IMG/VR virus record: IMGVR_UViG_3300037189_015965
Location: 47,186 to 111,185 of that record
Strand: one strand, 5' to 3'
Source: a virus
Length of the DNA: 64,000 bases
The notes beneath the pieces were generated by a model that saw only the letters and a list, made by a program, of their open reading frames with translations, was not told the DNA's origin and made no database searches. Below are positions 1-64,000 of the stretch, piece by piece. Each line of letters begins with the position of its first letter. Within the stretch, counting starts at the first letter, position 1. The position numbers were made by a program, and so were the translations under genes.

Positions 1-97
1 CATCTTCTTGGGCAGACATTTGGCTAATAAGGTCTTGTGCCATATCAATATATGGGCAAGTATTATCTGGAATGATGGGCGGTTTGCTTGATGCCAT
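1..97 (-). CDS. Partial hypothetical protein (N-terminus only)
   Basis: Reading leftward from an ATG at 97, an open frame begins MASSKPPIIPDNTCPYIDMA and runs off the window edge, so only 32 residues are visible. An AAAGGATA stretch lies upstream as a possible ribosome-binding site. It continues the leftward gene direction of the neighbouring tRNA and HTH gene. No family can be assigned from this fragment. Confidence 0.5.
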   Translation of the reverse strand, partial: MASSKPPIIPDNTCPYIDMAQDLISQMSAQED

Positions 98-152
98 CCT
101 ATAACTATATATCCTTTTAAATTGCGTGTCAATGTCATAATAATGTTATTTT

Positions 153-226
153 TGGCATCAGTGCAAGGACTCGAACCCTGAATAACGGTTTTGGAGACCG
201 CTGTGTTACCATTACACCACACTGAT
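153..226 (-). tRNA. tRNA-Trp (anticodon CCA)
   Basis: The minus strand folds as a full cloverleaf. The seven-base acceptor stem is ATCAGTG with CACTGAT, and the anticodon stem GCGGT/ACCGT carries the loop CTCCAAA, giving anticodon CCA. The T loop is TTCGAGT. The discriminator is G and the 3' CCA is encoded (positions 153-155). It lies just downstream of the terminator of the HTH gene and probably supplements host tRNA-Trp during late translation. Confidence 0.93.
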
Positions 227-239
227 AGAAAAACAGAAA

Positions 240-262
240 AAGGGGCGGAAGCCGCCCCTCTT
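240..262 (-). terminator. Rho-independent terminator after the HTH gene
   Basis: On the minus strand AGGGGCGG, a CTT loop and CCGCCCCT form an 8-bp GC-rich hairpin followed by TTTTCTGTTTTT. It sits directly downstream of the leftward HTH gene and separates it from tRNA-Trp. Confidence 0.85.
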
Positions 263-289
263 TAATCTTGAAATTATATAATAATATAA

Positions 290-556
290 TTAGATGCGAA
301 CGCCTGCATCCATGAGAGCCCGCATACCAGCTGCGACGATCTCACGTGAAGGAGTGCCAAGACGATACTTCTTGGTTACTTCACCCTTTGCAGTCTTATA
401 CTCATTGAGATAAACTGCATAACCCTTGAGACGGATTGCAGAAATAGCTGCATGTGGATTGGCAACGCCAAAACGGGCAGAAATCTGCTTTGCGGTGAGC
501 AACTCACCAGACTTAAGGGCTTCAAGAACACGGTCTGTATTTGATACGATAGTCAT
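290..556 (-). CDS. Small helix-turn-helix protein
   Basis: An 88-residue protein beginning MTIVSNTDRVLEALK. Residues about 17-45 (LLTAKQISARFGVANPHAAI) read as a helix-turn-helix, followed by a basic strand-like wing (KGYAVYLNEYK...KKYRLG), i.e. a winged-helix fold. The C-terminal GTPSREIVAAGMRAL segment recurs in small HTH proteins of T4-like phages. I start at 556 rather than the ATG at 571 because the upstream ATG overlaps GGAGAAA, which then serves as ribosome-binding site. It has its own early-type promoter (607-634) and terminator, so it is a single-gene unit. A transcriptional or DNA-binding role is inferred; no target is visible. Confidence 0.82.
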   Translation of the reverse strand: MTIVSNTDRVLEALKSGELLTAKQISARFGVANPHAAISAIRLKGYAVYLNEYKTAKGEVTKKYRLGTPSREIVAAGMRALMDAGVRI

Positions 557-577
557 AGTTACTTTCTCCATAAAAAG

Positions 578-594
578 GACGACACCATGTCGTC
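578..594 (-). promoter_or_regulatory. 5' leader hairpin of the HTH gene
   Basis: GACGACA and TGTCGTC form a perfect 7-bp hairpin with a 3-nt loop between promoter and start codon. It is followed by CTTTTT and then ATGGAGAAA. It could be an attenuator or a stabilising 5' hairpin; the short T run leaves both open. Confidence 0.55.
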
Positions 595-606
595 ATCAAC
601 ATATGC

Positions 607-634
607 ATAATAGCACAACCGTATAATAAGTCAA
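607..634 (-). promoter_or_regulatory. Early sigma70-like promoter (HTH gene)
   Basis: Minus strand TTGACT (629-634), a 16-bp spacer and TATTAT (607-612), preceded by TGC, an extended -10. It matches the recurrent early promoter form in this window. Confidence 0.75.
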
Positions 635-810
635 GAAAAAAATGCACGAAAATCAAAAAAAGTTTGCACAAATTTTAGGCAATTTTTTGGTAAAAATGTC
701 AAAATATTGACACTCCCACCCCATTTTTCACCGCCGAAACCACCTATTCAGCCATTTGGCCCAAGTACTGGTCGGTGGGTATCCTTATGCAAAGGGGATA
801 CCGTCCTGAA
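635..810. other. Intergenic stretch with inverted repeats, no convincing gene
   Basis: No gene is convincing between the HTH promoter and the next terminator. It contains TGTCAAAATATTGACA (697-712), a perfect 6-bp inverted repeat, and a GGTATCC/GGATACC repeat near 778-802. A 23-codon minus-strand frame starting MGWECQYFDIF is present but poorly supported. The local sequence is C/G-richer than the flanks and could hold an RNA element. Confidence 0.4.
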
Positions 811-844
811 AATAAAAAAACCCCCGAAACTTTCGCTTCGGGGG
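811..844 (-). terminator. Rho-independent terminator after the small ORF
   Basis: On the minus strand CCCCCGAA pairs with TTCGGGGG across an 8-nt loop and is followed by TTTTTTTATTTT. It closes the small transcription unit that starts near 1000. Confidence 0.88.
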
Positions 845-873
845 CTAAGTGCATACACTAATGTGCGTTCACA

Positions 874-954
874 TTAGGCACACGCCCCCGTAATCCAGAA
901 ACCTTCTGGCATGCGGCAAATGATATAATCGTTATGTTTAGGCGTGTTAGTCAT
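874..954 (-). CDS. Very small ORF (26 aa) with its own promoter and terminator
   Basis: The frame encodes MTNTPKHNDYIICRMPEGFW followed by ITGACA and a stop. A GAGAG ribosome-binding site lies 6 nt before the ATG, an early promoter at 978-1005, and a strong terminator 30 nt past the stop. A gene this short is doubtful alone, but promoter, ribosome-binding site and terminator make it a complete unit. No family is recognised. Confidence 0.5.
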   Translation of the reverse strand: MTNTPKHNDYIICRMPEGFWITGACA

Positions 955-977
955 AATCACTCTCTGTTGTAGGTCTA

Positions 978-1005
978 TTTATACACGATAATTATATAAT
1001 GTCAA
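978..1005 (-). promoter_or_regulatory. Early sigma70-like promoter (26-aa ORF)
   Basis: Minus strand TTGACA (1000-1005), 16-bp spacer, TATAAA (978-983). The start of transcription is predicted about 970, just before the GAGAG ribosome-binding site. Confidence 0.75.
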
Positions 1006-1006
1006 G

Positions 1007-1046
1007 AAAAAAATAATGCCCTACAAAAAATAATTCTGTAGGGCAT
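1007..1046 (-). terminator. Terminator of pstS
   Basis: On the minus strand ATGCCCTACA and TGTAGGGCAT form a 10-bp hairpin, followed by TATTTTTTT. It starts 24 nt after the pstS stop. Confidence 0.85.
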
Positions 1047-1069
1047 ATTTTACAGTAATTTTATGTAAA

Positions 1070-1993
1070 TTACTTGACTACTGACCAAGCCTTTTTGCTT
1101 TCTGCCTTTTGTGCTGCAGTCAATGGAATATAGTCAAGTGCTTCTGCGTCCTTGTCATTTGCATAACCATATTCAAAGAACTTAATTGCCGCTTGAACTG
1201 CTTCTTTGTTATCATTTTCTTTGTTTAGAACAATGTAACTTGTAGCAACCATTGGCCAAGTTGTTTGGAAAGCCTTAAGACCAGGTGAAACCTTCTTACC
1301 ATCCTTGCCAATCATATCAGCAACAGTAAGATCATTTTGCTTGGCAAAAGCATATTCTACATAACCAATGGAACCATTTGTCTGGTAAACGTTGTTTGCA
1401 ACACCGTCATTACCCTTTGCTCCGATTGCACCGCCAACCCATTCAACAGTTTGACCAGTTCCATACTTCTTCTTCCAATCTTCATTGGCTTCTGTAAGAA
1501 ACTTTGTAAAATTCCAAGTTGTGCCACTACCATCAGCACGACGAATCTTGATAATTGGAAGGTCTGGAAGTTTTACACCTGAATTAAGGTCTGCAATTTC
1601 CTTGTCATTCCAACGACGAATCTTTTCACTATAAATTTTTGCAAGAATGTCTGTTGTTAATGTTAGATGGTCAACATCCTTAAGATTAATAATTGGAACA
1701 ATACCACCAACGATCATTGGGAATTGAACTTGACCTTTCTTTTCAAGGTCTTCTGGCTTTACTGGAATATCTGTAGCACCAAAATTTACTGTCTTTGCTT
1801 CAATTTGCTTGATACCTGCACCACTACCAATACCTTGATAATTAATGACATTACCAGTGGCCTTCTTATAACCTTCTGCCCACTTCATATAAATTGGTTG
1901 TGGGAAAGTAGCACCTGCACCTGTAACTTCTACTGCAAAAGCAGCAGTACTAATAAGTGTTGCGGCTGCAACAGCAATAAACCTAGTAAGCAT
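1070..1993 (-). CDS. pstS: Phosphate-binding periplasmic protein PstS
   Basis: A 307-residue homologue of PstS, the periplasmic receptor of the high-affinity PstSCAB phosphate ABC transporter. A classical Sec signal peptide covers residues 1-20 (ending STAAFA, then VEVTG). The mature start GAGATFPQPIYMKWA, the phosphate-site region (GIGSGAGIKQIEA, FGATDIPV) and RRADGSGTTWNFTKFL match the family. It is somewhat shorter than E. coli PstS (346 aa). Phage pstS genes are known from cyanophages and other aquatic myoviruses and are thought to raise phosphate uptake in infected cells. It is last in the minus-strand run after the methyltransferases but has its own Pho-box promoter at 2037-2054, an AGGAGAG ribosome-binding site and a terminator. 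Confidence 0.97.
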   Translation of the reverse strand: MLTRFIAVAAATLISTAAFAVEVTGAGATFPQPIYMKWAEGYKKATGNVINYQGIGSGAGIKQIEAKTVNFGATDIPVKPEDLEKKGQVQFPMIVGGIVPIINLKDVDHLTLTTDILAKIYSEKIRRWNDKEIADLNSGVKLPDLPIIKIRRADGSGTTWNFTKFLTEANEDWKKKYGTGQTVEWVGGAIGAKGNDGVANNVYQTNGSIGYVEYAFAKQNDLTVADMIGKDGKKVSPGLKAFQTTWPMVATSYIVLNKENDNKEAVQAAIKFFEYGYANDKDAEALDYIPLTAAQKAESKKAWSVVK

Positions 1994-2036
1994 ATTTCTC
2001 TCCTTTTAGTATGCTGACCTAATTTATCACACTAAT

Positions 2037-2054
2037 ATGACAGTATTATGACAA
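2037..2054 (-). promoter_or_regulatory. Pho box upstream of pstS
   Basis: The minus strand reads TTGTCATAATACTGTCAT, matching 17 of 18 positions of the enterobacterial/proteobacterial PhoB consensus (two CTGTCA-type half-sites 11 bp apart). It lies 44 nt before the pstS ATG. An extended -10-like TGTGATAAA follows 6 nt downstream, consistent with PhoB replacing the -35. The box overlaps the stop codon of the upstream hot-dog gene. Confidence 0.8.
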
Positions 2055-2411
2055 ACTACAAATAATCCAATCACCACTGCAATATTCCATATCACCACTT
2101 ATTTCCCAACTTATTTTAGAAATACGAAATTTTAATGGTGTATAGTTAAACGTTATGTTTACTGGTGTATCTGCAATAAGTGGATTACTAAATTTGCAAT
2201 CCATTTTAACAGTCATGCTATCGTTAAATATTAGTGAAAAGTTACCTAATTCTATCGCTATTTTAGACCATTGTGGTAACATGCTTAAAATCAATCCACC
2301 TTGCACAATACCACCTTCAACATGAATTGCGCTGTCATCGCCAGTTAAATTAGCAAAATCTAATACTTGTTGCTTTGTAACAATAATGGGAATGGTATGT
2401 GAAAGTGTCAT
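2046..2411 (-). CDS. MaoC-like hot-dog fold protein
   Basis: A 121-residue protein. Residues 11-43 (VTKQQVLDFANLTGDDSAIH then GGIVQGGLILSML) resemble the MaoC/R-hydratase signature, in which Asp and His (here D25 or D26, and H30) hydrate enoyl thioesters. The usual NP between GD and H is replaced by DSA and the spacing from His to the following Gly is shortened, so activity is uncertain. The rest reads as beta strands of a single hot-dog domain. Its start overlaps the upstream methyltransferase stop by 4 nt (ATGA), so the two are translationally coupled. A hot-dog protein is unusual in a phage; a fatty-acid or thioester role is only inferred. Confidence 0.75.
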   Translation of the reverse strand: MTLSHTIPIIVTKQQVLDFANLTGDDSAIHVEGGIVQGGLILSMLPQWSKIAIELGNFSLIFNDSMTVKMDCKFSNPLIADTPVNITFNYTPLKFRISKISWEISGDMEYCSGDWIICSLS

Positions 2412-3493
2412 TCAAATGTAAACAGATTACTGTCTAAACGTTGTTCAGGTGGATCAATGCGATCTTCTGCCAAATCAATATATTCTGGATTAAGTTCAAT
2501 TAAAGTAGCATTACGTCCAAGACGATTGCTTACCAATCCAGTTGTGCCACTGCCGCCAAATGGGTCTAATACCATACCATCTTTTGGGCAACCTGCTAAA
2601 ATACAAGGTTCAATCAAATCTGTTGGAAATGTGGCAAAATGTGCACCTTTATAAGGTTTTGTTGTGACAGTCCAAACACTACGCTTTTGTCGCATACCAT
2701 CATAGATTTTATATTCTGGTGGACGACCATTTACACCAAACTCTGCTTGACGTTCCGCACTGCCTTTTGCCGCTTTTGTACCAGCAGGTATTACACCTTC
2801 TTCTTTAATTGCTTCATGGTCAAAGTAATAATTCTTGCTTTTGCTTAACAAAAAGATATATTCATGTGCCTTTGTGCAACGGTCTTTCACACTTTCTGGC
2901 ATTGGGTTTGGTTTGTGCCAAATAATGTCTTGACGCAAATACCAACCATCGGCACGTAGAGCAAATGCTAACATCCATGGAATACCAATAAGGTCTTTGC
3001 TTTTAAGACCATCTAATTTATTATTACGACTTGGGCTGAAACTTGGCAAATCTTGGTCAGTTTTTGCTACACTTTGCTTAACAAATGCAGTTCCACTGCG
3101 ATAATTGTAATAACTATCACCAATGTTTACCCAAAGTGTGCCATCATCTTTAAGAACACGACGAACTTCACGGAATACTTCTACTAATTGTTGAATATAT
3201 TCTTCTGGTGTTTGTTCAAGACCAATCTGGTTATCACTTGAGGTTGCGCCACACTTTTCACAAGTTCCACGAAACTTGAATACATTACCACCTTGGTCAC
3301 GGTCAGCACGTTCACCGCCATGTGCGGCAATCTTTTCAACATGATCACAATTAGAATCACCACCACTCCATGTAGCAGTTTTGTAATCACGCAATCCATA
3401 ATAAGGTGGTGATGTTACACACATGTTTACACTTTCATCTGCCAATGTTTTCAAAACATCACGGCAATCACCTTGTAATATTTGGACGCCCAT
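2408..3493 (-). CDS. DNA methyltransferase, beta class (SPPY motif)
   Basis: A 361-residue S-adenosylmethionine-dependent DNA methyltransferase. The catalytic motif TSPPYYG lies near residues 27-33 and the AdoMet-binding motif LDPFGGSGTTG near the C-terminus, the order of beta-class enzymes. SPPY favours N4-cytosine, but N6-adenine is possible. Between them is an insert with Cys/His pairs (CDH, CEKCGA) that looks like a zinc ribbon. It begins within the TAATG overlap of the second methyltransferase upstream and shares its N-terminal pattern (ILQGDCRDVLKTL versus ILHGDCREQLKTL), so the two are paralogues. No restriction endonuclease is adjacent, which fits protection of phage DNA or marking rather than restriction. 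Confidence 0.93.
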   Translation of the reverse strand: MGVQILQGDCRDVLKTLADESVNMCVTSPPYYGLRDYKTATWSGGDSNCDHVEKIAAHGGERADRDQGGNVFKFRGTCEKCGATSSDNQIGLEQTPEEYIQQLVEVFREVRRVLKDDGTLWVNIGDSYYNYRSGTAFVKQSVAKTDQDLPSFSPSRNNKLDGLKSKDLIGIPWMLAFALRADGWYLRQDIIWHKPNPMPESVKDRCTKAHEYIFLLSKSKNYYFDHEAIKEEGVIPAGTKAAKGSAERQAEFGVNGRPPEYKIYDGMRQKRSVWTVTTKPYKGAHFATFPTDLIEPCILAGCPKDGMVLDPFGGSGTTGLVSNRLGRNATLIELNPEYIDLAEDRIDPPEQRLDSNLFTFE

Positions 3494-4722
3494 TATTCTT
3501 CCTCAAATAGATTATTGTATGTAGTAATTTTATCTTCAACTTGTGCTACCTTTTTTTCTACCACAGCAATTCGTGCTTTAGCAATTTCAACATATTCTTC
3601 ACTCATTTCAATACCAATAAAATTAAAACCTTCTAACACAGCACCACGACCAGTAGAACCACTGCCAGTAAATGGGTCTAGGACTGTTCCACCAGTTGGA
3701 GTGATCATTTTGCACAAATAACGCATTAAATCAGTAGGTTTTACAGTAGGATGTGTGTTTTTACGTATTGATGCACCACGTTGATATGCATTATCCGCAT
3801 CCTTTTTACGACCATCATTGGTCTTGCCACCTTCAAAATCATCTAAACCATCATTGCGGTCTGTATTATTTGCCTTCGCACAATAAAAAAACTTTTCCCA
3901 TTCTGTTTCTATGCTACCATCATGGATAAAGTTTGCTGGCCAACGACCTAATGGATTATCAACAAGTTCCGCTTTTGCTTCACTATCTGTTGTCCAAATA
4001 CCACCTCGTGGTGTAACCCACTTTTTTGCACCTTCTCCAACTCGTGATGCATCAATATTCAATGCACCGACACCCCATTGCAATACATTATCTGCAATAG
4101 TTTTTTCACTTATTGGCTTACGTGCAACACAAATTGGTTCATGTGATGGTTTAAGTGCTGTCCCCCAACCTTGCCACTTTTTTGCTTCTGGGGTTGCTGG
4201 TTCATCATAAATGATTCGTTCTGAGGTAGTTTCACTGGCATCATCTTTAATAATACCACCACTACGTGCGCCGCCGCTCCATACTCTACCACCAACAGTT
4301 CTTTCAGCACCAGCAGCATTGTCAATTGCCTTGCTTATATCATGATTCTTTGGAAATCCTGTTCCATAAACCCACATAATCTGGTCACGTATTTCAAAAC
4401 CAGCCAATCTAATTGCTGTGACACCTAAATCATAAGTTCTTGAACCAAAGAATGATAACATATGACCGCCTGGTTTAAGAACACGCAAACATTCACGCCA
4501 TACACTTGGTCCTGGAACAAAACTGTCCCAACTTTTACCCATAAAACCCTTGCCAGTATGTTCATAGTCATCACCATTTAACCAGTGACGAAGAACTTCT
4601 GTCATATCTGGTTCAACACTTAAACCATAAGGTGGATCAGTCACAATGCTATCAATGCTATTGTCGGGTAGAGTTTTGAGTTGTTCACGGCAGTCACCGT
4701 GCAGTATCTTTACATCAGCCAT
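3493..4722 (-). CDS. DNA methyltransferase, beta class (DPPY motif)
   Basis: A 409-residue DNA methyltransferase with DPPYGL at residues 29-34 and LDPFTGSGSTG near residue 350, the motif order of beta-class N6-adenine (or N4-cytosine) enzymes. The C-terminal FIGIEMSEEYVEIAKARI closes the AdoMet fold. It is first in a minus-strand run followed by the SPPY methyltransferase, the hot-dog protein and pstS. The start ATGGCTGATG has no clear ribosome-binding site; the region upstream holds AGTATAAAG, a possible -10. It is a tandem paralogue of the next gene with probably different specificity. Confidence 0.93.
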   Translation of the reverse strand: MADVKILHGDCREQLKTLPDNSIDSIVTDPPYGLSVEPDMTEVLRHWLNGDDYEHTGKGFMGKSWDSFVPGPSVWRECLRVLKPGGHMLSFFGSRTYDLGVTAIRLAGFEIRDQIMWVYGTGFPKNHDISKAIDNAAGAERTVGGRVWSGGARSGGIIKDDASETTSERIIYDEPATPEAKKWQGWGTALKPSHEPICVARKPISEKTIADNVLQWGVGALNIDASRVGEGAKKWVTPRGGIWTTDSEAKAELVDNPLGRWPANFIHDGSIETEWEKFFYCAKANNTDRNDGLDDFEGGKTNDGRKKDADNAYQRGASIRKNTHPTVKPTDLMRYLCKMITPTGGTVLDPFTGSGSTGRGAVLEGFNFIGIEMSEEYVEIAKARIAVVEKKVAQVEDKITTYNNLFEEE

Positions 4723-4765
4723 AATTTACTTTATACTTTTAATCCAATAAAGTCAAGAACTTTCA

Positions 4766-4773
4766 TATAAATA
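4766..4773 (+). promoter_or_regulatory. T4-type late promoter TATAAATA
   Basis: An exact match to the T4 late promoter octamer, 19 nt before the ATG at 4793. An AGAGGATT ribosome-binding site lies between them. It would drive the small virion proteins and the long tail fibre. Confidence 0.75.
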
Positions 4774-4792
4774 ACTGCAGAGGATTTAGAAG

Positions 4793-5089
4793 ATGCCATC
4801 AGCAACCATTATTACAGCAAATAATAGCACAAGTGGTCAAACACCTGCTATATCAAGCACAAGAGCAAAAGTTACTGCAAATGCCCACGTTCACTATCAA
4901 GTAGGTGCAAATCCAGTAGCATATGCTGGTAACTGCGATGTAATTCCTGCTGGAACTACAAGATTTATTAATATGGAAGGTCTTAATAATAAACTTGCGT
5001 TCATTACTGCAACTGGCACCGCAGAAGTAACCGTTGTAACAGTAGGTTATGTAGCAAGTAGTGCAATCCCACAAGTACAAAGTACGTAA
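4793..5089 (+). CDS. Small putative virion protein
   Basis: A 98-residue protein of low complexity rich in Thr, Ala and Val, with the strand-like segments AHVHYQVGANPVAYAGNCDV and AEVTVVTVGYVA. No signal peptide or known motif is visible. It is the first gene behind an exact late promoter and precedes the tail-fibre gene, so a structural or decoration role is inferred. The ATG follows AGAGGATTTAGAAG. Confidence 0.8.
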   Translation: MPSATIITANNSTSGQTPAISSTRAKVTANAHVHYQVGANPVAYAGNCDVIPAGTTRFINMEGLNNKLAFITATGTAEVTVVTVGYVASSAIPQVQST

Positions 5090-5098
5090 GGAATTATA

Positions 5099-5431
5099 AT
5101 GGAAGCCGCAGAACTAATTCGCAAGTTGATAGACGTTTTATCACAGATAAACCAACCAACAGCGCAACAACCACACGCAGAACTTACACCAGTAGTAGCA
5201 CCACAAGACCCATTTCCAGAAGATACACATACAAATAGTGAAACTGGCGGTGTAATGGTGCCACCATTGCAGCAAAAATTAGAACTTTTAAAGAAAGTTG
5301 CTGGCGAAGAAAGCATTTTTAATCAACCTGGTGACGAGGATGTTGAAGACGAGTTATCAATTATCAAGCGTAATGCAGGAATTCATCCTATCGCAGTGCA
5401 AGTTGCAAGTGAAGACACTGACCTAGAATAA
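5099..5431 (+). CDS. Hypothetical protein, acidic, late operon
   Basis: A 110-residue acidic protein: an N-terminal helix (MEAAELIRKLIDVLSQI), a Pro/Gln-rich linker, a second helix (PPLQQKLELLKKVAGEES) and an acidic tail (DEDVEDELSIIKRN). No family is assigned. Pattern and position (directly upstream of the fibre gene, late strand) suggest a virion or assembly protein. The ATG follows AAGGAATTATA. Confidence 0.78.
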   Translation: MEAAELIRKLIDVLSQINQPTAQQPHAELTPVVAPQDPFPEDTHTNSETGGVMVPPLQQKLELLKKVAGEESIFNQPGDEDVEDELSIIKRNAGIHPIAVQVASEDTDLE

Positions 5432-5445
5432 AAAGGAGTTAGGCG

Positions 5446-8400
5446 GTGACTATAAATCACGTTCAGGAACTATTCACCAGTAGAAATAACAACAGCAATG
5501 GTATGACCAGACTTGGTGAACTTGGGCGTATTTGGTATGATCCAATTACAAATACACTGCGTGTTGGCGATGGTCATACACCTGGTGGTGTTATCATCAG
5601 TGGTAATGGCAGTTCTTTTACATATCCAACAGTTTTAAGTGCATATACTAATGATGTTGGTTATATTACACAAACTACTATGCCACAAAACATTAGTTTC
5701 TTTAACAATGATTCGGCATATATTACAGCAGCAAGTATTCCGCATAATGTTAGCGCATTTTATAATGATGCCGCTTATCTTACTACAAGCACATTACCGC
5801 ATAATTTAAGTTATTATACTAATGATACCAATTATATTACTGCGGCAAGCATACCTGTAAATGTAAGTTATTTTGTAAATGATAGTGGATATCTTACTGC
5901 TGGCACACTACCACGTAATTTAAGTGGTTATAACAATGATGTTGGATTTCTTTATGCCAATGCACAGTTAAGTAACCAAAACCTTTATACTAATAGCAGT
6001 GTAGTATTCAGTAATCTAACTGTTGGTAATGTTGCTAATCTTGGTAATCTTTATATTAGTGATGAAACTATTGGCGGTTTAGTCAGCAATCGTGATATTA
6101 CGCTATTACCACTTGGCACTGGTTTAGTAAGTGTTCCTGGTATTAAAATCCCTGTTGGTAGTATCGTGCAAGGAAGTGCACCTATCACAGTTACAATTGC
6201 AAATCTCACACTTAACCAAGTATTAGATTATAGCACAAGCAGCAGTGATAACTTGAATATTGGTGATTATGGTATTACTAATGGTATAAGTGGTGCTGGC
6301 ACTGGTTGGTCAGTTTATCAAATGACTACAAATCCAGCACCAGCATTACAAGTTGGTGACCATATTACTGGAACTGGTGTTCCATATTTAAGTAATGTTT
6401 TGGCTATTGGAACTGGTGCTAATGCCAATGTTGTTATTACAAACCAAACTCTAAACAACCTATCAATTCCAACAAACGGCACAACAATATTCACAACACG
6501 TGATGTTGTAAATGCTGGCTTTAATATTACCACAGCAGCAAATACTGACGTATCTTTTGTTCCTGGCACTGGTGGTAGCACGGTTACAAGTAGCAGTATA
6601 TTACCATTTACAGATGATGTTTATGATCTTGGTAGTCCTGTAAAGCGTTGGCGTCACGTATGGGTAGGTGCTGGTACAATTTATGTGTTGGATGAAACAC
6701 TTGGAACTGACCAAACTATTGGCGCAAAGGATGGCAATCTTTATATTGGTGGCGGCACTGGTTTAACAGTTGGTAAATTTACACTATATGGCAATACAAT
6801 TGCTCTTGCAAGTCCAACAGAAGATTTTAATATTGGCACACAATTTGCCACTGGTAATCTAAACTTAAACCGCCCAGTGCAGGTGCTAAACTCACAAGCA
6901 AAACCAGCATTTAGAGTTGATAGAAATGGTTTAACAACTATTTTAGCACCTATTAGTCTTACAAATACACAAGCAGTGTTTAATATCAATGGTTCTGAAT
7001 CAGGTTATGCTCAACCACGTAATTTTAGTAACACTATGGTTCAGGTTACTGGTCAAGATAATGCCGTAAATCGTATTAGTTTTGATGCGTTTGGTTATGC
7101 AAGTGGGCAAAACTCTTATACTGCACTTGCTGCTCGTGCTGCCCGTGGTTCAGTTGATTCACCATCTACTACACAGGCTGGCGATACTATACTACGTTTA
7201 ACTGGTCAAGGTTGGACAGGCGGTGGTGCATTTGCTGGTAGTATTGTTCGTGTCAATTTAGAAGCCGCAGAAACATTTACAAGTAATTCATCTGTTGGCA
7301 CACGCATTACATTCCAAACTACGCCAACTGGTAGCAGCACTATTGGCACCACTGCAAGTTTTTACAGCAATGGTCTGGTTCTTGGAACTAACACTGGCGT
7401 TACATTTGCTGATAATACTCGCCAAACCACTGCATTTAATTCAACCAGTGCTGTTACAAGTTTAACTGCTGGTGCTGGTATCTATGTTACTGGTTCTACT
7501 GGTGCAGTCACTGTTGATAGCACTGGTATTCTTGGCGTTAATGGCACAGCAAACCAAATCAATGTTACTAATGTTGGTAATGTTGTTACATTAAGTTTAC
7601 CACAAAACATTGGCACAAATAGTAACGTAACATTTGCTAACCTAACTGTAAGCAATCTTACTGTTCTTGGCAATACATATAGTATTCAACCTGCTGTAAC
7701 AGTAGGCACAGTGCTTTATCTTGGTAATACTGCTAATACACTATCAGCAATAAGTGGTGGTGGTATTGTTTTAGGTAATGTTGCAAGTGGTATAAGCAAA
7801 TATATTAAGTATGACCAAGCAAGTGATAGTTGGCTTGTAGATGGTGGCACAACTGGTATTACTACTGGTAATTTAAATGCAAGTAATGTAAGTGCAACAT
7901 TTGGTTATTTCACTGACGCTGGTCACTTTGGTGCCGCATATATTGGTTATGATTATCCTAATGCTGATTTACAAATAGACAGTAATATCAATGCTTATAG
8001 TCAAGTTGTTCATACAAACCATTATAAAGGTGGCAGTGCATCTACTGACTTTGTTGCAGAAAATGATATTGGCACTGATGGTGCAAACTATATCGATATG
8101 GGTATAAACAGCAGTGTTTATAATGATCCAAATTATAACATTGGTGGTGCTAATGATGGTTACCTATACGTAAATGGTGGTAATCTATCACTTGGAACAC
8201 AAACTGCTAACACAGCATTGGTATTCCACGTTGGTAATACTACAATTGGCGCAAGAGTTGGTTATGTTACTAATGTTGCTTGGTATATGAGCAATGTAGT
8301 TGCAACTGGACTTTATGCTAACACCAAGAATCTTACAGAAGATACAAACCAATTCTTTACAACAGCACGTGCTCGCAGTTCTATAAGTGCGGCTGGCAGT

Positions 8401-10389
8401 ATAAATTATAACAGTTCTAACGGTGCAGTATGGTATAACCAACCTACACTTATTTCTACATTTACAAACGACAGCAATTATGCAACAGTCACACAACTGC
8501 AAGCAAATGTAAATGCCGCTAATAGTGCTATTAGTGCCGCTAACAGTTATGCTTCAACATCTTGGTATGCTAATGCCGCTTATCAAGAAAATGAAATTGC
8601 ACTACTTAATGCAAATGTTGCCGCAGCAAATGCCGCAATTATTGCCGCTAATAGTTATAATAGCAGTGGTTGGGTCAGTAATGCCGCTACACAAGCAGAT
8701 TTAATTACTGCACTTACTGCTAATATCAATGCCGCTAATAGTGCTATCGCAAGCACAAATGCAAATGTTACTGCGGCTAATAGTGCTATTATAAATGCTA
8801 ATAATGCTGTAACCAGTGCATGGCAAGCAAATGCCGCTTTCCAAGAAACTGAAATCAGTGGTTTACGTGCTAATATAAATGCCGCAAATAATAATATTAG
8901 TGGTGCAAATGCCGCTATTATTAATGCAAATATTGCGGTAACTGCGGCTTGGACTGCTAATGCCGCTTACCAAGATAGTCAAATTGTTGCTGTTCAGGCT
9001 GGCTTGACTGCCGCTAATGCCGCAACTGCCACATCACTTAATAATATTATTGTAAATTGGAACGCAAACGCCGCATCACAAGCCAATGATATAAGTGGTC
9101 TACGTGCTAATATCACAGCGGCAAATAGTGCTATCGTGACTGCCAACAGTGCGGTTACAAGTGCATGGCAAGCAAATACTACTACAATCATCACTACTTG
9201 GAATGCTAATGCGGCTTATCAAGAAGATGAAATTACAGCACTACGTGCAAATGTTGAGGCTGCAAATGCCGCTATCGTTGCCGCAAACAGTTATAATTCT
9301 ACTGGTTGGGTATCTAATGCCGCTACACAAGCAAATCTAATCAGTGCGCTACAAGCAAACATTGCGGCGGCAAATAGTGCTATTACTTCTGCTAATTCTT
9401 ATGCCGCAACTAATTGGTTGGCAAATGCCGCTTACCAAGAAAATGAAATCAGTGGTCTTCGTGCTAACATCAATGCTGCTAACAGCAGTCTTGGCATACA
9501 GATCAACAATGTTATCACTGCATGGAACGCTAATGCATCTTACCAAGAAGGTGAAATCAGTAGCATAAATGCAAATCTAATTGCTATGAACAGTGCAATA
9601 TCTTCAAAATCTGTTTATAGTAATGCCAATGTTGCCGCTTATATGCCAGTTTATGGTGGTAATATAAGTGCTGGTAATATTGCTATTGTTGCAAATAGTC
9701 GTGTAACGTTAAGTGCAGGCACTACAAGCACTGCACCACTTACATTCCAAACTGGTGTTCTACAATCAAATAGCAACATTACTAATGGTGATACAGAATA
9801 CGATGGACAAGTTCTTTACTTTACACCACAAGATAGTCAACGTGGTCTATTACCAGCAACTCAAACATTTATTCCAAATGCTAACGTTAGTATTACAAAT
9901 CGTACAAGTTTACAACCTATGTTTGGTTTAGGTAATGGTGTTGTAGTAAGTAGTAGCACTCGTTATATCTACCGCATTATGGCTGTTGTTTACAAGAGTA
10001 GCAGTGCATCAAGTGCAGCAGTAACTTATGCTATGGGTGGTAGTTTCAACGGTCAAAGCAATGCTGTTCTACAACATCATACATATGTTGTAAATCCTGC
10101 TTGCGGTTCAAGCCAACAAGCACTAAACGCAGCTTACCAGATGAGCAATTACTTGACTGCTAACTTTACAAATCCTGTAACTATTACACCAACAAGTGGA
10201 TTATCATCACAATATTATAACTTGATTATAGATGGTGACATAGATGTTACAACAGGTGGTTATATCAATCCACTTATCGGATTTACTAACACACCTGGTA
10301 GCAGTTCAATATTACAATCTGGTGCATTTATGCAGATTTGGCCAGTTGGTAGTATTACTGGTAATACAAGCGTAGGAACTTGGGCTTAA
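5446..10389 (+). CDS. Long tail fibre / adhesin-like virion protein
   Basis: A 1647-residue protein starting at GTG behind AAGGAGTTAGGCG. Residues 20-50 (GRIWYDPITNTLRVGDGHTP) resemble the fibre-attachment motif of phage structural proteins. Residues about 60-170 hold five repeats of the type IP-NVS-F-NDSAYIT. The middle is beta-rich and Gly/Thr/Asn-rich, with DVYDLGSPVKRWRHVWVG, a module common in aquatic phage fibres. Residues about 1015-1390 are Ala/Asn-rich repeats of about 36 residues (ANINAANSAI, WxANAAYQENEIS), probably a trimeric coiled coil. The last 200 residues form a non-repetitive head ending QIWPVGSITGNTSVGTWA, the likely receptor-binding tip. It is too large for the usual short fibres. 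No separate chaperone gene is evident beside it. Confidence 0.88.
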   Translation: MTINHVQELFTSRNNNSNGMTRLGELGRIWYDPITNTLRVGDGHTPGGVIISGNGSSFTYPTVLSAYTNDVGYITQTTMPQNISFFNNDSAYITAASIPHNVSAFYNDAAYLTTSTLPHNLSYYTNDTNYITAASIPVNVSYFVNDSGYLTAGTLPRNLSGYNNDVGFLYANAQLSNQNLYTNSSVVFSNLTVGNVANLGNLYISDETIGGLVSNRDITLLPLGTGLVSVPGIKIPVGSIVQGSAPITVTIANLTLNQVLDYSTSSSDNLNIGDYGITNGISGAGTGWSVYQMTTNPAPALQVGDHITGTGVPYLSNVLAIGTGANANVVITNQTLNNLSIPTNGTTIFTTRDVVNAGFNITTAANTDVSFVPGTGGSTVTSSSILPFTDDVYDLGSPVKRWRHVWVGAGTIYVLDETLGTDQTIGAKDGNLYIGGGTGLTVGKFTLYGNTIALASPTEDFNIGTQFATGNLNLNRPVQVLNSQAKPAFRVDRNGLTTILAPISLTNTQAVFNINGSESGYAQPRNFSNTMVQVTGQDNAVNRISFDAFGYASGQNSYTALAARAARGSVDSPSTTQAGDTILRLTGQGWTGGGAFAGSIVRVNLEAAETFTSNSSVGTRITFQTTPTGSSTIGTTASFYSNGLVLGTNTGVTFADNTRQTTAFNSTSAVTSLTAGAGIYVTGSTGAVTVDSTGILGVNGTANQINVTNVGNVVTLSLPQNIGTNSNVTFANLTVSNLTVLGNTYSIQPAVTVGTVLYLGNTANTLSAISGGGIVLGNVASGISKYIKYDQASDSWLVDGGTTGITTGNLNASNVSATFGYFTDAGHFGAAYIGYDYPNADLQIDSNINAYSQVVHTNHYKGGSASTDFVAENDIGTDGANYIDMGINSSVYNDPNYNIGGANDGYLYVNGGNLSLGTQTANTALVFHVGNTTIGARVGYVTNVAWYMSNVVATGLYANTKNLTEDTNQFFTTARARSSISAAGSINYNSSNGAVWYNQPTLISTFTNDSNYATVTQLQANVNAANSAISAANSYASTSWYANAAYQENEIALLNANVAAANAAIIAANSYNSSGWVSNAATQADLITALTANINAANSAIASTNANVTAANSAIINANNAVTSAWQANAAFQETEISGLRANINAANNNISGANAAIINANIAVTAAWTANAAYQDSQIVAVQAGLTAANAATATSLNNIIVNWNANAASQANDISGLRANITAANSAIVTANSAVTSAWQANTTTIITTWNANAAYQEDEITALRANVEAANAAIVAANSYNSTGWVSNAATQANLISALQANIAAANSAITSANSYAATNWLANAAYQENEISGLRANINAANSSLGIQINNVITAWNANASYQEGEISSINANLIAMNSAISSKSVYSNANVAAYMPVYGGNISAGNIAIVANSRVTLSAGTTSTAPLTFQTGVLQSNSNITNGDTEYDGQVLYFTPQDSQRGLLPATQTFIPNANVSITNRTSLQPMFGLGNGVVVSSSTRYIYRIMAVVYKSSSASSAAVTYAMGGSFNGQSNAVLQHHTYVVNPACGSSQQALNAAYQMSNYLTANFTNPVTITPTSGLSSQYYNLIIDGDIDVTTGGYINPLIGFTNTPGSSSILQSGAFMQIWPVGSITGNTSVGTWA
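5620..5960 (+). repeat. Tandem in-frame repeats, N-terminal fibre region
   Basis: About five imperfect copies of roughly 66 bases (22 residues) with the protein consensus LP-NLSYY-NDT-YIT follow each other inside the fibre gene. They are diverged at DNA level, so they are old protein repeats rather than recent slippage products. Confidence 0.7.
8490..9640 (+). repeat. Tandem in-frame repeats, Ala/Asn-rich fibre shaft
   Basis: About ten imperfect copies of roughly 105-110 bases encode blocks of the type ANINAANSAI, ANSYxSTxW and ANAAYQENEI. Ala, Asn and Ser dominate and hydrophobic residues recur at heptad-like intervals, so a long alpha-helical shaft is likely. The number of copies could vary between relatives through recombination. 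Confidence 0.75.
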
Positions 10390-11210
10390 ACCTCAACGGT
10401 GAATTGTGGGTTCCAACCACTGTGTTCACCTGGATACCCTCTGGGATTACAGACTACACGTGTCTCGCCAATATAATAGTCAAAGACGTTATGAACGTGT
10501 CCGTGAGTAAAAAGTTTAATTTGTGGATGATCCATAATAAACCCATCAAGATTACTTACAAAACAACCATTCATAACATGCTGATGCGCATAAGTGTGAT
10601 GAATACTACTGTGACTTGGTGCGTGATGTGTGCATACAACAACCTTACGGTCTCGCAACAATGCCAACTGAACACGCAACCATTCTAAATCAGCAACATG
10701 TTTAGCAAGTGCAGTAGTTGGACGTAGTTTATGATATACAAAATCCTTTGGACTTTCAGTAATAGCACGATAATCATTCATCATATCACTTGCTGACATA
10801 ATTGTAAGTGGATCATGATTATTAAAATCAGTCCACAGTGAAGTTGCTAAAAATACTACATCACCAAAATCTACACGATCTTGGTCACAAAATAATATAT
10901 TATGATAATTTTCTGTTTCTTCACGTAAGACTTGTGCAGTTCTATCCCAACGACCACTATAATGTTCGTGGTTACCCGCAAGGTAAATTACACTTTCCCA
11001 ATTATCACTGCAATATTGGAAGAAATCACGATATTTTGCGGCATCAACAGCATGTCCATCATTATTACGAAGATTATTGCGTGGATGACGATATAGATGT
11101 TGGGCAACACAAATGTCGCCGCCAAGCACAAGCACTTCTGCACCCACATTTTTAATTGTTGGTATTTCAGCAAACTCTAAATGTAAATCACTTACTATTT
11201 GTATTCGCAT
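10386..11210 (-). CDS. Calcineurin-like metallophosphatase
   Basis: A 274-residue protein with all signature motifs of the calcineurin-like phosphoesterase family in order: DLHLEF (D8, H10), GGDI, GNHEHY, HHAPSH and GHVHN. These coordinate the two-metal centre. The substrate cannot be predicted; members cleave nucleotides, RNA 2',3'-cyclic ends, 5'-triphosphates or proteins. It is the last gene of the minus-strand early operon and its stop overlaps the end of the convergent fibre gene by 4 nt. Its start overlaps the lipoprotein-like gene upstream. Confidence 0.93.
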   Translation of the reverse strand: MRIQIVSDLHLEFAEIPTIKNVGAEVLVLGGDICVAQHLYRHPRNNLRNNDGHAVDAAKYRDFFQYCSDNWESVIYLAGNHEHYSGRWDRTAQVLREETENYHNILFCDQDRVDFGDVVFLATSLWTDFNNHDPLTIMSASDMMNDYRAITESPKDFVYHKLRPTTALAKHVADLEWLRVQLALLRDRKVVVCTHHAPSHSSIHHTYAHQHVMNGCFVSNLDGFIMDHPQIKLFTHGHVHNVFDYYIGETRVVCNPRGYPGEHSGWNPQFTVEV

Positions 11211-11394
11211 TACATACTTTCACATCTTGACCATCTACTAACTTTGGATAACAACCACTTTCAATCCAGTCACGATGCGGAACCGTAAGTAATTTACGTT
11301 CAATACCAGTAGGATTTTGTGGTAGTGCATAATCTAGTGTTTTACTGCAAGCACACAGCACAATGCCTAATGCGATCACTGACACATATTTCAT
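11188..11394 (-). CDS. Small putative lipoprotein
   Basis: A 68-residue protein with an N-terminal signal (MKYVSVIALGIVLCACSK). A lipobox-like L-C-A-C gives a probable lipidated Cys at residue 16. The mature part has two further Cys and no known domain. A small phage lipoprotein could be an o-spanin or a superinfection-exclusion protein, but no partner spanin gene overlaps it. The start overlaps the upstream gene by 4 nt (ATGA). Confidence 0.75.
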   Translation of the reverse strand: MKYVSVIALGIVLCACSKTLDYALPQNPTGIERKLLTVPHRDWIESGCYPKLVDGQDVKVCNANTNSK

Positions 11395-11564
11395 TCACCA
11401 TCATCCTTTTTTTCCATCTTTTTAAGACTTAAACCATTGGTAGTGATTTCCCAACATACAACAGTGCCTTCTTCCCAATCAAGAACTTTAATTACATCTT
11501 CTGGAAATGGCAAAAATAATTCACCATCTTCTTCTATAAGTTTAACTGTCCAGTTCTGGGTCAT
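11391..11564 (-). CDS. AbrB/MazE-like small protein
   Basis: A 57-residue protein starting MTQNWTVKLIEEDGELFLPF. The pattern (strand, GELFLPFPEDVIKVLDWEEG, strand, LSLKKM) matches the swapped-hairpin AbrB/SpoVT/MazE fold, where LP-P and L-W-EGD are the hallmarks. Such proteins bind DNA or act as antitoxins; no toxin gene is adjacent, so a DNA-binding role is more likely. It overlaps the upstream gene by 23 nt and the downstream gene by 4 nt within the early operon. Confidence 0.78.
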   Translation of the reverse strand: MTQNWTVKLIEEDGELFLPFPEDVIKVLDWEEGTVVCWEITTNGLSLKKMEKKDDGE

Positions 11565-11802
11565 TGCACATTCCAGTTAATATTTCAAAATTACGTTGCG
11601 CCATAAAACGTAATGCTTCACTTGGCACAGCTTCATCAGTTTCAATAATAGTTAGTAATGCCGCCATAGATTGTTCAATAACATGTGCAGCTTTCCACTC
11701 AACCGTAGTTTCCTTTGGCCAAGTGGAAATACCGCTAATAGGTGAACGTTCACCACGTTCACATTCTTCTGCTATATCACGTAGTTTACCTACTATTTTC
11801 AT
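11542..11802 (-). CDS. Hypothetical helical protein (early operon)
   Basis: An 86-residue, mostly helical protein (MKIVGKLRDIAEECERGERS...VEWKAAHVIEQSMAALLTIIE). No recognised family. It overlaps both neighbours by a few nt (ATGA at its start), typical of a translationally coupled early operon. Its function is unknown. Confidence 0.75.
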   Translation of the reverse strand: MKIVGKLRDIAEECERGERSPISGISTWPKETTVEWKAAHVIEQSMAALLTIIETDEAVPSEALRFMAQRNFEILTGMCNDPELDS

Positions 11803-12044
11803 TCGCCTACAACTTCATTATACTGATTTTGTGGCAAATAATATTCCATAAGGATTTTCATTGCACCAAACCAACGTTTCCAATCTTCTAAATCTTCACT
11901 TTCATACTTTTCAAGTTTACCAAACTCTGCAGCCTTGTTGGTCATGTTATAGATGTCATTGCGAACACGACGATAATCTTCAATAAGCATATCACGGAAC
12001 ATGCTTTCTGCTGTTTCATCGCTTATAGAGATTTTATATGTCAT
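11799..12044 (-). CDS. Hypothetical helical protein (early operon)
   Basis: An 81-residue protein, nearly all helix: LIEDYRRVRNDIYNMTNKAA followed by ESEDLEDWKRWFGAMKILMEYYL. The arrangement (two helices, then a conserved YYL end) recurs among small unannotated proteins of T4-like phages. Function unknown. Overlaps its neighbours by 4 nt each. Confidence 0.78.
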   Translation of the reverse strand: MTYKISISDETAESMFRDMLIEDYRRVRNDIYNMTNKAAEFGKLEKYESEDLEDWKRWFGAMKILMEYYLPQNQYNEVVGE

Positions 12045-12505
12045 TGTTCTTGATCCTCATCATCTTCTTCTTCATCCCACACTGGCGGCACATGTTCGCC
12101 AAGATTTTCTATATCAAGTGGACCATCAAAGAACAATTCACTGTCCCACGCTTCCCAACCAAGATTTGCTATGCCATCGTGTGAATCTTCATCCCATGCT
12201 TCAATAAATTCTTCTTCATCATCAAGTGCATCTAAATCCCATTCTTCCCAACAACCATCATCCATTTCACGATCATAGATATCATATTCTAAACCATCAA
12301 TTTGGATACGTGTATTTTCTTCTGGATTAAGTTGTGTTACCAAGTCAATGCCTTCTGGAACAAGAAGAACGACATGACCCCAACGCCAGCCAGTTTCCAA
12401 AGTAATTTCATTTTCACCATTGCGAAAAGTTTCAATATCAATTACACTTTTCTTATAACGTGGTGAAACTTTCCATTTAATCATTTTTTCGGTTTCATCT
12501 GTCAT
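12041..12505 (-). CDS. Hypothetical highly acidic protein
   Basis: A 154-residue protein. The first 75 residues are beta-like (IKWKVSPRYKKSVIDIETF... RWGHVVLLVPEG). The C-terminal half is very acidic and Trp-rich (EEWDLDALDDEEEFIEAWDE). Such DNA-mimic-like composition is seen in phage inhibitors of nucleic-acid-binding host proteins, but that is only a possibility. It starts 4 nt inside the upstream gene. Confidence 0.75.
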   Translation of the reverse strand: MTDETEKMIKWKVSPRYKKSVIDIETFRNGENEITLETGWRWGHVVLLVPEGIDLVTQLNPEENTRIQIDGLEYDIYDREMDDGCWEEWDLDALDDEEEFIEAWDEDSHDGIANLGWEAWDSELFFDGPLDIENLGEHVPPVWDEEEDDEDQEQ

Positions 12506-12723
12506 TTGTTTTTCTCCAAATAAGTTTCAATTCTGCGGTCAATATATTCATCAAGATGTTCTTTAAATCGCTGTTTAGCAATTGGTAGCACATTTTTACG
12601 AATATTATCTGCCATGCGCCATTCACCTTCATCATTGTGATGCCATTCATCATCAAGTGCATCAACAAGAGTTTCTAGTGACTTAATAAAATCTTCAATA
12701 ATTTCGCTGCTTTTTCTAACCAT
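12502..12723 (-). CDS. Small helical protein, paralogue of the 55.3-kb gene
   Basis: A 73-residue all-helical protein. The segment VDALDDEWHHNDEGEWRMAD, NIRKNVLPIAKQRFKEHLDE aligns with IDAQDDMWEEEKYSNYRHRN, QIREEVFLPAKEEFKSLLID of the gene at 55299-55490. Function unknown. It has its own early promoter at 12746-12773 inside the end of the preceding gene. Confidence 0.78.
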   Translation of the reverse strand: MVRKSSEIIEDFIKSLETLVDALDDEWHHNDEGEWRMADNIRKNVLPIAKQRFKEHLDEYIDRRIETYLEKNK

Positions 12724-12745
12724 AGTAAGTCCTGTGTTTATTATT

Positions 12746-12773
12746 ATAATAACACAATTTTATATGATGTCAA
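12746..12773 (-). promoter_or_regulatory. Early sigma70-like promoter inside the minus-strand operon
   Basis: Minus strand TTGACA (12768-12773), 16-bp spacer, TATTAT (12746-12751) with an upstream TGT extended -10. It restarts transcription for the distal genes down to the metallophosphatase. Confidence 0.78.
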
Positions 12774-13000
12774 TTATTTTCTCCACCCCAACGCATTGCT
12801 ATAAATGCTTGGTCACTTGGATCACCGCCACGAACTTCCCAAAATGGTTCACCGTTATTAAATCTGTGTATGCAAAGGCAATCTGGATAATTGTCGTTCA
12901 TCCATTTCTTAAACTCAAAGTTTATAGTGCCATTATCAGTAAACCTGATAGTCATATGCCACCGTTGCGGTCCTAAATCATGGACCCTTATTTTTGTCAT
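12770..13000 (-). CDS. Small protein of the C-terminal RFG/RWG family
   Basis: A 76-residue protein with several beta strands (WHMTIRFTDNGTINFEFKKW) ending DPSDQAFIAMRWGGENN. The tail matches the pattern P-[ED]-D-x(3)-F-x(2)-R-[FW]-G found in four other small genes of this window. Function unknown. Start overlaps the upstream stop (TAATG). Confidence 0.75.
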   Translation of the reverse strand: MTKIRVHDLGPQRWHMTIRFTDNGTINFEFKKWMNDNYPDCLCIHRFNNGEPFWEVRGGDPSDQAFIAMRWGGENN

Positions 13001-13251
13001 TATCCAAATCTCATTACAAAAAAAGTATAATCTTCTGGTGTATTAAATCGTATAAACCATTGGTCATCTTCATCATCATCACCAACATATCTTTGTGCTT
13101 TGGCATTAAACTCCGTCAGTAAAATAACTTCATTATTGTTACCTTTGCTCTTGCAGTAAGTTTTAAAGTTTTTCCACATGGTATCGGTTGCATCTGTCCA
13201 ATCAGTTGAAATCCAAAAACCATTTTCAAAGTCTAAATCAAGCATTTGCAA
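13000..13251 (-). CDS. Small protein of the C-terminal RFG/RWG family
   Basis: An 83-residue protein starting MQMLDLDFENGFWISTDWTD and ending TPEDYTFFVMRFG, the signature tail of the window's small paralogue family. The body W-x(3)-DTMWKNFKTYCKSK is helix-like. Function unknown. Confidence 0.75.
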   Translation of the reverse strand: MQMLDLDFENGFWISTDWTDATDTMWKNFKTYCKSKGNNNEVILLTEFNAKAQRYVGDDDEDDQWFIRFNTPEDYTFFVMRFG

Positions 13252-13537
13252 TTGTCCAATTTAGATATTCAAACTTATCATACCAACGAAATTCTTTATA
13301 TCTGGCAATCAAATCATTTAGTTCGCCACGAATTGCCCATTCTAACCATATTTTACGACCAGTTAGATGACATTTGTGTGGTAAAAATGCAAATCTTTTA
13401 ACAAACTTTGCACCAGTGTTGAATGGGTCTTGGGTGTATGGCATTTTCCTAATAGTTATCCAACCCATACCATCATACATCTTAAGTTCACTCGTTGCAG
13501 TGTCAAACCATATTTGTCCTACTGGTGTATTACTCAT
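13238..13537 (-). CDS. Hypothetical protein with fibre-type N-terminal motif
   Basis: A 99-residue protein. The N-terminus VGQIWFDTATSELKMYDGMG resembles the head-binding motif of phage fibre proteins, and it also resembles GRIWYDPITNTLRVGDG of the big fibre. The rest (HKCHLTGRKIWLEWAIRGEL) has a different, recurrent pattern of small T4-like phage proteins. Being in an early operon it is unlikely to be a fibre itself; a small beta domain reused in another role is more plausible. Confidence 0.72.
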   Translation of the reverse strand: MSNTPVGQIWFDTATSELKMYDGMGWITIRKMPYTQDPFNTGAKFVKRFAFLPHKCHLTGRKIWLEWAIRGELNDLIARYKEFRWYDKFEYLNWTIANA

Positions 13538-13809
13538 ATGCTATCACCAAATCGCAATAAAAAATAAAGTATTATATCATCTGGAACGCTATCATCAAAT
13601 TCAATTTTTACAGTAGTTCTACGTGTATTAATAGAAGCAAATCTGTATGTAAAAATAAATCTCCAACCCTCACCGCTATGAATAGGTTTTTGTGGGTCTT
13701 CACTTCTATGAACAATGCCTATATTGCGAGAAAGCCAGTCAAGCACTTCCCACTTGACCAGCGTTTCTGCAACTAATATTTTACTTGGTAGTGCGTAGAT
13801 TTTAGGCAC
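13534..13809 (-). CDS. Small protein of the C-terminal RFG/RWG family (GTG start)
   Basis: A 91-residue protein beginning at GTG (13809) within the end of the upstream 47-aa gene. It ends VPDDIILYFLLRFGDSI, the family tail. No ATG fits the frame upstream; coupling to the overlapping gene explains the weak start. Function unknown. Confidence 0.72.
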   Translation of the reverse strand: MPKIYALPSKILVAETLVKWEVLDWLSRNIGIVHRSEDPQKPIHSGEGWRFIFTYRFASINTRRTTVKIEFDDSVPDDIILYFLLRFGDSI

Positions 13810-13945
13810 GTTCTACGATTTCAAGAATATCTTGTGCCTTGAAACCCATTTGGTTTTGATCAAAAAGCAAACATGCACTACGAAAATCACGTGCGATGCA
13901 AAGAAAAATACCGCCATCATCCATCTTAAAGGTAAACTGCTTCAC
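13802..13945 (-). CDS. Very small protein (47 aa, GTG start)
   Basis: The frame encodes MKQFTFKMDDGGIFLCIARD, then FRSACLLFDQNQMGFKAQDI and LEIVERA. The GTG lies in a GTGA overlap with the upstream stop, and its own stop overlaps the next gene's GTG, so it fills exactly the gap in an otherwise gapless operon. A single small alpha/beta domain of unknown function. Confidence 0.7.
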   Translation of the reverse strand: MKQFTFKMDDGGIFLCIARDFRSACLLFDQNQMGFKAQDILEIVERA

Positions 13946-14634
13946 TTGTCTTCTCCTTCTTCATCATCTTCACTTGGTTTAATTTCAATAGTTACTTCAC
14001 CAACATCAATGCCCTCAAGTGCTTCGTCTGCACTCCACCATTCTTCACCATCGTCTTCTTCAAGTTCTTCTTGATTTTCTTCTTGATACATTTCCATGTC
14101 ATCAAGAATACCAAACTCATCAAGAATGTCACTTGGAATACGTTCTTTAACGCTCTCAATATCTTCCATCATGTCAATTTCATATTGGTCATCGCCATCT
14201 TCACTGGTCCATTTACCACAGAAACCAACACCAGGTTCATGATAATATGCTTCAATGTGGAAACCATCAATGTTATCATACCATTCAGTAGGCGGTGCCC
14301 AAGCTGTATCAAAACTAAACGATACAGTTTTGCCATCATTTGTGATGTTAAAATTGTCGTCATCATCCATTTCGGAGATATCCCATTTAGTTCCCCAATG
14401 TGCAATACTCCAATCATACCAACTTACATACCCAAATTCTTCTTCATTGCGTTTTGCAATAGCGGCACTACGTTCTTGATAATCATCACCTACGGGTGCT
14501 TCCTCAAGTAATTCAGGTGGCATAGGATAAAATTCATTAAACAGCTTGCCAGCTTTGGCAGCATTGACAAGACGGGTAATCTGTTCGGGGTCATCGTGCG
14601 TAAAAGTCGCACGGTTATAGCACCAATTAGGCAT
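13942..14634 (-). CDS. Api92-like ferredoxin-fold protein
   Basis: A 230-residue protein. The N-terminal MPNWCYNRATF, the central HWGTKWDISEMD, SFDTAWAPPTEW and the following aromatic FHIEAYYHEPGVGFCGKW are the conserved blocks of the Api92-like (DUF1281) family known from phages and plasmids. The C-terminal 70 residues are an acidic extension (EENQEELEEDDGEE). Biochemical role unknown. It is the first gene of the minus-strand early operon, behind an early promoter at 14665-14692 and CAGGAGATTTTT as ribosome-binding site. Confidence 0.85.
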   Translation of the reverse strand: MPNWCYNRATFTHDDPEQITRLVNAAKAGKLFNEFYPMPPELLEEAPVGDDYQERSAAIAKRNEEEFGYVSWYDWSIAHWGTKWDISEMDDDDNFNITNDGKTVSFSFDTAWAPPTEWYDNIDGFHIEAYYHEPGVGFCGKWTSEDGDDQYEIDMMEDIESVKERIPSDILDEFGILDDMEMYQEENQEELEEDDGEEWWSADEALEGIDVGEVTIEIKPSEDDEEGEDK

Positions 14635-14664
14635 AAAAATCTCCTGTTTTTCAACTTACAACCC

Positions 14665-14692
14665 AATATAACACGGATTTATAGGTTGTCAA
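14665..14692 (-). promoter_or_regulatory. Early sigma70-like promoter of the minus-strand operon
   Basis: Minus strand TTGACA (14687-14692), 16-bp spacer ending CCGTG plus T, TATATT (14665-14670), extended -10. The AAATCCGTGTTATATT block is nearly identical to promoters at 17230 and 57120. Confidence 0.82.
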
Positions 14693-14695
14693 GCA

Positions 14696-15574
14696 TTATT
14701 TTTTAGGTAAGTCATACTGACCTAAATTGCGCCCTTGTATGATACTTTTAAGTTTTTTGGGATATTGGCTACCCGTATCGGTATAAGCCACCAATTTTGG
14801 CACTAATTCTAACCCTACAACTGGTTTGCCAGTTTTACGTAATTCTGCACGTGCGTCACGAAACTCATCATAAGCATTATGTGTATTAAGATTGGTCATA
14901 TATGCCGCAATACTATGACTTGGTGTTTCAAAAGCACGATAACGTTCACCATATGGACCTTCAACACCGCCGCTTTTAGCCCATGATTTTTGTCCATAAA
15001 ATGCATTACTGCTTACAGTTTTAGGATCAGTTCCCCAACTACTTTCAATGCCAGCCTGTGCTAATGCAATACTTGGTGGAATGATATCAACTTTTTTAGC
15101 TAATTCATATAGGTTATCTTCACCATATTTTTCAACTAAACTACGAACCCAAGTAGTTTCTTCATTGGATAATTTTTTACCACTTTTTAAAATTTTAATA
15201 TCTTGTATAAGTCTGCGACGATCTTGTAAAATTTTATTATTTTCTGCTTGAACCATTGGTAGTAGTGTCTTAATAAATGTTTCTACACGTGCACCTGGTT
15301 GTAATTTGTCAACATCGGCAAGTGATTTTGGAAAGTTTGGATTAATACTTTTTTGTGCTTTTTGTATCGCTGGTTCTGCTTTGATGTCAGTTTGTTGTGT
15401 TTGTGGTATTTGGGCCACAGCAGTTACTGGTTCTGGTGATTTTTGTGCATTATATGCACTAATTCCAGCAGTTCCTATTCCAGTTGCTACGGTTCCAGCC
15501 ATTGCCAGACGTTTTAGGGCATCTGTCCATGGTCCCTCATTAAGCTGATCGTCGTATAATTCACTCAATAGCAT
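14696..15574 (-). CDS. Bax/glucosaminidase-type peptidoglycan hydrolase
   Basis: A 292-residue protein. Residues 160-285 match the Bax-like N-acetylglucosaminidase family: IIPPSIALAQAGIESSWG with catalytic-type Glu177, then ERYRAFETPSHSIAAYMTNL, NTHNAYDEFRDARAELRKTG and a final LVAYTDTGSQYPKKLKSIIQ. Residues 24-43 form a hydrophobic segment and the N-terminus MLLSELYDDQLNEG resembles the capsid-targeting type seen at 34.5-37 kb. It may be the lysis endolysin or a virion-borne hydrolase. It is preceded by the late motif AATAAATA 5 nt from the ATG without a ribosome-binding site, which supports late expression. Confidence 0.85.
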   Translation of the reverse strand: MLLSELYDDQLNEGPWTDALKRLAMAGTVATGIGTAGISAYNAQKSPEPVTAVAQIPQTQQTDIKAEPAIQKAQKSINPNFPKSLADVDKLQPGARVETFIKTLLPMVQAENNKILQDRRRLIQDIKILKSGKKLSNEETTWVRSLVEKYGEDNLYELAKKVDIIPPSIALAQAGIESSWGTDPKTVSSNAFYGQKSWAKSGGVEGPYGERYRAFETPSHSIAAYMTNLNTHNAYDEFRDARAELRKTGKPVVGLELVPKLVAYTDTGSQYPKKLKSIIQGRNLGQYDLPKK

Positions 15575-15579
15575 TAAAA

Positions 15580-15587
15580 TATTTATT
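15580..15587 (-). promoter_or_regulatory. Late promoter motif AATAAATA, 5 nt from the ATG
   Basis: The minus strand AATAAATA is followed by TTTTA and the ATG of the Bax-like hydrolase. T4 late transcription starts at the sixth base after the octamer, here the A of ATG, so a leaderless mRNA is predicted. Confidence 0.65.
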
Positions 15588-15637
15588 GATTATTTGGTCA
15601 TTTTATTTTATGTTGCATTGCATTGGGATAAATATCT

Positions 15638-15703
15638 ATGCTTCCCAACATTGTGGGGGGCATGGCAGCGATGCAAATCGAATTTTTAACACCGTGGGAG
15701 TAA
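15638..15703 (+). CDS. Possible 21-aa ORF behind a late-promoter motif
   Basis: GATAAATA (15627-15634) is followed 3 nt later by an ATG opening the frame MLPNIVGGMAAMQIEFLTPW then E and a stop. CCCAACATTGTGGG near its start can also form a hairpin, so the segment may be a regulatory or RNA element rather than a gene. Weak evidence only. Confidence 0.25.
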   Translation: MLPNIVGGMAAMQIEFLTPWE

Positions 15704-15751
15704 AATCATACGTTGCCTTCAACTAATAATAAAATTGGTTGATAAAAAAAT

Positions 15752-15780
15752 TAGACAAACTTCGTTGTCTATGATATAAC
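15752..15780 (+). promoter_or_regulatory. Promoter with overlapping palindrome, outer-membrane protein gene
   Basis: TAGACA (15752-15757), 17-bp spacer and TATAAC (15775-15780) with a TGA extended -10. A 7-bp inverted repeat TAGACAA...TTGTCTA (15752-15771) covers the -35 and most of the spacer, a typical operator position. Confidence 0.65.
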
Positions 15781-15804
15781 CACAATCTGAAAGGAAAATT
15801 TAAA

Positions 15805-16452
15805 ATGAAGAAACTTATTATTTCAACTTTGGCTGTTTTGGCTCTTACTGCAACTGCAAATGCAACTGACCTTCCAAACAAGAAGAAGGCTCCAGAAGCG
15901 GCAAAGCCAGTTGCTGCAGAAGCTGCAAAGCCAGCTGCAAGCAATGATAGCTTGTCAGTTAGCTATGGTCAAGACCTTGGCAACAATTTTGGTGCAAAGG
16001 TTGATGATGCTTATGGTGTAACTTATAAGCATAATCTTGGTGGTGGTTTCAGCGTCAGTGGCGTTGCAAGCACAACTCAAGTTTCAGGTGCGCTTCTTAA
16101 GCAAAATCTTGAAGTTCAAGCTGGTTATGCACTTCCTGCATTTTCTGGCGTAACTGTCAGCGGTAAGGTTGGTGTTGGTGAGCGTTTTGCTACAACTAAC
16201 TTCCCATACTATGCACTTTATGGCGCAGCTGATTACAAGTTGGTTGATGGCTTGACTCTAAATGCTATCAACTATCGTTATCGTAATGCTTTTGATACTA
16301 CAAATGCTTACGAAAGCCATCGTCTTGGTACAGGCGTAACATATGACATCACATCAAACTATTCAGTTGGTTTAAGCGTTACACGTAGCTATGATAGCAC
16401 ATGGAATGCAACTGGTGACGCTGTAACAGGTGCTTTCACAGTTAAGTTCTAA
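15805..16452 (+). CDS. Outer-membrane beta-barrel-like protein
   Basis: A 215-residue protein with a clear signal peptide (MKKLIISTLAVLALTATANA). A Lys/Ala/Pro-rich linker follows (TDLPNKKKAPEAAKPVAAEA), resembling the start of alphaproteobacterial porins. About eight alternating beta strands come next (LSVSYGQDLG, YGVTYKHNLG, FSVSGVASTT, GVTVSGKVGVGE, YKLVDGLTLNAINYRY), ending in a C-terminal Phe (FTVKF), the outer-membrane insertion signal. The small barrel size fits OmpA/OmpX/Lom-type proteins. It has its own strong promoter with an operator-like palindrome, an AAAGGAAAA ribosome-binding site and a terminator. Inferred roles are receptor masking, superinfection exclusion or host surface change; it is probably host-derived. 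Confidence 0.85.
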   Translation: MKKLIISTLAVLALTATANATDLPNKKKAPEAAKPVAAEAAKPAASNDSLSVSYGQDLGNNFGAKVDDAYGVTYKHNLGGGFSVSGVASTTQVSGALLKQNLEVQAGYALPAFSGVTVSGKVGVGERFATTNFPYYALYGAADYKLVDGLTLNAINYRYRNAFDTTNAYESHRLGTGVTYDITSNYSVGLSVTRSYDSTWNATGDAVTGAFTVKF

Positions 16453-16475
16453 TAGTTAGAACATCAAAAAAAATT

Positions 16476-16502
16476 AAAGGCGGGATTTTTCCCGCCTTTT
16501 TT
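16476..16502. terminator. Bidirectional terminator
   Basis: AAAGGCGGGA and TCCCGCCTTT form a GC-rich hairpin with T runs on both strands (TTTTTT rightward; the A run gives T on the minus strand). It ends the outer-membrane protein gene and the convergent small gene at 16504. Confidence 0.9.
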
Positions 16503-16503
16503 A

Positions 16504-16770
16504 TTATATAATTTCACCGCTATAATTTAATTCAGCATAGTTTAACAATGCTTGATAGTTTACTTGTTTGCCGATTTTTGGTGGTTGTTTGCCGCCACTT
16601 AAAATAGCAAAATGGCGACCACGTTCATAACTCCATTGGTCAGCACTTTTCCACTTATCATAATCAGGATTGAAAGGCAAACCATTTACCACTTCTTTGT
16701 AACCAAGCATAAATGCACGTGAATACATTATTGTTTTAAGTTTCACGCCTCTGGTTTTAACCTGTGACAT
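16504..16770 (-). CDS. Small conserved phage protein, RMF-like pattern
   Basis: An 88-residue protein. AFMLGYKEVVNGLPFNPDYD then WSYERGRHFAIL recalls a pattern shared by small T4-like phage proteins and, loosely, ribosome modulation factor (A-x(2)-GY-x(5)-G, QW-x(2)-GR). A ribosome link is only a hint. It follows the 139-aa gene with 10 nt spacing and ends at the shared terminator. The ribosome-binding site is GAGGAG. Confidence 0.82.
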   Translation of the reverse strand: MSQVKTRGVKLKTIMYSRAFMLGYKEVVNGLPFNPDYDKWKSADQWSYERGRHFAILSGGKQPPKIGKQVNYQALLNYAELNYSGEII

Positions 16771-16780
16771 AATAAACTCC

Positions 16781-17200
16781 TCACTTGGAGAGAATATAAG
16801 GCTTGTTCCACTTACCGATATTTACGTCTACATACCAACCAAAATCAAAGTAGTCAGTCTGGATATCGCTGTTATCGTGATTGCCATCGTTCATGGCGGT
16901 AAAGATTTCTGTCAAGAAATCCTTGGCATTACCTGTAAAATGTTCGTGATACCAATAAGGATTAACATTCAAACTGTCTACTACACGACCATCGTGCCAA
17001 TATTGCTTGCTGTGATGGTAAGTGCGTTCATCAACAGTATCTTTATAATTCTGGATAAAATCAATGCCACCGCTCTTGATATTCAGCACAAGGGTCATAT
17101 GATTGGAAACCGAAAGTGAACCCTTAACACCATACTTGGCAAGGATTTTCTTGACCGTAGGGGCAATCTTGGACTTCTTTTCCTGTGACATGTAAGCCAT
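16781..17200 (-). CDS. Conserved phage protein of unknown function
   Basis: A 139-residue protein with the recurrent pattern MAYMSQEKKSKIAPTVKKIL, KYGVKGSLSVSNHMTLVLNI and a C-terminal YFDFGWYVDVNIGKWNKPY. These blocks are typical of an unnamed family spread among T4-like phages and some bacteria. No catalytic motif is evident. It sits behind an early promoter (17230-17257) and ATGGAGAAC as ribosome-binding site. Confidence 0.85.
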   Translation of the reverse strand: MAYMSQEKKSKIAPTVKKILAKYGVKGSLSVSNHMTLVLNIKSGGIDFIQNYKDTVDERTYHHSKQYWHDGRVVDSLNVNPYWYHEHFTGNAKDFLTEIFTAMNDGNHDNSDIQTDYFDFGWYVDVNIGKWNKPYILSK

Positions 17201-17229
17201 TACCGTTCTCCATCAGTTGACTATAATGT

Positions 17230-17257
17230 AATATAACACAGATTTTGGGGCTGTCAA
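17230..17257 (-). promoter_or_regulatory. Early sigma70-like promoter
   Basis: Minus strand TTGACA (17252-17257), 16-bp spacer with AAATCTGTGT, TATATT (17230-17235), extended -10. Nearly identical to the promoter at 57120-57147 over the whole core. Confidence 0.85.
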
Positions 17258-17260
17258 GGG

Positions 17261-17398
17261 TTATTTTTTACCTACATAAGTCATAACGTAGGTGGTCGTG
17301 CCATCAGGATGCTTGTGGCTACGAACAATAGCCCAACCACGACCATGCAAATCACGCAATTTCTTGGTGGTGTATGCGGGTTTTCCTGTAAAAACCAT
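17261..17398 (-). CDS. Very small protein (45 aa)
   Basis: The frame encodes MVFTGKPAYTTKKLRDLHGR, then GWAIVRSHKHPDGTTTYVMT and YVGKK. It is basic, with a small alpha/beta pattern that could bind nucleic acid. TTGATGGAGAAAACA directly before the ATG is the same leader as in the AAA ATPase gene at 57572, and an early promoter lies at 17430-17457, so expression is well supported. Function unknown. Confidence 0.75.
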   Translation of the reverse strand: MVFTGKPAYTTKKLRDLHGRGWAIVRSHKHPDGTTTYVMTYVGKK

Positions 17399-17429
17399 TG
17401 TTTTCTCCATCAATTCACCTTATATTCTT

Positions 17430-17457
17430 ACAATACCATATATTTCAGGACTGTCAA
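17430..17457 (-). promoter_or_regulatory. Early sigma70-like promoter (45-aa gene)
   Basis: Minus strand TTGACA (17452-17457), 16-bp spacer, TATTGT (17430-17435) with TGG extended -10. It overlaps the last codons of the membrane-protein gene. Confidence 0.75.
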
Positions 17458-17720
17458 GCACTTTTTTTCAACAATCTATCTATTTTTGCCTTTGCATCTT
17501 CACTACTTTTAGGGAAATTTTCAAGGCTTGGTGTCAGTATTTTGACAGGTTCTGGCTTGGGTTGGGGCGGTGGTGTCATAATATTGACAGGTTCACGATA
17601 CCCTTCTGCCTCACGTTTTGGGGCATCCGCAATCCAACGGTCAAGGTCAAGCCAAGCCTCTACCACATAAAGGACTATAAGACCGCCAACAATCAGTAAA
17701 AATATAATCAAAAACCACAT
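17454..17720 (-). CDS. Single-pass membrane protein with Pro-rich tail
   Basis: An 88-residue protein with an N-terminal transmembrane helix (MWFLIIFLLIVGGLIVLYVV), a short amphipathic part, a Pro-rich linker (PPPQPKPEPVKI) and a basic C-terminal helix. N-in single-pass proteins of this size can be i-spanins or pinholins; no partner is adjacent. TATAAATT lies 4 nt before the ATG, close to the leaderless late arrangement, which would fit a lysis role. This is inference. Confidence 0.72.
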   Translation of the reverse strand: MWFLIIFLLIVGGLIVLYVVEAWLDLDRWIADAPKREAEGYREPVNIMTPPPQPKPEPVKILTPSLENFPKSSEDAKAKIDRLLKKSA

Positions 17721-17727
17721 AAAAAAT

Positions 17728-19164
17728 TTATAATATTTCTAAGACTTTTTTAATAGTTGCATTTAACCGCATAATTTTATTTTCAGCCATTAACAAAGGA
17801 TACTTGTAAACTACAGCTTGTTCCCAAATTGCTAATGTTCTACGAAATCTTTCTACTAAATTTAATTCAGGATTATCACGGTTAATCCATAAAATTTCTC
17901 TTAATGCCTCAAGTTCATTTGGAATAAAATCAATGTTGTATTCATGGCTTGTTAATGGAGTATTTCTATAAGCATAAAGAAGTGGAGAAAGAACCATAGA
18001 TGAAATAGTCCCTGTTGCAACATATTTTTGCCAACGTGGAAATATTTGTAGGTATTCTTTGTGATCATCCAACGTTTCTGTTACCCATGTAGGCATCATT
18101 AAAAAATTATTTTGTAAACCAATTCTATAAGATTGTTCTAAATGCCAATCAATATCTTCATTAGAAAATTTTTTTCTCATGTTGTTTCTCACAGAATCAC
18201 TTCCATGTTCAACTCCTACACTCCAAAAATGTGTGCCTGTATTTTGTAGCATGTCAAACAACTCTTTAGGATGTTGGTTTTTAGGACGAATAATTGCATA
18301 ACCTGCAATATGAAATTTTGGCAAATTATTTTTAGCCAGTGTTTCATGAAGTAAACGAAATGCTTTCAAGTTTCCATTTAATAAACTATCTGTAAAAAAG
18401 AAATGCCTGATACCATATTTTTCCCAATTTTTAATTAATTCTTCTGCAATATTGTCACCACTTCTCCAACGAAATGTTGGCCAATAAGTGGGAACATCAC
18501 AAAAACTACAATTTCTTACACAACCTCTACTACCATAAACAAATAAATCCTTTTCATTTTCTAACAAATAATCATAATCTTCTAAATTATAATAATCGTA
18601 GTTTGGTATAGGTAAAGAATCTAAATCCATAATTTGTTGTGGAGGTATTCCGTTTATACCAGGATAATTTTTGTTATTTTTAAATATTTCTAATAAAGTC
18701 TTTTCACCTTCACCATCAACATAATAATCACATAAATTATTTTGTAACATTGTCATGCCATATGAACTATTATTTTCAAATGTGTTGCTGACACCAGGTC
18801 CACCAATAACAATAATTGCTTTATTATTAACCTTTTTTAAATGTTTTAATAAAATAGTATTAAAATTATGTGACCAAGAAGAAAATAAACTTATTAAAAT
18901 ATAATCAAAATTTGAAAAATCATAACTTGCTACAAAATTTTCTACTAAAGAAATACTATTTTGTTCTAATACTTTCAAGTTAGTAAATTGGTTTTGTAAA
19001 TCATAAAATTTTGTATTACCAATAGAATTATAAAGTTTAATATTTGCATCCCATGCTTTTACTTTATGACCACAACTTTCTGCAATTGAACATATAGTGG
19101 CACCACTTATTGGAGGTCTGAATGATTCTAAAAAAGGAACTGTTATAACAAGTGTTTTTATCAT
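17728..19164 (-). CDS. Radical SAM protein with B12-binding-like N-domain
   Basis: A 478-residue protein. Residues 1-160 form a Rossmann-like domain of the cobalamin-binding radical SAM type (VITVPFLESFRPPISGATIC, IVIGGPGVS, YYVDGEGEKTLLEIF), though the histidine-containing B12 loop is not obvious. C215, C219 and C222 (RGCVRNCSFC) form the CxxxCxxC cluster motif, followed by a TIM-barrel with FFFTDSLLNGN and WSVGVEHGSD. Such proteins occur in aquatic myoviruses with unknown substrates. It is strikingly AT-rich, with AAA, ATA and TTA codons, unlike its neighbours. It overlaps the 187-aa gene upstream (ATGA). Confidence 0.9.
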   Translation of the reverse strand: MIKTLVITVPFLESFRPPISGATICSIAESCGHKVKAWDANIKLYNSIGNTKFYDLQNQFTNLKVLEQNSISLVENFVASYDFSNFDYILISLFSSWSHNFNTILLKHLKKVNNKAIIVIGGPGVSNTFENNSSYGMTMLQNNLCDYYVDGEGEKTLLEIFKNNKNYPGINGIPPQQIMDLDSLPIPNYDYYNLEDYDYLLENEKDLFVYGSRGCVRNCSFCDVPTYWPTFRWRSGDNIAEELIKNWEKYGIRHFFFTDSLLNGNLKAFRLLHETLAKNNLPKFHIAGYAIIRPKNQHPKELFDMLQNTGTHFWSVGVEHGSDSVRNNMRKKFSNEDIDWHLEQSYRIGLQNNFLMMPTWVTETLDDHKEYLQIFPRWQKYVATGTISSMVLSPLLYAYRNTPLTSHEYNIDFIPNELEALREILWINRDNPELNLVERFRRTLAIWEQAVVYKYPLLMAENKIMRLNATIKKVLEIL

Positions 19165-19724
19165 AATTTTTTTAATAACTGTTTAGCCTCTGCAATAAGT
19201 TCTTCAAATCTTTCTATGGTTATACTATAACCATCAGCAAAACTATTTAAACTTGATTTTTTCCAAGCTGGTCCAATTTCTTTAAATCCCTCACTTTTTT
19301 TACAAATTAACCAATCATATAGTGGACTATCAAATTTTAAATTGAAAGTAGAATTTTTGTATAATCCAATTTCATTTTGATGTTCAAAAATTATTTCATT
19401 ATCTAACAAACCAAAATGCCACCATGGTTGTAAATTAATGTTATCTATACAAATTTTTCTTATAATAATATACTTGTCTTGAACAATTTTTCCATTTTCT
19501 AATTTAGTATCCCAAATACCATTTTCACCAAATTTTTTGTCATATTGTTCAATTTTTATTATATTTGTTTTTTCTAATGTAATGTCGCAGTTAACACTGC
19601 ATGTGTCAATAATTTGACTATCATACAAAATTTGATCATTGAAAGTTATCCTACATTTTGGATAACCATTACACTCAAATCCTTGTAAAATAAGAGATAA
19701 TTGGAATTTTTCAACCATTTTCAT
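19161..19724 (-). CDS. Beta-sandwich (carbohydrate-binding-like) protein
   Basis: A 187-residue AT-rich gene. The N-terminal 95 residues (LSLILQGFECNGYPKCRITF, ILYDSQIIDTC, NIIKIEQYDKKFGENGIWD) read as a small beta-sandwich like the Ca-dependent carbohydrate-binding modules found in aquatic phages. The C-terminus is helical. It lies directly before the radical SAM gene with a 4-nt overlap, so the two are coupled and probably act together. The function is inferred only. Confidence 0.75.
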   Translation of the reverse strand: MKMVEKFQLSLILQGFECNGYPKCRITFNDQILYDSQIIDTCSVNCDITLEKTNIIKIEQYDKKFGENGIWDTKLENGKIVQDKYIIIRKICIDNINLQPWWHFGLLDNEIIFEHQNEIGLYKNSTFNLKFDSPLYDWLICKKSEGFKEIGPAWKKSSLNSFADGYSITIERFEELIAEAKQLLKKL

Positions 19725-19776
19725 GCTTTTTCATTCTTTAATATATAACTATATTTTAGCCAAGTCAATTTTTCTC

Positions 19777-19804
19777 TTGACAACGGTCTAAAATATGGTA
19801 ATTT
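19777..19804 (+). promoter_or_regulatory. Early sigma70-like promoter of the 20-24 kb operon
   Basis: TTGACA (19777-19782), 16-bp spacer ending TGG, TAATTT (19799-19804). A GGGCAATTATGCCC hairpin lies in the predicted leader. It drives the rightward run of small genes up to 24403. Confidence 0.75.
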
Positions 19805-19852
19805 AAACCTACGGGCAATTATGCCCAACATAGTGAGGTGTAAATTAGTATA

Positions 19853-20386
19853 GTGAATACGGTAGATTACGAATTGCAGAATAGACATCTTTATTTCGGT
19901 TACGGAATGAATACAAACAAACAACAAATGGCAAGTCGTTGCCCTGATAGCAAAGTTATTGGTGCGGCTATTTTGCCAGGTTACAAGTTTGTATTTCGTG
20001 GTCATGCGGATGTTGAATTAGATTGGGAAAGTCAAGTAGAAGGTGTTTTGTGGGATATAACCGATAAATGCCTACAAGCACTTGATCGTCTTGAAAGTTT
20101 TCCAAGTTATTACCTACGTCAACGTGCATGGGTAGAAACTGGTAATGGATATGGTGTTGCTTGGGTTTATATGATGAATGACCAAGATTATGTAAGCAAT
20201 CCATCCACACATTATTATAATATGTGCATGGAAGGTTATACCCAACATGGTATCTCAAAAGAACAGTTGACAAATGCACTGATCGGTGATAAGACTGGTT
20301 ACTCTAATGAATTTTGGGATTATCAGGATCAACAAGACTGGAACGGTAATAGTTTCTGGTCAAGCGAAAGGAAGTATATATGGTAA
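19853..20386 (+). CDS. Gamma-glutamylcyclotransferase-like (AIG2 fold)
   Basis: A 177-residue protein of the gamma-glutamylcyclotransferase superfamily. The substrate-loop motif appears as YFGYGMN (residues 14-20). LDRLESFPSYYLRQ contains the expected catalytic Glu (E81), and GVLWDIT and GVAWVYMM give the barrel strands. Family members cleave gamma-glutamyl peptides or resolve gamma-glutamylamines to 5-oxoproline. The GTG start at 19853 is preferred because the next in-frame ATG would cut into the substrate loop. It is the first gene of the operon behind an early promoter. Confidence 0.88.
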   Translation: MNTVDYELQNRHLYFGYGMNTNKQQMASRCPDSKVIGAAILPGYKFVFRGHADVELDWESQVEGVLWDITDKCLQALDRLESFPSYYLRQRAWVETGNGYGVAWVYMMNDQDYVSNPSTHYYNMCMEGYTQHGISKEQLTNALIGDKTGYSNEFWDYQDQQDWNGNSFWSSERKYIW

Positions 20387-21540
20387 ACCGATTGATGATC
20401 GCTAAAAAACCACAACGTAAGGTTTCAACCCCCAAGTTTATGGACGAGAAGTTTACTGGTCCAGAACCAAAGTGGGATGGTGCCAGTAAATGGACTGACG
20501 AGAAGAAGCGTCAGGAAATTACTCATGCCTTTTATTTTTACAATTATTATATGACCGCTGGTGATATGCGGAAATATGTTGTAGAATTTGGGCAGACATA
20601 TTACAAGTGGGGCAAGGCAGAAATTAGTGCTTTTGCTGAATGCGATGATAATCGGGTCGGTATTACAATTGGTAGCGCCAGCAAGATGATTCTTAATGGC
20701 GCACCATTGGCACATGATGCTGAATATATTGTAAACAAATTAGAAGAATTGCTTGCATATGGTCGTGAAAAACTGGCTACTAAAAAGGTAGTTAAGGATG
20801 TACCAAAACGCAATGTTGCCGAAATTATGGCAGAAAAGTTAGATGATACTATTGGTGAACTTGAAGCCAAGTATGATGAAATGATTGAAGGTAGTATTGA
20901 ATTGCCTGATTTTATGGCTTACTTCCGTGAGAAGAATATGCCACAGGCTTTCTGTAGCCGTATACGTGAAAAGTATGCGGCACAGTATGGTGAATTACTT
21001 GAAAGCCAAAACAAGAAAGGTGACGCAGATTTACGTGAAGCCTATGCTTGGATGACAAAGACAGATTTCAAGCGTTATGATACGTGGTATAAATCCCTAT
21101 TTGATGCACTTACAACTTATGGCAATGTTAAGAGTGCTGTTCGCAAGGTTCGTAAGCCACGTCCTGTAAGCAAGGAAAAACTTGTAAAAAACGTTAAGTT
21201 CTTGCAAAAGTTTGATGAATTGAACCTTGTTAGCATCAGCCCTGTTGATGTGTTGAATGCAACTGAATTATGGGTTTACAATATCAAGACACGTAAGATT
21301 GGCAAATATGTTGCTGATGCAAGTAGTGGTGTATTGGGTATCAAGGGTAGCACTATTCTTGGATATGATGCCAAGCAAAGTGTAGCAAAGACACTTCGCA
21401 AGCCAAAGGAACAAATCAAGGAGTTCCAGAACAGTGGCAAGGTTGCACTTCGTAAGTTCCTTGATAATATACGTGCTGTCGAAATTGGCTTGACAGGACG
21501 CTTGAACGGTGATACTATCCTCTTAAAAGCGGTAAAGTGA
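20380..21540 (+). CDS. Conserved T4-like phage protein, unknown function
   Basis: A 386-residue basic protein. Helical N-terminal half (KRQEITHAFYFYNYYMTAGD, EELLAYGREKLATKKVVKDV), a middle segment FMAYFREKNMPQAFCSRIRE, and a beta-rich C-terminal part with ELWVYNIKTRKIGKYVADAS and GVLGIKGSTILGYDAKQSVA. The pattern recurs as an unnamed protein in aquatic T4-like phages. Many Lys and Arg suggest nucleic-acid contact. Starts 7 nt inside the previous gene behind GAAAGGAAGTATAT. Confidence 0.85.
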   Translation: MVNRLMIAKKPQRKVSTPKFMDEKFTGPEPKWDGASKWTDEKKRQEITHAFYFYNYYMTAGDMRKYVVEFGQTYYKWGKAEISAFAECDDNRVGITIGSASKMILNGAPLAHDAEYIVNKLEELLAYGREKLATKKVVKDVPKRNVAEIMAEKLDDTIGELEAKYDEMIEGSIELPDFMAYFREKNMPQAFCSRIREKYAAQYGELLESQNKKGDADLREAYAWMTKTDFKRYDTWYKSLFDALTTYGNVKSAVRKVRKPRPVSKEKLVKNVKFLQKFDELNLVSISPVDVLNATELWVYNIKTRKIGKYVADASSGVLGIKGSTILGYDAKQSVAKTLRKPKEQIKEFQNSGKVALRKFLDNIRAVEIGLTGRLNGDTILLKAVK

Positions 21541-21541
21541 T

Positions 21542-21943
21542 ATGAAAAAACTTTGGGATACTATTGATTTTACAGTGCTGAAAGCACTGCCTAATGCGGC
21601 ACGTGGATATGAACAACGTATCACTGTGCCAGAGTTTACATTTCTTGGTGTTCACGATCAACCTGATTTTGGACATATTGTAATTTGGTTTTATGGCAAA
21701 GATAAAACCATTGAACTTAAAAGCCTAAAAGAATACTTTTATCAGTATCGTGATACAATTATCAGTTATGAGCGTTGCATTGATGTTATGTTCAAGCATC
21801 TTATGGTAGTATATGATCCTGAACGTATTCGCCTTGAGATTGAGTTCCGTCCACGTGGTGGTATTACAAGTAAAATGACAGTTGACAGTGATTGGGGACA
21901 TTTAGGTGGAACAGACAAGCACTGGCAACATCACAAATCTTGA
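21542..21943 (+). CDS. QueF-like tunnelling-fold protein lacking the catalytic Cys
   Basis: A 133-residue protein that aligns with type I QueF, the NADPH-dependent preQ0 nitrile reductase of queuosine synthesis. It has VPEFTFLGVHDQPDFGHIVI, ELKSLKEYFYQYRD, the Glu of SYERC (E77) and FRPRGGI (103-108). In B. subtilis QueF the first block reads CPEFTSLCPKTGQPDF; here the nucleophilic Cys is Gly36 and the catalytic His before the Glu is Tyr. The QPD aspartate (D42), substrate Glu and KSLK motif remain, so the base-binding fold is kept while nitrile reduction should be lost. No other queuosine or deazaguanine gene is in the window. A binding or modified-base role is inferred. Confidence 0.83.
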   Translation: MKKLWDTIDFTVLKALPNAARGYEQRITVPEFTFLGVHDQPDFGHIVIWFYGKDKTIELKSLKEYFYQYRDTIISYERCIDVMFKHLMVVYDPERIRLEIEFRPRGGITSKMTVDSDWGHLGGTDKHWQHHKS

Positions 21944-22127
21944 TCCGCAGTTGCGTGAGCGACTTGAAGGCATTGTCCAATTATTAGCAATAGAAATTGA
22001 TGTGCTTATGGATGATGAAGCAGATGCGGATAAAAATGCAGCACTTATTGCAATGAGTGATGCTGTCGTAGTATTGGAAAATTATCTGTATCCTGAATTA
22101 AAAGGTTGGAAAACGGTTGAAACATAG
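21906..22127 (+). CDS. Small hypothetical protein (GTG start)
   Basis: A 73-residue helical acidic protein (LDPQLRERLEGIVQLLAIEI, DVLMDDEADADKNAALIAMS). It overlaps the QueF-like gene by 38 nt if the GTG at 21906 is used; no better in-frame start is visible, so the true start is uncertain. Function unknown. Confidence 0.65.
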   Translation: MEQTSTGNITNLDPQLRERLEGIVQLLAIEIDVLMDDEADADKNAALIAMSDAVVVLENYLYPELKGWKTVET

Positions 22128-22137
22128 GTAAATCGTG

Positions 22138-22458
22138 ATGAGATATGATGGCGGATATATTAACCCACGTATCAGTTGGGCAAAATTAGATGGTCGTAAT
22201 AAAATGGTTGAACATTACAGCCATCGTATTATTGTGCGTGACAGACAAAATTGCATTAATGTTGAAAATTGGTTTAAACAAAACATTTGCGAGTTGCGTG
22301 ACATTTATCTATGGTCACCACATTATGCAAGTGTTTATCGTGAAAACTATGAAAGACCTAAACCGCAAGTATATAAAATGCGTGAAACTTACACACGCTA
22401 CCATGTTTATTTGCAAGAAGAAGATTTAGTTCAATTTGTAATAGGATTTGAAACATGA
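22138..22458 (+). CDS. Small hypothetical protein, divergent RFG-type tail
   Basis: A 106-residue protein starting MRYDGGYINPRISWAKLDGR. Its end, YLQEEDLVQFVIGFET, resembles the P-E-D-x(3)-F-x(2)-R-F-G tail of the window's small paralogue family with Arg lost. The ATG at 22138 is chosen over the preceding GTG. It overlaps the next gene by 4 nt. Function unknown. Confidence 0.72.
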   Translation: MRYDGGYINPRISWAKLDGRNKMVEHYSHRIIVRDRQNCINVENWFKQNICELRDIYLWSPHYASVYRENYERPKPQVYKMRETYTRYHVYLQEEDLVQFVIGFET

Positions 22459-22871
22459 CAAATTATAATCATTACCGCACTATCAACGATATGACAGGTC
22501 TTGCCAACAAGATTGGATTTGAAATCGGTCCAAGTCGTGGTGCATTTAATTCATATGCTTATGAAACTAATAATGGCACAGAGTTTGCACTTATAATTCC
22601 TAAAGATGATGGTGATACTCTACCAATTTACACACGTGGTGTTACTATCTTTAGTGGCAGTGCAGAAGATTGCATTCACTTTATGCACGGTTGGAACGAA
22701 TGTCGTAAGTATTTGAATATGCTTGGCTTTAAGGACAAAACTATTGCTGACCGTGAAGAAAAGTTCACAACCAAGCGTAAAATGGATCGTATGACAAAAG
22801 CAATTGTTGATGGCAAAGATCCAGGTCCAGATTGGCATGAAGGTAAGGAAGATGAAGATATCCCCTTCTAA
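22455..22871 (+). CDS. Unknown protein with SSB-like C-terminal tip (DIPF)
   Basis: A 138-residue protein. A central alpha/beta part (FEIGPSRGAFNSYAYETNNG, GVTIFSGSAEDCIHFMHGW) is followed by a charged helix and a disordered acidic end, GKEDEDIPF. The last residues match the C-terminal tip of bacterial SSB (DDDIPF), which recruits many replication and repair proteins. The remainder does not look like an SSB OB-fold. The tail codons overlap the start of the next gene. A role in docking host SSB-interacting proteins is inferred. Confidence 0.78.
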   Translation: MTNYNHYRTINDMTGLANKIGFEIGPSRGAFNSYAYETNNGTEFALIIPKDDGDTLPIYTRGVTIFSGSAEDCIHFMHGWNECRKYLNMLGFKDKTIADREEKFTTKRKMDRMTKAIVDGKDPGPDWHEGKEDEDIPF

Positions 22872-23133
22872 ACCTGTTACAGTGTTTCGCACTAATGTTT
22901 ATTCTGGTCACGTTGGTAAATCACCAAAAGTAGTTGAGCATGATGCCAAAGGTGAAGCAAATGTGCACTGGAGTAAGTGTGAAAATTATCAATGGGTGTG
23001 GGAAAATGCTATTAAAGATAGCGTAACTTTCTATACCCAATACGATATTGTGACAGATGATTATCGTGTACTTGTAACCGCCCAATTTGAACCAGAAGAT
23101 TTAACTTACTATCTTATGAGATTTGGAGTTTAG
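22852..23133 (+). CDS. Small protein of the C-terminal RFG/RWG family
   Basis: A 93-residue protein starting MKISPSKPVTVFRTNVYSGH behind AAGGTAAGGAAG, which decides the start at 22852. It ends EPEDLTYYLMRFGV, the clearest copy of the family tail, preceded by YDIVTDDYRVLVTAQF. Its relatives lie at 12770, 13000, 13534 and 24152. Function unknown. Confidence 0.75.
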   Translation: MKISPSKPVTVFRTNVYSGHVGKSPKVVEHDAKGEANVHWSKCENYQWVWENAIKDSVTFYTQYDIVTDDYRVLVTAQFEPEDLTYYLMRFGV

Positions 23134-23134
23134 A

Positions 23135-23764
23135 ATGCATATTATTCATCGTGATGACCTATGGATACAAAACAAACTTGGTATCACGTTATCCAAAACT
23201 AATTATTGGGTAGCTGGTGGTGCCGCATTGTCATGGTTTCTTGGTCGTCCAACAAACAGTGACATTGACCTTTATTTCAAAAGTGAAATCAGATTTAATA
23301 TTTTTAAAAAAACATTAGAAGCAAAATTGCGTGGTGCAGATAAAACAATAAGTGAAATTAATGATTATCTTATACCACCACACGATTATCCACATACAAT
23401 ACATGAAACAAATAATGCCATATCTTATGATATAAATGATGGTATTACCATGAATCATCTTGGTAAACTTCAACTTATTCGTCGTAATTTTTATGATAAT
23501 CCACAGGAATGTATTGAGGACTTTGATATCAGCATTTGCCAAATTGCAACTGATGGTGACAAGATTTGGGTAGGTGAACACACTTTAGAAGATATTGAAC
23601 GGCGTCAGTTTAGATTTACCAAGAATATTGGTGTTAGTAGTGCAAGACGGTTCATAAAATATCATGCTTATGGTTTCCGTGCTGTTGATGAGGCATATGA
23701 TCAATTGTTTGCGGCAGATAATGTAAGTTGGGTTCGTGCAGTGGGACAGGACGATTATGCGTAA
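23135..23764 (+). CDS. Nucleotidyltransferase-fold protein
   Basis: A 209-residue protein with the Pol-beta-type nucleotidyltransferase signature: VAGGAALSWFLGRPTNSDID, i.e. GG followed by D43-x-D45, and a later acidic DFDISICQIA as the third carboxylate. Homologous small proteins occur in large DNA viruses and T4-like phages. It may transfer NMPs to protein, RNA or a small molecule; the target is unknown. The ATG at 23135 with GGAGTTTAGA is favoured over an upstream TTG. Confidence 0.83.
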   Translation: MHIIHRDDLWIQNKLGITLSKTNYWVAGGAALSWFLGRPTNSDIDLYFKSEIRFNIFKKTLEAKLRGADKTISEINDYLIPPHDYPHTIHETNNAISYDINDGITMNHLGKLQLIRRNFYDNPQECIEDFDISICQIATDGDKIWVGEHTLEDIERRQFRFTKNIGVSSARRFIKYHAYGFRAVDEAYDQLFAADNVSWVRAVGQDDYA

Positions 23765-24152
23765 TGAAGCTGCATTTTCTGTTTTAAGTGATGTTCCACA
23801 ACCTTTTTATCATGTCCCAAGCAAGACACATATTTGTTTTTGGATGGGTTTAGGTATGACACAAGCACAAGCCATGATGTTTATTGCCAATTACAAAGAA
23901 CTGGCTTTCATAAACAATAGCACTATGACAGCCGCTTTTAATGAATTTAGGCATGCTTATATTCTTGGAGCATTTGGTGAGGTAGATTGGCGTTATCGTT
24001 TAGATAATGGTCCAGTTCATCATTTTAATTGGTTAGCCAATAAAATTGCTACACAACTTGTAGAATATGATGCAAATAATCATTTTGTAAAACGTTTTAC
24101 TTTAGAAAAATGTTTACGTGTATTTCAGGATGAACAAATCTTAAATACCTGA
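23757..24152 (+). CDS. Hypothetical protein
   Basis: A 131-residue protein beginning MRNEAAFSVLSDVPQPFYHV after AGGACGATT. Aromatic-rich and mostly helical (GLGMTQAQAMMFIANYKELA, FNEFRHAYILGAFGEVDWRY). It overlaps the nucleotidyltransferase end by 8 nt and abuts the next gene with a 1-nt overlap. No family recognised. Confidence 0.75.
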   Translation: MRNEAAFSVLSDVPQPFYHVPSKTHICFWMGLGMTQAQAMMFIANYKELAFINNSTMTAAFNEFRHAYILGAFGEVDWRYRLDNGPVHHFNWLANKIATQLVEYDANNHFVKRFTLEKCLRVFQDEQILNT

Positions 24153-24403
24153 TGCTTGTTCATCGTTTTAGTATGGGTGATGTAGAAGATGCCCAAATAT
24201 ATGCCGCTGGTCCACTTATGGATTGGCAACGCAGTGAAAGTGGTCGTTGGGTAATGGAACATGCTATAAGAATACCAGAATGGCGAACTACCTATGACAC
24301 TTTATATCAGTGGGGAACAGCAGTAGAAGTTCATGCTGATTTAGAACCAGAAGATCAGGTTTATTTTTTGTTGCGTTGGGGTGATGAAATAGAAACACGC
24401 TAA
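24152..24403 (+). CDS. Small protein of the C-terminal RFG/RWG family
   Basis: An 83-residue protein ending LEPEDQVYFLLRWGDEIETR, the family tail with a short extension. The middle WVMEHAIRIPEWRTTYDTLY parallels NYQWVWENAIKDSVTFYTQY of the 22852 gene, so the two are clear paralogues. It is the last gene before the late structural block; its TAA stop sits inside the late-promoter-like GCTAAATA. Confidence 0.78.
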   Translation: MLVHRFSMGDVEDAQIYAAGPLMDWQRSESGRWVMEHAIRIPEWRTTYDTLYQWGTAVEVHADLEPEDQVYFLLRWGDEIETR

Positions 24404-24406
24404 ATA
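24399..24406 (+). promoter_or_regulatory. Late promoter motif GCTAAATA, 5 nt from the ATG
   Basis: Six of eight positions match TATAAATA, including all of the TAAATA core. Five bases separate it from the ATG of the neck-protein gene, and no ribosome-binding site is present. The same octamer is used at the tail sheath gene. Confidence 0.55.
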
Positions 24407-24411
24407 TTTGC

Positions 24412-25164
24412 ATGGCAACACTGCAAGAATTAAAAACAGAAGTATTTGATTATGTCCGTTATACCCTTGGTGATGGTATCATTGACATTGAACTTGATCC
24501 AATTCATTATGAAACTGCGTTAACTCAGGCTATTATTCGCTATCGCCAACGCAGTGCTAACAGTGTTGAAGAAAGTTATTCATTTTTAGAACTCATACAA
24601 GATACAAACACTTATACATTACCAAATGAAGTTATAAGTGTTCGTAATTGTTTTAAGCGTAATATTGGTGCAAACAGTGGCACAAGTAGCCAATATGAAC
24701 CATTTGAAGCAGGTTTCGTAAACTTTTATATGATACAAAGTGGTCGTGTTGGTGGTTTGGCAACATACTATCTTTATAGTGCTTTCTTAAAAGAAGCAGC
24801 AAAGATGTTTGGTGGTTTTTTAAATTATAAGTTTAATACGGTTACAAAAGAACTTACAATCATGCGCCGTCCACGTAGTGACAAAGAAACCATTTTGCTT
24901 TGGACAGAAAATTATAAACCAGATATTACATTATTAACTGATATCTATAGCAAACCATGGCTTCGTGAATATACTTTAGCAAAATGTATGATGATTTTGG
25001 GTGAAGCACGTAGTAAGTTTAGCACACTGCCTGGTCCACAGGGTGGCAGTAGTTTAAATGGAACCGACCTTCTCACACGTGGTCAAACCAAATTAGATGC
25101 ACTTGAACTTGAAATCACCAATAGTATGACTGGTGAAACACCAATGTGGTTTGTTATCGGATAA
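24412..25164 (+). CDS. Neck protein (gp13-type)
   Basis: A 250-residue protein with a strongly conserved T4-superfamily pattern: IDIELDPIHYETALTQAIIR, YRQRSANSVEESYSFLELIQ, TYTLPNEVISVRNCFKRNIG, GGLATYYLYS, ILLWTENYKPD and LGEARSKF, ending MWFVIG. In related phages this is annotated as the head-tail neck protein gp13, which helps close the filled head and join the tail. It opens the main late structural block. It has no ribosome-binding site; a late-promoter motif lies 5 nt before the ATG. Confidence 0.78.
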   Translation: MATLQELKTEVFDYVRYTLGDGIIDIELDPIHYETALTQAIIRYRQRSANSVEESYSFLELIQDTNTYTLPNEVISVRNCFKRNIGANSGTSSQYEPFEAGFVNFYMIQSGRVGGLATYYLYSAFLKEAAKMFGGFLNYKFNTVTKELTIMRRPRSDKETILLWTENYKPDITLLTDIYSKPWLREYTLAKCMMILGEARSKFSTLPGPQGGSSLNGTDLLTRGQTKLDALELEITNSMTGETPMWFVIG

Positions 25165-25167
25165 TAT

Positions 25168-25196
25168 TTGACAATAATATTATTTTTTGTTAAATT
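25168..25196 (+). promoter_or_regulatory. Sigma70-like promoter of the nucleotide kinase gene
   Basis: A consensus TTGACA (25168-25173), 17-bp spacer and TAAATT (25191-25196). The predicted start is at or next to the ATG at 25203, and no ribosome-binding site is visible. It implants an early unit inside the late block. Confidence 0.65.
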
Positions 25197-25202
25197 ATTA
25201 AC

Positions 25203-25808
25203 ATGAAGATAATTGGGGTATGCGGTCTTATCGGTGGTGGCAAAGGAACCGTTGCGGATATTCTTGTAGGCAATCACAATTTTGAAAAAGTAAGTTTTGC
25301 TGACAGTCTTAAAGACGTTGTAGCAACTGTATTTGGATGGCCTCGGCATTTACTTGAAGGTGACACAAAAGAAAGCCGTGATTGGCGTGAAACCGTAGAT
25401 GAATGGTGGTCAGCACGACTTGGTATAGAAAATATTACACCACGTTGGGCATTACAATATTGGGGAACAGAAGTTTGCCGCCAAGGTTTTCATACAGACA
25501 TTTGGATTGCAAGTCTTGAAAAAAAACTTTCAGGTGCTAAAAATAGTAATGCACAATATAATAATGTTGTTATTCCAGATACTCGTTTCCCAAATGAAAT
25601 AAATATGATCCGCAAACTTGGCGGTGAAGTATGGGGTGTTCGTCGTGGTGAAGACCCTGATTGGATGATTAAACTTGTACAATATGGCGAACAACCAAAT
25701 GATATTCATCCAAGTGAATGGTCATGGGTCAAAGAAAATCTTGACCAACTTATTAATAATGACGGCACAATTGCTGAATTGGAAGAAAAAGTCAAGAGTT
25801 TGCTATAA
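25203..25808 (+). CDS. Deoxynucleoside monophosphate kinase (T4 gp1-type)
   Basis: A 201-residue P-loop kinase. GLIGGGKGT (residues 8-16) is the Walker A loop. SFADSLKDVVATVFGW, GDTKESRDWRETVDEWW, ALQYWGTEVCRQGFHTDIW and VVIPDTRFPNEINMIRKLGG match the phage dNMP kinase family (T4 gene 1), which phosphorylates dNMPs for DNA synthesis. It sits between neck and sheath genes but has its own early-type promoter. This explains why read-through into the sheath gene would need to be silenced (see the hairpin at 25845). Confidence 0.93.
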   Translation: MKIIGVCGLIGGGKGTVADILVGNHNFEKVSFADSLKDVVATVFGWPRHLLEGDTKESRDWRETVDEWWSARLGIENITPRWALQYWGTEVCRQGFHTDIWIASLEKKLSGAKNSNAQYNNVVIPDTRFPNEINMIRKLGGEVWGVRRGEDPDWMIKLVQYGEQPNDIHPSEWSWVKENLDQLINNDGTIAELEEKVKSLL

Positions 25809-25844
25809 TGTCCGTATATAACTCCTGAAATGGAGGTTCTTTTA

Positions 25845-25886
25845 GGTCTATCCGCTAAATATTAACAACACCTATAAGGATAGACC
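25845..25886 (+). promoter_or_regulatory. SD-sequestering hairpin enclosing the late promoter of the sheath gene
   Basis: GGTCTATCC (25845-25853) and GGATAGACC (25878-25886) are perfect 9-bp inverted repeats. The right arm contains the ribosome-binding site AAGGAT of the sheath gene. The 24-nt loop begins with the late-promoter-like GCTAAATA (25854-25861), from which transcripts would start near 25867. Those transcripts lack the left arm and leave the ribosome-binding site free, while read-through transcripts from the kinase promoter fold and block it. Confidence 0.75.
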
Positions 25887-25888
25887 AA

Positions 25889-28800
25889 ATGGCAACTTTA
25901 ACATCTCCTGGCGTATCAGTAACAGTAATTGATCAAAGCAATTACGCTCCTACTGGTCCTGGCACAGTACCTTTCGTTCTTCTTGCTACTGCTACAGACA
26001 AAACAAGCACTGCTGGCGGTATTGCAAGTTATACAACTGAATCAACAGTTAATACATTACAACTTCTTACAAGTCAAAAAGACCTTCTTACAAACTACGG
26101 ACTACCGATTTTCCCAACAGATGCAAGTGGAAATCGTTTATTTGGTAGCGAGACCGCAGAATACGGTCTTATGGCTGCACACAGCACACTTGGTGTTACT
26201 AATCAAGTTTATGTTCTTCGTGCAAATGTTGACCTTGCACAGTTAACTGGCAGTAGTTCACGTCCATATGCAAATCCAGATGGTGGAACACAATGGATGG
26301 ATACCGCAACTACAAGTTATGGCGTATTTGAATGGGATTATACAAGTGAAACATTCACACAAACAAGCCCAACTGTAATTACAGATTCAACACAGTTAAC
26401 TGGTGGTGTTCCTTATAGTAATATTGGCACAGTTGGAAGTTATGCAATCAATGCAACTGATGTTAAGAATCCAATATATCGCAAGGCTTATGATAATTCT
26501 TGGAACCTAATTGGTAGTAATGCATGGGCAATCAAGACACCAACACTTATTGGTAATGCACAGGCAAGTGCGTTAACTCTTGCAACAGCACTTGTAATAA
26601 ATGGTAATACATTTACAATAGCAAACACAAGTGCGTCAAATCTTGCCGCAACTATTAATAGTGCTGGTTTGTCTGGTATTAATGCACAAGTTGTTAATGG
26701 TTACTTTAATTTGTTTGCAAACGCAAGTGCAAAGAGTGGTGGTGCTAATGCTGCAGCTGACGGTAAAATTACTATTAGTAATAGCAGTGGTAACCCACTT
26801 AATGCTCTTGGCTTAACACCAGGTACATACTGGAGTCCTGCACTTAGTTATGGTGCACACTACAGTGTTCCTGCATGGAAATCAACTGATGCGCAACCAC
26901 ATCCAACAGGTAGTATTTGGATGAAAACTACCGCTGTAAACGGTGGTGCAAACTTTAAGATTTATCGTTATAACAGTGCTACTATGGCGTTTGACACTAT
27001 ACCTGCACCAGTTTATGCAGATCGTAAAACTGCACTTTATAATCTTGATCCAACACTTGGTGGTTTAGGTATTGCAGCAGATACGCTATTTGTTGAATAT
27101 GATGTTCTTGGTACAAACACAGGCACATATAAACTATTACAATGGAATGGTGGTGGAACTGCTACTGTTGTTACTGGTAGTGTTGCAAATCCAACATTTA
27201 GTGCTGGTAATAGCTTTACTATAAGAACAACAAGTCCTGGTAGTAGCAGCTGGAGTAGCGCATATACAATTACATTGAGTAGCACAAGTGCGGCAAGTTT
27301 TGTAAGTGATGTGCTTGCGGCTAATGTTCCATATCTTACTGCATCATTAAGTGCAACTAATTACATTTCAATTAGTCATACAAATGGTGGTGATATTGAA
27401 TTTCACAACGTAAGTGGAACTCCAATTACTGCTGCTGGTATTACAACAAGTCTTGATAACGTATTTGATGATGAAAGTGATGGTTATCTTATTGGTAGTA
27501 ATTGGTATCCTGCAAGTAATCTTTACCAACAAGCTACACAACCAGTTGTAGCACCTGATGACGGCACTTATTGGTATGCTTCAACTCCACTTGAAGTTGA
27601 CATTATGATTAGTAATGGCACTGATTGGAGAGGTTATCAAAACGTAAGTAGTGATGCACGTGGATATAATCTTGCAAATACAGATCCACTTGGTCCAATT
27701 ATTAGTGCAAGTCAACCTACAAAACAAACTGACAATTCAAGTCTTGTTTATGGTGACCTATGGGTAGATACAAGTGATCTTGAAAACTATCCAAAGATTT
27801 ATCGTTGGCAGAGTGTAAGCGGCACCGCACAGTGGGTTCAAATTGATAACACTGATAATACAACTGAAAATGGTATCTTGTTTGCTGATGCACGTTGGGA
27901 TACTTCCGGCACAGTAGATCCTGCTCTTGATGCAAAGCCAACAATTGTAAGTCTATTGACAAGCAATTATCTTGATTTAGATGCACCAAATCCACAACTA
28001 TATCCACGTGGTATGTTGCTATTCAATACTCGTCGTAGCACTTATAATGTAAAACAATACAAGGCTAACAAGTTTACAAGTGCAAACTATCCATTAGGAA
28101 CTATTCCTGCTGTTGCTGCTACTTGGCAAAGTGTAAGTGGTAGCAATACTGCTGGTGTTCCTTACATGGGTCGTAAGGCAGTTCGCAATGTTGTTGTAAA
28201 TGCACTTAAGACAGCAGTTGATAATAATACAACAATACGTGAAGATCAAACTAACTTTAATCTTCTTGTATGTCCAGGATATCCAGAATTGACGACAAAT
28301 CTAATTTCACTTAATAATGATCGTCGTAACACTGGATTTATCATTGCTGACACACCAATGGGTCTTACTGCTGATACTACAAGTGTAAGCAACTATGTTA
28401 CTAACACAAGTGGTGTTGCAAGCACTGGTGAAGATGGTCTTGCTACGAGTGATAGTTATACTGCTGTGTTCTATCCAGGTGCAGGTTATACAAATGCACT
28501 TGATGGCAATGGTCAGATTGTTGTTCCTATTACACATGCAATCCTACGTATGATTATTAAGAGCGATCAAGCAAGTGCTCCATGGTTTGCACCAGCAGGT
28601 TCATTGCGTGGTAAAATTGACAATGTAATCAAGATTGGTTATGTTGACCGTGTAACTGGTAAGTTCTATAGTATTGGAACTAACCAAGGTCTACGTGATT
28701 TACTATATAGCAATAACGTAAATCCAGTTGCAGTGTTCCCAACAGAAGGTATTCTTAACTATGGTAACCATACTCGTCAGGCAACTGCTACTGCTCTTGA

Positions 28801-29170
28801 CCGTATCAACGTTGCACGTCTAATCAACTATCTACGTTACAACCTTGAACGTATTGCTAAACCATTGGTATTTGAGCCAAACGACACTGTAACACGTAAT
28901 ACTGCTACAAACGCTGTATCAGCATTGCTAAACGATGTTAAAACTCAACGTGGTGTGTATGATTATCTTGTAGTTTGTGATACTACAAACAATACACCAT
29001 CTACTATTGATCAAAATGAATTGCATATTGATATCGCAATTGAACCAACAAAGGCTGTAGAGTTCATTTATATCCCTGTTCGTATCTTGAACACTGGTGC
29101 AATTGCTGGCACAAATGCAAACCAAGGTGGATTAAGTAATATTACTCCAAGTTTAACTTTGGGTGTATAA
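25889..29170 (+). CDS. gp18: Tail sheath protein (gp18-type), enlarged
   Basis: A 1093-residue contractile tail sheath protein, against 659 in T4. The N-terminus (MATLTSPGVSVTVIDQSNYA) and the C-terminal domain (GRKAVRNVVVNALKTAVDNN, APWFAPAGSLRGKIDNVIKI, GIRDLLYSNNVNPVAVFPTE-type blocks, FEPNDTVTRNTATNAVSALL) are typical. The extra length is in the middle: residues about 215-330 resemble the flagellin/hook IN motif (ALVINGNTFTIANTSASNLA). Further beta domains lie at about 335-600. Such inserts project from the contracted core and may bind host surface or stabilise the sheath. Translation is probably controlled by the 25845-25886 hairpin; a terminator follows. Confidence 0.96.
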   Translation: MATLTSPGVSVTVIDQSNYAPTGPGTVPFVLLATATDKTSTAGGIASYTTESTVNTLQLLTSQKDLLTNYGLPIFPTDASGNRLFGSETAEYGLMAAHSTLGVTNQVYVLRANVDLAQLTGSSSRPYANPDGGTQWMDTATTSYGVFEWDYTSETFTQTSPTVITDSTQLTGGVPYSNIGTVGSYAINATDVKNPIYRKAYDNSWNLIGSNAWAIKTPTLIGNAQASALTLATALVINGNTFTIANTSASNLAATINSAGLSGINAQVVNGYFNLFANASAKSGGANAAADGKITISNSSGNPLNALGLTPGTYWSPALSYGAHYSVPAWKSTDAQPHPTGSIWMKTTAVNGGANFKIYRYNSATMAFDTIPAPVYADRKTALYNLDPTLGGLGIAADTLFVEYDVLGTNTGTYKLLQWNGGGTATVVTGSVANPTFSAGNSFTIRTTSPGSSSWSSAYTITLSSTSAASFVSDVLAANVPYLTASLSATNYISISHTNGGDIEFHNVSGTPITAAGITTSLDNVFDDESDGYLIGSNWYPASNLYQQATQPVVAPDDGTYWYASTPLEVDIMISNGTDWRGYQNVSSDARGYNLANTDPLGPIISASQPTKQTDNSSLVYGDLWVDTSDLENYPKIYRWQSVSGTAQWVQIDNTDNTTENGILFADARWDTSGTVDPALDAKPTIVSLLTSNYLDLDAPNPQLYPRGMLLFNTRRSTYNVKQYKANKFTSANYPLGTIPAVAATWQSVSGSNTAGVPYMGRKAVRNVVVNALKTAVDNNTTIREDQTNFNLLVCPGYPELTTNLISLNNDRRNTGFIIADTPMGLTADTTSVSNYVTNTSGVASTGEDGLATSDSYTAVFYPGAGYTNALDGNGQIVVPITHAILRMIIKSDQASAPWFAPAGSLRGKIDNVIKIGYVDRVTGKFYSIGTNQGLRDLLYSNNVNPVAVFPTEGILNYGNHTRQATATALDRINVARLINYLRYNLERIAKPLVFEPNDTVTRNTATNAVSALLNDVKTQRGVYDYLVVCDTTNNTPSTIDQNELHIDIAIEPTKAVEFIYIPVRILNTGAIAGTNANQGGLSNITPSLTLGV

Positions 29171-29198
29171 TATTATACACTAAAATAAAAAATAGAAG

Positions 29199-29225
29199 AA
29201 GCCGCCTTTATAGGCGGCTTTTTTG
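29199..29225 (+). terminator. Terminator between sheath and tube genes
   Basis: AAGCCGCC, a TTTATA loop and GGCGGCTT, then TTTTGTTTT. It limits read-through from sheath into the tube gene, which has its own late promoter. Confidence 0.9.
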
Positions 29226-29241
29226 TTTTATACCCCCCTTA

Positions 29242-29271
29242 AAAAGTATTCTAATTGTTATAAATACTTTT
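29242..29271 (+). promoter_or_regulatory. Late promoter TATAAATA with overlapping 9-bp inverted repeat (tube gene)
   Basis: TATAAATA (29259-29266) is an exact T4 late octamer. AAAAGTATT (29242-29250) and AATACTTTT (29263-29271) are perfect inverted repeats, the right arm running through the octamer. In read-through RNA the stem could extend to pair CC (29237-29238) with GG of the AGGAGA ribosome-binding site. Late transcripts starting near 29272 would lack both arms. Confidence 0.65.
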
Positions 29272-29285
29272 AATAGGAGATACAG

Positions 29286-29909
29286 ATGGCAGTTGCATCA
29301 TTACTCAACATGACGGTTCCTGTTGCTAGTAATAGTGACCAGAGTGCGGGCAATCAAGGCTTATTAATGCCTTTGCTAAAATACCGCTTTAGAGTTACAT
29401 TCTTGAATTTTGGCGTCACAAACCCAACTACAGAACTTACAAAACAGGTTATGGATTTTACACGTCCAAACGTAAACTTTAACCAAATTGAAATTCCAGT
29501 CTATAACAGCAGAATGTACCTACAGGGTCGTCCAGAGTGGCAACAGGTTACTGTTAACCTTCGTGATGATGCCAATGGCAGCGTGCGTGTTCTTGTTGGT
29601 GAGCAAATCCAAAAGCAATTTGACTTTGCTGAACAAGCAAGTGCAGTTAGTGGTATTGATTATAAGTTTACTACACAATTTGAAGCACTTGATGGTGGCA
29701 ATGGTCAAAACGGTCCAACTACACTTGAAACTTGGCAATTGTATGGTTGCTTCTTGGCAGAAGTAAATTACAACAACTTTGATTATAATAGCAATGATCC
29801 AGCAACTATTACATTGACCATTCGTTATGATAATGCATTACAAATTCCAACAAGTAATGGAGTTGGTAAACCAGTAACAAGAACCAGTGGGGCCAGTATT
29901 TCTGGCTAA
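29286..29909 (+). CDS. gp19: Tail tube protein (gp19-type)
   Basis: A 207-residue protein, somewhat longer than T4 gp19 (163 aa). The blocks LLKYRFRVTFLNFGV, VMDFTRPNVNFNQIEIPVYN, SRMYLQGRPEWQQVTVNLRD and TLETWQLYGCFLAEVNYNNF are characteristic of the T4 tail tube fold. Subunits stack as hexamers forming the DNA channel inside the sheath. A TAGGAGATACAG ribosome-binding site and an exact late promoter precede it. Confidence 0.95.
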   Translation: MAVASLLNMTVPVASNSDQSAGNQGLLMPLLKYRFRVTFLNFGVTNPTTELTKQVMDFTRPNVNFNQIEIPVYNSRMYLQGRPEWQQVTVNLRDDANGSVRVLVGEQIQKQFDFAEQASAVSGIDYKFTTQFEALDGGNGQNGPTTLETWQLYGCFLAEVNYNNFDYNSNDPATITLTIRYDNALQIPTSNGVGKPVTRTSGASISG

Positions 29910-29920
29910 GGATTTAGCCA

Positions 29921-31432
29921 ATGGCTAGTTTATGGGGTTTTTTGAATAGTTTATTGGGCGGCGGTGATGTTCATGATTATGCACACGCCGCTCAAATTTT
30001 TAGAACTAGTAATTTTAGTCGTAGTCCAAAATATAAATTTCTTTTTTATGTAAATTTTATTTTAGGTCAAGGCGTACCACGTTATGTTTCAACACGTGAA
30101 ATTGGTTATCTTGTAAAAAGCATTGACTTACCAAAATTTACTATGGATGTTAAGGACTTAAACCAATATAATAAACATACCTATATTCAAGATCGTATAA
30201 AATACGAACCAGTAACTATAAAATTTCATGATGATAATCAAAATGGTTTACGTGAATTATGGCAAGATTATTACAATTATTATTATGCTGATGGACTTTA
30301 TAGTCTGAATGATTATAATTATGATGATCGTTATCAACAACGACTTCACAGTGCTTGGGGTTTAGATAATGGTAGTTTGACACCATTTTTTAGTGCAATT
30401 GAAATATATAGTATGCAAAGTGGTCAGGCAAATAAGATAACTCTTATGAGTCCTGTTATTACAAGTTTCCAACATGATACACATGATTATTCTGATAGCA
30501 CTAATCTCATGGAAGCAACCATGCAAGTTCGTTACAATGGTGTGACTTATGAAGGTGGTTATGTTAAAGATATGCCAGGATTTAATGAGACTGCTTATTA
30601 TGATGATAGATTAAGTCCGTTAAGTGGCGCTTTAGGTAGAAATAATTTTATTAATCCAGTTACTGGACAACTTAACCAACAAGGTAGCCAGTTTGTAAAT
30701 CGTGGACAGTATTATCAACAAGAACAAGGTTCTTTCGGTTTTGTTGACCAAGGTGCATATTACAATCCGACTGCAAATCAAGGTTTCAGTCCAGAAGAAA
30801 TTAATGCTATTATTCAAAATAATGATTTAAATCAAACTAATGCCAGTACAGAATTTCCACTAGCAGATACAAATATACGACCTATTGCGTCAGCAGTACC
30901 ATTGCCACCACCTAGACCAAGTGATTTAGATACAAATACACAAAGTATAGATACATCACGTAGTTTTGTTCCAACAAATCCATTTCAAACGGATAGTTGG
31001 CAAACTACTTTATGGAACCAAGGTTATAGTGCTCAACAAGTAAATGATGCATCTAATTTTATTGCGACTGTTCCTACGGCAACATTGGCAAGCTATGGTG
31101 GTTTTAGCAACACAGAAACTGCAAAAGCAGTAATAGCACAACAATATATTGATGATCCAAATAGCGTTGCAAGTATTGGTGCTGTAGATTATGGTCAGCC
31201 TAATTATGTTCAAAGCAGTATTAGTTTTGCAGACCCTACAAGTCCACCAAACGCTGTGTATAATAGTGACGACTGGATTCAAACATTAAAAAATCAAGGT
31301 TATACTGACAGTGATATTACTTTAGCAAGCAGTCATATTAATAAATTAAATGTGCCACCTGGATTTAATTTAGTTCCACTTGCAAAAAACTATATTCAAA
31401 ATAACAAAATAACTTCAAGTTCAAACCAATAA
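29921..31432 (+). CDS. Tube-fold baseplate/tail tube-associated protein (gp54/gp48-type)
   Basis: A 503-residue protein. Residues 20-225 have the tail tube fold (YKFLFYVNFILGQGVPRYVS, LVKSIDLPKFTMDVKDLNQY, YEPVTIKFHDDNQNGLRELW, FFSAIEIYSMQSGQANKITL), as in T4 gp54/gp48, which initiate the tube on the baseplate. The C-terminal half is low-complexity with Pro/Gln/Asn and two related modules (WQTTLWNQGYSAQQVNDASN; WIQTLKNQGYTDSDITLASS) that may contact other tail parts. It follows the tube gene by 11 nt. Confidence 0.85.
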   Translation: MASLWGFLNSLLGGGDVHDYAHAAQIFRTSNFSRSPKYKFLFYVNFILGQGVPRYVSTREIGYLVKSIDLPKFTMDVKDLNQYNKHTYIQDRIKYEPVTIKFHDDNQNGLRELWQDYYNYYYADGLYSLNDYNYDDRYQQRLHSAWGLDNGSLTPFFSAIEIYSMQSGQANKITLMSPVITSFQHDTHDYSDSTNLMEATMQVRYNGVTYEGGYVKDMPGFNETAYYDDRLSPLSGALGRNNFINPVTGQLNQQGSQFVNRGQYYQQEQGSFGFVDQGAYYNPTANQGFSPEEINAIIQNNDLNQTNASTEFPLADTNIRPIASAVPLPPPRPSDLDTNTQSIDTSRSFVPTNPFQTDSWQTTLWNQGYSAQQVNDASNFIATVPTATLASYGGFSNTETAKAVIAQQYIDDPNSVASIGAVDYGQPNYVQSSISFADPTSPPNAVYNSDDWIQTLKNQGYTDSDITLASSHINKLNVPPGFNLVPLAKNYIQNNKITSSSNQ

Positions 31433-31435
31433 ATA
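31428..31435 (+). promoter_or_regulatory. Late promoter motif AATAAATA, 5 nt from the ATG
   Basis: Seven of eight positions match TATAAATA. It overlaps the stop codon of the tube-fold gene and leaves only ATTTT before the next ATG, with no ribosome-binding site. Confidence 0.6.
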
Positions 31436-31440
31436 ATTTT

Positions 31441-31797
31441 ATGGCAAATATACCTAATAATCAGCAAACTGATACCCAAATATTTTTTAATGGCTATTTT
31501 AGCCAACCTATTCAAATAAGTGAAGCACTATGGTGTCAAGTATTCGGATATTTTTATGAATTAACCCAAAGTGTTGATGCCGCAAGTTCACTGGCGCAAA
31601 GCGTTATTACACTAAGTTATAATAATAAGTTAGAACCACTTGATATTATTAAACAATTTCAAACAAATCCTACGAGTAATAATACTAAAAATCTACTAAT
31701 TAGCTTTTTTAACAATGCAAAAGGCGCAACAAGTAAACTTGGTTTTAATAAAAATACAACAATAGCACCAAGCGTAGCAAGAAATATTATACCATGA
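31441..31797 (+). CDS. Putative virion protein, leaderless late gene
   Basis: A 118-residue mostly helical protein (ALWCQVFGYFYELTQSVDAA, LDIIKQFQTNPTSNN, NLLISFFNNAKGATSKLG) ending VARNIIP. Related aquatic T4-like phages have a protein of this pattern next to gp4. The stop overlaps the gp4-type gene (ATGA), so they are coupled. The exact role is unknown. Confidence 0.78.
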   Translation: MANIPNNQQTDTQIFFNGYFSQPIQISEALWCQVFGYFYELTQSVDAASSLAQSVITLSYNNKLEPLDIIKQFQTNPTSNNTKNLLISFFNNAKGATSKLGFNKNTTIAPSVARNIIP

Positions 31798-32234
31798 AGT
31801 TTAGTCAAGGTCTTTTTAATCCAACAAATCCAGAAAAATATATTGGTCGTGGTAGTATAAAATATCGCAGTAGTTGGGAACTACGATTTATGAATTTTTT
31901 AGATACTCATCCAAGTGTAAAACAATGGGCAAGTGAAAGTATCAGTATAAAATATGAAAATCCAGTAGCCAAAAAAGTTAAGAGTTATGTTCCAGATTTT
32001 TTTATAATTTATGAAGATGCTAATGGTAATCGCAAAGGTGAATTGGTAGAAATTAAACCACACAAAGAAACTACATTAGAAGCCGCTGGTCGCTCTACTA
32101 AAAATCAAATTCAAGCCGCAGTAAATCAAGCCAAGTGGGAAGCAGCTAGAGAATTTTGTAAACGTAATGGTATAAGTTTTAGAGTCATAACTGAACATGA
32201 TATGTTCTCAAATACTAAAAAGAAAAAGAGATAA
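31794..32234 (+). CDS. gp4: Head completion protein (T4 gp4-type nuclease fold)
   Basis: A 146-residue homologue of T4 gp4 (also called gp50/65), needed to finish DNA-filled heads before tail joining. The signature PTNPEKYIGRGSIKYRSSWE, TSHP-type HPSVKQWASESISIKYENP and YVPDFFIIYED are conserved. E29, D68 and E86-x-K88 form a PD-(D/E)XK-like nuclease site, so it may trim packaged ends. The ATG lies in an ATGA overlap with the gene before. Confidence 0.93.
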   Translation: MKFSQGLFNPTNPEKYIGRGSIKYRSSWELRFMNFLDTHPSVKQWASESISIKYENPVAKKVKSYVPDFFIIYEDANGNRKGELVEIKPHKETTLEAAGRSTKNQIQAAVNQAKWEAAREFCKRNGISFRVITEHDMFSNTKKKKR

Positions 32235-32242
32235 ATTAGTAT

Positions 32243-32668
32243 ATGACTCAAAAACTTGAAGAATTATTTGATTTACCGCCAGCACCAAGTAAAGAAGTTG
32301 CAGAAGCAATTGAAAATGCGCATCAACTTGAAAGTGCTATTCCAGAGCAACCAGAAGATGCTATGGATAAAGAATTGGATGAATTGGTAGATAAAGCAGT
32401 TGAAAGTTTTGAAAATTTACAAAGTCTTGGTATGAATGTAGAAGCACGATTCAGTGCACCCATATTTGAAGCAAGTGCTAAAATGTTAGCAACTGCAGTG
32501 ACTGCTAAACTTGGTAAAGTCCAAAAGAAGTTAAAACAAACTGAACTTGCTCTTAAAGCACAGAAGCTAAAGTTTGATATGGGTAAAAATACTGGTGATG
32601 AACCAGAAACAATAGAAGCACAAGTTTTTGACAGAAATGAGTTGCTTCGTACATTTAGAAAAAACTAA
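32243..32668 (+). CDS. Probable terminase small subunit (gp16-type)
   Basis: A 141-residue helical protein. LDELVDKAVESFENLQSLGM, then RFSAPIFEASAKMLATAVTA and a long Lys/Gln/Leu coiled coil (KVQKKLKQTELALKAQKLKF) follow the order of T4-type gp16 proteins in aquatic phages. The end (EAQVFDRNELLRTFRK) parallels their VF-GS-ELL tail. The small subunit forms a ring that selects DNA and activates gp17. It lies 5.7 kb from the gp17 gene, which is unusual, so the call is probable rather than certain. Confidence 0.68.
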   Translation: MTQKLEELFDLPPAPSKEVAEAIENAHQLESAIPEQPEDAMDKELDELVDKAVESFENLQSLGMNVEARFSAPIFEASAKMLATAVTAKLGKVQKKLKQTELALKAQKLKFDMGKNTGDEPETIEAQVFDRNELLRTFRKN

Positions 32669-32689
32669 TAATAAAAACTATCTGAAAAC

Positions 32690-32697
32690 AATAAATA
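32690..32697 (+). promoter_or_regulatory. Late promoter motif AATAAATA
   Basis: Seven of eight positions match TATAAATA, 18 nt before the ATG at 32716. A TTAGGAA ribosome-binding site follows, so this late transcript would have a short leader. Confidence 0.6.
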
Positions 32698-32715
32698 TCT
32701 AAAAGGTATTAGGAA

Positions 32716-33285
32716 ATGAAACCCTATATTCAGTATTTGTTAGACCATGAAAAGAAATATGGTTTCCGTGCTAAAATAGCGCAAGAACCTACAAAAGAAG
32801 AATTAGACAAACTTCAAAAGGTTCTCGCTCGTTGGAATCTTGAAGCAATCAGTGAACCAAAGCGTTTACCAGTTAGTGAAGATCACACAGGATTTAGTCA
32901 CTTAAAGGCAACCGATCTTTATATCATTGATATGGTTGTAAATTATCCAATAAGTCCATTAGAAATGCAAGCAGCAATTCATGAGGCAACTGGTATTTCA
33001 TTAAGCCGTATTATGGTTGTAACACCAAATCAAGAAGTTCTTGCCGCACCTATTGCTCCAGAAGCAGAAGGTCGTGCAATTCTTGATACACCACTTCCTA
33101 CACAAAAAGCACCACAATTGCTTGCTGACCTTGCAAATGCACTAAAAGTTAAGACTATTGAACATCAGTTCGCAGTAAAGCCAGAAGTAGGCAAAACAAC
33201 AAATGACCTTCCAATGGGTGACAAGAGTCCAGTTGGAACAACAAAAAATAAATTACCAGAACGCCCAAGAACGGGGAGAGCATAA
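32716..33285 (+). CDS. Putative virion protein
   Basis: A 189-residue protein starting MKPYIQYLLDHEKKYGFRAK. HTGFSHLKATDLYIIDMVVN and YPISPLEMQAAIHEATGISL form an alpha/beta core, followed by a low-complexity Pro/Thr/Lys tail (LPTQKAPQLLADLANALKVK ... RPRTGRA). No family is named. It is in the late block with its own promoter and is spaced 2 nt from the next gene. A structural or head-internal role is inferred. Confidence 0.78.
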   Translation: MKPYIQYLLDHEKKYGFRAKIAQEPTKEELDKLQKVLARWNLEAISEPKRLPVSEDHTGFSHLKATDLYIIDMVVNYPISPLEMQAAIHEATGISLSRIMVVTPNQEVLAAPIAPEAEGRAILDTPLPTQKAPQLLADLANALKVKTIEHQFAVKPEVGKTTNDLPMGDKSPVGTTKNKLPERPRTGRA

Positions 33286-33287
33286 TT

Positions 33288-33914
33288 ATGGAAATGATTG
33301 ACGTATTAAAGAGACTTGAACAAATCTCACACCGTAGCCCCGAAGATATTGGTCGTGCTATTGATAATGCAAATAAACTAACACCACACACTGGTGCAGT
33401 AAGAGAAGGTCTTGCCGCATCACGTGCAGCAAATAGCGCACAAATGTTTGATGTTTTAGCAAAGTTGGGTGAAATCAGTAATCGTAGTCCAGAAGAAGTA
33501 AGTCGTGCTATAAGTAGTGTTTCAAAGCTAAACGGTATTCCAGTTTCCGAAGCTGTTAAGATTGACTTAAGTGGCGAAGATGCTGTTCTTGGTCAAATTC
33601 TTAAACTTGCTGGTATGATTAATGCAGAAACAAGCATGTCTATGGTTGCTGATAATACACCAGCAATAGCTACAATTGCCGCACCTATTGCCGCTCCCGT
33701 TGCAACAGTTAGTGCTGAACCACCAATGGGTGATGAAACAAGTATTACTATGGATGATTCTACAAATCGTCCTTATACAAATAGTCCACATGAAATTGTA
33801 AAGCCAACACGTGCAGCAGTTCCAAGTGGAACAGATTTAGCAAGACCTAAAGGAACTTATCCAAAGGTTGCAGGTGGTGATAATCCAACACACGTTGCAG
33901 TAGATTTTGATTAA
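33288..33914 (+). CDS. Putative virion protein with internal duplication
   Basis: A 208-residue protein. Two copies of a helical module (VLKRLEQISHRSPEDIGRAI; VLAKLGEISNRSPEEVSRAI) show an internal duplication. The rest is an Ala/Pro/Thr-rich linker and tail (IAAPIAAPVATVSAEPPMGD). The MGDxTSI/MGDKSP segments resemble the previous gene's tail. Function unknown; late expression is likely. Confidence 0.78.
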   Translation: MEMIDVLKRLEQISHRSPEDIGRAIDNANKLTPHTGAVREGLAASRAANSAQMFDVLAKLGEISNRSPEEVSRAISSVSKLNGIPVSEAVKIDLSGEDAVLGQILKLAGMINAETSMSMVADNTPAIATIAAPIAAPVATVSAEPPMGDETSITMDDSTNRPYTNSPHEIVKPTRAAVPSGTDLARPKGTYPKVAGGDNPTHVAVDFD

Positions 33915-33923
33915 GGAATTATT

Positions 33924-34514
33924 ATGAATTTTCGTGATTACTTAAAATCAGTAGAAAGAGCAAATAATGCACCAGTAACTGGTGATATTGTAAACATTGA
34001 AATTGATAGTTTACGTAGTGTCCAAGCAAGTGTTGTTGAACATACTGATAATAGTATTAAATTATACCTTGATAATGCAGCATGGAACATGCTTGACCGT
34101 AATCATTTGTTAAGTGAAGGTGTTTCACAACAAATGGCAGAGTTTGTTCTTACATTTGAACGTGATGGAGAGAAAGTTCAAAAATCATTCCTACATCAAC
34201 CACCAATGGAAGCTGCTGGTATTACACAAGATTTTGTTCGTAATATTGCTAAAGCAAATAAAATTAATGAAACAATGGTTGAACAAGGTTACAAACTACG
34301 TCATGCAGTTGCAAGTCTTGTAGAAACAGACCAACTTCCAGAAAGTGAAGTTACAGTTACTGCAATTAATCCAAGTGCAACAGAAGCACGTGTAACATTT
34401 GAATGCTCATTTAAGAGAACAGATTCAAAGCGTAGCAAATTGTTTCTTGAAGGTGTAGATTGCAGCAGAGATAGCGAAACTGCAAAATATTGGATACTTC
34501 CTGTAAAGAAGTAA
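33924..34514 (+). CDS. Putative virion protein
   Basis: A 196-residue protein starting MNFRDYLKSVERANNAPVTG. N-terminal beta part (IVNIEIDSLRSVQASVVEHT, DNSIKLYLDNAAWNML), helical centre (FVRNIAKANKINETMVEQGY) and C-terminal beta part with the end ETAKYWILPVKK. The first residues have the MxFRDYL pattern of phage internal proteins. Unknown family; ribosome-binding site AAGGAATTATT. Confidence 0.78.
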   Translation: MNFRDYLKSVERANNAPVTGDIVNIEIDSLRSVQASVVEHTDNSIKLYLDNAAWNMLDRNHLLSEGVSQQMAEFVLTFERDGEKVQKSFLHQPPMEAAGITQDFVRNIAKANKINETMVEQGYKLRHAVASLVETDQLPESEVTVTAINPSATEARVTFECSFKRTDSKRSKLFLEGVDCSRDSETAKYWILPVKK

Positions 34515-34520
34515 TTTTCT

Positions 34521-34528
34521 CATAAATA
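34521..34528 (+). promoter_or_regulatory. Late promoter motif CATAAATA, 5 nt from the ATG
   Basis: Seven of eight positions match TATAAATA. TCTTT separates it from the ATG, leaving no room for a ribosome-binding site; a leaderless transcript is predicted. Confidence 0.62.
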
Positions 34529-34533
34529 TCTTT

Positions 34534-34887
34534 ATGAGAGCCGCAGAATTTGTTATAGAAGCAAAATCAAAAACCAATGGTGAGCATATAAGCACAATGC
34601 CACCAAGTTTAGTATATCCTGATATGGATTCAGGTTATGATTATTATCGTTTTATGACAGTAGTTGCCGCACATCCACATCACAAAGCACCACACGAGCA
34701 TGAACATTTCCGTGATCAGCCACTTGCTGCTGCTTATTGTCCAGAAGAAATGGATATGCTTAATAATGCTATAAAAGGTCTTGGACATAAATCAAAGTGG
34801 ATTACAAAAGAAAAAGGTCGTGAACCTGACTCTAATAATAAAGTAAGTCCTGTTCCACATAATAGTGGAGCAAGGAGAAAGAAATGA
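34534..34887 (+). CDS. Candidate capsid-internal protein, paralogue A
   Basis: A 117-residue protein starting MRAAEFVIEAKSK, similar to the capsid-targeting start of T4 internal proteins (MKTYQEFIAEA), where the prohead protease cuts after Glu. The core (YPDMDSGYDYYRFMTVVAAH, MDMLNNAIKGLGHKSKWITK) and the end SPVPHNSGARRKK are shared with the genes at 34884 and 36503. Lys/Arg-rich ends fit DNA contact inside the head. Packaging into the capsid is inferred from the N-terminus and late expression. Confidence 0.8.
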   Translation: MRAAEFVIEAKSKTNGEHISTMPPSLVYPDMDSGYDYYRFMTVVAAHPHHKAPHEHEHFRDQPLAAAYCPEEMDMLNNAIKGLGHKSKWITKEKGREPDSNNKVSPVPHNSGARRKK

Positions 34888-35243
34888 GATTTAAAGAAAT
34901 AATAGAATCTCTTGGTCATAGTAAATTACCTAAAAATGCAATATTTGGTATACCAGGTGCACGTGTTTGGCCTCAATTAAGTAACGGTAATCCATACGAT
35001 ATGTATAGAATGTTAGTAGCAATGGCAGGTTGTCCCGATAATGATATGCCTAAAGATGGTCCAACAGGACCAAATATGGTTACAATAAGTTATACACCAG
35101 CAGATGAAGAGATTGCTATTAAGGCTGGTAAAAATATGGGATATACAAGTAAAGAACTCACGACAAAAGATAGCAGCGAAATGCCTCAAATTAATAAAAC
35201 AAGTCCAGTGCCTTTTAATAGTGGCAAATCTAAAAGAAAATGA
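34884..35243 (+). CDS. Candidate capsid-internal protein, paralogue B
   Basis: A 119-residue paralogue of the preceding gene: start MRFKEIIESLGHSKL, core NGNPYDMYRMLVAMAGCPDN and EIAIKAGKNMGYTSKELTTK, end SPVPFNSGKSKRK. ATGA overlaps with both neighbours, so the array is translated as one unit. Role as for paralogue A; the two have diverged considerably. Confidence 0.8.
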   Translation: MRFKEIIESLGHSKLPKNAIFGIPGARVWPQLSNGNPYDMYRMLVAMAGCPDNDMPKDGPTGPNMVTISYTPADEEIAIKAGKNMGYTSKELTTKDSSEMPQINKTSPVPFNSGKSKRK

Positions 35244-35416
35244 GATATCAAGAATTTGGTGATGATAAAAGTCTTGGATATGCTACAAGTAAGCATGGAA
35301 CTCACTTGCATAATCGTGAAAAACGTGAAAAAATAAAACCAGGTACAGAAGATTGGTTTAAATTATGGTTTGCAAGACCATTTTTAACTCATGAAAAACC
35401 CCCAAAGAAAAAATGA
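35240..35416 (+). CDS. Very small basic protein (58 aa) with MRYQEF start
   Basis: The frame encodes MRYQEFGDDKSLGYATSKHG, then THLHNREKREKIKPGTEDWF and KLWFARPFLTHEKPPKKK. It overlaps both neighbours by 4 nt (ATGA), so it fills the gap exactly. The MRYQEF start is close to T4 MKTYQEF capsid-targeting sequences and the protein is very basic, both fitting an internal head protein. Function otherwise unknown. Confidence 0.72.
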   Translation: MRYQEFGDDKSLGYATSKHGTHLHNREKREKIKPGTEDWFKLWFARPFLTHEKPPKKK

Positions 35417-36528
35417 CTTTGGATGTTATTGTTTATGGTTTAGATTTTTTTCAAAAAATTTTTACCTTTGATTATGAACAATGTTATGATTGGGATAGAT
35501 TTGTAAATTCAAAATCATTTAGAATACTAATAAAACGTGAAAGTATTTTTTATAGTAATATAGATCGTAATATAAAAGAAAGAATCATTGAATACACTGA
35601 TTTGTCAAATAATTGTGATTTATTACTGATTTGGAATGAAGAATTACACGATTACAATTTTAATACTTGTGGTGATAAAAATATATATTCCGAAGTTTTA
35701 AGAAATCCAAAAATATTTGCTGTAACGGGTGGAATAATAAATCATGAAGTATTTAAACTTAAGTCTTTTACTAATTTAAGTTGGTTAGAACAATGTGTTA
35801 GAATCTATAAAGATTTAAAATTTAAGTTAGATGAACTAAATCCATTATCCCCTAAACCTTTTACATTTGATGCACTGCTAGGATCACAGCGATTTCATAG
35901 AGATTTTGTTTATAAAAAAATTACCGAGAATAATTTACAAGATAGAATTATAACAAGCTACCTAAACGATATTACAAGTGAATCCTGGTATAGAGATGAT
36001 GACGTAGATTATAGTCAGTATATTGAAAATAAAAATAGTTATTCAAAGCTAATGAGTAGTAATCCTATAACTTATTATGATAAACCTGTATGGATTGCTC
36101 ATGTAATTCCTTTTGGAGTATACAATAAATCTGCTTATACAATAGTAACAGAAACTGGTTACAAAAATGGTGTAAGTTTTCCAACAGAGAAAACTGCTAA
36201 ACCAATTTTGGGAAAGCGACTTTTTATTATATTCAGTGGGCAATACTTTTTACGTTCATTACAAGAGGTAGGATTTAAAACATTTTGCGACATTATAGAT
36301 GAATCATATGATTTAATTGAGAATAATGAACAAAGATATGAAAAAGCATGGAAATGCGTAGAACAGTTATTAAATTTACCACAAGAATTTGTTTTAGAAA
36401 AAGTAAAACCAATAGTAGAACATAATTTCAACCACCTTATGAATTTTCCTTTTGACGATTTTGTTAAACAACAATGCACTGAACTTTTGGTAAATAGATA
36501 TAATGAGAGCAAAAGAATTTATAACTGA
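35413..36528 (+). CDS. Glycosyltransferase-like protein within the late block
   Basis: A 371-residue AT-rich gene. The pattern PFTFDALLGSQRFHRDFVYK, YTIVTETGYKNGVSFPTEKT, AKPILGKRLFIIFSGQYFLR and LQEVGFKTFCDIIDESYDLI matches a glycosyltransferase-like family in phages and bacteria, related to the C-terminal donor domain of fucosyltransferase-type enzymes. It uses more AGA/ATA/AAA codons than its neighbours, a sign of recent transfer. Its placement among candidate capsid proteins is unexpected. The start ATG is in an ATGA overlap. The substrate is unknown. Confidence 0.82.
   Translation: MTLDVIVYGLDFFQKIFTFDYEQCYDWDRFVNSKSFRILIKRESIFYSNIDRNIKERIIEYTDLSNNCDLLLIWNEELHDYNFNTCGDKNIYSEVLRNPKIFAVTGGIINHEVFKLKSFTNLSWLEQCVRIYKDLKFKLDELNPLSPKPFTFDALLGSQRFHRDFVYKKITENNLQDRIITSYLNDITSESWYRDDDVDYSQYIENKNSYSKLMSSNPITYYDKPVWIAHVIPFGVYNKSAYTIVTETGYKNGVSFPTEKTAKPILGKRLFIIFSGQYFLRSLQEVGFKTFCDIIDESYDLIENNEQRYEKAWKCVEQLLNLPQEFVLEKVKPIVEHNFNHLMNFPFDDFVKQQCTELLVNRYNESKRIYN
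36489..36496 (+). promoter_or_regulatory. Late-promoter-like GGTAAATA, 6 nt from the ATG
   Basis: Six of eight positions match TATAAATA with the TAAATA core intact, 6 nt before the ATG at 36503 and inside the end of the preceding gene. No ribosome-binding site. The weakest of the leaderless set. Confidence 0.45.
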
Positions 36529-36895
36529 ACAAGAAGATTATGAAAAAGACTTTGCAGCTGACCACAAAGATTATGAAGCACGTGAAGTTCCTGGTGCTTT
36601 CATAATTCCAGATGCCAGCCAAAATTTTTACAGAATGTATCGTTATGGTATTCTTATGGCTCGTAGTCCCGAACCACAACCAGATGCTTATGATGACCAA
36701 ACTGCACTTGGTGATAAATTAATTATTGCACCTTATAGTGATGGTGATATGTTAGCAATGCAAGGTGCAAGTAAAGCAACTGGTCATGCTGCAGTAAAAT
36801 CACACAGATATGACAATACACATGAACATCCAGATGTAAATCAAAAAAGTCCTGTAAACGCAAATAGTGGTAAAAGAAAAAATGCGAGCAAGTGA
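36503..36895 (+). CDS. Candidate capsid-internal protein, paralogue C
   Basis: A 130-residue paralogue of the 34534 and 34884 genes. Start MRAKEFITEQEDYEKD with a capsid-targeting look and Glu cleavage candidates, core SQNFYRMYRYGILMARSPEP and DMLAMQGASKATGHAAVKSH, end KSPVNANSGKRKNASK. It starts 26 nt inside the glycosyltransferase-like gene and overlaps the next gene by 14 nt. Confidence 0.8.
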   Translation: MRAKEFITEQEDYEKDFAADHKDYEAREVPGAFIIPDASQNFYRMYRYGILMARSPEPQPDAYDDQTALGDKLIIAPYSDGDMLAMQGASKATGHAAVKSHRYDNTHEHPDVNQKSPVNANSGKRKNASK

Positions 36896-37382
36896 ATTTT
36901 TACCAGAAAAGTTAAACCCTAATAGTTTAGAACCAAATAAAAAATGGCATAAACCAATTATGGGTGGAAAATATTTTTTATTTGCACAAACAAAAGATGA
37001 TGCCAAGTCTCCTGGTATTATAGTATATGTTACTGATAAAGACGATCCTGAATTAGCAAATAGTATAGATGCTGTAGGTTTTGGAAGATTTATTCCAAAA
37101 GGTGAAAATTTAGAAGTTTCATTTGTAAATGTAAGAACTAGTCACCAAAGACGGGGTATTGCCAGTGCTATGTATAATTTTGTTCGTGAATTAGGTAATG
37201 ATGTAGCACCAAGTCCAGCACAAAGCAAAGATGCAAAAGCATTTTGGGCAGCAGGTGCAGGACTTGGAAAACCTGATGTTGTAAAACAAGAACCAACACC
37301 TGAACCTAAACCAGAACCAAAGCAAGTTACACAACCAAGAAAGCAAAGTTTCTTACAAAAATTAAAAACTGCTTTTGCTTAA
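36882..37382 (+). CDS. GNAT-type acetyltransferase with capsid-targeting-like start
   Basis: A 166-residue protein. FVNVRTSHQRRGIASAMYNF, with the R/Q-x-x-G-x-A/G acetyl-CoA loop, and the preceding strand LEVSFVNV identify a GNAT fold. The N-terminus MRASEFLPEKLNPN matches the start of the capsid-internal candidates, so the enzyme may be packaged and injected with DNA. The Pro/Glu/Lys tail (PTPEPKPEPKQVTQ) is probably disordered. Start 36882 is chosen at the MRASEF methionine, 14 nt before the previous stop. Confidence 0.82.
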   Translation: MRASEFLPEKLNPNSLEPNKKWHKPIMGGKYFLFAQTKDDAKSPGIIVYVTDKDDPELANSIDAVGFGRFIPKGENLEVSFVNVRTSHQRRGIASAMYNFVRELGNDVAPSPAQSKDAKAFWAAGAGLGKPDVVKQEPTPEPKPEPKQVTQPRKQSFLQKLKTAFA

Positions 37383-37885
37383 TTAATATAATCACGCCAA
37401 CTTGGGTGTTTTAAATCATACGTGTATTGTTTACGTCTAGCACTCAACGTCCAATAATCAGGTTTAAATGGTTCACGAATTGGTTTACGCATACGATTAG
37501 CCTTCCGACTATTGCATGGAATACAACTCGTCACACAGTTTTCCCAATTAGTTTTACCACCTTTGCTTAATGGAACTACATGGTCAATGTTTAATTCATG
37601 ATAATCAAATGTTTCAGCACAATATTGACATTGGAATAGATCACGAATATAAAGATTTTGACGGCTAAAACGGATACCTTTGTTAAAACTATGATAATCT
37701 TTTGTAATAGCCAAAGCAGGTACCTTCATAGTCACACTTGGACTATGAACTTCCCAGTCATCATAATATTCCAAAATCTTAATTCTTTCCATAAAGTGTA
37801 ATTTCACACTTTGTTGCCATGGAATTACACTTAACGGAAGCCAAGATAGTGGTTGATAATTTGCATTTAATATTAGAGTATCCAT
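37379..37885 (-). CDS. HNH endonuclease
   Basis: A 168-residue protein with a complete zinc-braced HNH domain: C86xxC89, HELNIDHVVP (H96, D101, H102), KTNWENC and C121xxC124N. It is a free-standing leftward gene wedged between rightward late genes, its end overlapping the GNAT gene by 4 nt and its start 74 nt from the terminase gene. HNH proteins next to terminase genes can assist packaging cleavage; otherwise it is a homing-type nuclease. The opposite orientation and AGTATCCAT start favour insertion of a mobile nuclease or a host-type HNH. Confidence 0.92.
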   Translation of the reverse strand: MDTLILNANYQPLSWLPLSVIPWQQSVKLHFMERIKILEYYDDWEVHSPSVTMKVPALAITKDYHSFNKGIRFSRQNLYIRDLFQCQYCAETFDYHELNIDHVVPLSKGGKTNWENCVTSCIPCNSRKANRMRKPIREPFKPDYWTLSARRKQYTYDLKHPSWRDYIN

Positions 37886-37945
37886 ATAACTTATTTAACC
37901 CGTAAAATATGACAATTGCATATTATCATACATTGATTATCAGTC

Positions 37946-37953
37946 AATAAATA
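37946..37953 (+). promoter_or_regulatory. Late promoter motif AATAAATA, 6 nt from the gp17 ATG
   Basis: Seven of eight positions match TATAAATA. TTTGTC separates it from the ATG and there is no ribosome-binding site, so the terminase mRNA is predicted to have zero to one leader bases. Confidence 0.65.
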
Positions 37954-37959
37954 TTTGTC

Positions 37960-39522
37960 ATGGCAAAACAACCAGAAAATAACCTTATACGTAAACCGCA
38001 TATACGTATGCAACTAACACAGAAAGAACTTATAGAGTTTAGTTTGTGTGCAGATCCCGTAACTGGACCTGAATATTTTATTAAGAATTTCTTTTACATT
38101 CAGCATCCTACACATGGTAGATTAAAGTTTGTTCCTTTTGATTATCAGGAAGAATTACTTAAAAACTATCACGAAAATCGCTTTAGTATCAATATGTTAG
38201 GTCGCCAGATGGGTAAAACTACCATTGCGGCAGGTTATTTACTTTGGTATGCAATGTTTATTCCAGATAGCACGATTCTGGTTGCAAGTAACAAATATGT
38301 TGGCGCACAAGAAATTATGCAGCGTATTCGTTATGCTTATGAAAACTGCCCAGACCATATACGTGCTGGCGTTATTGATTATAACAAAGGTAGTCTTGGA
38401 TTTGACAATGGTAGCCGCATTGTAAGTGCTACCACCACAGAAACTACTGGTCGTGGTATGTCTATCTCACTTCTATACTGTGACGAGTTGGCGTTCGTTC
38501 GTCCTACTATTGCTCATGAATTTTGGACATCTATTAGTCCTACCCTATCAACTGGTGGTAAAGCAATTATTACATCAACACCGAACAGTGATGAAGATCA
38601 ATTTGCTGATATTTGGAAAGAAGCAAATAAGAAATTTGATAGCTTTGGCAATGAAACACCTATTGGTCGTAACGGATTTAGTCCATATCTTGCTACTTGG
38701 GATCGTCATCCAGAACGTGGTAAAGATTGGGCAGAACGTGAAATGGCAAGTGTTGGTGTAGATCGCTTCCGCCGTGAACATAATTGCGAATTTGTCATTT
38801 ATGACGAAACTCTTATTGCTCCTAGTATTTTGACAGATTTAAAAGGTGTAGAACCGATAGAAAAACAAGGTCAAGTTCGTTGGTATGAAAAGCCACAACG
38901 TGACCATGTTTATATTATAGCACTTGATCCAAGTCTTGGTACAGGTGGTGATCCTGCCGCTATTCAAGTTTTTGATGCAACAAGCATGCGTCAAGTAGCT
39001 GAATGGCAACATAACTTAACTATTATACAAAAGCAAGTTGCTATTATGGCAGAAATCTGCAAATATATTAAAGAAATTACAAATGATCCTGGCAACATCT
39101 ATTATAGTATAGAAAATAATACTATTGGCGAAGCTGCACTTAATGCAGTTGCTGACTTTGGTGAAGAAAATATACCAGGTAGTTTCTTAAGTGAACCTGC
39201 TGGTGGCGGTGGACGTAGATACCGTAAAGGATTTAATACTACACCAAAGAGCAAAATTGCCGCATGTAGTAAGTTTAAGTTGTGGGTAGAAACAAATAAA
39301 ATTAAAATTTGTAGTAAGATTTTGGTCAGTGAATTAAAAACATTCGTTGCGCATGGTGTAAGCTATCAAGCAAAGATTGGTGAAACAGATGACCTTGTTA
39401 TGGCTACATTATTAGCGGTTAGAATGATATTACATCTACGTATGTATGATGCCAGAATCAGTGATGGATTGAGCATGGATTCAGCAGATATCATTCCACC
39501 AATGCCTTTTATTATGTTATAG
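37960..39522 (+). CDS. gp17: Terminase large subunit (gp17-type)
   Basis: A 520-residue ATP-driven packaging motor and headful nuclease. Walker A GRQMGKTT (81-88), Walker B LLYCDELAFV with the catalytic Glu176, coupling motif TSTP near 205. The RNase H-like nuclease domain has IIALDPSLGTGGDPA, YSIENNTIGEAALN and ETDDLVMATLLAVRMI carrying the metal-binding acids. The N-terminal DYQEELLKNY is the adenine-binding region. It is of typical T4-superfamily type. No ribosome-binding site; a late motif lies 6 nt upstream. Confidence 0.97.
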   Translation: MAKQPENNLIRKPHIRMQLTQKELIEFSLCADPVTGPEYFIKNFFYIQHPTHGRLKFVPFDYQEELLKNYHENRFSINMLGRQMGKTTIAAGYLLWYAMFIPDSTILVASNKYVGAQEIMQRIRYAYENCPDHIRAGVIDYNKGSLGFDNGSRIVSATTTETTGRGMSISLLYCDELAFVRPTIAHEFWTSISPTLSTGGKAIITSTPNSDEDQFADIWKEANKKFDSFGNETPIGRNGFSPYLATWDRHPERGKDWAEREMASVGVDRFRREHNCEFVIYDETLIAPSILTDLKGVEPIEKQGQVRWYEKPQRDHVYIIALDPSLGTGGDPAAIQVFDATSMRQVAEWQHNLTIIQKQVAIMAEICKYIKEITNDPGNIYYSIENNTIGEAALNAVADFGEENIPGSFLSEPAGGGGRRYRKGFNTTPKSKIAACSKFKLWVETNKIKICSKILVSELKTFVAHGVSYQAKIGETDDLVMATLLAVRMILHLRMYDARISDGLSMDSADIIPPMPFIML

Positions 39523-39525
39523 TGC

Positions 39526-39533
39526 GATAAATA
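39526..39533 (+). promoter_or_regulatory. Late promoter motif GATAAATA, 5 nt from the ATG
   Basis: Seven of eight positions match TATAAATA, followed by ATTAC and the ATG. No ribosome-binding site in the 16-nt gap between gp17 and this gene. Confidence 0.62.
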
Positions 39534-39538
39534 ATTAC

Positions 39539-42500
39539 ATGGCCGATTTAAGTAATGCAAGTAACGATCTATTTTTTAAATTAAGAAATAGATTCCCAAA
39601 AATCAGACTTGGTGATGAAAATGGTGTAACAACCATTGATCCAGAAGCCTCACGCTTTTTTAATTTCCGTTATGTTGATAAGCAAAGCGAACGTGATTAT
39701 GGTGAAGTTACATGCAGTCTTATTGATGGTAACAGCATGAAAGTGTTCTTTGATAATGCTATCACTGAACGTATGTTACCAGAAGACAAAGATTATTGGT
39801 ATCGTTTCTTACGTGAACTTCGTCGTTATGCAAAGTCACATATGTTAAATTTTGACGTTCGTGACATAAGCAAAGATGTATTAAGTCGCAGAGATTATGA
39901 ATTTTTAGCTAAAACCAACCCAGAGAAAAAGAAAATGAAAGAATCATTAGAAGAAAGCCGTGTATTATGGCAACGCAAAGGCAAGGTGAGTGAAGGTAGC
40001 CTTAACAATGTTCGTATTCATGTTGTTCATAATGAACGCATGTTGGAAAATCCAAACAATCGTTTGTTAAAAGTTGATCGTATCTTCCTTGTAAATGAAA
40101 GTGGTGAGAAATTTCTACTTCCATTTAAAAGTGTAAGTGGTGCAAAGGCAATGGCAAATCACGTATCACGTGGTGGCAATCCTTATGATTCTAATGGACA
40201 AATTATTAGTCGTGCAGTAAATGAAATGCGTAATCTGGGACGCTTTGCAAGTGCTACACGTAGCCGCACATTTGAAGCAGCAGAAGCAAGCAATGTTATT
40301 CGTGCCGCACAAACTGTAAAAGAAAATCTTAAGCGTCATCTTAATCGTTTGAGCAATAATAGCCGTAGATTTGATGAGAGTTTACAATCACTTGCAGAGT
40401 TTTTGGGTGAACAAGTTGATGATGTTACAGAAGTAAAGGCATGGTTCACACAACAAACTTACAATGAAAACCTTGACAATTATCTTGCAAGTGCTGCTGG
40501 TGCTTATAAAAAACTTCGTGAAAATACACTTAACAAACTTGATGAAGTCAGTGATAGTGTTAAGAACAAGATTCTTAATCCAAAATTTAAATTACTTTTG
40601 AAAGCAGATGCTGGTCTTGACAAGTTGATGACAAGCCGTAACTATACAGATAGCAAGGCAATGGCGGTTGCTATTCTTGGTGATATTGCTAACCGTCTTG
40701 TAGCACCTGATAGCGATGATGTTGCAAACTTTGCAGCACTTATGGGTGACCTTATGAGCAGTGAAGGTGAAGCATTTGGACAGAAAGCTGATGACAAAGA
40801 ATATACAAGTGACAAGAAATTAGCTATTCTTCTTGCACAAAAGTATCTTAAAGAACTTAATCTTATTAAGCAAAATCCAAAGTTGGAACGTGAATATCGT
40901 CAAGATACAACACGTAAGCCAGAAAAGATTAAGGGTAAGAAGACTGAAAGTGAAGCATTTGCAGAAGAAATCATGAGTATTGGTGAAGAAGCCAGTGTAG
41001 AAGATATCACTGATGCAATCAGTCATCGTCTTATGAGCAGTGGTGCCGCAAACAAGATGCTTCGTGCGCATGGTCTTGATAAAGTATTAGATGCTATTCA
41101 TAGTGTAGCGCAAGATCATGTTGGTGCACAAGAAATTGGCACCAGTGATGTAAGTGCTATGGTAAACCAAGTTATGCAAACACTTGGTATGCGTGAAGAT
41201 GCTGTCAGTGAAGAACAAATTGATGAACTTTCACCACAACTTTTGTATAAATCAGCAAAAGTTGCTCGTGAAAAAATTGCCAATATACAAACAAGTCGTG
41301 ATGCAATACATAAAAAAATATTAGATATAGTTCAGAAAAATTTTGGTTATCAATATGATCAACAAAAAGATGGAAGTTTGGATTATTGGTGGACTGGCAA
41401 AGAAGATGCTGATGCTAATCAAATTTATGCACGGCTTAAAGAAAAGAATCCGCATGATGCTCAACGAATGGCTAATTTATATAGAATGTACTGGGATTTA
41501 GATCATAAAAAAGATGCAATCGCAAATCAAGTGGATCGTTTTGTCAAAGGCGCACAACATAGTTCTGATAAAGAATTAATGCCTAACATTAAGGGACCAG
41601 CATACAATCCAGAAAGTATTGAAGAAGATGAAGTTGAAGAAAGTGGACTTCAATATTACACTGGTAAAAAGAAATATGGCAAAGATGGTATGGCTGCGCT
41701 TGCAAAAGCAGGTCGTGAAGGTGCAAGTCAAGAAGAACTTGGCAAGATTAAAGACAAGTACATGAAAGAAGAAGAAACTGATGAAGGCATTGGTAAAACA
41801 ATAGCAGCTGGTGCACTTGCCGCTGGTCTTGGTGCTGGTGCCGCAAGTATGACTGATTCAAAGCCAGTTCCATATATGATTAAACCAGATGCTAAAGGTG
41901 GTTACGAAATTGTTCTAAAGCGTAATCCAAGTCGTGATGTCTTTCATGCTAAAACAGAAGATGAAGCACGTGCTTGGATTAAAAAAGCTATGGAAAGCAG
42001 TGAACACGTAAATGAAGAACCAAATGAAGGCAATGAGTTCAGTGGTGCATTAGCTGCTGCTAAAGCTGCTGGTAAGAAAGAGTTTGAAGTAGATGGCAAA
42101 ACTTATCAAGTAAAAGAAGGTGGTTCAGCAGACAAACCAGAACATGAAGATTCAGACGCCGATGACAAACGCTATGATGATAAAGAAGACTGGTATGATG
42201 CTGACGGTTCAACCAATCCACACGGTGCATATGATGCTGGTGGACATTATTATCCAGAACGTGATATGAAAGAAACAAAGGAAACCAAAATGAGTAAAGA
42301 AGTAATGGAAATGCGTAAATTGGCGGGTTTGCCTTTGATGGAAAACTATATCTACGCACAAGAAGAAGATGACAACATTCCACAAGATGGTGAGCCAAGT
42401 GATGATGATAAGGCAGAATATGATCAAGAAGGCCGTATGGCAAAGAATGACCTTGCTGGTGCGGCAGATGCGGCAAAAGAACTTGAAGCAATCCTACAAG

Positions 42501-42781
42501 ATGATGAAAATCTTCCTGAATGGGTTCAAGCAAAGATTACAAAGGCACTTGACTATCTTGACACAGCACGTGATTATATGAAGCATAATGATGTTGAATA
42601 TACTGACGAAGCAAAGGTTGACGAAGCAAAAGCAAAGCCAGATTTCCTTGATGTTGACAAAGATGGTGACAAAAAAGAACCATTCAAGAAGGCAGTAAAG
42701 GACAAGAAAGAAAAGACAGAAGAAAGCGTAAAAGCTGATCTTCGTTGGATGCAAGCAGTAGCAGGAATTGTTATAAAATGA
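39539..42781 (+). CDS. Large conserved virion-associated protein
   Basis: A 1080-residue protein. The first 110 residues form a compact domain (NFRYVDKQSERDYGEVTCSL, DYWYRFLRELRRYAKSHMLN). A beta segment at about 145-210 (NNVRIHVVHNERML...RLLKVDRIFLVNESGEKFLL) follows, then long helices with Lys/Glu/Ala. From about residue 480 it is low-complexity and acidic, with repeated short motifs (EAFAEEIMSIGEEASVEDIT, EESGLQYYTGKKKYG, EVMEMRKLAGLPLMEN). Similar proteins occur after terminase in aquatic T4-like phages and are probably packaged. The many L-x-E and I-x-E sites could be prohead-protease targets. Precise role unknown. Confidence 0.82.
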   Translation: MADLSNASNDLFFKLRNRFPKIRLGDENGVTTIDPEASRFFNFRYVDKQSERDYGEVTCSLIDGNSMKVFFDNAITERMLPEDKDYWYRFLRELRRYAKSHMLNFDVRDISKDVLSRRDYEFLAKTNPEKKKMKESLEESRVLWQRKGKVSEGSLNNVRIHVVHNERMLENPNNRLLKVDRIFLVNESGEKFLLPFKSVSGAKAMANHVSRGGNPYDSNGQIISRAVNEMRNLGRFASATRSRTFEAAEASNVIRAAQTVKENLKRHLNRLSNNSRRFDESLQSLAEFLGEQVDDVTEVKAWFTQQTYNENLDNYLASAAGAYKKLRENTLNKLDEVSDSVKNKILNPKFKLLLKADAGLDKLMTSRNYTDSKAMAVAILGDIANRLVAPDSDDVANFAALMGDLMSSEGEAFGQKADDKEYTSDKKLAILLAQKYLKELNLIKQNPKLEREYRQDTTRKPEKIKGKKTESEAFAEEIMSIGEEASVEDITDAISHRLMSSGAANKMLRAHGLDKVLDAIHSVAQDHVGAQEIGTSDVSAMVNQVMQTLGMREDAVSEEQIDELSPQLLYKSAKVAREKIANIQTSRDAIHKKILDIVQKNFGYQYDQQKDGSLDYWWTGKEDADANQIYARLKEKNPHDAQRMANLYRMYWDLDHKKDAIANQVDRFVKGAQHSSDKELMPNIKGPAYNPESIEEDEVEESGLQYYTGKKKYGKDGMAALAKAGREGASQEELGKIKDKYMKEEETDEGIGKTIAAGALAAGLGAGAASMTDSKPVPYMIKPDAKGGYEIVLKRNPSRDVFHAKTEDEARAWIKKAMESSEHVNEEPNEGNEFSGALAAAKAAGKKEFEVDGKTYQVKEGGSADKPEHEDSDADDKRYDDKEDWYDADGSTNPHGAYDAGGHYYPERDMKETKETKMSKEVMEMRKLAGLPLMENYIYAQEEDDNIPQDGEPSDDDKAEYDQEGRMAKNDLAGAADAAKELEAILQDDENLPEWVQAKITKALDYLDTARDYMKHNDVEYTDEAKVDEAKAKPDFLDVDKDGDKKEPFKKAVKDKKEKTEESVKADLRWMQAVAGIVIK

Positions 42782-43008
42782 GTGTAGAAGATATTAAAAG
42801 ACTTGCTGGATTACAAGAAACAACAAGATTGACAAGTAATGCAAGCATAGATGATGTGATTAATCTCCTTGGTGAACTTCGTGCAGAGGCAAAAAATCTT
42901 ATGCAACAGGGTGTAAACACTGGCGGATTTGCGGGCAATATCATAGAACATCTTTATGATGCTATACTAACATTAGAAAAAATAAAGGCTACAGTCCATA
43001 ATGGCTGA
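42778..43008 (+). CDS. Small protein with MxxLKRLAGL-type start
   Basis: A 76-residue helical protein starting MSVEDIKRLAGLQETTRLTS. The KRLAGLQE start echoes MRKLAGLPLMEN inside the preceding protein. The start at 42778 lies in an ATGA overlap with that gene's stop, preferred over an upstream in-frame start inside it. Function unknown; the shared segment may be an assembly or targeting signal. Confidence 0.78.
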   Translation: MSVEDIKRLAGLQETTRLTSNASIDDVINLLGELRAEAKNLMQQGVNTGGFAGNIIEHLYDAILTLEKIKATVHNG

Positions 43009-43222
43009 TACGTATGATCTTGCTTGGTTACAAAATTGGGCAGATCAACAGCGATATGTAGATAGCGGCAGCATGAGTTGGAAAGTTATAAGTGAAGTAA
43101 TTCCAAACTTTCCTAATCATGCTGTTGACATTGGACCTACGCCAGAAGGCAATTATCAAATTACATTAACTGGTCCAATTATAAATGGCACACAAGTAAT
43201 TGTTTATGCCGCTGTAAAATAA
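43001..43222 (+). CDS. Small hypothetical protein
   Basis: A 73-residue protein, MADTYDLAWLQNWADQQRYV then beta-like GNYQITLTGPIINGTQVIVY. It overlaps the previous gene by 8 nt and is the last gene of the late run before gp32. Unknown family. Confidence 0.75.
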   Translation: MADTYDLAWLQNWADQQRYVDSGSMSWKVISEVIPNFPNHAVDIGPTPEGNYQITLTGPIINGTQVIVYAAVK

Positions 43223-43226
43223 TTTA

Positions 43227-43253
43227 TTGACTCCAAATAAAATTTAATATATT
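43227..43253 (+). promoter_or_regulatory. Possible sigma70-like promoter upstream of gp32
   Basis: TTGACT (43227-43232) with TATATT (43248-43253) at 15-bp spacing. It would give gene 32 an early transcript in addition to the late promoter at 43301. Confidence 0.5.
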
Positions 43254-43261
43254 TTCTTATT

Positions 43262-43336
43262 ATGAGCCGAAAATATATTGCTATTACTCTTGCTACAGTG
43301 TATAAATACATTATGCACTTGGTAACAAGTGTATAA
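43262..43336 (+). CDS. Possible 24-aa leader peptide before gp32
   Basis: The frame encodes MSRKYIAITLATVYKYIMHL then VTSV. It starts about 9 nt after the -10 at 43248 without a ribosome-binding site, and its codons span the late octamer TATAAATA and the following hairpin. A leader peptide or chance frame; there is no independent support. Confidence 0.3.
   Translation: MSRKYIAITLATVYKYIMHLVTSV
43301..43334 (+). promoter_or_regulatory. Late promoter TATAAATA and GUAA-tetraloop hairpin in the gp32 leader
   Basis: TATAAATA (43301-43308) is exact. ATGCACTTG (43313-43321) and CAAGTGTAT (43326-43334) form a 9-bp stem (one G-U) closed by GTAA, a GNRA-type tetraloop. About 35 nt of purine-rich unpaired leader follow before the ATG at 43370. 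T4 gene 32 carries a leader pseudoknot for autogenous repression; this hairpin is in the equivalent place. Confidence 0.65.
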
Positions 43337-43369
43337 GGCACAATTTAGGCAAACAGAAAGGGAAAAACT

Positions 43370-44371
43370 ATGGCTTCATTGGCAGAAATCCGTGCAAAAC
43401 TTGCACAACAAGAAAACCGCAGTAGCGGTAATAGCGGCGGCGGTCGTGATAACGCAATCTATCCACATTGGGACATTCCAGAAAATGCAACGGCACGTGT
43501 CAGGTTCTTGCCTGATGGCGACACAAAGAATGATTTTTTCTGGGTTGAACGTGCAATGATTCGTCTCCCATTTAGCGGAGTTAAGGGTCAGATGAACAGT
43601 AAACCAGTTATTGTTCAGGTTCCTTGTGTGGAAATGTATAATGAAACATGCCCAATTCTTACAGAAGTTCGTACTTGGTTCAAGGACAAGAGTCTTGAAG
43701 AAATGGGTCGTAAGTATTGGAAGAAGCGTTCTTATATCTTCCAAGGATTTGTCCGTGACAATCCACTTGCAGAAGACAGCGTACCCGAAAATCCAATTCG
43801 TCGGTTCGTTATTAGCCCCAGCATATATCCGTTGATCATTGCTGCATTGAAAGACCCTGATATTGAAGAAATCCCAACAGATTTTGAACGTGGTTTGGAT
43901 TTCAGTATCACTAAAACGAGCAAGGGTCAGTATGCAGATTATGCTACCAGCAAGTGGGCACGTAAGGAAAGTGCTTTGACTCAAGCAGAAAATGCAGCAA
44001 TTGATGCATTTGGTCTTTATGATTTGAAGAGTTTCCTTCCAAAGAAACCTGGTGACGCAGAACTCAAGATTATTAAAGAAATGTTTGAGGCAAGCGTTGA
44101 TGGTGCCACTTATGATGAAGCACGTTGGGGACAGTATTACAAGCCTGCTGGCTTGCGTGGTGATGCTGCTGATGCAGAAGATTCCACTACAGTAACTCGT
44201 AATGCACCAACTGCTCGTCCACAGGTAGCAAGTGTTAAGGAAGATACAGCACCTTGGGATGAAGAATCTCAAGTAGCATCTACTCCTGTAAGCACTGCAC
44301 CAAAAGGTGATAGCAATGCTCGTGCAGCTGAAATCTTGAGCATGATTCGCAATCGTAAAACAGCAGAATAA
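43370..44371 (+). CDS. gp32: Single-stranded DNA-binding protein (gp32-type)
   Basis: A 333-residue homologue of T4 gp32, the cooperative ssDNA-binding protein of replication and recombination. The N-terminal helix MASLAEIRAKLAQQENR gives self-association. The OB core contains YPHWDIPENATARVRFLPDG and FFWVERAMIRLPFSGVKGQM. VPCVEMYNETCP contributes two Cys (C86, C94) of the zinc region where T4 has three, so zinc binding may be altered. IRRFVISPSIYPLIIAALKD and an acidic, Ala/Thr-rich C-terminal tail complete it. AAAGGGAAAAACT is the ribosome-binding site, and a hairpin leader suggests autoregulation. Confidence 0.94.
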   Translation: MASLAEIRAKLAQQENRSSGNSGGGRDNAIYPHWDIPENATARVRFLPDGDTKNDFFWVERAMIRLPFSGVKGQMNSKPVIVQVPCVEMYNETCPILTEVRTWFKDKSLEEMGRKYWKKRSYIFQGFVRDNPLAEDSVPENPIRRFVISPSIYPLIIAALKDPDIEEIPTDFERGLDFSITKTSKGQYADYATSKWARKESALTQAENAAIDAFGLYDLKSFLPKKPGDAELKIIKEMFEASVDGATYDEARWGQYYKPAGLRGDAADAEDSTTVTRNAPTARPQVASVKEDTAPWDEESQVASTPVSTAPKGDSNARAAEILSMIRNRKTAE

Positions 44372-44380
44372 TTACAATAA

Positions 44381-44424
44381 ATGTGGGCGGATTTATTGAC
44401 AAGTCTGCCCACATATTATATTAT
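44381..44424 (+). promoter_or_regulatory. gp32 terminator hairpin with the uvsX promoter in its loop
   Basis: ATGTGGGC (44381-44388) and GCCCACAT (44407-44414) pair perfectly and are followed by an AT stretch ending TTTTTT, a terminator-like form. The loop contains TTGACA (44396-44401); TATTAT at 44419-44424 follows at 17 bp. So the same 45 bp appear to end gp32 and start uvsX. Confidence 0.65.
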
Positions 44425-44445
44425 TTTTTCAACAAAGGCATAATT

Positions 44446-45492
44446 ATGGCTAAACCATTTGACATTTCAAAATTTAGAAAAGACCTGACTAAAGCAATTC
44501 CAGGCATGAGTGTTGGTTACAATGATCCAACTGATTGGGTTTCAACAGGCAATTACACATTAAATTATCGTATTAGTGGTGATTTTAATAAAGGTATTCC
44601 ACTTGGTAAAGTAACTGTATTTGCTGGTGAAAGTGGTGCAGGTAAAAGTTATATTTGCAGCGGAAACGTTGTTAAAAATGCACAAGATCAAGGAATTTAT
44701 GTAATTCTTATTGATACAGAAAATGCACTCGATGAGGATTGGCTCAAGGCACTTGGTGTTAGGACAGACGAAGATCATCTTCTTAAACTTAATATGGCAA
44801 TGATTGATGATGTTGCCAAAACTATTACAAATTTTATGGACCATTACAAGGCAATGCCAGAAGAATCTCGTCCAAAAGTTCTATTTGTTCTTGACTCACT
44901 TGGTATGTTGCTTACTCCAACTGATATTAATCAGTTTGAAGCAGGTGATTTAAAGGGTGATATGGGTCGTAAACCAAAGGCGTTGACCGCACTTGTTCGT
45001 AATTGTGTAAACATGTTTGGTAGTTATAATATTGGTATGGTCGCAACTAACCATACATATGCTTCGCAAGATATGTTTGACCCAGATGATAAGATCAGTG
45101 GTGGTCAAGGTTTTATCTATGCATCATCTATTGTTGTGGCAATGCGTAAATTGAAACTAAAAGAAGATGAAGATGGCAATAAGACAAGTGAAGTTAATGG
45201 TATTCGTGCCGCATGTAAAATTATGAAAACACGTTATGCCAAACCATTTGAATCTGTACAGGTTAAAATTCCATACGAAACTGGTATGAGTCCATATAGT
45301 GGTCTTATTGAAATGTTTGAAGATGAAGGAATTTTAGTTAAAGATGGCAATCGCCTTGCTTATACAAGTCCTGTGACAGGAGAAATTATCAAGGAGTTTA
45401 GGAAGAACTTTACTAATGAACAACTTGATATAATTATGAGTGAGTATAGTAAGCATACTCCAAAAAATAAAGAGGAAACTACTGATGAGTGA
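44446..45492 (+). CDS. uvsX: UvsX recombinase (RecA/Rad51 family)
   Basis: A 348-residue recombinase. Walker A GESGAGKS (61-68), then IYVILIDTENALDEDWL, the Walker B strand KVLFVLDSLGMLLTPTDINQ and the DNA-binding loop region NHTYASQDMFDPDDKISGGQ identify UvsX. It forms the presynaptic filament with UvsY and gp32 for recombination-dependent replication. The start MAKPFDISKF at 44446 has AAAGG upstream and agrees with family length; an upstream in-frame ATG would add an unrelated hydrophobic stretch. It overlaps the next gene by 8 nt. Confidence 0.96.
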   Translation: MAKPFDISKFRKDLTKAIPGMSVGYNDPTDWVSTGNYTLNYRISGDFNKGIPLGKVTVFAGESGAGKSYICSGNVVKNAQDQGIYVILIDTENALDEDWLKALGVRTDEDHLLKLNMAMIDDVAKTITNFMDHYKAMPEESRPKVLFVLDSLGMLLTPTDINQFEAGDLKGDMGRKPKALTALVRNCVNMFGSYNIGMVATNHTYASQDMFDPDDKISGGQGFIYASSIVVAMRKLKLKEDEDGNKTSEVNGIRAACKIMKTRYAKPFESVQVKIPYETGMSPYSGLIEMFEDEGILVKDGNRLAYTSPVTGEIIKEFRKNFTNEQLDIIMSEYSKHTPKNKEETTDE

Positions 45493-45706
45493 TACAAGTG
45501 ATTTACTTGTCCAATTTTGGCAAACTATCAAGGAATATATTCCAGCAAAAGATCGCCAAATGGCAGCAGACCACGTTATTAATGAATTGGTTGATTTAGG
45601 TATAAGCGATAGTGATCTAAATGCACTTTCTGTTGATAGAATTATGGAAAATGCAATTTCAGAACATATTGAAATAGAGGAATCTGACGAAGATTTTGAT
45701 GAATGA
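45485..45706 (+). CDS. Small conserved protein between uvsX and uvsY
   Basis: A 73-residue acidic helical protein, MSDTSDLLVQFWQTIKEYIP, AKDRQMAADHVINELVDLGI. A protein of this pattern sits beside the recombination genes in many T4-like phages of aquatic bacteria. It starts within the uvsX end and overlaps uvsY by 4 nt. A role in the recombination complex is suggested by context only. Confidence 0.83.
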   Translation: MSDTSDLLVQFWQTIKEYIPAKDRQMAADHVINELVDLGISDSDLNALSVDRIMENAISEHIEIEESDEDFDE

Positions 45707-46164
45707 GCAATTGGTATACCAAGGTAAGTCAAAACATAGGATTAATACCAGACTTTATTGCATATTACGAAGCTGAATTTAATTTAGCACAACGTGATAT
45801 TAATATTAATGGTATTGTAGAAAAAAATATGAGTGCACTACCTGGTATAACAGCATATCGTTTTAATCAACTACAAGAAATAGAAGCAGTGCTTAACTTT
45901 CTTAATATCCAATTACGTAAAATTCGTAGAAAGCATTTCCAAAAATATCTGGAACATTATGCTCGTGCATTAACAAGTCGTGATGCTGAAAAATATGTAG
46001 ATGGCGAAGAAGAAGTTATTGATTATGAAACCATTATTAACGAGGTTGCACTGTTACGTAACCGTTGGTTAGGTGTAATGAAAGCACTGGAAAGTAAGAA
46101 TTTTATGTTGGGTCACATGGTCCGACTTAAGACAGCAGGAATGGAAGATTTTACGGTAGCATAA
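45703..46164 (+). CDS. uvsY: UvsY recombination mediator
   Basis: A 153-residue protein with the typical UvsY core LNFLNIQLRKIRRKHFQKYL, EHYARALTSRDAEKYVDGEE and the final NRWLGVMKALESKNFMLGHM. UvsY loads UvsX on gp32-covered ssDNA. The gp32-uvsX-small-uvsY order keeps the functional partners together. Start ATG in a 4-nt overlap. Confidence 0.94.
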   Translation: MSNWYTKVSQNIGLIPDFIAYYEAEFNLAQRDININGIVEKNMSALPGITAYRFNQLQEIEAVLNFLNIQLRKIRRKHFQKYLEHYARALTSRDAEKYVDGEEEVIDYETIINEVALLRNRWLGVMKALESKNFMLGHMVRLKTAGMEDFTVA

Positions 46165-46215
46165 ATTTATGTCCGTATATTATCAACAATATATACAATA
46201 TCAAAGGAATTATCA

Positions 46216-47235
46216 ATGAAAAGAGCACTTATTACGGGCATCGCAGGTCAAGATGGTAGCTATTTGGCAGAATTGCTACTTGACAAGGGCTACGAAGTCC
46301 ATGGTCTTATTCGCCGTAGCGCAAACTTTGACCACCCAAATATTCAAGATGTAAAGGATCGAGTCAAGTTTCATAATGGTGACTTAAGTGATGCAAATAG
46401 CATCCGTAACCTTATTGACAATGTTCGTCCAACAGAAATTTATAACCTTGCGGCACAAAGCCATGTTAAGGTAAGTTTTGAAATGCCAGAACTTACTGGT
46501 GATACAAATGCTCTTGGACCATTGCGTATCCTTGATAGTATCCGTAGTCTCAAGATGATTGATGATGTTAAGTTCTATCAAGCATCAACCAGTGAAATGT
46601 TTGGTATTCAAAAGTATAATCCACAAAAAGAAGATACACCATTCTATCCTGGCTCACCATATAGTGCTGCTAAACTATATGCTTATTGGATTACTGTAAA
46701 CTATCGTGAAAGTTATAAGATTTTTGGTTGTAATGGTCTTCTATTCAACCATGAAAGTCCACGCCGTGGTGAACTCTTTGTAACTCGTAAGATTACAAAA
46801 GCATTTGCTAACATGGTATTAGGTAAGCAGAAGGTTCTTGAACTTGGTAATATGAACAGTCTTCGTGATTGGGGTCATGCCAAGGATTATGTTCGTGGTA
46901 TGTGGATGATGTTGCAACACGACAAGCCAGATGATTATGTAGTTGCTACTGGTATTCAAAGCAGCATCCGTGATTTTTGTAATCTTACAGCAAATTATTT
47001 CAACATTGAACTTGTATGGGAAGGTGAAGGCGTTGACGAAGTTGCACGTAACAAGGCAACTGGACAAGTTATGATTAAGGTTAACCCAGAGTTCTATCGT
47101 CCAGTTGATGTTGTAAACATCCAAGGTGATGCAACAAAGGTTCGTGAAGTTCTTGGTTGGCAACCAGAATTTACCCTACAAGACCTTGTAAACGATATGT
47201 GTGAAACAGATCACAAATTGGCTTCGAGGGGTTAA
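46216..47235 (+). CDS. gmd: GDP-mannose 4,6-dehydratase
   Basis: A 339-residue short-chain dehydrogenase of the GMD family. The NADP-binding motif is GIAGQDG (8-14) and the active site comprises YQASTSEMFG (Thr/Ser and Glu) and Y-SAAK (Tyr-x(3)-Lys). HESPRRGELFVTRKITKA is diagnostic of GMD. It turns GDP-mannose into GDP-4-keto-6-deoxymannose, precursor of fucose, rhamnose, perosamine and colitose. It opens the glycan cluster, behind CAAAGGAATTATCA. A separate fucose synthase is not evident, but the reductase at 53710 could follow it. Confidence 0.95.
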   Translation: MKRALITGIAGQDGSYLAELLLDKGYEVHGLIRRSANFDHPNIQDVKDRVKFHNGDLSDANSIRNLIDNVRPTEIYNLAAQSHVKVSFEMPELTGDTNALGPLRILDSIRSLKMIDDVKFYQASTSEMFGIQKYNPQKEDTPFYPGSPYSAAKLYAYWITVNYRESYKIFGCNGLLFNHESPRRGELFVTRKITKAFANMVLGKQKVLELGNMNSLRDWGHAKDYVRGMWMMLQHDKPDDYVVATGIQSSIRDFCNLTANYFNIELVWEGEGVDEVARNKATGQVMIKVNPEFYRPVDVVNIQGDATKVREVLGWQPEFTLQDLVNDMCETDHKLASRG

Positions 47236-47237
47236 TC

Positions 47238-47660
47238 ATGGGACAGTTAGTATTTGCACCAATTAGCATTGGCGATTTGTGGGATAAGATTACTATTCTT
47301 AACATTAAGTTAGAAGAATATGGTAAGGTAGATAACGAAACTAATCGCATTAAGATTGAATATGTCAACAAAGAATTGGCAGAACTTATGAAGATTATTA
47401 ATGATCTTGAACAGCCAAGTGAGCCAGTTGATGATATTGTCAAGAATCTTAAAGCAGTAAATCATATGATTTGGCGACATGAAGACGTTGTAAGAACATA
47501 TGGTTCCGATTTGAAACCATATGACAGTGAATTTATCAAGTTAGTCACTGATGTCCACCAAGGTAACAAAGACCGTTGCCAATACAAATTAGATATCAAC
47601 AAACTATACAATAGCGATATTGTAGAAACAAAATCATATATCAACGAGGGATTAAAATGA
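47238..47660 (+). CDS. DUF6165-like protein
   Basis: A 140-residue helical protein. The N-terminus FAPISIGDLWDKITILNIKL and the following ELAELMKIINDLEQP match the DUF6165 pattern, a family found beside lipopolysaccharide and capsule genes. The middle YGSDLKPYDSEFIKLVTDVH and coiled-coil end (KDRCQYKLDINKLYN) are also typical. Mechanism unknown. Starts 3 nt after gmd and overlaps the next gene by 4 nt. Confidence 0.83.
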   Translation: MGQLVFAPISIGDLWDKITILNIKLEEYGKVDNETNRIKIEYVNKELAELMKIINDLEQPSEPVDDIVKNLKAVNHMIWRHEDVVRTYGSDLKPYDSEFIKLVTDVHQGNKDRCQYKLDINKLYNSDIVETKSYINEGLK

Positions 47661-48880
47661 AAAAGATTTTAGAATTAGGTGATCACTACGTAAGTGATTT
47701 TATGAAGCCAGGCGCAGAAATGCGTGAAACAAAACCTTGGTCGCTTGATCTTTATCTTGACCAAACTATTGGTGCAGTCCGTCTTGATGGTGTTGCACCA
47801 TTGGACAAGATGTATGGACAATATTGGTATCGCAGTGGAACCAATGCAACCATGACTAAACTTCTTGGTGATGTTGTTGCAGAAATTACAAGCCGCACCA
47901 AGACACAAAGTGGTGATATCTGGCTTGATATTGCATGTAATGATGGCACATTGCTTCGTCAAGTTCCTGATTACATGACAAAGGTTGGTATTGATCCTGC
48001 TGATGATAGTTTCTTGGCAGAAAGCACCAAACATGCAAAAGTAATTCAAGACTTCTTTACAAAGGATGCTTGGAACCGCCTTGGTCTTGGACCAGATGCA
48101 AAGGCAAAGGTTATTACTTGCATTGCAATGTTCTATGACCTTGATAACCCACGTCCATTTATTCGTGATGCACATGATATTCTCACAGATGATGGTGTAT
48201 TTGTTCTACAAATGAGTTATACACCACTTATGTTGAAGCAGTTGGCATTTGATAACATTTGCCATGAACACGTGTATTATTACGATTTGAACAGCATCAA
48301 GAAGTTGTTTGAAAGTGAAGGATTCGTTCTTCGTGATTGCACACTTAATGACGCTAACGGTGGTTCATTCCGTGTAACATTCCAAAAAGATACTGCTGAT
48401 GAAAAGACATTTGCTACACGCCAGATTCGTGACGTTTGTGAAATGCGTATTGCCGCTACCATACAATATGAAAATGCTTGGTGGAATATCACTGATGAAG
48501 ACCTTTGGAAAGAATTTGGTGAAAATATCTGGTCACTTAAAAAGCAAGTTCTTGATTTCTTACATCAAGCAAAGGCAGAAGGTAAGAAGGTTTATGGTTA
48601 TGGTGCATCAACAAAGGGTAACACACTGTTGCAATTGTTTGGTATCACCCCTGACCTTGTAACTGCTATTGCTGAACGTAGTCCATATAAGTTTGGTTTG
48701 TTAACAGTTGGAACTAATATTCCAATTTGCAGTGAAGAAGAAATGAGAGCAGCAAATCCAGATTACTTGCTTGTTCTTCCTTGGCACTTTATTGATGAGT
48801 TCGTCAAGCGTGAACAGGACTTTATCGCCAAGGGCGGTAAGTTAGTAGTTCCTTGCCCAACATTCCAAGTTATTGGATAA
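47657..48880 (+). CDS. Sugar C-methyltransferase (SAM-dependent)
   Basis: A 407-residue protein with the three-part layout of NDP-hexose C-methyltransferases (TylC3/NovU type). The N-terminal part here lacks the usual Cys cluster. The SAM domain has WLDIACNDGTLL and VGIDPADDSF, and PLMLKQLAFDNICHEHVYYY is diagnostic. The C-terminal Rossmann domain has YGASTKGNTLLQLFGI and ends with LVVPCPTFQVI. Such enzymes methylate C3 or C5 of keto-sugars, for which the GMD product or a derivative would serve. Located in the glycan cluster. Confidence 0.9.
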   Translation: MKKILELGDHYVSDFMKPGAEMRETKPWSLDLYLDQTIGAVRLDGVAPLDKMYGQYWYRSGTNATMTKLLGDVVAEITSRTKTQSGDIWLDIACNDGTLLRQVPDYMTKVGIDPADDSFLAESTKHAKVIQDFFTKDAWNRLGLGPDAKAKVITCIAMFYDLDNPRPFIRDAHDILTDDGVFVLQMSYTPLMLKQLAFDNICHEHVYYYDLNSIKKLFESEGFVLRDCTLNDANGGSFRVTFQKDTADEKTFATRQIRDVCEMRIAATIQYENAWWNITDEDLWKEFGENIWSLKKQVLDFLHQAKAEGKKVYGYGASTKGNTLLQLFGITPDLVTAIAERSPYKFGLLTVGTNIPICSEEEMRAANPDYLLVLPWHFIDEFVKREQDFIAKGGKLVVPCPTFQVIG

Positions 48881-48884
48881 TAAC

Positions 48885-49802
48885 ATGGGTAATATTATAT
48901 TCTATAATCACTGGCATTATGGCGACCTCTTCTCTACACGAGGAGTGGTCGCTGACATTAAACGCCAACTACCAGATTATACATTTCATTATGCACACCG
49001 CAAAAACCCACGTGCAATTATTGATCTTGTAGAAACACTTGATAGTGAAGATTGCGAAAGTGTGCTAACAAGTGTTGACCAGTGGAAACGATTTGCAAAT
49101 GATGATGATACTATACTAATCAACACTTGGGTAGGTAGTTACATGGGTCTTTGGCCAAACACTCACCCAAGTTATATTAGTCACCATCGCATTTACCGTG
49201 AAATGTATGGCAATATTCGTCAAAACTTTGGCATTGATTTGCAATTAAGTGAAGATGTTTGGGATTATGTTCCAGAAATTAATTATAGTCATTATCATGA
49301 ACCTACTGCACAAATGCAAAAAGAATTGGTAGGAAATGTTTATCTTTTCTGTAACAGTGAAGTAGCAAGTAAGCAAAGCAGCATGGATAATATGAAAAGT
49401 ATTATTGAATATGTTGCTGACAATCACAAAGATGATACAATTGTTGCTACTGAAAGATTTGAAACAAAATGTCAAAATGTCATTTTCACAAGTGATTTGT
49501 TTACAACTTCATGTGATCTTTGTGATATTTCTCTTCTTTCAACAAAAGTAAATCTTATAGTTGGTAAGAATAGTGGACCATTCACTTATGCCAATACTAA
49601 ACAAAACTTGCTTGATAAGAATAAAGTATTTGTAAACTTTAGTCATAAGCCAGAAGATTTGTTGCCATATGGTCTTGACATTGCCGCAGATTTCCGCTTT
49701 AGTAATACAACATTTGCAAGTCCTGCTGTTCGTATTATTGAACGTGCAATTGATGATATCAAGAACAATAAACAAACAAGCGGTTACCATATAGAAAAAT
49801 AA
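48885..49802 (+). CDS. Heptosyltransferase-like protein
   Basis: A 305-residue protein starting MGNIIFYNHWHYGDLFSTRG. The first strand-loop-helix (HYGDLFSTRGVVADIKRQLP) resembles the start of GT-B glycosyltransferases of the heptosyltransferase/ADP-heptose type (GD-L-T). The C-terminal NLIVGKNSGPFTYANTKQN resembles the donor-site loop of that family. The start ATG at 48885 is favoured over an in-frame TTG. Assignment to a glycosyltransferase is moderately supported and is consistent with context. Confidence 0.75.
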   Translation: MGNIIFYNHWHYGDLFSTRGVVADIKRQLPDYTFHYAHRKNPRAIIDLVETLDSEDCESVLTSVDQWKRFANDDDTILINTWVGSYMGLWPNTHPSYISHHRIYREMYGNIRQNFGIDLQLSEDVWDYVPEINYSHYHEPTAQMQKELVGNVYLFCNSEVASKQSSMDNMKSIIEYVADNHKDDTIVATERFETKCQNVIFTSDLFTTSCDLCDISLLSTKVNLIVGKNSGPFTYANTKQNLLDKNKVFVNFSHKPEDLLPYGLDIAADFRFSNTTFASPAVRIIERAIDDIKNNKQTSGYHIEK

Positions 49803-49805
49803 AAT

Positions 49806-50783
49806 ATGTATAGATTTTTATTCGTTAACACACGTGAAGCAAATTGTTCCATTTATGAAAAAGGTTTAACTTTTTACGAAATCAATGAAGACTCTGACCA
49901 ATGGCATATGGATTATGTAGAAGCAAACTTTCTTGATCGCAATGCCTTGAATAATGGAATAATCAAACTTATTGATGGTCAACAACCACCACAATACGAT
50001 ATAATTATATGGAATTACCATCCTTATACAATGCGTGAAATGGAACGTATTGACTGTACACAGTTTTACAAAATTCCAAGTTTACATTATTGCATGGTTG
50101 TTGAAGAAATACGTGATGATGCTAATCCAGTTGTAGACAATGTTCCAGATAGTTTTAATGGTTATATTGTATTAGATCCAACTAAAAATTTTGGAAATCC
50201 ACGGTTTCATCATTATCCACGTGTATTACCTAAAATTCTACCAGGTTACAAATATGTCCCAGAAGTTCCCGTCATTGGTTGTTATGGTTATGTAACAGTA
50301 GATAAAGGATTTGACCTTATTGTCAAGGCAGCAAGTGAAGAATTTGAAAAATCTATAGTGCGTATTAATCTTCCACAAGCAGCATATAGTGACCAAAACA
50401 AATCACTATTAAATCAAGTTCTTCAACAATGTCGTGCCGCAGCACGTGACAATGTTGAATTACAAATAACACATAATTTCTACAGCAACGATGAACTTAT
50501 AGATTGGTGCAGTCGTAATACCGTAAATGCTTTCTTCTATCAACGTCATATTTTAGGCATTGCGGCTGCACCTGACCAAGCAATTGCAAGTGGTCGTCCT
50601 ATTGCTGTAAGTAACAACCCTACATTCCGTCATGTTTTACAATACCAAAAACCATATCCAGAAATGAGTTTACGTGAAACAATTGAGAATGGTGTTGATT
50701 ATGTGAGAAAATTACAAGAAGATTGGAGCAAAGAACGTTGTATCCAAAGATTAACAGAAATTATATTTGACGGTGAGGAATAA
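49806..50783 (+). CDS. Glycosyltransferase-like protein, paralogue 1
   Basis: A 325-residue protein. The C-terminal half has VIGCYGYVTVDKGFDLIVKA, WCSRNTVNAFFYQRHILGIA and APDQAIASGRPIAVSNNPTF, i.e. the GT-B donor-domain layout in which the usual EGFP-like acidic loop is replaced by an AAPDQAIASGRP loop. The genes at 51746 and 52723 are paralogues. The N-terminal half differs more (MYRFLFVNTREANCSIYEKG), as expected for different acceptors. Confidence 0.82.
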   Translation: MYRFLFVNTREANCSIYEKGLTFYEINEDSDQWHMDYVEANFLDRNALNNGIIKLIDGQQPPQYDIIIWNYHPYTMREMERIDCTQFYKIPSLHYCMVVEEIRDDANPVVDNVPDSFNGYIVLDPTKNFGNPRFHHYPRVLPKILPGYKYVPEVPVIGCYGYVTVDKGFDLIVKAASEEFEKSIVRINLPQAAYSDQNKSLLNQVLQQCRAAARDNVELQITHNFYSNDELIDWCSRNTVNAFFYQRHILGIAAAPDQAIASGRPIAVSNNPTFRHVLQYQKPYPEMSLRETIENGVDYVRKLQEDWSKERCIQRLTEIIFDGEE

Positions 50784-50784
50784 A

Positions 50785-51753
50785 ATGAAAACGGCAGTTG
50801 TAGTAGGTGCAGGTGGATTTATTGGTAGTCATGTTGCCAAACGTTTAAAGACTGATGGATATTGGGTTCGTGGTGTTGATTTAAAACAACCAGAATTTGC
50901 ATCAAGTGCATGTGATGAGTTCTACATCAGTGATTGTCGCAATCCAAACGTCGTTAATTTTATCATTGGTCGTAAAGTTGACCGTGTATTTCAGCTTGCT
51001 GCTGACATGGGTGGTGCTGGTTATATCAATGCTGGTATTAATGATGCAGAAGTTATGACTAACAGTGCTAAAATTAATCTAAATGTTGTTGAAGCCGCAC
51101 ATCGTCATGGCGTAGAACAAGTATTTTTTAGTAGTAGTGCTTGTATTTACAACGAATTTAACCAATTAGACCCAGAAAATCCAGATTGCCGTGAACATAC
51201 TGCTTATCCTGCTCATCCAGATAGCGAATATGGTTGGGAAAAATTGTTTAGTGAACGTCTTTATCTTGCCTACAATCGTCAACATGGTATGCGTAATCGT
51301 ATAGCACGTTTTCATAATATATTTGGTGAATACGGCACTTGGCAAGGTGGCAAAGAGAAAGCACCAGCTGCTATTTGCCGCAAAATTGCAGAGGCAGAAG
51401 AAGGCGGCGAGATTGAAGTATGGGGTGATGGTAAACAAACTCGTAGTTTTCTACATATTGATGATTGTGTAGAAGGCATTATGCGTTTAATGGATAGTGA
51501 CTTTGAAGGTCCAATCAACATTGGTAGTGATTATCTTATTAGTATCAACGATCTTGTATTAACCGTAAGTGGTATTGCTGATAAAACAATAACAATTAAA
51601 CATATTGAAGGACCACAGGGTGTTCGTGGTCGTAATAGCAATAATGATTTAATTCGTGAAAAACTTGGTTGGGTTCCTACCCAAGATTTATACGGTGGCT
51701 TAAGCAAAACATATCACTGGATTGCAGAACAGGTAAAAAAAGCAAATGAATAA
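50785..51753 (+). CDS. GDP-mannose 3,5-epimerase-like enzyme
   Basis: A 322-residue extended short-chain dehydrogenase. GAGGFIG (8-14) binds NAD. SSSACIYN, YGWEKLFSE and GGKEKAPAAICRK contain the Cys, Tyr-x(3)-Lys and Lys residues used by GDP-mannose 3,5-epimerase (GME), and GDGKQTRSFLHIDDCVEGIM and PQGVRGRNSNNDLIREKLGW are diagnostic of that family. GME makes GDP-L-galactose and GDP-L-gulose from GDP-mannose. It shares the donor GDP-mannose with the GMD enzyme of this cluster. Start 50785 has GTGAGGAA upstream. Confidence 0.88.
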   Translation: MKTAVVVGAGGFIGSHVAKRLKTDGYWVRGVDLKQPEFASSACDEFYISDCRNPNVVNFIIGRKVDRVFQLAADMGGAGYINAGINDAEVMTNSAKINLNVVEAAHRHGVEQVFFSSSACIYNEFNQLDPENPDCREHTAYPAHPDSEYGWEKLFSERLYLAYNRQHGMRNRIARFHNIFGEYGTWQGGKEKAPAAICRKIAEAEEGGEIEVWGDGKQTRSFLHIDDCVEGIMRLMDSDFEGPINIGSDYLISINDLVLTVSGIADKTITIKHIEGPQGVRGRNSNNDLIREKLGWVPTQDLYGGLSKTYHWIAEQVKKANE

Positions 51754-52726
51754 CGCAAAGATATTATATGTTACTACACCAATTACTGATGAAAATGATC
51801 GTGGTAGATGTGGTGTTAGTTTAACTGGTTCGCTATTAGCAAATATTTTAGATACACATCCACTTTATAAAATTGAGACAATTTATACTGACAGTATTGA
51901 TGAGTGTAGCAAAAAGATATTAGATTACAAACCAAATTTAGTTATTTTTAATTTTCATAAAGGTGTAAATCCGTGGATTGAAAAAATGAGTCTACGTGGA
52001 TTATATCCAGATATTAAGTGTATTTGTATTGTTTATGATCAAGCCAAACAATTTGCTGAACAATGGAATCCATATACGCATCCTATATGGCAATATATGA
52101 TGACATACGATGAAAGCGTTCCACATAATGAAGGTGTATTTGTTGTAAATCATTTACCTGCAAAAACACCAACAGTAGAATATGTTGAACAAGGTATTCC
52201 TGTAATTGGGTGGCAAGGATTTCCAGCACCATGGAAGGGCGTTCATAGAATAGCAGCACAAGTTCAACATGAATTCGATGAAGCTATTATACGACTGCAC
52301 ATGCCAGATGGTTTCTTTACACAACCAAAAAATACATATGGTCCACAAATTCTTGCACAAGTAAATTCTATTATCACCAAACCTGGTATTAAAGTAGAAG
52401 TAAGCAATGATTGGTTAGATGAGCAAGGTATTGTAAATTGGCTTGCACAAAATACAGTCAATTGTTACTTCTATGATTATCTTGATGGTGCTGGCATGAG
52501 TGGTAGTATTGATTATGCCATTGCTGCTCGTCGCCCTATTGCAATTACTAAAAGCCATCAGTTTAAGAGTTATTGGAATTTAGAACCAACTATTATTGTT
52601 GAAAATTCATCATTGAAACAAATTATAGCAAACGGAACTAAATCATGGGAACCAGTTTACAAAAGATTTACACCAGAACAGATACATGAAGACTTTACTA
52701 AAATATTCAAAAGGATTGGGTTATGA
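51746..52726 (+). CDS. Glycosyltransferase-like protein, paralogue 2
   Basis: A 326-residue protein with VIGWQGFPAPWKGVHRIAAQ, HEFDEAIIRLHMPDGF, WLAQNTVNCYFYDYLDGAGM and SIDYAIAARRPIAITKSHQF, aligning with paralogues 1 and 3 across the donor half. This copy is the most diverged around the loop. Overlaps gme by 8 nt and the next gene by 4 nt, so it is firmly part of the operon. Substrate unknown. Confidence 0.82.
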   Translation: MNNAKILYVTTPITDENDRGRCGVSLTGSLLANILDTHPLYKIETIYTDSIDECSKKILDYKPNLVIFNFHKGVNPWIEKMSLRGLYPDIKCICIVYDQAKQFAEQWNPYTHPIWQYMMTYDESVPHNEGVFVVNHLPAKTPTVEYVEQGIPVIGWQGFPAPWKGVHRIAAQVQHEFDEAIIRLHMPDGFFTQPKNTYGPQILAQVNSIITKPGIKVEVSNDWLDEQGIVNWLAQNTVNCYFYDYLDGAGMSGSIDYAIAARRPIAITKSHQFKSYWNLEPTIIVENSSLKQIIANGTKSWEPVYKRFTPEQIHEDFTKIFKRIGL

Positions 52727-53730
52727 CCTATAAATTTGCACTTATAAACAAAGATCGTGGTGCTTGTAGTATGAGCACTATTGGTAGAATGTTGCATAAT
52801 GTTCTTAAAGACGGTGCAAATTATACTATGGATTATTTTGAAACAAATGATTTAGATATATCCGCACTTAATAATGGCAAAGTTATTCATCGTGGTAAAG
52901 AGAAAGAACCATATGATGCATATTTCTTTAACTATCATATTTCCACTATGCGTGACCAAAGCGGTGTGCGTAGTGAAATGATTTGTAAGAACTTGCCAGG
53001 TATGAAGTTCTGCTTTCATTTTGAAGGATTTCCAAACAATCCATATGCTGGTTTAGAAGGTGTAAACATTGATGATTTTGATGCTTATTTTTGGGTAGAC
53101 CCAACCGCTGATTTTCATGACAAGCGTTTCTATGCTTTCCCACGTCCACTTGGCACAGCAAAAGTTCAGCCATATGTAGAAAAAGAAATACCAGTTATTG
53201 GAACTTATGGTTTAGCTGGTCACGGTAGAAATCTGGGTAATCTTGTTCGTGCAGTTAATGAAGAATTTGATCGTGCAATCATTCGTATGAACTATGCACC
53301 TGGTAGTTACTATGGTGATGTTGGCGGTTATGCTCGTATGGAAGTTGCTACACAGTGTTTACCTATTGCAAAACCTGGCATTGAAATACAACTTACTGAA
53401 AATTATTTTAGTGATCAAGAATTATTAGAATGGTTGTCACAGAATACACTTAACGTATTTTTCTATGCTCGTAATACAACTGGTATCAGTAGTGCAACTG
53501 ACCAAGCACTTATGGTTGGTAGACCAATGTTATGCAGTGGTGACCATGCTTTCCGTCACATTCAACAGTATATTCCACAATATCCACAAACAAGTTTTAA
53601 GCAAGCAATTGAAATTGGTGTTGAACAGGTTGCTAAAATGCAACAAGCATGGAATGGTGAATCATGCAAGAAACGTTTTGCTGAAATCTTGTTTGATGAA
53701 AACGGTAAATTAAAACCGAAGCATGGCTAA
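52723..53730 (+). CDS. Glycosyltransferase-like protein, paralogue 3
   Basis: A 335-residue protein closest to paralogue 1: VIGTYGLAGHGRNLGNLVRA, NEEFDRAIIRMNYAPGSYYG, WLSQNTLNVFFYARNTTGIS and ATDQALMVGRPMLCSGDHAF, end YPQTSFKQAIEIGVEQVAKM. The three paralogues probably act in sequence on one glycan. Its end overlaps the convergent reductase gene by 21 nt. Confidence 0.83.
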   Translation: MTYKFALINKDRGACSMSTIGRMLHNVLKDGANYTMDYFETNDLDISALNNGKVIHRGKEKEPYDAYFFNYHISTMRDQSGVRSEMICKNLPGMKFCFHFEGFPNNPYAGLEGVNIDDFDAYFWVDPTADFHDKRFYAFPRPLGTAKVQPYVEKEIPVIGTYGLAGHGRNLGNLVRAVNEEFDRAIIRMNYAPGSYYGDVGGYARMEVATQCLPIAKPGIEIQLTENYFSDQELLEWLSQNTLNVFFYARNTTGISSATDQALMVGRPMLCSGDHAFRHIQQYIPQYPQTSFKQAIEIGVEQVAKMQQAWNGESCKKRFAEILFDENGKLKPKHG

Positions 53731-54507
53731 TTCTAAACCAAGTAGTGGCAGATTATAACTTTTTAATCTGTCATTGCTTCCAGTATAATTTTTATTACTA
53801 GTGTCTAATACTTGCACTTTTTTATAATCAAGCATTTTAATATCACAGAATAATTTTGCAAGTTGACTTAATTTATATTTCTGCTCATAAACACAGTTTA
53901 TTGCTTTATGTTGCATTTTATTATCTAAAATTAAATCTATTACGGTTGGTAAATCTTCTAAATTAAAATAATCATATTCACGATCTTCATTGATTGTAAA
54001 TGTTGGTTCATTCAGCAAACGATTAAAGAAACGATTACCTTCTGTATAATGTGCTACTCCGAATAAAAGAAGTGTATAAAAAGATGGTAGATTATGAATA
54101 GCACGAGATATATCGTTTTTAACACGATCATAAGGAGCAGTAGGCTCCACATATAAGGCATCATCTTCATCAGCATATTTGATGTCTCGTCCACTATCAT
54201 ACTCCAAGCCAGTTCCAAGATTAATAAATTGTTGAAACTTATCACGATTACTTAATAGATTTTGCCAAATTTTCCAGTTTCGTTCATATACTTCTGGATT
54301 ATCACTGCGAACTAATTCACGACCCCATAATGCAGTATGAATTACTGCGTTACATGGATTTGCAGTAAAGAAATTTTTAACACTTTCAGCATCTTCTAAA
54401 TCACAAACACCACGATGTAATTGTATAACTTGATGACCATATTCGGTATAATATTTGCACAAATAACTGCCAATAAACCCGTTGCTTCCTGTGATTAAAA
54501 TTTTCAT
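53710..54507 (-). CDS. NAD(P)-dependent sugar reductase/epimerase
   Basis: A 265-residue Rossmann-fold protein: ITGSNGFIGSYLCKYY (GxxGxxG), TALWGRELVRSDNPEVYERN, INLGTGLEYDSG and the catalytic Y-DRVK (Tyr-x(3)-Lys). Length and pattern are like dTDP-4-dehydrorhamnose reductase or GDP-fucose synthase relatives, so reduction of a 4-keto sugar made by the GMD is plausible. It is the only leftward gene of the glycan cluster and shares an intergenic promoter region with the rightward methyltransferase. It is more AT-rich than its neighbours. Confidence 0.85.
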   Translation of the reverse strand: MKILITGSNGFIGSYLCKYYTEYGHQVIQLHRGVCDLEDAESVKNFFTANPCNAVIHTALWGRELVRSDNPEVYERNWKIWQNLLSNRDKFQQFINLGTGLEYDSGRDIKYADEDDALYVEPTAPYDRVKNDISRAIHNLPSFYTLLLFGVAHYTEGNRFFNRLLNEPTFTINEDREYDYFNLEDLPTVIDLILDNKMQHKAINCVYEQKYKLSQLAKLFCDIKMLDYKKVQVLDTSNKNYTGSNDRLKSYNLPLLGLELAMLRF

Positions 54508-54559
54508 AACCGAATAATATCCTACTATATAATCTATAGCAATATTTAACGGACACCTT

Positions 54560-55291
54560 ATGACACCTCAAGAAAGCCATGCCCATAGTCTTGTAACATT
54601 AAATTATTTGTCTATTTTAGAAGATTATCTTATGGGATTAGATAATATTTGTGTAATGGGTGCTGGTATGGGTTATGATGCTGTATGGTGGGCATCACTA
54701 ACAAGTCCAGAAGGACGCAAGTATAATTTTAATGTAACTGCTGTGGAAATAGCACCACCATACAACTTACAAACAGTACAAGGTATGAAATGGATATTTG
54801 AAGATTTTGCAACAGTTGAACTATCACCACAAGACCTTATATGGTGTCACAATGTATTACATCATGCAATGGACCCAGTTGGAACACTATTTCATTGGCA
54901 TAAATTGTTACGAAAAGATGGATTATTAATAGTTGAAATTCCATATTCACTTTCCATAAGTGAACATATTCAACACAATACAATTAATGTTAATATGACA
55001 AGCGGTATGTATCATGTTTACACTATGAGCAGTCTTATTGTTCAATTAGCAAGTGCTGGTTTTGATTGTCGTGATGCACATTTTCAATTGGATAAACAAA
55101 ATGGTTGGTTACGTGCTGCTGTATATAAAACAGATGATGAACCACGTATGTATAATAGTTTATATGAATTAAAAGAAACAAATAGACTTCCCTATTGTTT
55201 AGATGCTAAACTAAATGGTATTGATAATTTTGACGAAAAAGATTTAGTATTAGAATGGATAGACCGTTCACAAAGTTTCTTATCATTATGA
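54560..55291 (+). CDS. SAM-dependent methyltransferase
   Basis: A 243-residue class I methyltransferase fold: ICVMGAGMGYDAVWWASLTS is the SAM-binding loop, followed by TAVEIAPPYNLQTVQG, then LIWCHNVLHHAMDPVGTLFH and LRKDGLLIVEIPYS (post-I and motif IV/VI). The end EWIDRSQSFLSL is variable. It lies at the end of the glycan cluster, so O- or C-methylation of a sugar is likely, but a small-molecule or protein target is possible. The ATG follows GGACACCTT. Confidence 0.85.
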   Translation: MTPQESHAHSLVTLNYLSILEDYLMGLDNICVMGAGMGYDAVWWASLTSPEGRKYNFNVTAVEIAPPYNLQTVQGMKWIFEDFATVELSPQDLIWCHNVLHHAMDPVGTLFHWHKLLRKDGLLIVEIPYSLSISEHIQHNTINVNMTSGMYHVYTMSSLIVQLASAGFDCRDAHFQLDKQNGWLRAAVYKTDDEPRMYNSLYELKETNRLPYCLDAKLNGIDNFDEKDLVLEWIDRSQSFLSL

Positions 55292-55298
55292 GGATAAA

Positions 55299-55490
55299 AT
55301 GACAACAGACGAATTATTAGAAAAAATGTTAATTGCTATGGAAAAGATGATTGATGCACAGGATGATATGTGGGAAGAAGAAAAGTATAGTAATTATAGA
55401 CATCGCAATCAAATTCGTGAAGAGGTTTTCTTACCTGCAAAAGAAGAATTTAAAAGTTTATTGATTGACGTAATAAAAAGTGTTAAATAA
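55299..55490 (+). CDS. Small helical protein, paralogue of the 12.5-kb gene
   Basis: A 63-residue all-helical protein, MTTDELLEKMLIAMEKMIDA, aligning with the 12502-12723 gene over IDAQDDMW and the helix with IREEVFLPAKEEFKSLL. The two copies lie on opposite strands 43 kb apart. Function unknown. Ribosome-binding site GAGGATAAA. Confidence 0.78.
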   Translation: MTTDELLEKMLIAMEKMIDAQDDMWEEEKYSNYRHRNQIREEVFLPAKEEFKSLLIDVIKSVK

Positions 55491-55493
55491 TAT
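55465..55493 (+). promoter_or_regulatory. Promoter for the structured RNA
   Basis: TTGACG (55465-55470), 17-bp spacer, TAATAT (55488-55493), inside the end of the small helical gene. Transcription is predicted to start near 55500 and to end at the terminator at 55686. Confidence 0.6.
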
Positions 55494-55499
55494 TATCAG

Positions 55500-55686
55500 T
55501 TTATAAATTTATTCTATAACCACTCCTGTGAGAGTGTGTCCAACTAACGGAATACGTTTTTTATTGATCTTTTAACTAGCTTAACCCCCCAATTCAACTC
55601 GTTGGGTTGGTCTCATCATCCGATGATGGCTACTTTAAAAACCTCTGCCTCTGGTGTAACTAACATGGGCCACGCAGAGGTTTTTT
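55500..55686 (+). ncRNA. Candidate free-standing structured small RNA (about 185 nt)
   Basis: No gene occupies the 236 bases between the small helical gene and tRNA-Ala. The stretch has a promoter (55465-55493), three hairpins and a terminator. The hairpins are CACTC/GAGTG (521-536 within the 55-kb numbering, i.e. 55521-55536), CCCAA/TTGGG (55588-55606) and CATCATC/GATGATG (55614-55628). It lies directly before a tRNA, like the stable RNAs C and D in the T4 tRNA cluster. No known RNA family is recognised. Confidence 0.6.
55640..55686 (+). terminator. Rho-independent terminator of the structured RNA
   Basis: AACCTCTGC (55640-55648) and GCAGAGGTT (55674-55682) pair over 9 bp and end in TTTTTT (55681-55686). 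The loop is large (25 nt) and may fold itself through TGG/CCA. Confidence 0.8.
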
Positions 55687-55687
55687 A

Positions 55688-55716
55688 TTGACAAGTATAA
55701 TATATGAATATATATT
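55688..55716 (+). promoter_or_regulatory. Promoter of tRNA-Ala
   Basis: TTGACA (55688-55693) abuts the terminator T run; TATATT (55711-55716) follows after 17 bp. The tRNA begins 11 nt after the -10. Confidence 0.72.
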
Positions 55717-55726
55717 ATTATCCTGT

Positions 55727-55800
55727 GGGGAATTAGGCTAGTGGAAAACCGCCGCCTTTGCAAGGCGGATTCATCAGTTCGACTCTGATATTCTCCACCA
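55727..55800 (+). tRNA. tRNA-Ala (anticodon TGC)
   Basis: The acceptor stem GGGGAAT pairs with ATTCTCC and contains the G3-U70 wobble, the identity element of tRNA-Ala. The anticodon stem CCGCC/GGCGG carries the loop TTTGCAA, giving anticodon TGC. The T arm ATCAG-TTCGACT-CTGAT is canonical, and the discriminator A and CCA are encoded. The D stem has a weak pair. Phage genes here use many GCA codons, which this tRNA reads. Confidence 0.93.
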
Positions 55801-55819
55801 ACATCAACAAGGTAATAAC

Positions 55820-56533
55820 ATGACACCGATCAAGATTTTCTGGCACGTAAATGAACTAGGCGGTTGGAACCAAGTAATGGACCAACAGTGGGACTTAATT
55901 GAAAAGTCAGGACTATGGGATGCAGCCAATGAAATCCATATTTGTATGAATGGTCAACCTTGGACCTTTACTAATTGGCTGTCAACAAAAAATATTAATG
56001 ATACGGCAGGAAAACTTAAACTTGCAAGTGTCAACAAAGATGCTGCTTATCATGAATGGCCAACGCTGATGTATATGTTACAACAAGCACGTGAAGCAAC
56101 AGAACCATTTTACATTTGTTATATTCATCTTAAAGGTTTGTTACGTTATGGTGATCCAAACGTTGGTGATTGGCGTGATTTTATGAATTGGGCAACGATT
56201 GAAAAATGGCGTGATAATGTTGAAGCACTTCGTGAAGGTGCAGAAGTAGTAGGAACAAATTATAATACAGTTCCGTGGCCACATTTTGCTGGCAATTTCT
56301 GGTGGGCAAAAAGCGATTATATTGCCAAGTTAGAACCTATTGCACATCCAGAAGATAGATTAAATCATAACTTCACACAGTTTACACGCCACCCAACCAA
56401 TCCTCATTGGCGTTTTGACCATGAGGCTTGGTTGCATAGTAAGGGACCAGATTATGTAGAGTTGGCTCGTAGTTTGCAACCAGGTGAACGTCACTATCGT
56501 GAACGTTATCCTAGAAGTAATTACGAAAATTAA
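55820..56533 (+). CDS. Glycosyltransferase-related protein
   Basis: A 237-residue protein. FYICYIHLKGLLRYGDPNVG, DWRDFMNWATIEKWRDNVEA and VPWPHFAGNFWWAKSDYIAK follow the pattern of a family found in glycan clusters of bacteria and phages, in which H-x-K-G, the Trp/Arg segment and HFAGNFWW are conserved. Nucleotide-sugar chemistry is probable but not proven. It follows tRNA-Ala with AAGGTAATAAC as ribosome-binding site and ends against the convergent gene at 56530. Confidence 0.78.
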   Translation: MTPIKIFWHVNELGGWNQVMDQQWDLIEKSGLWDAANEIHICMNGQPWTFTNWLSTKNINDTAGKLKLASVNKDAAYHEWPTLMYMLQQAREATEPFYICYIHLKGLLRYGDPNVGDWRDFMNWATIEKWRDNVEALREGAEVVGTNYNTVPWPHFAGNFWWAKSDYIAKLEPIAHPEDRLNHNFTQFTRHPTNPHWRFDHEAWLHSKGPDYVELARSLQPGERHYRERYPRSNYEN

Positions 56534-56841
56534 TCAACTAAAATCATATAAATTTCAGTTAAAGACATATTATGTTGAGCCAAATACTTAGCTTTAGCTA
56601 ATTCTAATTCATAGTCAACTGATGATAACCTGTCTGCATTATATCTTGCAAAATTTTCAAAACTATTGAAGTGTATTTCTTTTGTAAATGTTAAATTATC
56701 ATCACTTTTGGTTTCAATAATTGATTCTATTATACCATCATCTATATATCTTTGTTCATCAAATCTCATAGATGGGTGATCACCATCTATATCAGTATTA
56801 GGATCACTTAAAACCAAAATTCTTTTTTTTATAATTTTCAT
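56530..56841 (-). CDS. Hypothetical protein (AT-rich)
   Basis: A 103-residue protein, MKIIKKRILVLSDPNTDIDG, ending AKYLAQHNMSLTEIYMILVD. A coupled ribosome-binding site GGAGAAATTC precedes the ATG. It is strongly AT-rich and mixed alpha/beta; no family is recognised. It overlaps the end of the 55820 gene by 4 nt. Confidence 0.75.
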   Translation of the reverse strand: MKIIKKRILVLSDPNTDIDGDHPSMRFDEQRYIDDGIIESIIETKSDDNLTFTKEIHFNSFENFARYNADRLSSVDYELELAKAKYLAQHNMSLTEIYMILVD

Positions 56842-56878
56842 GAATTTCTCCAGACGTTAATATTTATAAAAAAATATC

Positions 56879-56906
56879 TTGACATACTTAAATTGTATGA
56901 TATTAT
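56879..56906 (+). promoter_or_regulatory. Early sigma70-like promoter
   Basis: TTGACA (56879-56884), 16-bp spacer ending TGA, TATTAT (56901-56906). Same form as the promoter at 57514. Confidence 0.8.
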
Positions 56907-56931
56907 GAAAATGTAAACAAGGGAGTTACCT

Positions 56932-57123
56932 ATGATTCGCTTTGAAAAATGTCAAAATTTTGACACCGAAATTGACACCAATTCCACTGAAATTCAACAA
57001 TTTTTGTGGGAAGAATGGACCCGTATCCATCAAAATGACCCACAGCCAGAGCCAAATTATGATGAAATTTCAATGGCTTATGAGCAGATGGATGACGCAC
57101 TTTTTTGTCAAAATAATGCTTGA
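56932..57123 (+). CDS. Small acidic early protein
   Basis: A 63-residue acidic protein, MIRFEKCQNFDTEIDTNSTE, ending MAYEQMDDALFCQNNA. A second frame of equal length overlaps it, but this one has an AAGGGAGTTACCT ribosome-binding site and the promoter at 56879. Function unknown; its end runs into the next promoter. Confidence 0.75.
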   Translation: MIRFEKCQNFDTEIDTNSTEIQQFLWEEWTRIHQNDPQPEPNYDEISMAYEQMDDALFCQNNA

Positions 57124-57147
57124 CAGCCTCTAAATCTGTGTTATATT
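57120..57147 (+). promoter_or_regulatory. Early sigma70-like promoter
   Basis: TTGACA (57120-57125), 16-bp spacer containing AAATCTGTGT, TATATT (57142-57147), extended -10. Near-identical to the 17230 and 14665 promoters. Confidence 0.88.
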
Positions 57148-57178
57148 GGTAATATAGAGATTGCAACGGAGAACTGCA

Positions 57179-57505
57179 ATGGACTTTGAAACTGGCATCA
57201 CCAAATTGATTGAAAAAGCCAAGGCTGATTATCTGTCGTGGTGCGGTCACCAAGCCAATTTACCGCATGTAGCGGCTATGATCCAAGAATATAATGATAG
57301 TTTCCGCATTGAAGAAGGTAGCAAATTTATCAAGATTGTATCACGTAACAGCGTCCACTGCTTTATTGCCAAGGGTAATGTTGGCAAGTTTCGTATGGGT
57401 GATATCCTTAAAGCCGCATCTTGGAGAGCACCAGCCAAGAATTTTGCCCGTGGTAACGTAATTGACGGCACTTTTGACCGTATCCGTTGGACGGGTGCAC
57501 AGTAA
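57179..57505 (+). CDS. Conserved phage protein of unknown function
   Basis: A 108-residue basic protein. GSKFIKIVSRNSVHCFIAKG and FRMGDILKAASWRAPAKNFA followed by RGNVIDGTF and WTG are conserved among unannotated small proteins of T4-like and other large phages. A nucleic-acid-related role is possible. The start at 57179 follows ACGGAGAACTGCA. Confidence 0.85.
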   Translation: MDFETGITKLIEKAKADYLSWCGHQANLPHVAAMIQEYNDSFRIEEGSKFIKIVSRNSVHCFIAKGNVGKFRMGDILKAASWRAPAKNFARGNVIDGTFDRIRWTGAQ

Positions 57506-57513
57506 AAAAGTGC

Positions 57514-57541
57514 TTGACAACCCTTAATTTTATGATATTAT
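57514..57541 (+). promoter_or_regulatory. Early sigma70-like promoter of the AAA ATPase gene
   Basis: TTGACA (57514-57519), 16-bp spacer ending TGA, TATTAT (57536-57541). The leader then has TTGATGGAGAAAACAG, shared with the 45-aa gene at 17398. Confidence 0.85.
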
Positions 57542-57571
57542 CACAATATAACCTGTTGATGGAGAAAACAG

Positions 57572-58591
57572 ATGTCTAATTCAGTCCTCGTTAAGTCTGG
57601 CACTTTTAACGGTATGCCTGTTGAAAACACCGTATTTCCGCTCCTGACCCCATTTACCAAGGTTGGTCGTAGTGGTTATATTTCAGTGGATGGCTCAATT
57701 CCATTTAACCGCAAGCGTTGCCGTATTCAGCTTGATGGCGAACATATGATTGAATATACAGATCAGGAAGCACCAAAGATGACAGAAACTGCAGTTCAAC
57801 CTAAAGTCAAAGAAACTGACGAGCAGATTATTGAACGTATTGCTGAACGTTTCAGCATCCTTGAAGACATGACTACTGCTGTCAAGGAAGGTGACGTTCG
57901 TGCAATGATCGTTGTTGGACCGCCTGGCGTTGGCAAGTCGTATGGCGTTCACAAGCGTCTTGACCAAGTTAGTGTTCTTGATGAAGTTGCTGGCCGTGTC
58001 AAGTATCAAGTTGTCAAGGGTGCAATGACTGCACTTGGTCTGTATGCCAAACTGTATGAGTTCAGTGAAAGTGGTAGTGTTCTTGTATTTGACGATTGCG
58101 ATAGCGTGTTGATGGATGAATTGGCACTTAACATTCTTAAGGCTGCACTTGATAGCGGTAAACGCCGCACAATTCACTGGAACGCTGACAGTTCACTTTT
58201 GAACAAGCAAGGTATTCCAAACAAGTTTGACTTCAAGGGTGGTGTTATCTTCATTACTAACTTGAAGTTTGAGAACATCCGTTCTAAAAAATTGCAAGAT
58301 CATCTTGAAGCATTGCAATCACGTTGCCATTACATTGACTTGACGCTTGACACTGAACACGATAAATATCTTCGTATTCGGCAAATTGCAAACAGCGGTG
58401 AATTGTTCCGTGATTATGATTTTACCGATGAGCAACAGGACGAAATCCTGCAGTTTATGAAGGATAATGCCAAGCGGTTCCGTGAAATGTCACTACGCAC
58501 CGCACTCAAGTTGGCAGACCTTCGTAAGAGTGTTGGTTCTCGTTGGCAGCGTGTTGCAGAGATTACCGTAATGAGGAGTGGTGGTAAGTGA
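57572..58591 (+). CDS. AAA-family ATPase
   Basis: A 339-residue P-loop ATPase. The N-terminal 65 residues form a small beta domain. Walker A is GPPGVGKS (116-123), Walker B VLVFDDCD (170-177), sensor-1-type IFITNLKF, and an arginine-rich C-terminal helical lid (EMSLRTALKLADLRKSVGSR). Proteins of this kind are common in T4-like phages of aquatic bacteria. It is not the gp44 clamp loader, whose motifs differ. Its client, possibly a DNA-bound or late-gene complex, is unknown. Confidence 0.9.
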   Translation: MSNSVLVKSGTFNGMPVENTVFPLLTPFTKVGRSGYISVDGSIPFNRKRCRIQLDGEHMIEYTDQEAPKMTETAVQPKVKETDEQIIERIAERFSILEDMTTAVKEGDVRAMIVVGPPGVGKSYGVHKRLDQVSVLDEVAGRVKYQVVKGAMTALGLYAKLYEFSESGSVLVFDDCDSVLMDELALNILKAALDSGKRRTIHWNADSSLLNKQGIPNKFDFKGGVIFITNLKFENIRSKKLQDHLEALQSRCHYIDLTLDTEHDKYLRIRQIANSGELFRDYDFTDEQQDEILQFMKDNAKRFREMSLRTALKLADLRKSVGSRWQRVAEITVMRSGGK

Positions 58592-58767
58592 AGCAGTATG
58601 ATATAAAGGGTGTTGTCACAAGACCACAAACACCCACACTGCAATTCTCACTAACAGTAAATGCAAACGATCAGGCGAGTGCAAAACGCCTGATCGATTT
58701 GCAATATGGATTTGGTGGTGCTAAAGTAACTATCCAAAAAATTGTAGAAGTAAAATCTAAAAAATAA
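58588..58767 (+). CDS. Very small protein (59 aa, GTG start)
   Basis: The frame encodes MKQYDIKGVVTRPQTPTLQF, SLTVNANDQASAKRLIDLQY and GFGGAKVTIQKIVEVKSKK. The GTG lies in a GTGA overlap with the AAA ATPase stop and GGAGTGGTGG serves as ribosome-binding site; the terminator follows immediately. A small ferredoxin-like alpha/beta domain is likely. It may be a partner of the ATPase. Confidence 0.75.
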   Translation: MKQYDIKGVVTRPQTPTLQFSLTVNANDQASAKRLIDLQYGFGGAKVTIQKIVEVKSKK

Positions 58768-58791
58768 AGCAGCGTTTATCGCTGCTTTTTT
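58768..58791 (+). terminator. Rho-independent terminator
   Basis: AGCAGCG, a TTTAT loop and CGCTGCT, then TTTTTT. It directly follows the 59-aa gene and precedes the uvsW promoter. Confidence 0.9.
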
Positions 58792-58792
58792 A

Positions 58793-58821
58793 TTGAAATA
58801 TATTTTCTAATATACTATATT
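58793..58821 (+). promoter_or_regulatory. Promoter of uvsW, start at or near the ATG
   Basis: TTGAAA (58793-58798), 17-bp spacer, TATATT (58816-58821). The predicted start falls at 58828-58829, the first base of the ATG, and no ribosome-binding site is present, so uvsW is also a leaderless candidate. Confidence 0.6.
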
Positions 58822-58828
58822 AACATTA

Positions 58829-60271
58829 ATGTTATGTAAAATTATCATTCGTGATGAAGTCAACTGCAAATTAGAAGGTCTTGACGTTGATACTCGTCGC
58901 AGACTTGTGGCAAAGTTTAAGTATGAAGTTCCTTATGCTCGTCATTTACCAAGCGTTAAACTTGGTAGATGGGATGGAAAGGTTGCTTACTTTCAACTTG
59001 GTGGTTCAACTTATATTAATCTTCTACCAGAAATTATAGAATGGTTGCAAGATAGAAATTGGGATTTTGAAATTGAAGATCATCGTGCATCACGTGAGCA
59101 ACTTGAGTTTGATGCTATAAATGAAAATACATTTAGCAACAAGAACTGGCCAAAAGGACATCCACAAGAAGGTAAGCCAATAGTTCTACGTGATTATCAA
59201 GTTGAAATTGTCAACGAGTTTTTACAAAATCCACAAGGCATACAAGAAGTAGCCACTGGTGCTGGTAAGACAATCATGACCGCAGCACTATCGTATAGTG
59301 TTGAAAAGTATGGTCGCACAATCATTATTGTTCCTAACAAAAGTCTTGTTACACAAACAGAAGCAGATTATATAAATCTTGGATTAGATGTTGGTGTATA
59401 TTTTGGTGACCGCAAAGAACTTGGTCGCACACATACTATCTGCACATGGCAAAGCCTAAACAATTTATTAAAGAAAAATAAAGACGGTGATGAGTGGACA
59501 GCGATGCTAAACGTTGTTGCTATCATCGTTGATGAAGTGCATCAAGCAAAAGCAGAAGTTCTTAAAGCATTATTGACAGATCACTTTGCTGATGTTCCTA
59601 TCCGTTGGGGTCTAACAGGAACAGTTCCCAAAGAACAGTTTGAACGTGCTGCACTGCTTGTATCATTTGGTCAAGTGCTTAATCAATTAAGTGCGGCTGA
59701 ATTACAAGAACGTGGTGTATTAAGTGCTTGTCATGTTAATATTGTGCAAACAGTTGAACATGCACAGTTCAAAAACTATCAAGCTGAACTTAAATATCTT
59801 ACTACTAATAGCGAAAGATTGGACCATCTTGCAAGTATGATAAATGAAATTATCAAAACTGGTAATACACTTGTGTTGGTTGATCGTCGTGAATGTGGTG
59901 ATGAATTAGTAACACGATTACCTAATAGTGTATTTGTTCATGGCGATATGAAAGTCACGGACAGAAAGGAACACTATGATGAAGTTGCGGATGTTAGTGA
60001 CAAGATTATCGTGGCTACTTACGGCGTTGCAGCCGTTGGTATTAATATCCCTCGCATTTTCAATCTTGTGCTTATTGAACCTGGTAAAAGTTTTGTTCGT
60101 GTCATCCAAAGTATCGGACGTGGAATCCGTAAAGCAGAAGACAAAGACTTTGTTCAAATCTGGGATGTAACCGCAGATTGTAATTTTGCAAAACGTCATC
60201 TTACAAAACGTAAACAATTTTATAAAGATGCAAAATATCCATTCACTCAAGAAAAGAGTGTTTACAAATGA
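58829..60271 (+). CDS. uvsW: UvsW RNA-DNA and DNA helicase
   Basis: A 480-residue superfamily-2 helicase. N-terminal double-stranded DNA-binding part (VPYARHLPSVKLGRWDGKVA), Q-motif region LRDYQVEIV, Walker A ATGAGKT (142-148), DEVH (235-238), GLTGT motif III, and motifs V/VI as VATYGVAAVGINIPR and VIQSIGRGIRKAE. UvsW processes stalled forks and R-loops and switches T4 from origin- to recombination-dependent replication. It overlaps the next gene by 4 nt. Confidence 0.95.
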   Translation: MLCKIIIRDEVNCKLEGLDVDTRRRLVAKFKYEVPYARHLPSVKLGRWDGKVAYFQLGGSTYINLLPEIIEWLQDRNWDFEIEDHRASREQLEFDAINENTFSNKNWPKGHPQEGKPIVLRDYQVEIVNEFLQNPQGIQEVATGAGKTIMTAALSYSVEKYGRTIIIVPNKSLVTQTEADYINLGLDVGVYFGDRKELGRTHTICTWQSLNNLLKKNKDGDEWTAMLNVVAIIVDEVHQAKAEVLKALLTDHFADVPIRWGLTGTVPKEQFERAALLVSFGQVLNQLSAAELQERGVLSACHVNIVQTVEHAQFKNYQAELKYLTTNSERLDHLASMINEIIKTGNTLVLVDRRECGDELVTRLPNSVFVHGDMKVTDRKEHYDEVADVSDKIIVATYGVAAVGINIPRIFNLVLIEPGKSFVRVIQSIGRGIRKAEDKDFVQIWDVTADCNFAKRHLTKRKQFYKDAKYPFTQEKSVYK

Positions 60272-61038
60272 AGATAGCAGTGTGTGGTTGTAGTTTCAGT
60301 GCTGTTAGTAATTTGCCTGAATACAAAGGAACACATTGGAGTGAAATACTTGCTAACAAACTTGGTGCAGAATTAATAACATATGCACGACAAGGTATTG
60401 GTAATAATGTAATACGATTACAAATAGATGAAGCAATAAAAGAAAAAGCAGATTGGGTATTCGTCGCAAGCACAACAGAAGACCGTTTAGAGTTTCCAGT
60501 TGAGAAATTTATCAAGATAGAAGATGGTAGTCCAAACCACAGTGCACACCATGATAATCGTAATGGTTATCTTTGGGAAGATGGATTAAAGAATTTTAAT
60601 TATGGTGACGCACATCCTTATCGCATGATTGCTGAAACAATGTTTAGTGTTATAGAAAACTATGACCACAATTATCGTATTACAAAAGTAGACAAGCATA
60701 CACGCATGGCAATGGAAGGTTATGCTGCATTTCTTTATGATGCACATTGGAAACGTCAAGTAGATAATTGGGTATTATATAGTGGTTTATGGAAATTAGA
60801 TTACTTAAACATACCCTTTTTGTTTAATGGTTGGAATACATATATTCATGGTAAAGGTTGGGCGGCAGATTTCCCACAACCATTTTTACAAAAGTATTTT
60901 GCACCTACTACATTTGCATTGGGTGCTTTTTGTAATAGCCATCCACTTACAGGGGTAGACCCTGGTTATCATACGCATCCTGATGGTCAGGTTGCCATTG
61001 CTGAACTATATTATAATTTTGTTAAGGAAAGACAGTGA
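60268..61038 (+). CDS. SGNH/GDSL-like hydrolase-fold protein
   Basis: A 256-residue protein. The N-terminus AVCGCSFSAV places Ser in a G-C-S-F-S loop like the first block of SGNH hydrolases; RQGIGNNVIRLQI could be block II with Gly/Asn, and DPGYHTHPDGQVAIAELYYN carries a C-terminal D-x-x-H-like pattern. Phage members of this fold are often annotated as hypothetical. Deacetylation of a glycan would fit the glycan genes, but this is inferred. Confidence 0.78.
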   Translation: MKIAVCGCSFSAVSNLPEYKGTHWSEILANKLGAELITYARQGIGNNVIRLQIDEAIKEKADWVFVASTTEDRLEFPVEKFIKIEDGSPNHSAHHDNRNGYLWEDGLKNFNYGDAHPYRMIAETMFSVIENYDHNYRITKVDKHTRMAMEGYAAFLYDAHWKRQVDNWVLYSGLWKLDYLNIPFLFNGWNTYIHGKGWAADFPQPFLQKYFAPTTFALGAFCNSHPLTGVDPGYHTHPDGQVAIAELYYNFVKERQ

Positions 61039-61535
61039 GAATATTAACAGTTGACAATACCGTATTTGAAATGAATAATTTACCAGAACAAGTTGATGAT
61101 TTACGATTTTGCGTTTTAGATAACAGTAACCCACCAGAAGCAGATTATTATTTCTTACCACTGGTATTTTTAGAAAGTTTTAATGATCCAGCATTGGTTC
61201 TTAAAATAGGACAACATCGTATAATGATGCCATATAATTGGCGTATACTTATTGGTGAAGCAGAGATAGGTGATTTAGAAGCACTACCACTTACAAAATT
61301 AAATGACCGTGGATTTGAAGCATTTACATTTAATCCGCTAAGTTCATTCCGTGCTGACTTTTTACCAATAGAAATTGAAGATGTATATCAAGATGTGCGT
61401 TGGTATTTTCCTAAACTAAAAAATGGTCAGCTACTTTGTATTCCAATTAGTGATGGTCCAAAGCCAATCTGTGCATACTTTGTTAAAGAAATTAGCCGTG
61501 CAAGTGAAACCATTGATATCCAAAATATCGTATGA
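61035..61535 (+). CDS. Hypothetical protein (GTG start)
   Basis: A 166-residue protein, MRILTVDNTVFEMNNLPEQV with LRFCVLDNSNPPEADYYFLP and RIMMPYNWRILIGEAEIGDL. Beta-rich and acidic, with no known family. Starts at GTG behind AAGGAAAGACA, 4 nt inside the previous gene, and ends 4 nt inside the next. Confidence 0.78.
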   Translation: MRILTVDNTVFEMNNLPEQVDDLRFCVLDNSNPPEADYYFLPLVFLESFNDPALVLKIGQHRIMMPYNWRILIGEAEIGDLEALPLTKLNDRGFEAFTFNPLSSFRADFLPIEIEDVYQDVRWYFPKLKNGQLLCIPISDGPKPICAYFVKEISRASETIDIQNIV

Positions 61536-62254
61536 CAAAATATCTTTTAGATTACAGAGGTGGATGCAAGGGTGATTTTTTATGTAATTTTTTAAATTTT
61601 AAAAAATTAATTACAGATGGTGGTCATGCTAGATCTAAAAAACATAAAATAAATTTAAAAAATTGGGAAGGATATAATGTAGAAAAAAAACTTGAAAAAG
61701 AATTTTTTATTATACCAGGTCATAGATTATACGGAATTGAAAAAGAATTACTAGAAAAATATAATTGCAAAATTATAAAAATATCAATAGAAAAAAAATA
61801 CTATCGTACTGCTTCCATTGAAGGATTTGTAAAAGCCTATACGAGTAGACCACTTTTTTTCAAAAAAAAATTAGGAAGTTATCTTATGTCTAAAACAAAA
61901 GATAATTTTTTATCATCTAAAATTGAATACCATGCAGATTTTTATTGTTTAGAGAAAAATTTAGAAATAAATGATTACAATCGCTATCAATCTTTGATTT
62001 ATGATTTAGAAAATTGTGAAAAATTAGATTTTCACGTTTATGATGATGTAAACAAAGATTATTCTACAGTTTTTAAAAATTTAAGTTATGAAGACATTTT
62101 TATAAACAAAAAATATGATGAATTATATAAAATACAACCAAATTTCAATTCTGTTTTGTATGAAGAAGCATTGGAAAAAACTTGGCTACCAGACATTGTA
62201 AATTGTTTTGGATATGATATTGACCTTACAAAATATGGATATCGTGACTATTGA
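61532..62254 (+). CDS. Hypothetical AT-rich protein
   Basis: A 240-residue protein rich in Lys, Asn, Tyr and Phe with codons AAA, ATA, TTA and AGA. LLDYRGGCKGDFLCNFL at the N-terminus followed by FFIIPGHRLYGIEKELLEKY resembles the start of a nucleotide-binding or sulfotransferase-like fold, but the match is too loose for a call. Its base composition contrasts with both neighbours, suggesting recent acquisition. Confidence 0.78.
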   Translation: MTKYLLDYRGGCKGDFLCNFLNFKKLITDGGHARSKKHKINLKNWEGYNVEKKLEKEFFIIPGHRLYGIEKELLEKYNCKIIKISIEKKYYRTASIEGFVKAYTSRPLFFKKKLGSYLMSKTKDNFLSSKIEYHADFYCLEKNLEINDYNRYQSLIYDLENCEKLDFHVYDDVNKDYSTVFKNLSYEDIFINKKYDELYKIQPNFNSVLYEEALEKTWLPDIVNCFGYDIDLTKYGYRDY

Positions 62255-62285
62255 CAAAACCAATAATGTATGATAAGATAATATT

Positions 62286-62519
62286 ATGAGCATTGGAAAC
62301 GCACCACCCCCAAAACGGTATTATACAGAAGAATATATTGAGTGGATGGATATTCTTAAAGCCACCGAGACTAATCCAACGTTGAAAGATGTGGCAGATC
62401 AGTTGCGCTCACTGTATTATGCAAGTGTAGAAATAAAAGAATTCAAGCATGATGACAGTATTTCTGCAATATTTCAGCCAACTGAAAAAGGTGAATGGAG
62501 AGGAATAATCCTTGGTTAA
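62286..62519 (+). CDS. Small hypothetical protein
   Basis: A 77-residue protein, MSIGNAPPPKRYYTEEYIEW, ending KGEWRGIILG. A TTGACA at 62251 with GATAAG/GATAAT downstream could be its promoter, but the spacing is poor. It overlaps the next gene's TTG start by 8 nt. Function unknown. Confidence 0.75.
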   Translation: MSIGNAPPPKRYYTEEYIEWMDILKATETNPTLKDVADQLRSLYYASVEIKEFKHDDSISAIFQPTEKGEWRGIILG

Positions 62520-63150
62520 TCTTGAAACAAAAATAAGAAAACCTATCTTTGGTATTCCTACGTATGCAAATGACGGTAAAAAATATCGCAGTAAATTTGA
62601 GGCTGATTTTGTTAATAAATTTTTGCTACCAAGTGGTCTTCCATATGAATATGAAGTAAAATATCCTAATCAAAATATTATATGTGATTTTTATATTAAA
62701 AAATATGACATTTATATTGAATGTGTATATCATGAATTAACTTTAAGTTATAGCTATATGAAAGAAAACTATAAAATAATTCTTGATGTGCCATTTGAAC
62801 ATAAAGATAGGGTAAAAAAGTTAGGTGCAAAATGGGATTCCAATGCCAGAACGTGGTATATTGTGTATGATGGACATTCATTACATCAACTTTTTATGTA
62901 TATGAAACCACGTGATCTTGAATATAACATATTTTCAAATGGTAAGGCAATTACACAAGAGTACGACGAAAAAATATACAAAAAAATTATTCAAAAAGGA
63001 ATTGATATCGTTTTAATTAATAGCAAAGATATTAATTCATATAAGGATTTAACACATTTATTAATTGCAAAAGATAATGGTATTGTGATAAGAAAGATAG
63101 CTGCAATAGCATTGGAAGCAGAAAAAGAAGTATTTGATGAACAAACTTGA
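62512..63150 (+). CDS. Nuclease-like domain fused to a DUF5710-type domain (TTG start)
   Basis: A 212-residue protein beginning at TTG with GGAGAGGAATAATCC as ribosome-binding site. Residues 20-75 (KKYRSKFEADFVNKFL, PYEYEVKYPNQNIICDFYIK, YDIYIE) have the layout of a PD-(D/E)XK/VSR-like nuclease with E30, D59 and E70; the usual Lys is not in its standard place. Residues 90-118 (ILDVPFEHKDRVKKLGAKWD then ARTWYI) match the small DUF5710-type domain found with primases. The C-terminal part (VLINSKDINSYKDLTHLLIA) is alpha/beta. Role unknown. Confidence 0.75.
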   Translation: MVNLETKIRKPIFGIPTYANDGKKYRSKFEADFVNKFLLPSGLPYEYEVKYPNQNIICDFYIKKYDIYIECVYHELTLSYSYMKENYKIILDVPFEHKDRVKKLGAKWDSNARTWYIVYDGHSLHQLFMYMKPRDLEYNIFSNGKAITQEYDEKIYKKIIQKGIDIVLINSKDINSYKDLTHLLIAKDNGIVIRKIAAIALEAEKEVFDEQT

Positions 63151-63598
63151 CATTGGCTATGAGATGGCTCAACTTGATTTGCGTAATCGTGAGTTCTACG
63201 ATGAACTTAACGATGAAGAACGCAAGAAGTTCTCTACATATCTTATGTTGCGTTGGGGCAGTGTAGTCAACGGTATTCCAGAATTGCAGCAATATTATTT
63301 GCAAGCAATGAACGAGCGTGTAAACAAACGTTTCTTTGATATCAACAAGCATCCTAAACTACAATGGCTTTTACTGACCACAGTAAGCCCCAACATGGGC
63401 AAGCATCGTCATGAGTGGATGGCATATAGCGGTAAGACTGCCAAGAACAAACGTGCAAAAAAGATGTTAGAATTATATCCGCATATTAAAAGTTATGAAG
63501 CAGAACTTCTTGCTGATAAAATTACTGATGAGCAATATAAAGCAATGTTAGTTGAACGTGGATACAGCGACAAAGAAATTAAAGAGGCGTTGAAATGA
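63137..63598 (+). CDS. Clamp-loader small subunit (gp62-type)
   Basis: A 153-residue protein. YDELNDEERKKFSTYLMLRW, GSVVNGIPELQQYYLQAMNE and the basic HPKLQWLLLTTVSPNMGKHR follow the pattern of gp62 in aquatic T4-like phages, the small subunit of the gp44/62 clamp loader. The C-terminal half is helical (LYPHIKSYEAELLADKITDE). No gp44 gene is in the window, although T4 has the genes adjacent; it may lie beyond the end. The ATG at 63137 overlaps the previous gene by 14 nt. Confidence 0.68.
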   Translation: MNKLDIGYEMAQLDLRNREFYDELNDEERKKFSTYLMLRWGSVVNGIPELQQYYLQAMNERVNKRFFDINKHPKLQWLLLTTVSPNMGKHRHEWMAYSGKTAKNKRAKKMLELYPHIKSYEAELLADKITDEQYKAMLVERGYSDKEIKEALK

Positions 63599-63810
63599 CT
63601 ATTAAAAGTGCTACAACTAATGAATACAGGATAGCATCGTTAACAACCAGTGATACTTTTGGTGGTCAGCAATTACATTGTAATTTTACACTTGAAATGG
63701 TTGAATTATTTAATTGGTGGCAAGAATGGAGACCAGTATTTCAAAGCAAAGACCCAACTGTTATTGATTTATTAAAGCAAGCACGAACGCTACATGAGAT
63801 AACAAAGTAA
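63595..63810 (+). CDS. Small hypothetical protein
   Basis: A 71-residue protein, MTIKSATTNEYRIASLTTSD with FTLEMVELFNWWQEWRPVFQ. It overlaps the gp62-like gene by 4 nt. No family recognised. Confidence 0.75.
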   Translation: MTIKSATTNEYRIASLTTSDTFGGQQLHCNFTLEMVELFNWWQEWRPVFQSKDPTVIDLLKQARTLHEITK

Positions 63811-63812
63811 CA

Positions 63813-64000
63813 ATGGACTTGCTAACTGTCGTTTATCGTGATGAATTGCATTTGCTTGAACATCAAGCATACAGTATGTCTTATTACTTTGATGATGAAA
63901 TACAAAATATATATGTTATATTAAATGATGAAACGCTAACTCATGATGATATAGATATCAGTTGGTATGGTGAACTTGGCTATAAAGTCCGTATATTTCA
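63813..64000 (+). CDS. Partial protein, possibly glycosyltransferase-like
   Basis: An open frame from the ATG at 63813 (MDLLTVVYRDELHLLEHQAY) runs off the end after 62 codons. LTVVYRDELHLLEHQAYSMS then YVILND resembles the first strands of a GT-A glycosyltransferase, but the fragment is too short to be sure. It starts 2 nt after the previous stop. Confidence 0.6.
   Translation, partial: MDLLTVVYRDELHLLEHQAYSMSYYFDDEIQNIYVILNDETLTHDDIDISWYGELGYKVRIF

Follow-up and report, generated by a model that had tools for sequence, protein, structure and literature searches.

Since T4, phages have been known to encode small RNAs next to their tRNAs, and we know of none with a known role. Among bacterial small RNAs that act in trans, those exposing a C-rich seed combine a conserved single-stranded segment, flanking hairpins and an intrinsic terminator. 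GOLLD (RF02032) is a phage RNA of over 800 nt encoded near tRNAs. In T4, RNAC and RNAD (species 1 and 2 stable RNAs), both annotated in AF158101, lie beside the tRNAs, on the same strand and within the tRNA region; their role is unknown, and at the time of review functional characterisation had not been achieved for any trans-acting small regulatory RNA of T4 (PMC3014915). The late transcription units of T4 (gp55, TATAAATA) carry an 8-bp box whose first base lies at -13, and the late promoters of phage Aeh1 have a/gC at -13/-12 (PMC2988020).

The locus and its place among described RNAs

The window analysed here, the whole stretch of 64,000 nt, derives from a large freshwater bacterial virus related to T4. 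It lies within a 111-kb virus record, and the identical stretch is also found within a 338-kb contig, the phage's own contig; the source phage encodes a T4-type terminase and a contractile-tail sheath. Public phage records held no close nucleotide relative of the stretch, and no annotated phage record was similar to it. About 94% of the window is coding, and the gene-free stretch reported in a preliminary description of this DNA is real, extending from the end of the upstream ORF at 55490 to the start of tRNA-Ala (TGC; 55727–55800, plus strand, Rfam match). The upstream ORF of 63 aa (55299–55490, plus strand), whose end is overlapped by the late box described below, matched nothing in Pfam or PHROG. 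Most relatives have in its place a DUF3563-like gene (L008:4557-4739 and equivalents; PF12086, best E 1.1e-5, 25.7 bits against a cut-off of 26.9). We take this gene, with its match just under the Pfam cut-off, as a hint of, rather than an identification of, a host among the Betaproteobacteria.

Within the gap we predict an RNA of 192 nt (55495–55686, plus strand), delimited by its predicted +1 and the end of the terminator U run and supported by covariation and by the match of covariance model R1 to 55573–55685 (65 bits). The Rfam scan that the preliminary description had proposed as a check left this RNA outside every catalogued family at the gathering threshold: all 4227 families run against the window returned only tRNA, the best other match reaching 17.1 bits where 60 were needed, and nine relatives gave only tRNA and GOLLD. 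The RNA resembles RNAC and RNAD in being a small RNA that adjoins a phage tRNA in a T4-related phage, but it has its own predicted late promoter and terminator, whereas the T4 RNAs sit within the tRNA region. Run with filters off over T4 69500–73500, model R1 gave nothing convincing (best 8.5 bits, E 0.55), so that the parallel previously drawn with the T4 stable RNAs holds as an analogy of position and fails as homology. Because it has no Rfam match, no similar annotated phage record and no convincing R1 match in T4, the RNA counts as a new family of a known kind, the phage small RNAs near tRNAs. In its predicted layout it is also like the bacterial small RNAs with a C-rich seed.

GOLLD, although likewise encoded near tRNAs, is far longer than 192 nt and folds differently, and its covariance model found no match in the window or in the 338-kb contig. 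In one relative, L030, GOLLD lies between the small RNA and tRNA-Ala (L030:3935-4866; RF02032 221.7 bits over 4372-4834), and has a sigma70-like promoter of its own, a terminator and an embedded tRNA-like match (4439-4507); there the two RNAs are separate genes, side by side. A GOLLD remnant was rejected as the identity of the small RNA, given this coexistence and the lack of any GOLLD match at the source-phage RNA. A hammerhead ribozyme was rejected as well: Rfam gave no hammerhead match at the RNA, and the CUGANGA/GAA core is absent, L003 and L009 carrying CUGACGAG and the source phage CUGUGAGAG; all three keep a plain CACUC/GAGUG hairpin.

A fold conserved among relatives

Relatives were gathered by protein searches with two neighbouring genes, which yielded about 84 loci. 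Some 17 distinct loci contain the RNA core, in which UAACUARCUUACCCCC is followed by two hairpins, the first of 9 bp and with a UUCG-type loop, and by a terminator. The RNA measures 192 nt in the source phage against 120–136 nt in most relatives, and each contig holds at most one copy, the additional weak matches corresponding to the reverse strand of the terminator.

All elements of the RNA lie on the plus strand. In the computed fold, the 5' domain (55495–55568) is closed by the helix AUCAGU/AUUGAU (55495–55500/55563–55568) and contains an inner helix (55510–55515/55549–55554) and an apical hairpin (55521–55525/55532–55536). The closing helix reads AUCAGU/ACUGAU in L003 and AAUAGUU/AACUAUU in L009, and the remaining relatives have a different 5' hairpin at this position. 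An unpaired segment follows, UAACUAGCUUAACCCC (55573–55588), which is almost unchanged in 15 sequences while the flanking helices vary. Hairpin A (55589–55610) has 9 bp and a CUCG loop, replaced by UUCG in most relatives; hairpin B (55613–55629) contains the inverted repeat CATCATC/GATGATG already noted in the preliminary description, which we located at 55614–55628. The Rho-independent terminator, also noted there, is present, belongs to the RNA itself and is common to all RNA-bearing relatives: its 12-bp stem AAAAACCTCTGC/GCAGAGGTTTTT (55637–55685) has perfect arms and is followed by a U run ending at 55686. Its 25-nt loop caused the terminator scan to overlook it. A short peptide was discarded as the product, since the sole in-frame ORFs begin in hairpin B and cross the terminator, and the peptide is not conserved.

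Folding of 55500–55692 gave a z-score of -2.77, with 1 of 200 shuffles equally stable. Covariation among relatives is much stronger evidence than this single-sequence fold. In a consensus fold of 28 pairs built from 15 sequences, 97.9% of cells are paired, against 40–55% in controls with a slid structure, and both partners are changed in nine of the 28 pairs, compared with 2.7 for shuffles and no more than 2 for slid structures, although most of these changes separate the source phage and L003 from the rest and so represent few events rather than many. Hairpin A contributes most clearly (two-sided changes in five of its nine pairs, with pairing in 100% of cells). Between the source phage and L008, it shares only 7 of 18 stem letters, and yet all nine pairs hold, five of them changed on both sides, whereas the 16-nt unpaired segment is identical except for one inserted A. 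In hairpin B, 95% of cells are paired and two pairs are changed on both sides, and the terminator shows compensatory changes close to its tip. The preliminary description had named loss of structure in relatives as grounds for abandoning the RNA; instead, the fold is kept while the letters change, which argues for a real RNA rather than chance inverted repeats. The comparative evidence thus supports the earlier proposal that the structured RNA beside tRNA-Ala is a free-standing gene with a separate promoter and terminator.

The RNA occurs in only one phage clade and is dispensable. It is absent from L006, L017 and L026, and L004 and L005 keep the terminator without the RNA body. L009 combines the source-phage 5' domain with the 3' core found in the other relatives, which indicates that the two halves recombine. 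Two unrelated upstream genes precede the RNA among relatives, and it is followed by tRNA-Ala, by an HNH-type gene region (L095/L103) or by GOLLD (L030); since both flanks vary, the RNA is not tied to one neighbour. A degenerate-pattern search for distant homologues in viral and genome collections brought no new members; L135, L136 and L140, considered as such homologues, lay within coding-like sequence and obtained no score.

The predicted late promoter

The preliminary description had assigned the RNA a sigma70 promoter, TTGACG-17-TAATAT (9/12). This motif is in the sequence, yet it is weak, of a kind that often arises by chance in this region (24 sigma70-like matches against 13.8 expected), and unsupported in relatives; a sigma70 promoter for the RNA was rejected with 15 of 17 loci within background. 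The promoter is instead most likely a T4-type phage late box, GTTAAATA, at 55482–55489 (plus strand, -13 to -6). At this position, nearly all other RNA-bearing relatives show GCTAAATA or ACTAAATA, and L018 reads TAAAAA. Of the two relatives that lack the RNA body, L005 has the box degraded to TAAAGG and L004 retains it.

The hexamer TAAATA behaves as a promoter element across the genome. The 338-kb contig contains 193 copies, against 541–841 for each of the 14 other hexamers made of the same letters. For 106 of the 193 copies (55%), a same-strand gene start follows within 60 nt, compared with about 5–14% for those other hexamers. Both its rarity and its bias towards gene starts are repeated in the 131-kb L028 phage contig, an RNA-bearing relative. 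The consensus TATAAATA, from which the source-phage box differs, occurs five times in the window, every copy intergenic. A search with T4 gp55 located a late sigma homologue in the 338-kb contig (phrog_12791, 'sigma factor for late transcription', E 1.3e-78). In its 8-bp late box, its spacing and its late sigma homologue, the locus is like a T4 late transcription unit; it is unlike one in that the box reads GTTAAATA and the predicted product is a non-coding RNA instead of an mRNA.

In several 5' domains that are unrelated, the +1 predicted 5 nt past the box falls exactly where the 5' helix begins, with AUCAGU in the source phage and L003, AUAGG in one group and GGGA in another; in L009 it falls one base before the helix. 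As a TAA stop codon lies within or over the box, TAAATA is likelier there by chance, and part of this agreement could be coincidental. The RNA start is likely near 55495. The late box, the late sigma factor, the TAAATA statistics and the +1 at the start of the helix together point to a late, free-standing RNA gene.

Other TAAATA boxes may have further uses. In the 338-kb contig, 22 starts have TAAATA 5 or 6 nt ahead of the ATG, which would place the predicted +1 at or beside the A of the start codon. These starts, which include 24399, 31428, 34521, 37946 and 39526 of the window and that of the terminase gene, are likely to be those of leaderless late mRNAs. A second peak of TAAATA-to-start distances, at 15–21 nt, resembles ordinary leaders. 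Twelve orphan TAAATA boxes may mark further non-coding late transcripts; one of them, at G001:C1:103235 in the phage's own contig, stands directly before a tRNA-like stretch with no gene start.

Possible roles of the RNA

The reading we favour, with a probability of roughly 0.55, is that of a small non-coding RNA gene with a late gp55-type promoter and its own terminator, whose product most likely acts in trans through the exposed segment. The promoter would start the RNA late in infection, transcription would end at the intrinsic terminator, separately from the tRNA-Ala unit, and the hairpins at the 5' end and at the 3' terminator should stabilise the product. The C-rich segment, held open beside two hairpins of fixed pairing and free sequence, would then base-pair with some partner inside the infected host cell or be bound by it. 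Phage translation starts searched as targets of this segment, in the window and among the 375 genes of the phage's own contig, paired no better with it than with shuffled motifs, and the conserved target pairing expected of a trans-acting base-pairing small RNA was not found among them. The best phage target, the gene at 47238 (AGGGGUUAA), was rejected, its site not being kept in L156, which lies on the same contig as the RNA-bearing L008. Since phage starts, tRNA-Ala and an antiterminator are all unsupported across relatives, the partner is more likely in the host, or a protein. More tentatively, the RNA could represent a new family of late-promoter-driven trans-acting RNAs of T4-related phages, in which UAACUARCUUACCCCC would act on a host RNA or protein and serve the end of infection.

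For RNAs of this kind, the locus offers a predicted promoter whose class implies late expression, a compact core kept among relatives and a clean split between free and fixed sequence; together with natural losses, as in L004 and L005, these features make their role directly testable. With its predicted promoter, it also suggests that non-coding RNA can be transcribed from late promoters of the T4 type.

We consider it unlikely that the structure is instead a 3' UTR, that is, a stable terminus of the mRNA from the upstream operon that protects this mRNA from exonucleases and is perhaps later cut free. The RNA does begin 4 to 50 nt past the upstream stop codon in every relative, most relatives have no sigma70 promoter ahead of it, and the 5' domain travels with the type of upstream gene. 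However, the upstream genes of the two groups are unrelated, a protective UTR has no need of an invariant unpaired segment, and the late box puts the predicted start at the first base of the helix. More doubtful still is a protein-binding or scaffold RNA, in which a protein of the phage or the host would recognise the segment and hairpins, for example with the RNA acting as sponge of a translation repressor. An invariant unpaired sequence beside hairpins of free sequence suits recognition by a protein as well as it suits base pairing, and AACUARC occurs three times in the source-phage RNA, but these repeats are absent from the shorter RNAs of the relatives and no candidate protein was found.

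Antisense control of tRNA-Ala, with the late RNA pairing to the 5' end and D arm of the tRNA, is very improbable. The pairing spans 14 bp in the source phage (-20.8 kcal/mol), equalled in 43 of 20,000 shuffles, a p value that is optimistic since the pairing was found after looking, and it recurs in L003, L008 and L029. It is nevertheless lost with other tRNA-Ala types, nine of ten other relatives doing no better than p of about 0.05; changes in the tRNA are not matched by changes in the segment; and 46 of 25,464 random 18-mers of the window pair equally well. Least probable is a role as attenuator or riboswitch for the downstream tRNA-Ala, in which the C-rich segment would contribute to an antiterminator, for although a structured RNA does precede an intrinsic terminator and CCCC could pair with the terminator GGGG in most relatives, this would give only about 5 bp against the 10–12 bp of the terminator and is not preserved in the source phage (GAGG), a strong tRNA promoter sits after the terminator, and genes other than tRNA-Ala can follow the RNA.

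That tRNA promoter, of sigma70 type (TTGACA-17-TATATT, 55688–55716, plus strand), bears out the separate tRNA-Ala promoter reported earlier; it is strong in all 20 loci tested, one of them with TTGACT. Although tRNA-Ala is syntenic in most relatives, several quite different tRNA-Ala sequences occupy the site, at least five of them (all TGC) among close relatives (L008, L011, L014, L018, L022 and others). HNH- or GIY-YIG-like genes are also inserted beside this position in relatives, and the varied tRNA-Ala sequences and these insertions together point to a hot spot of exchange.
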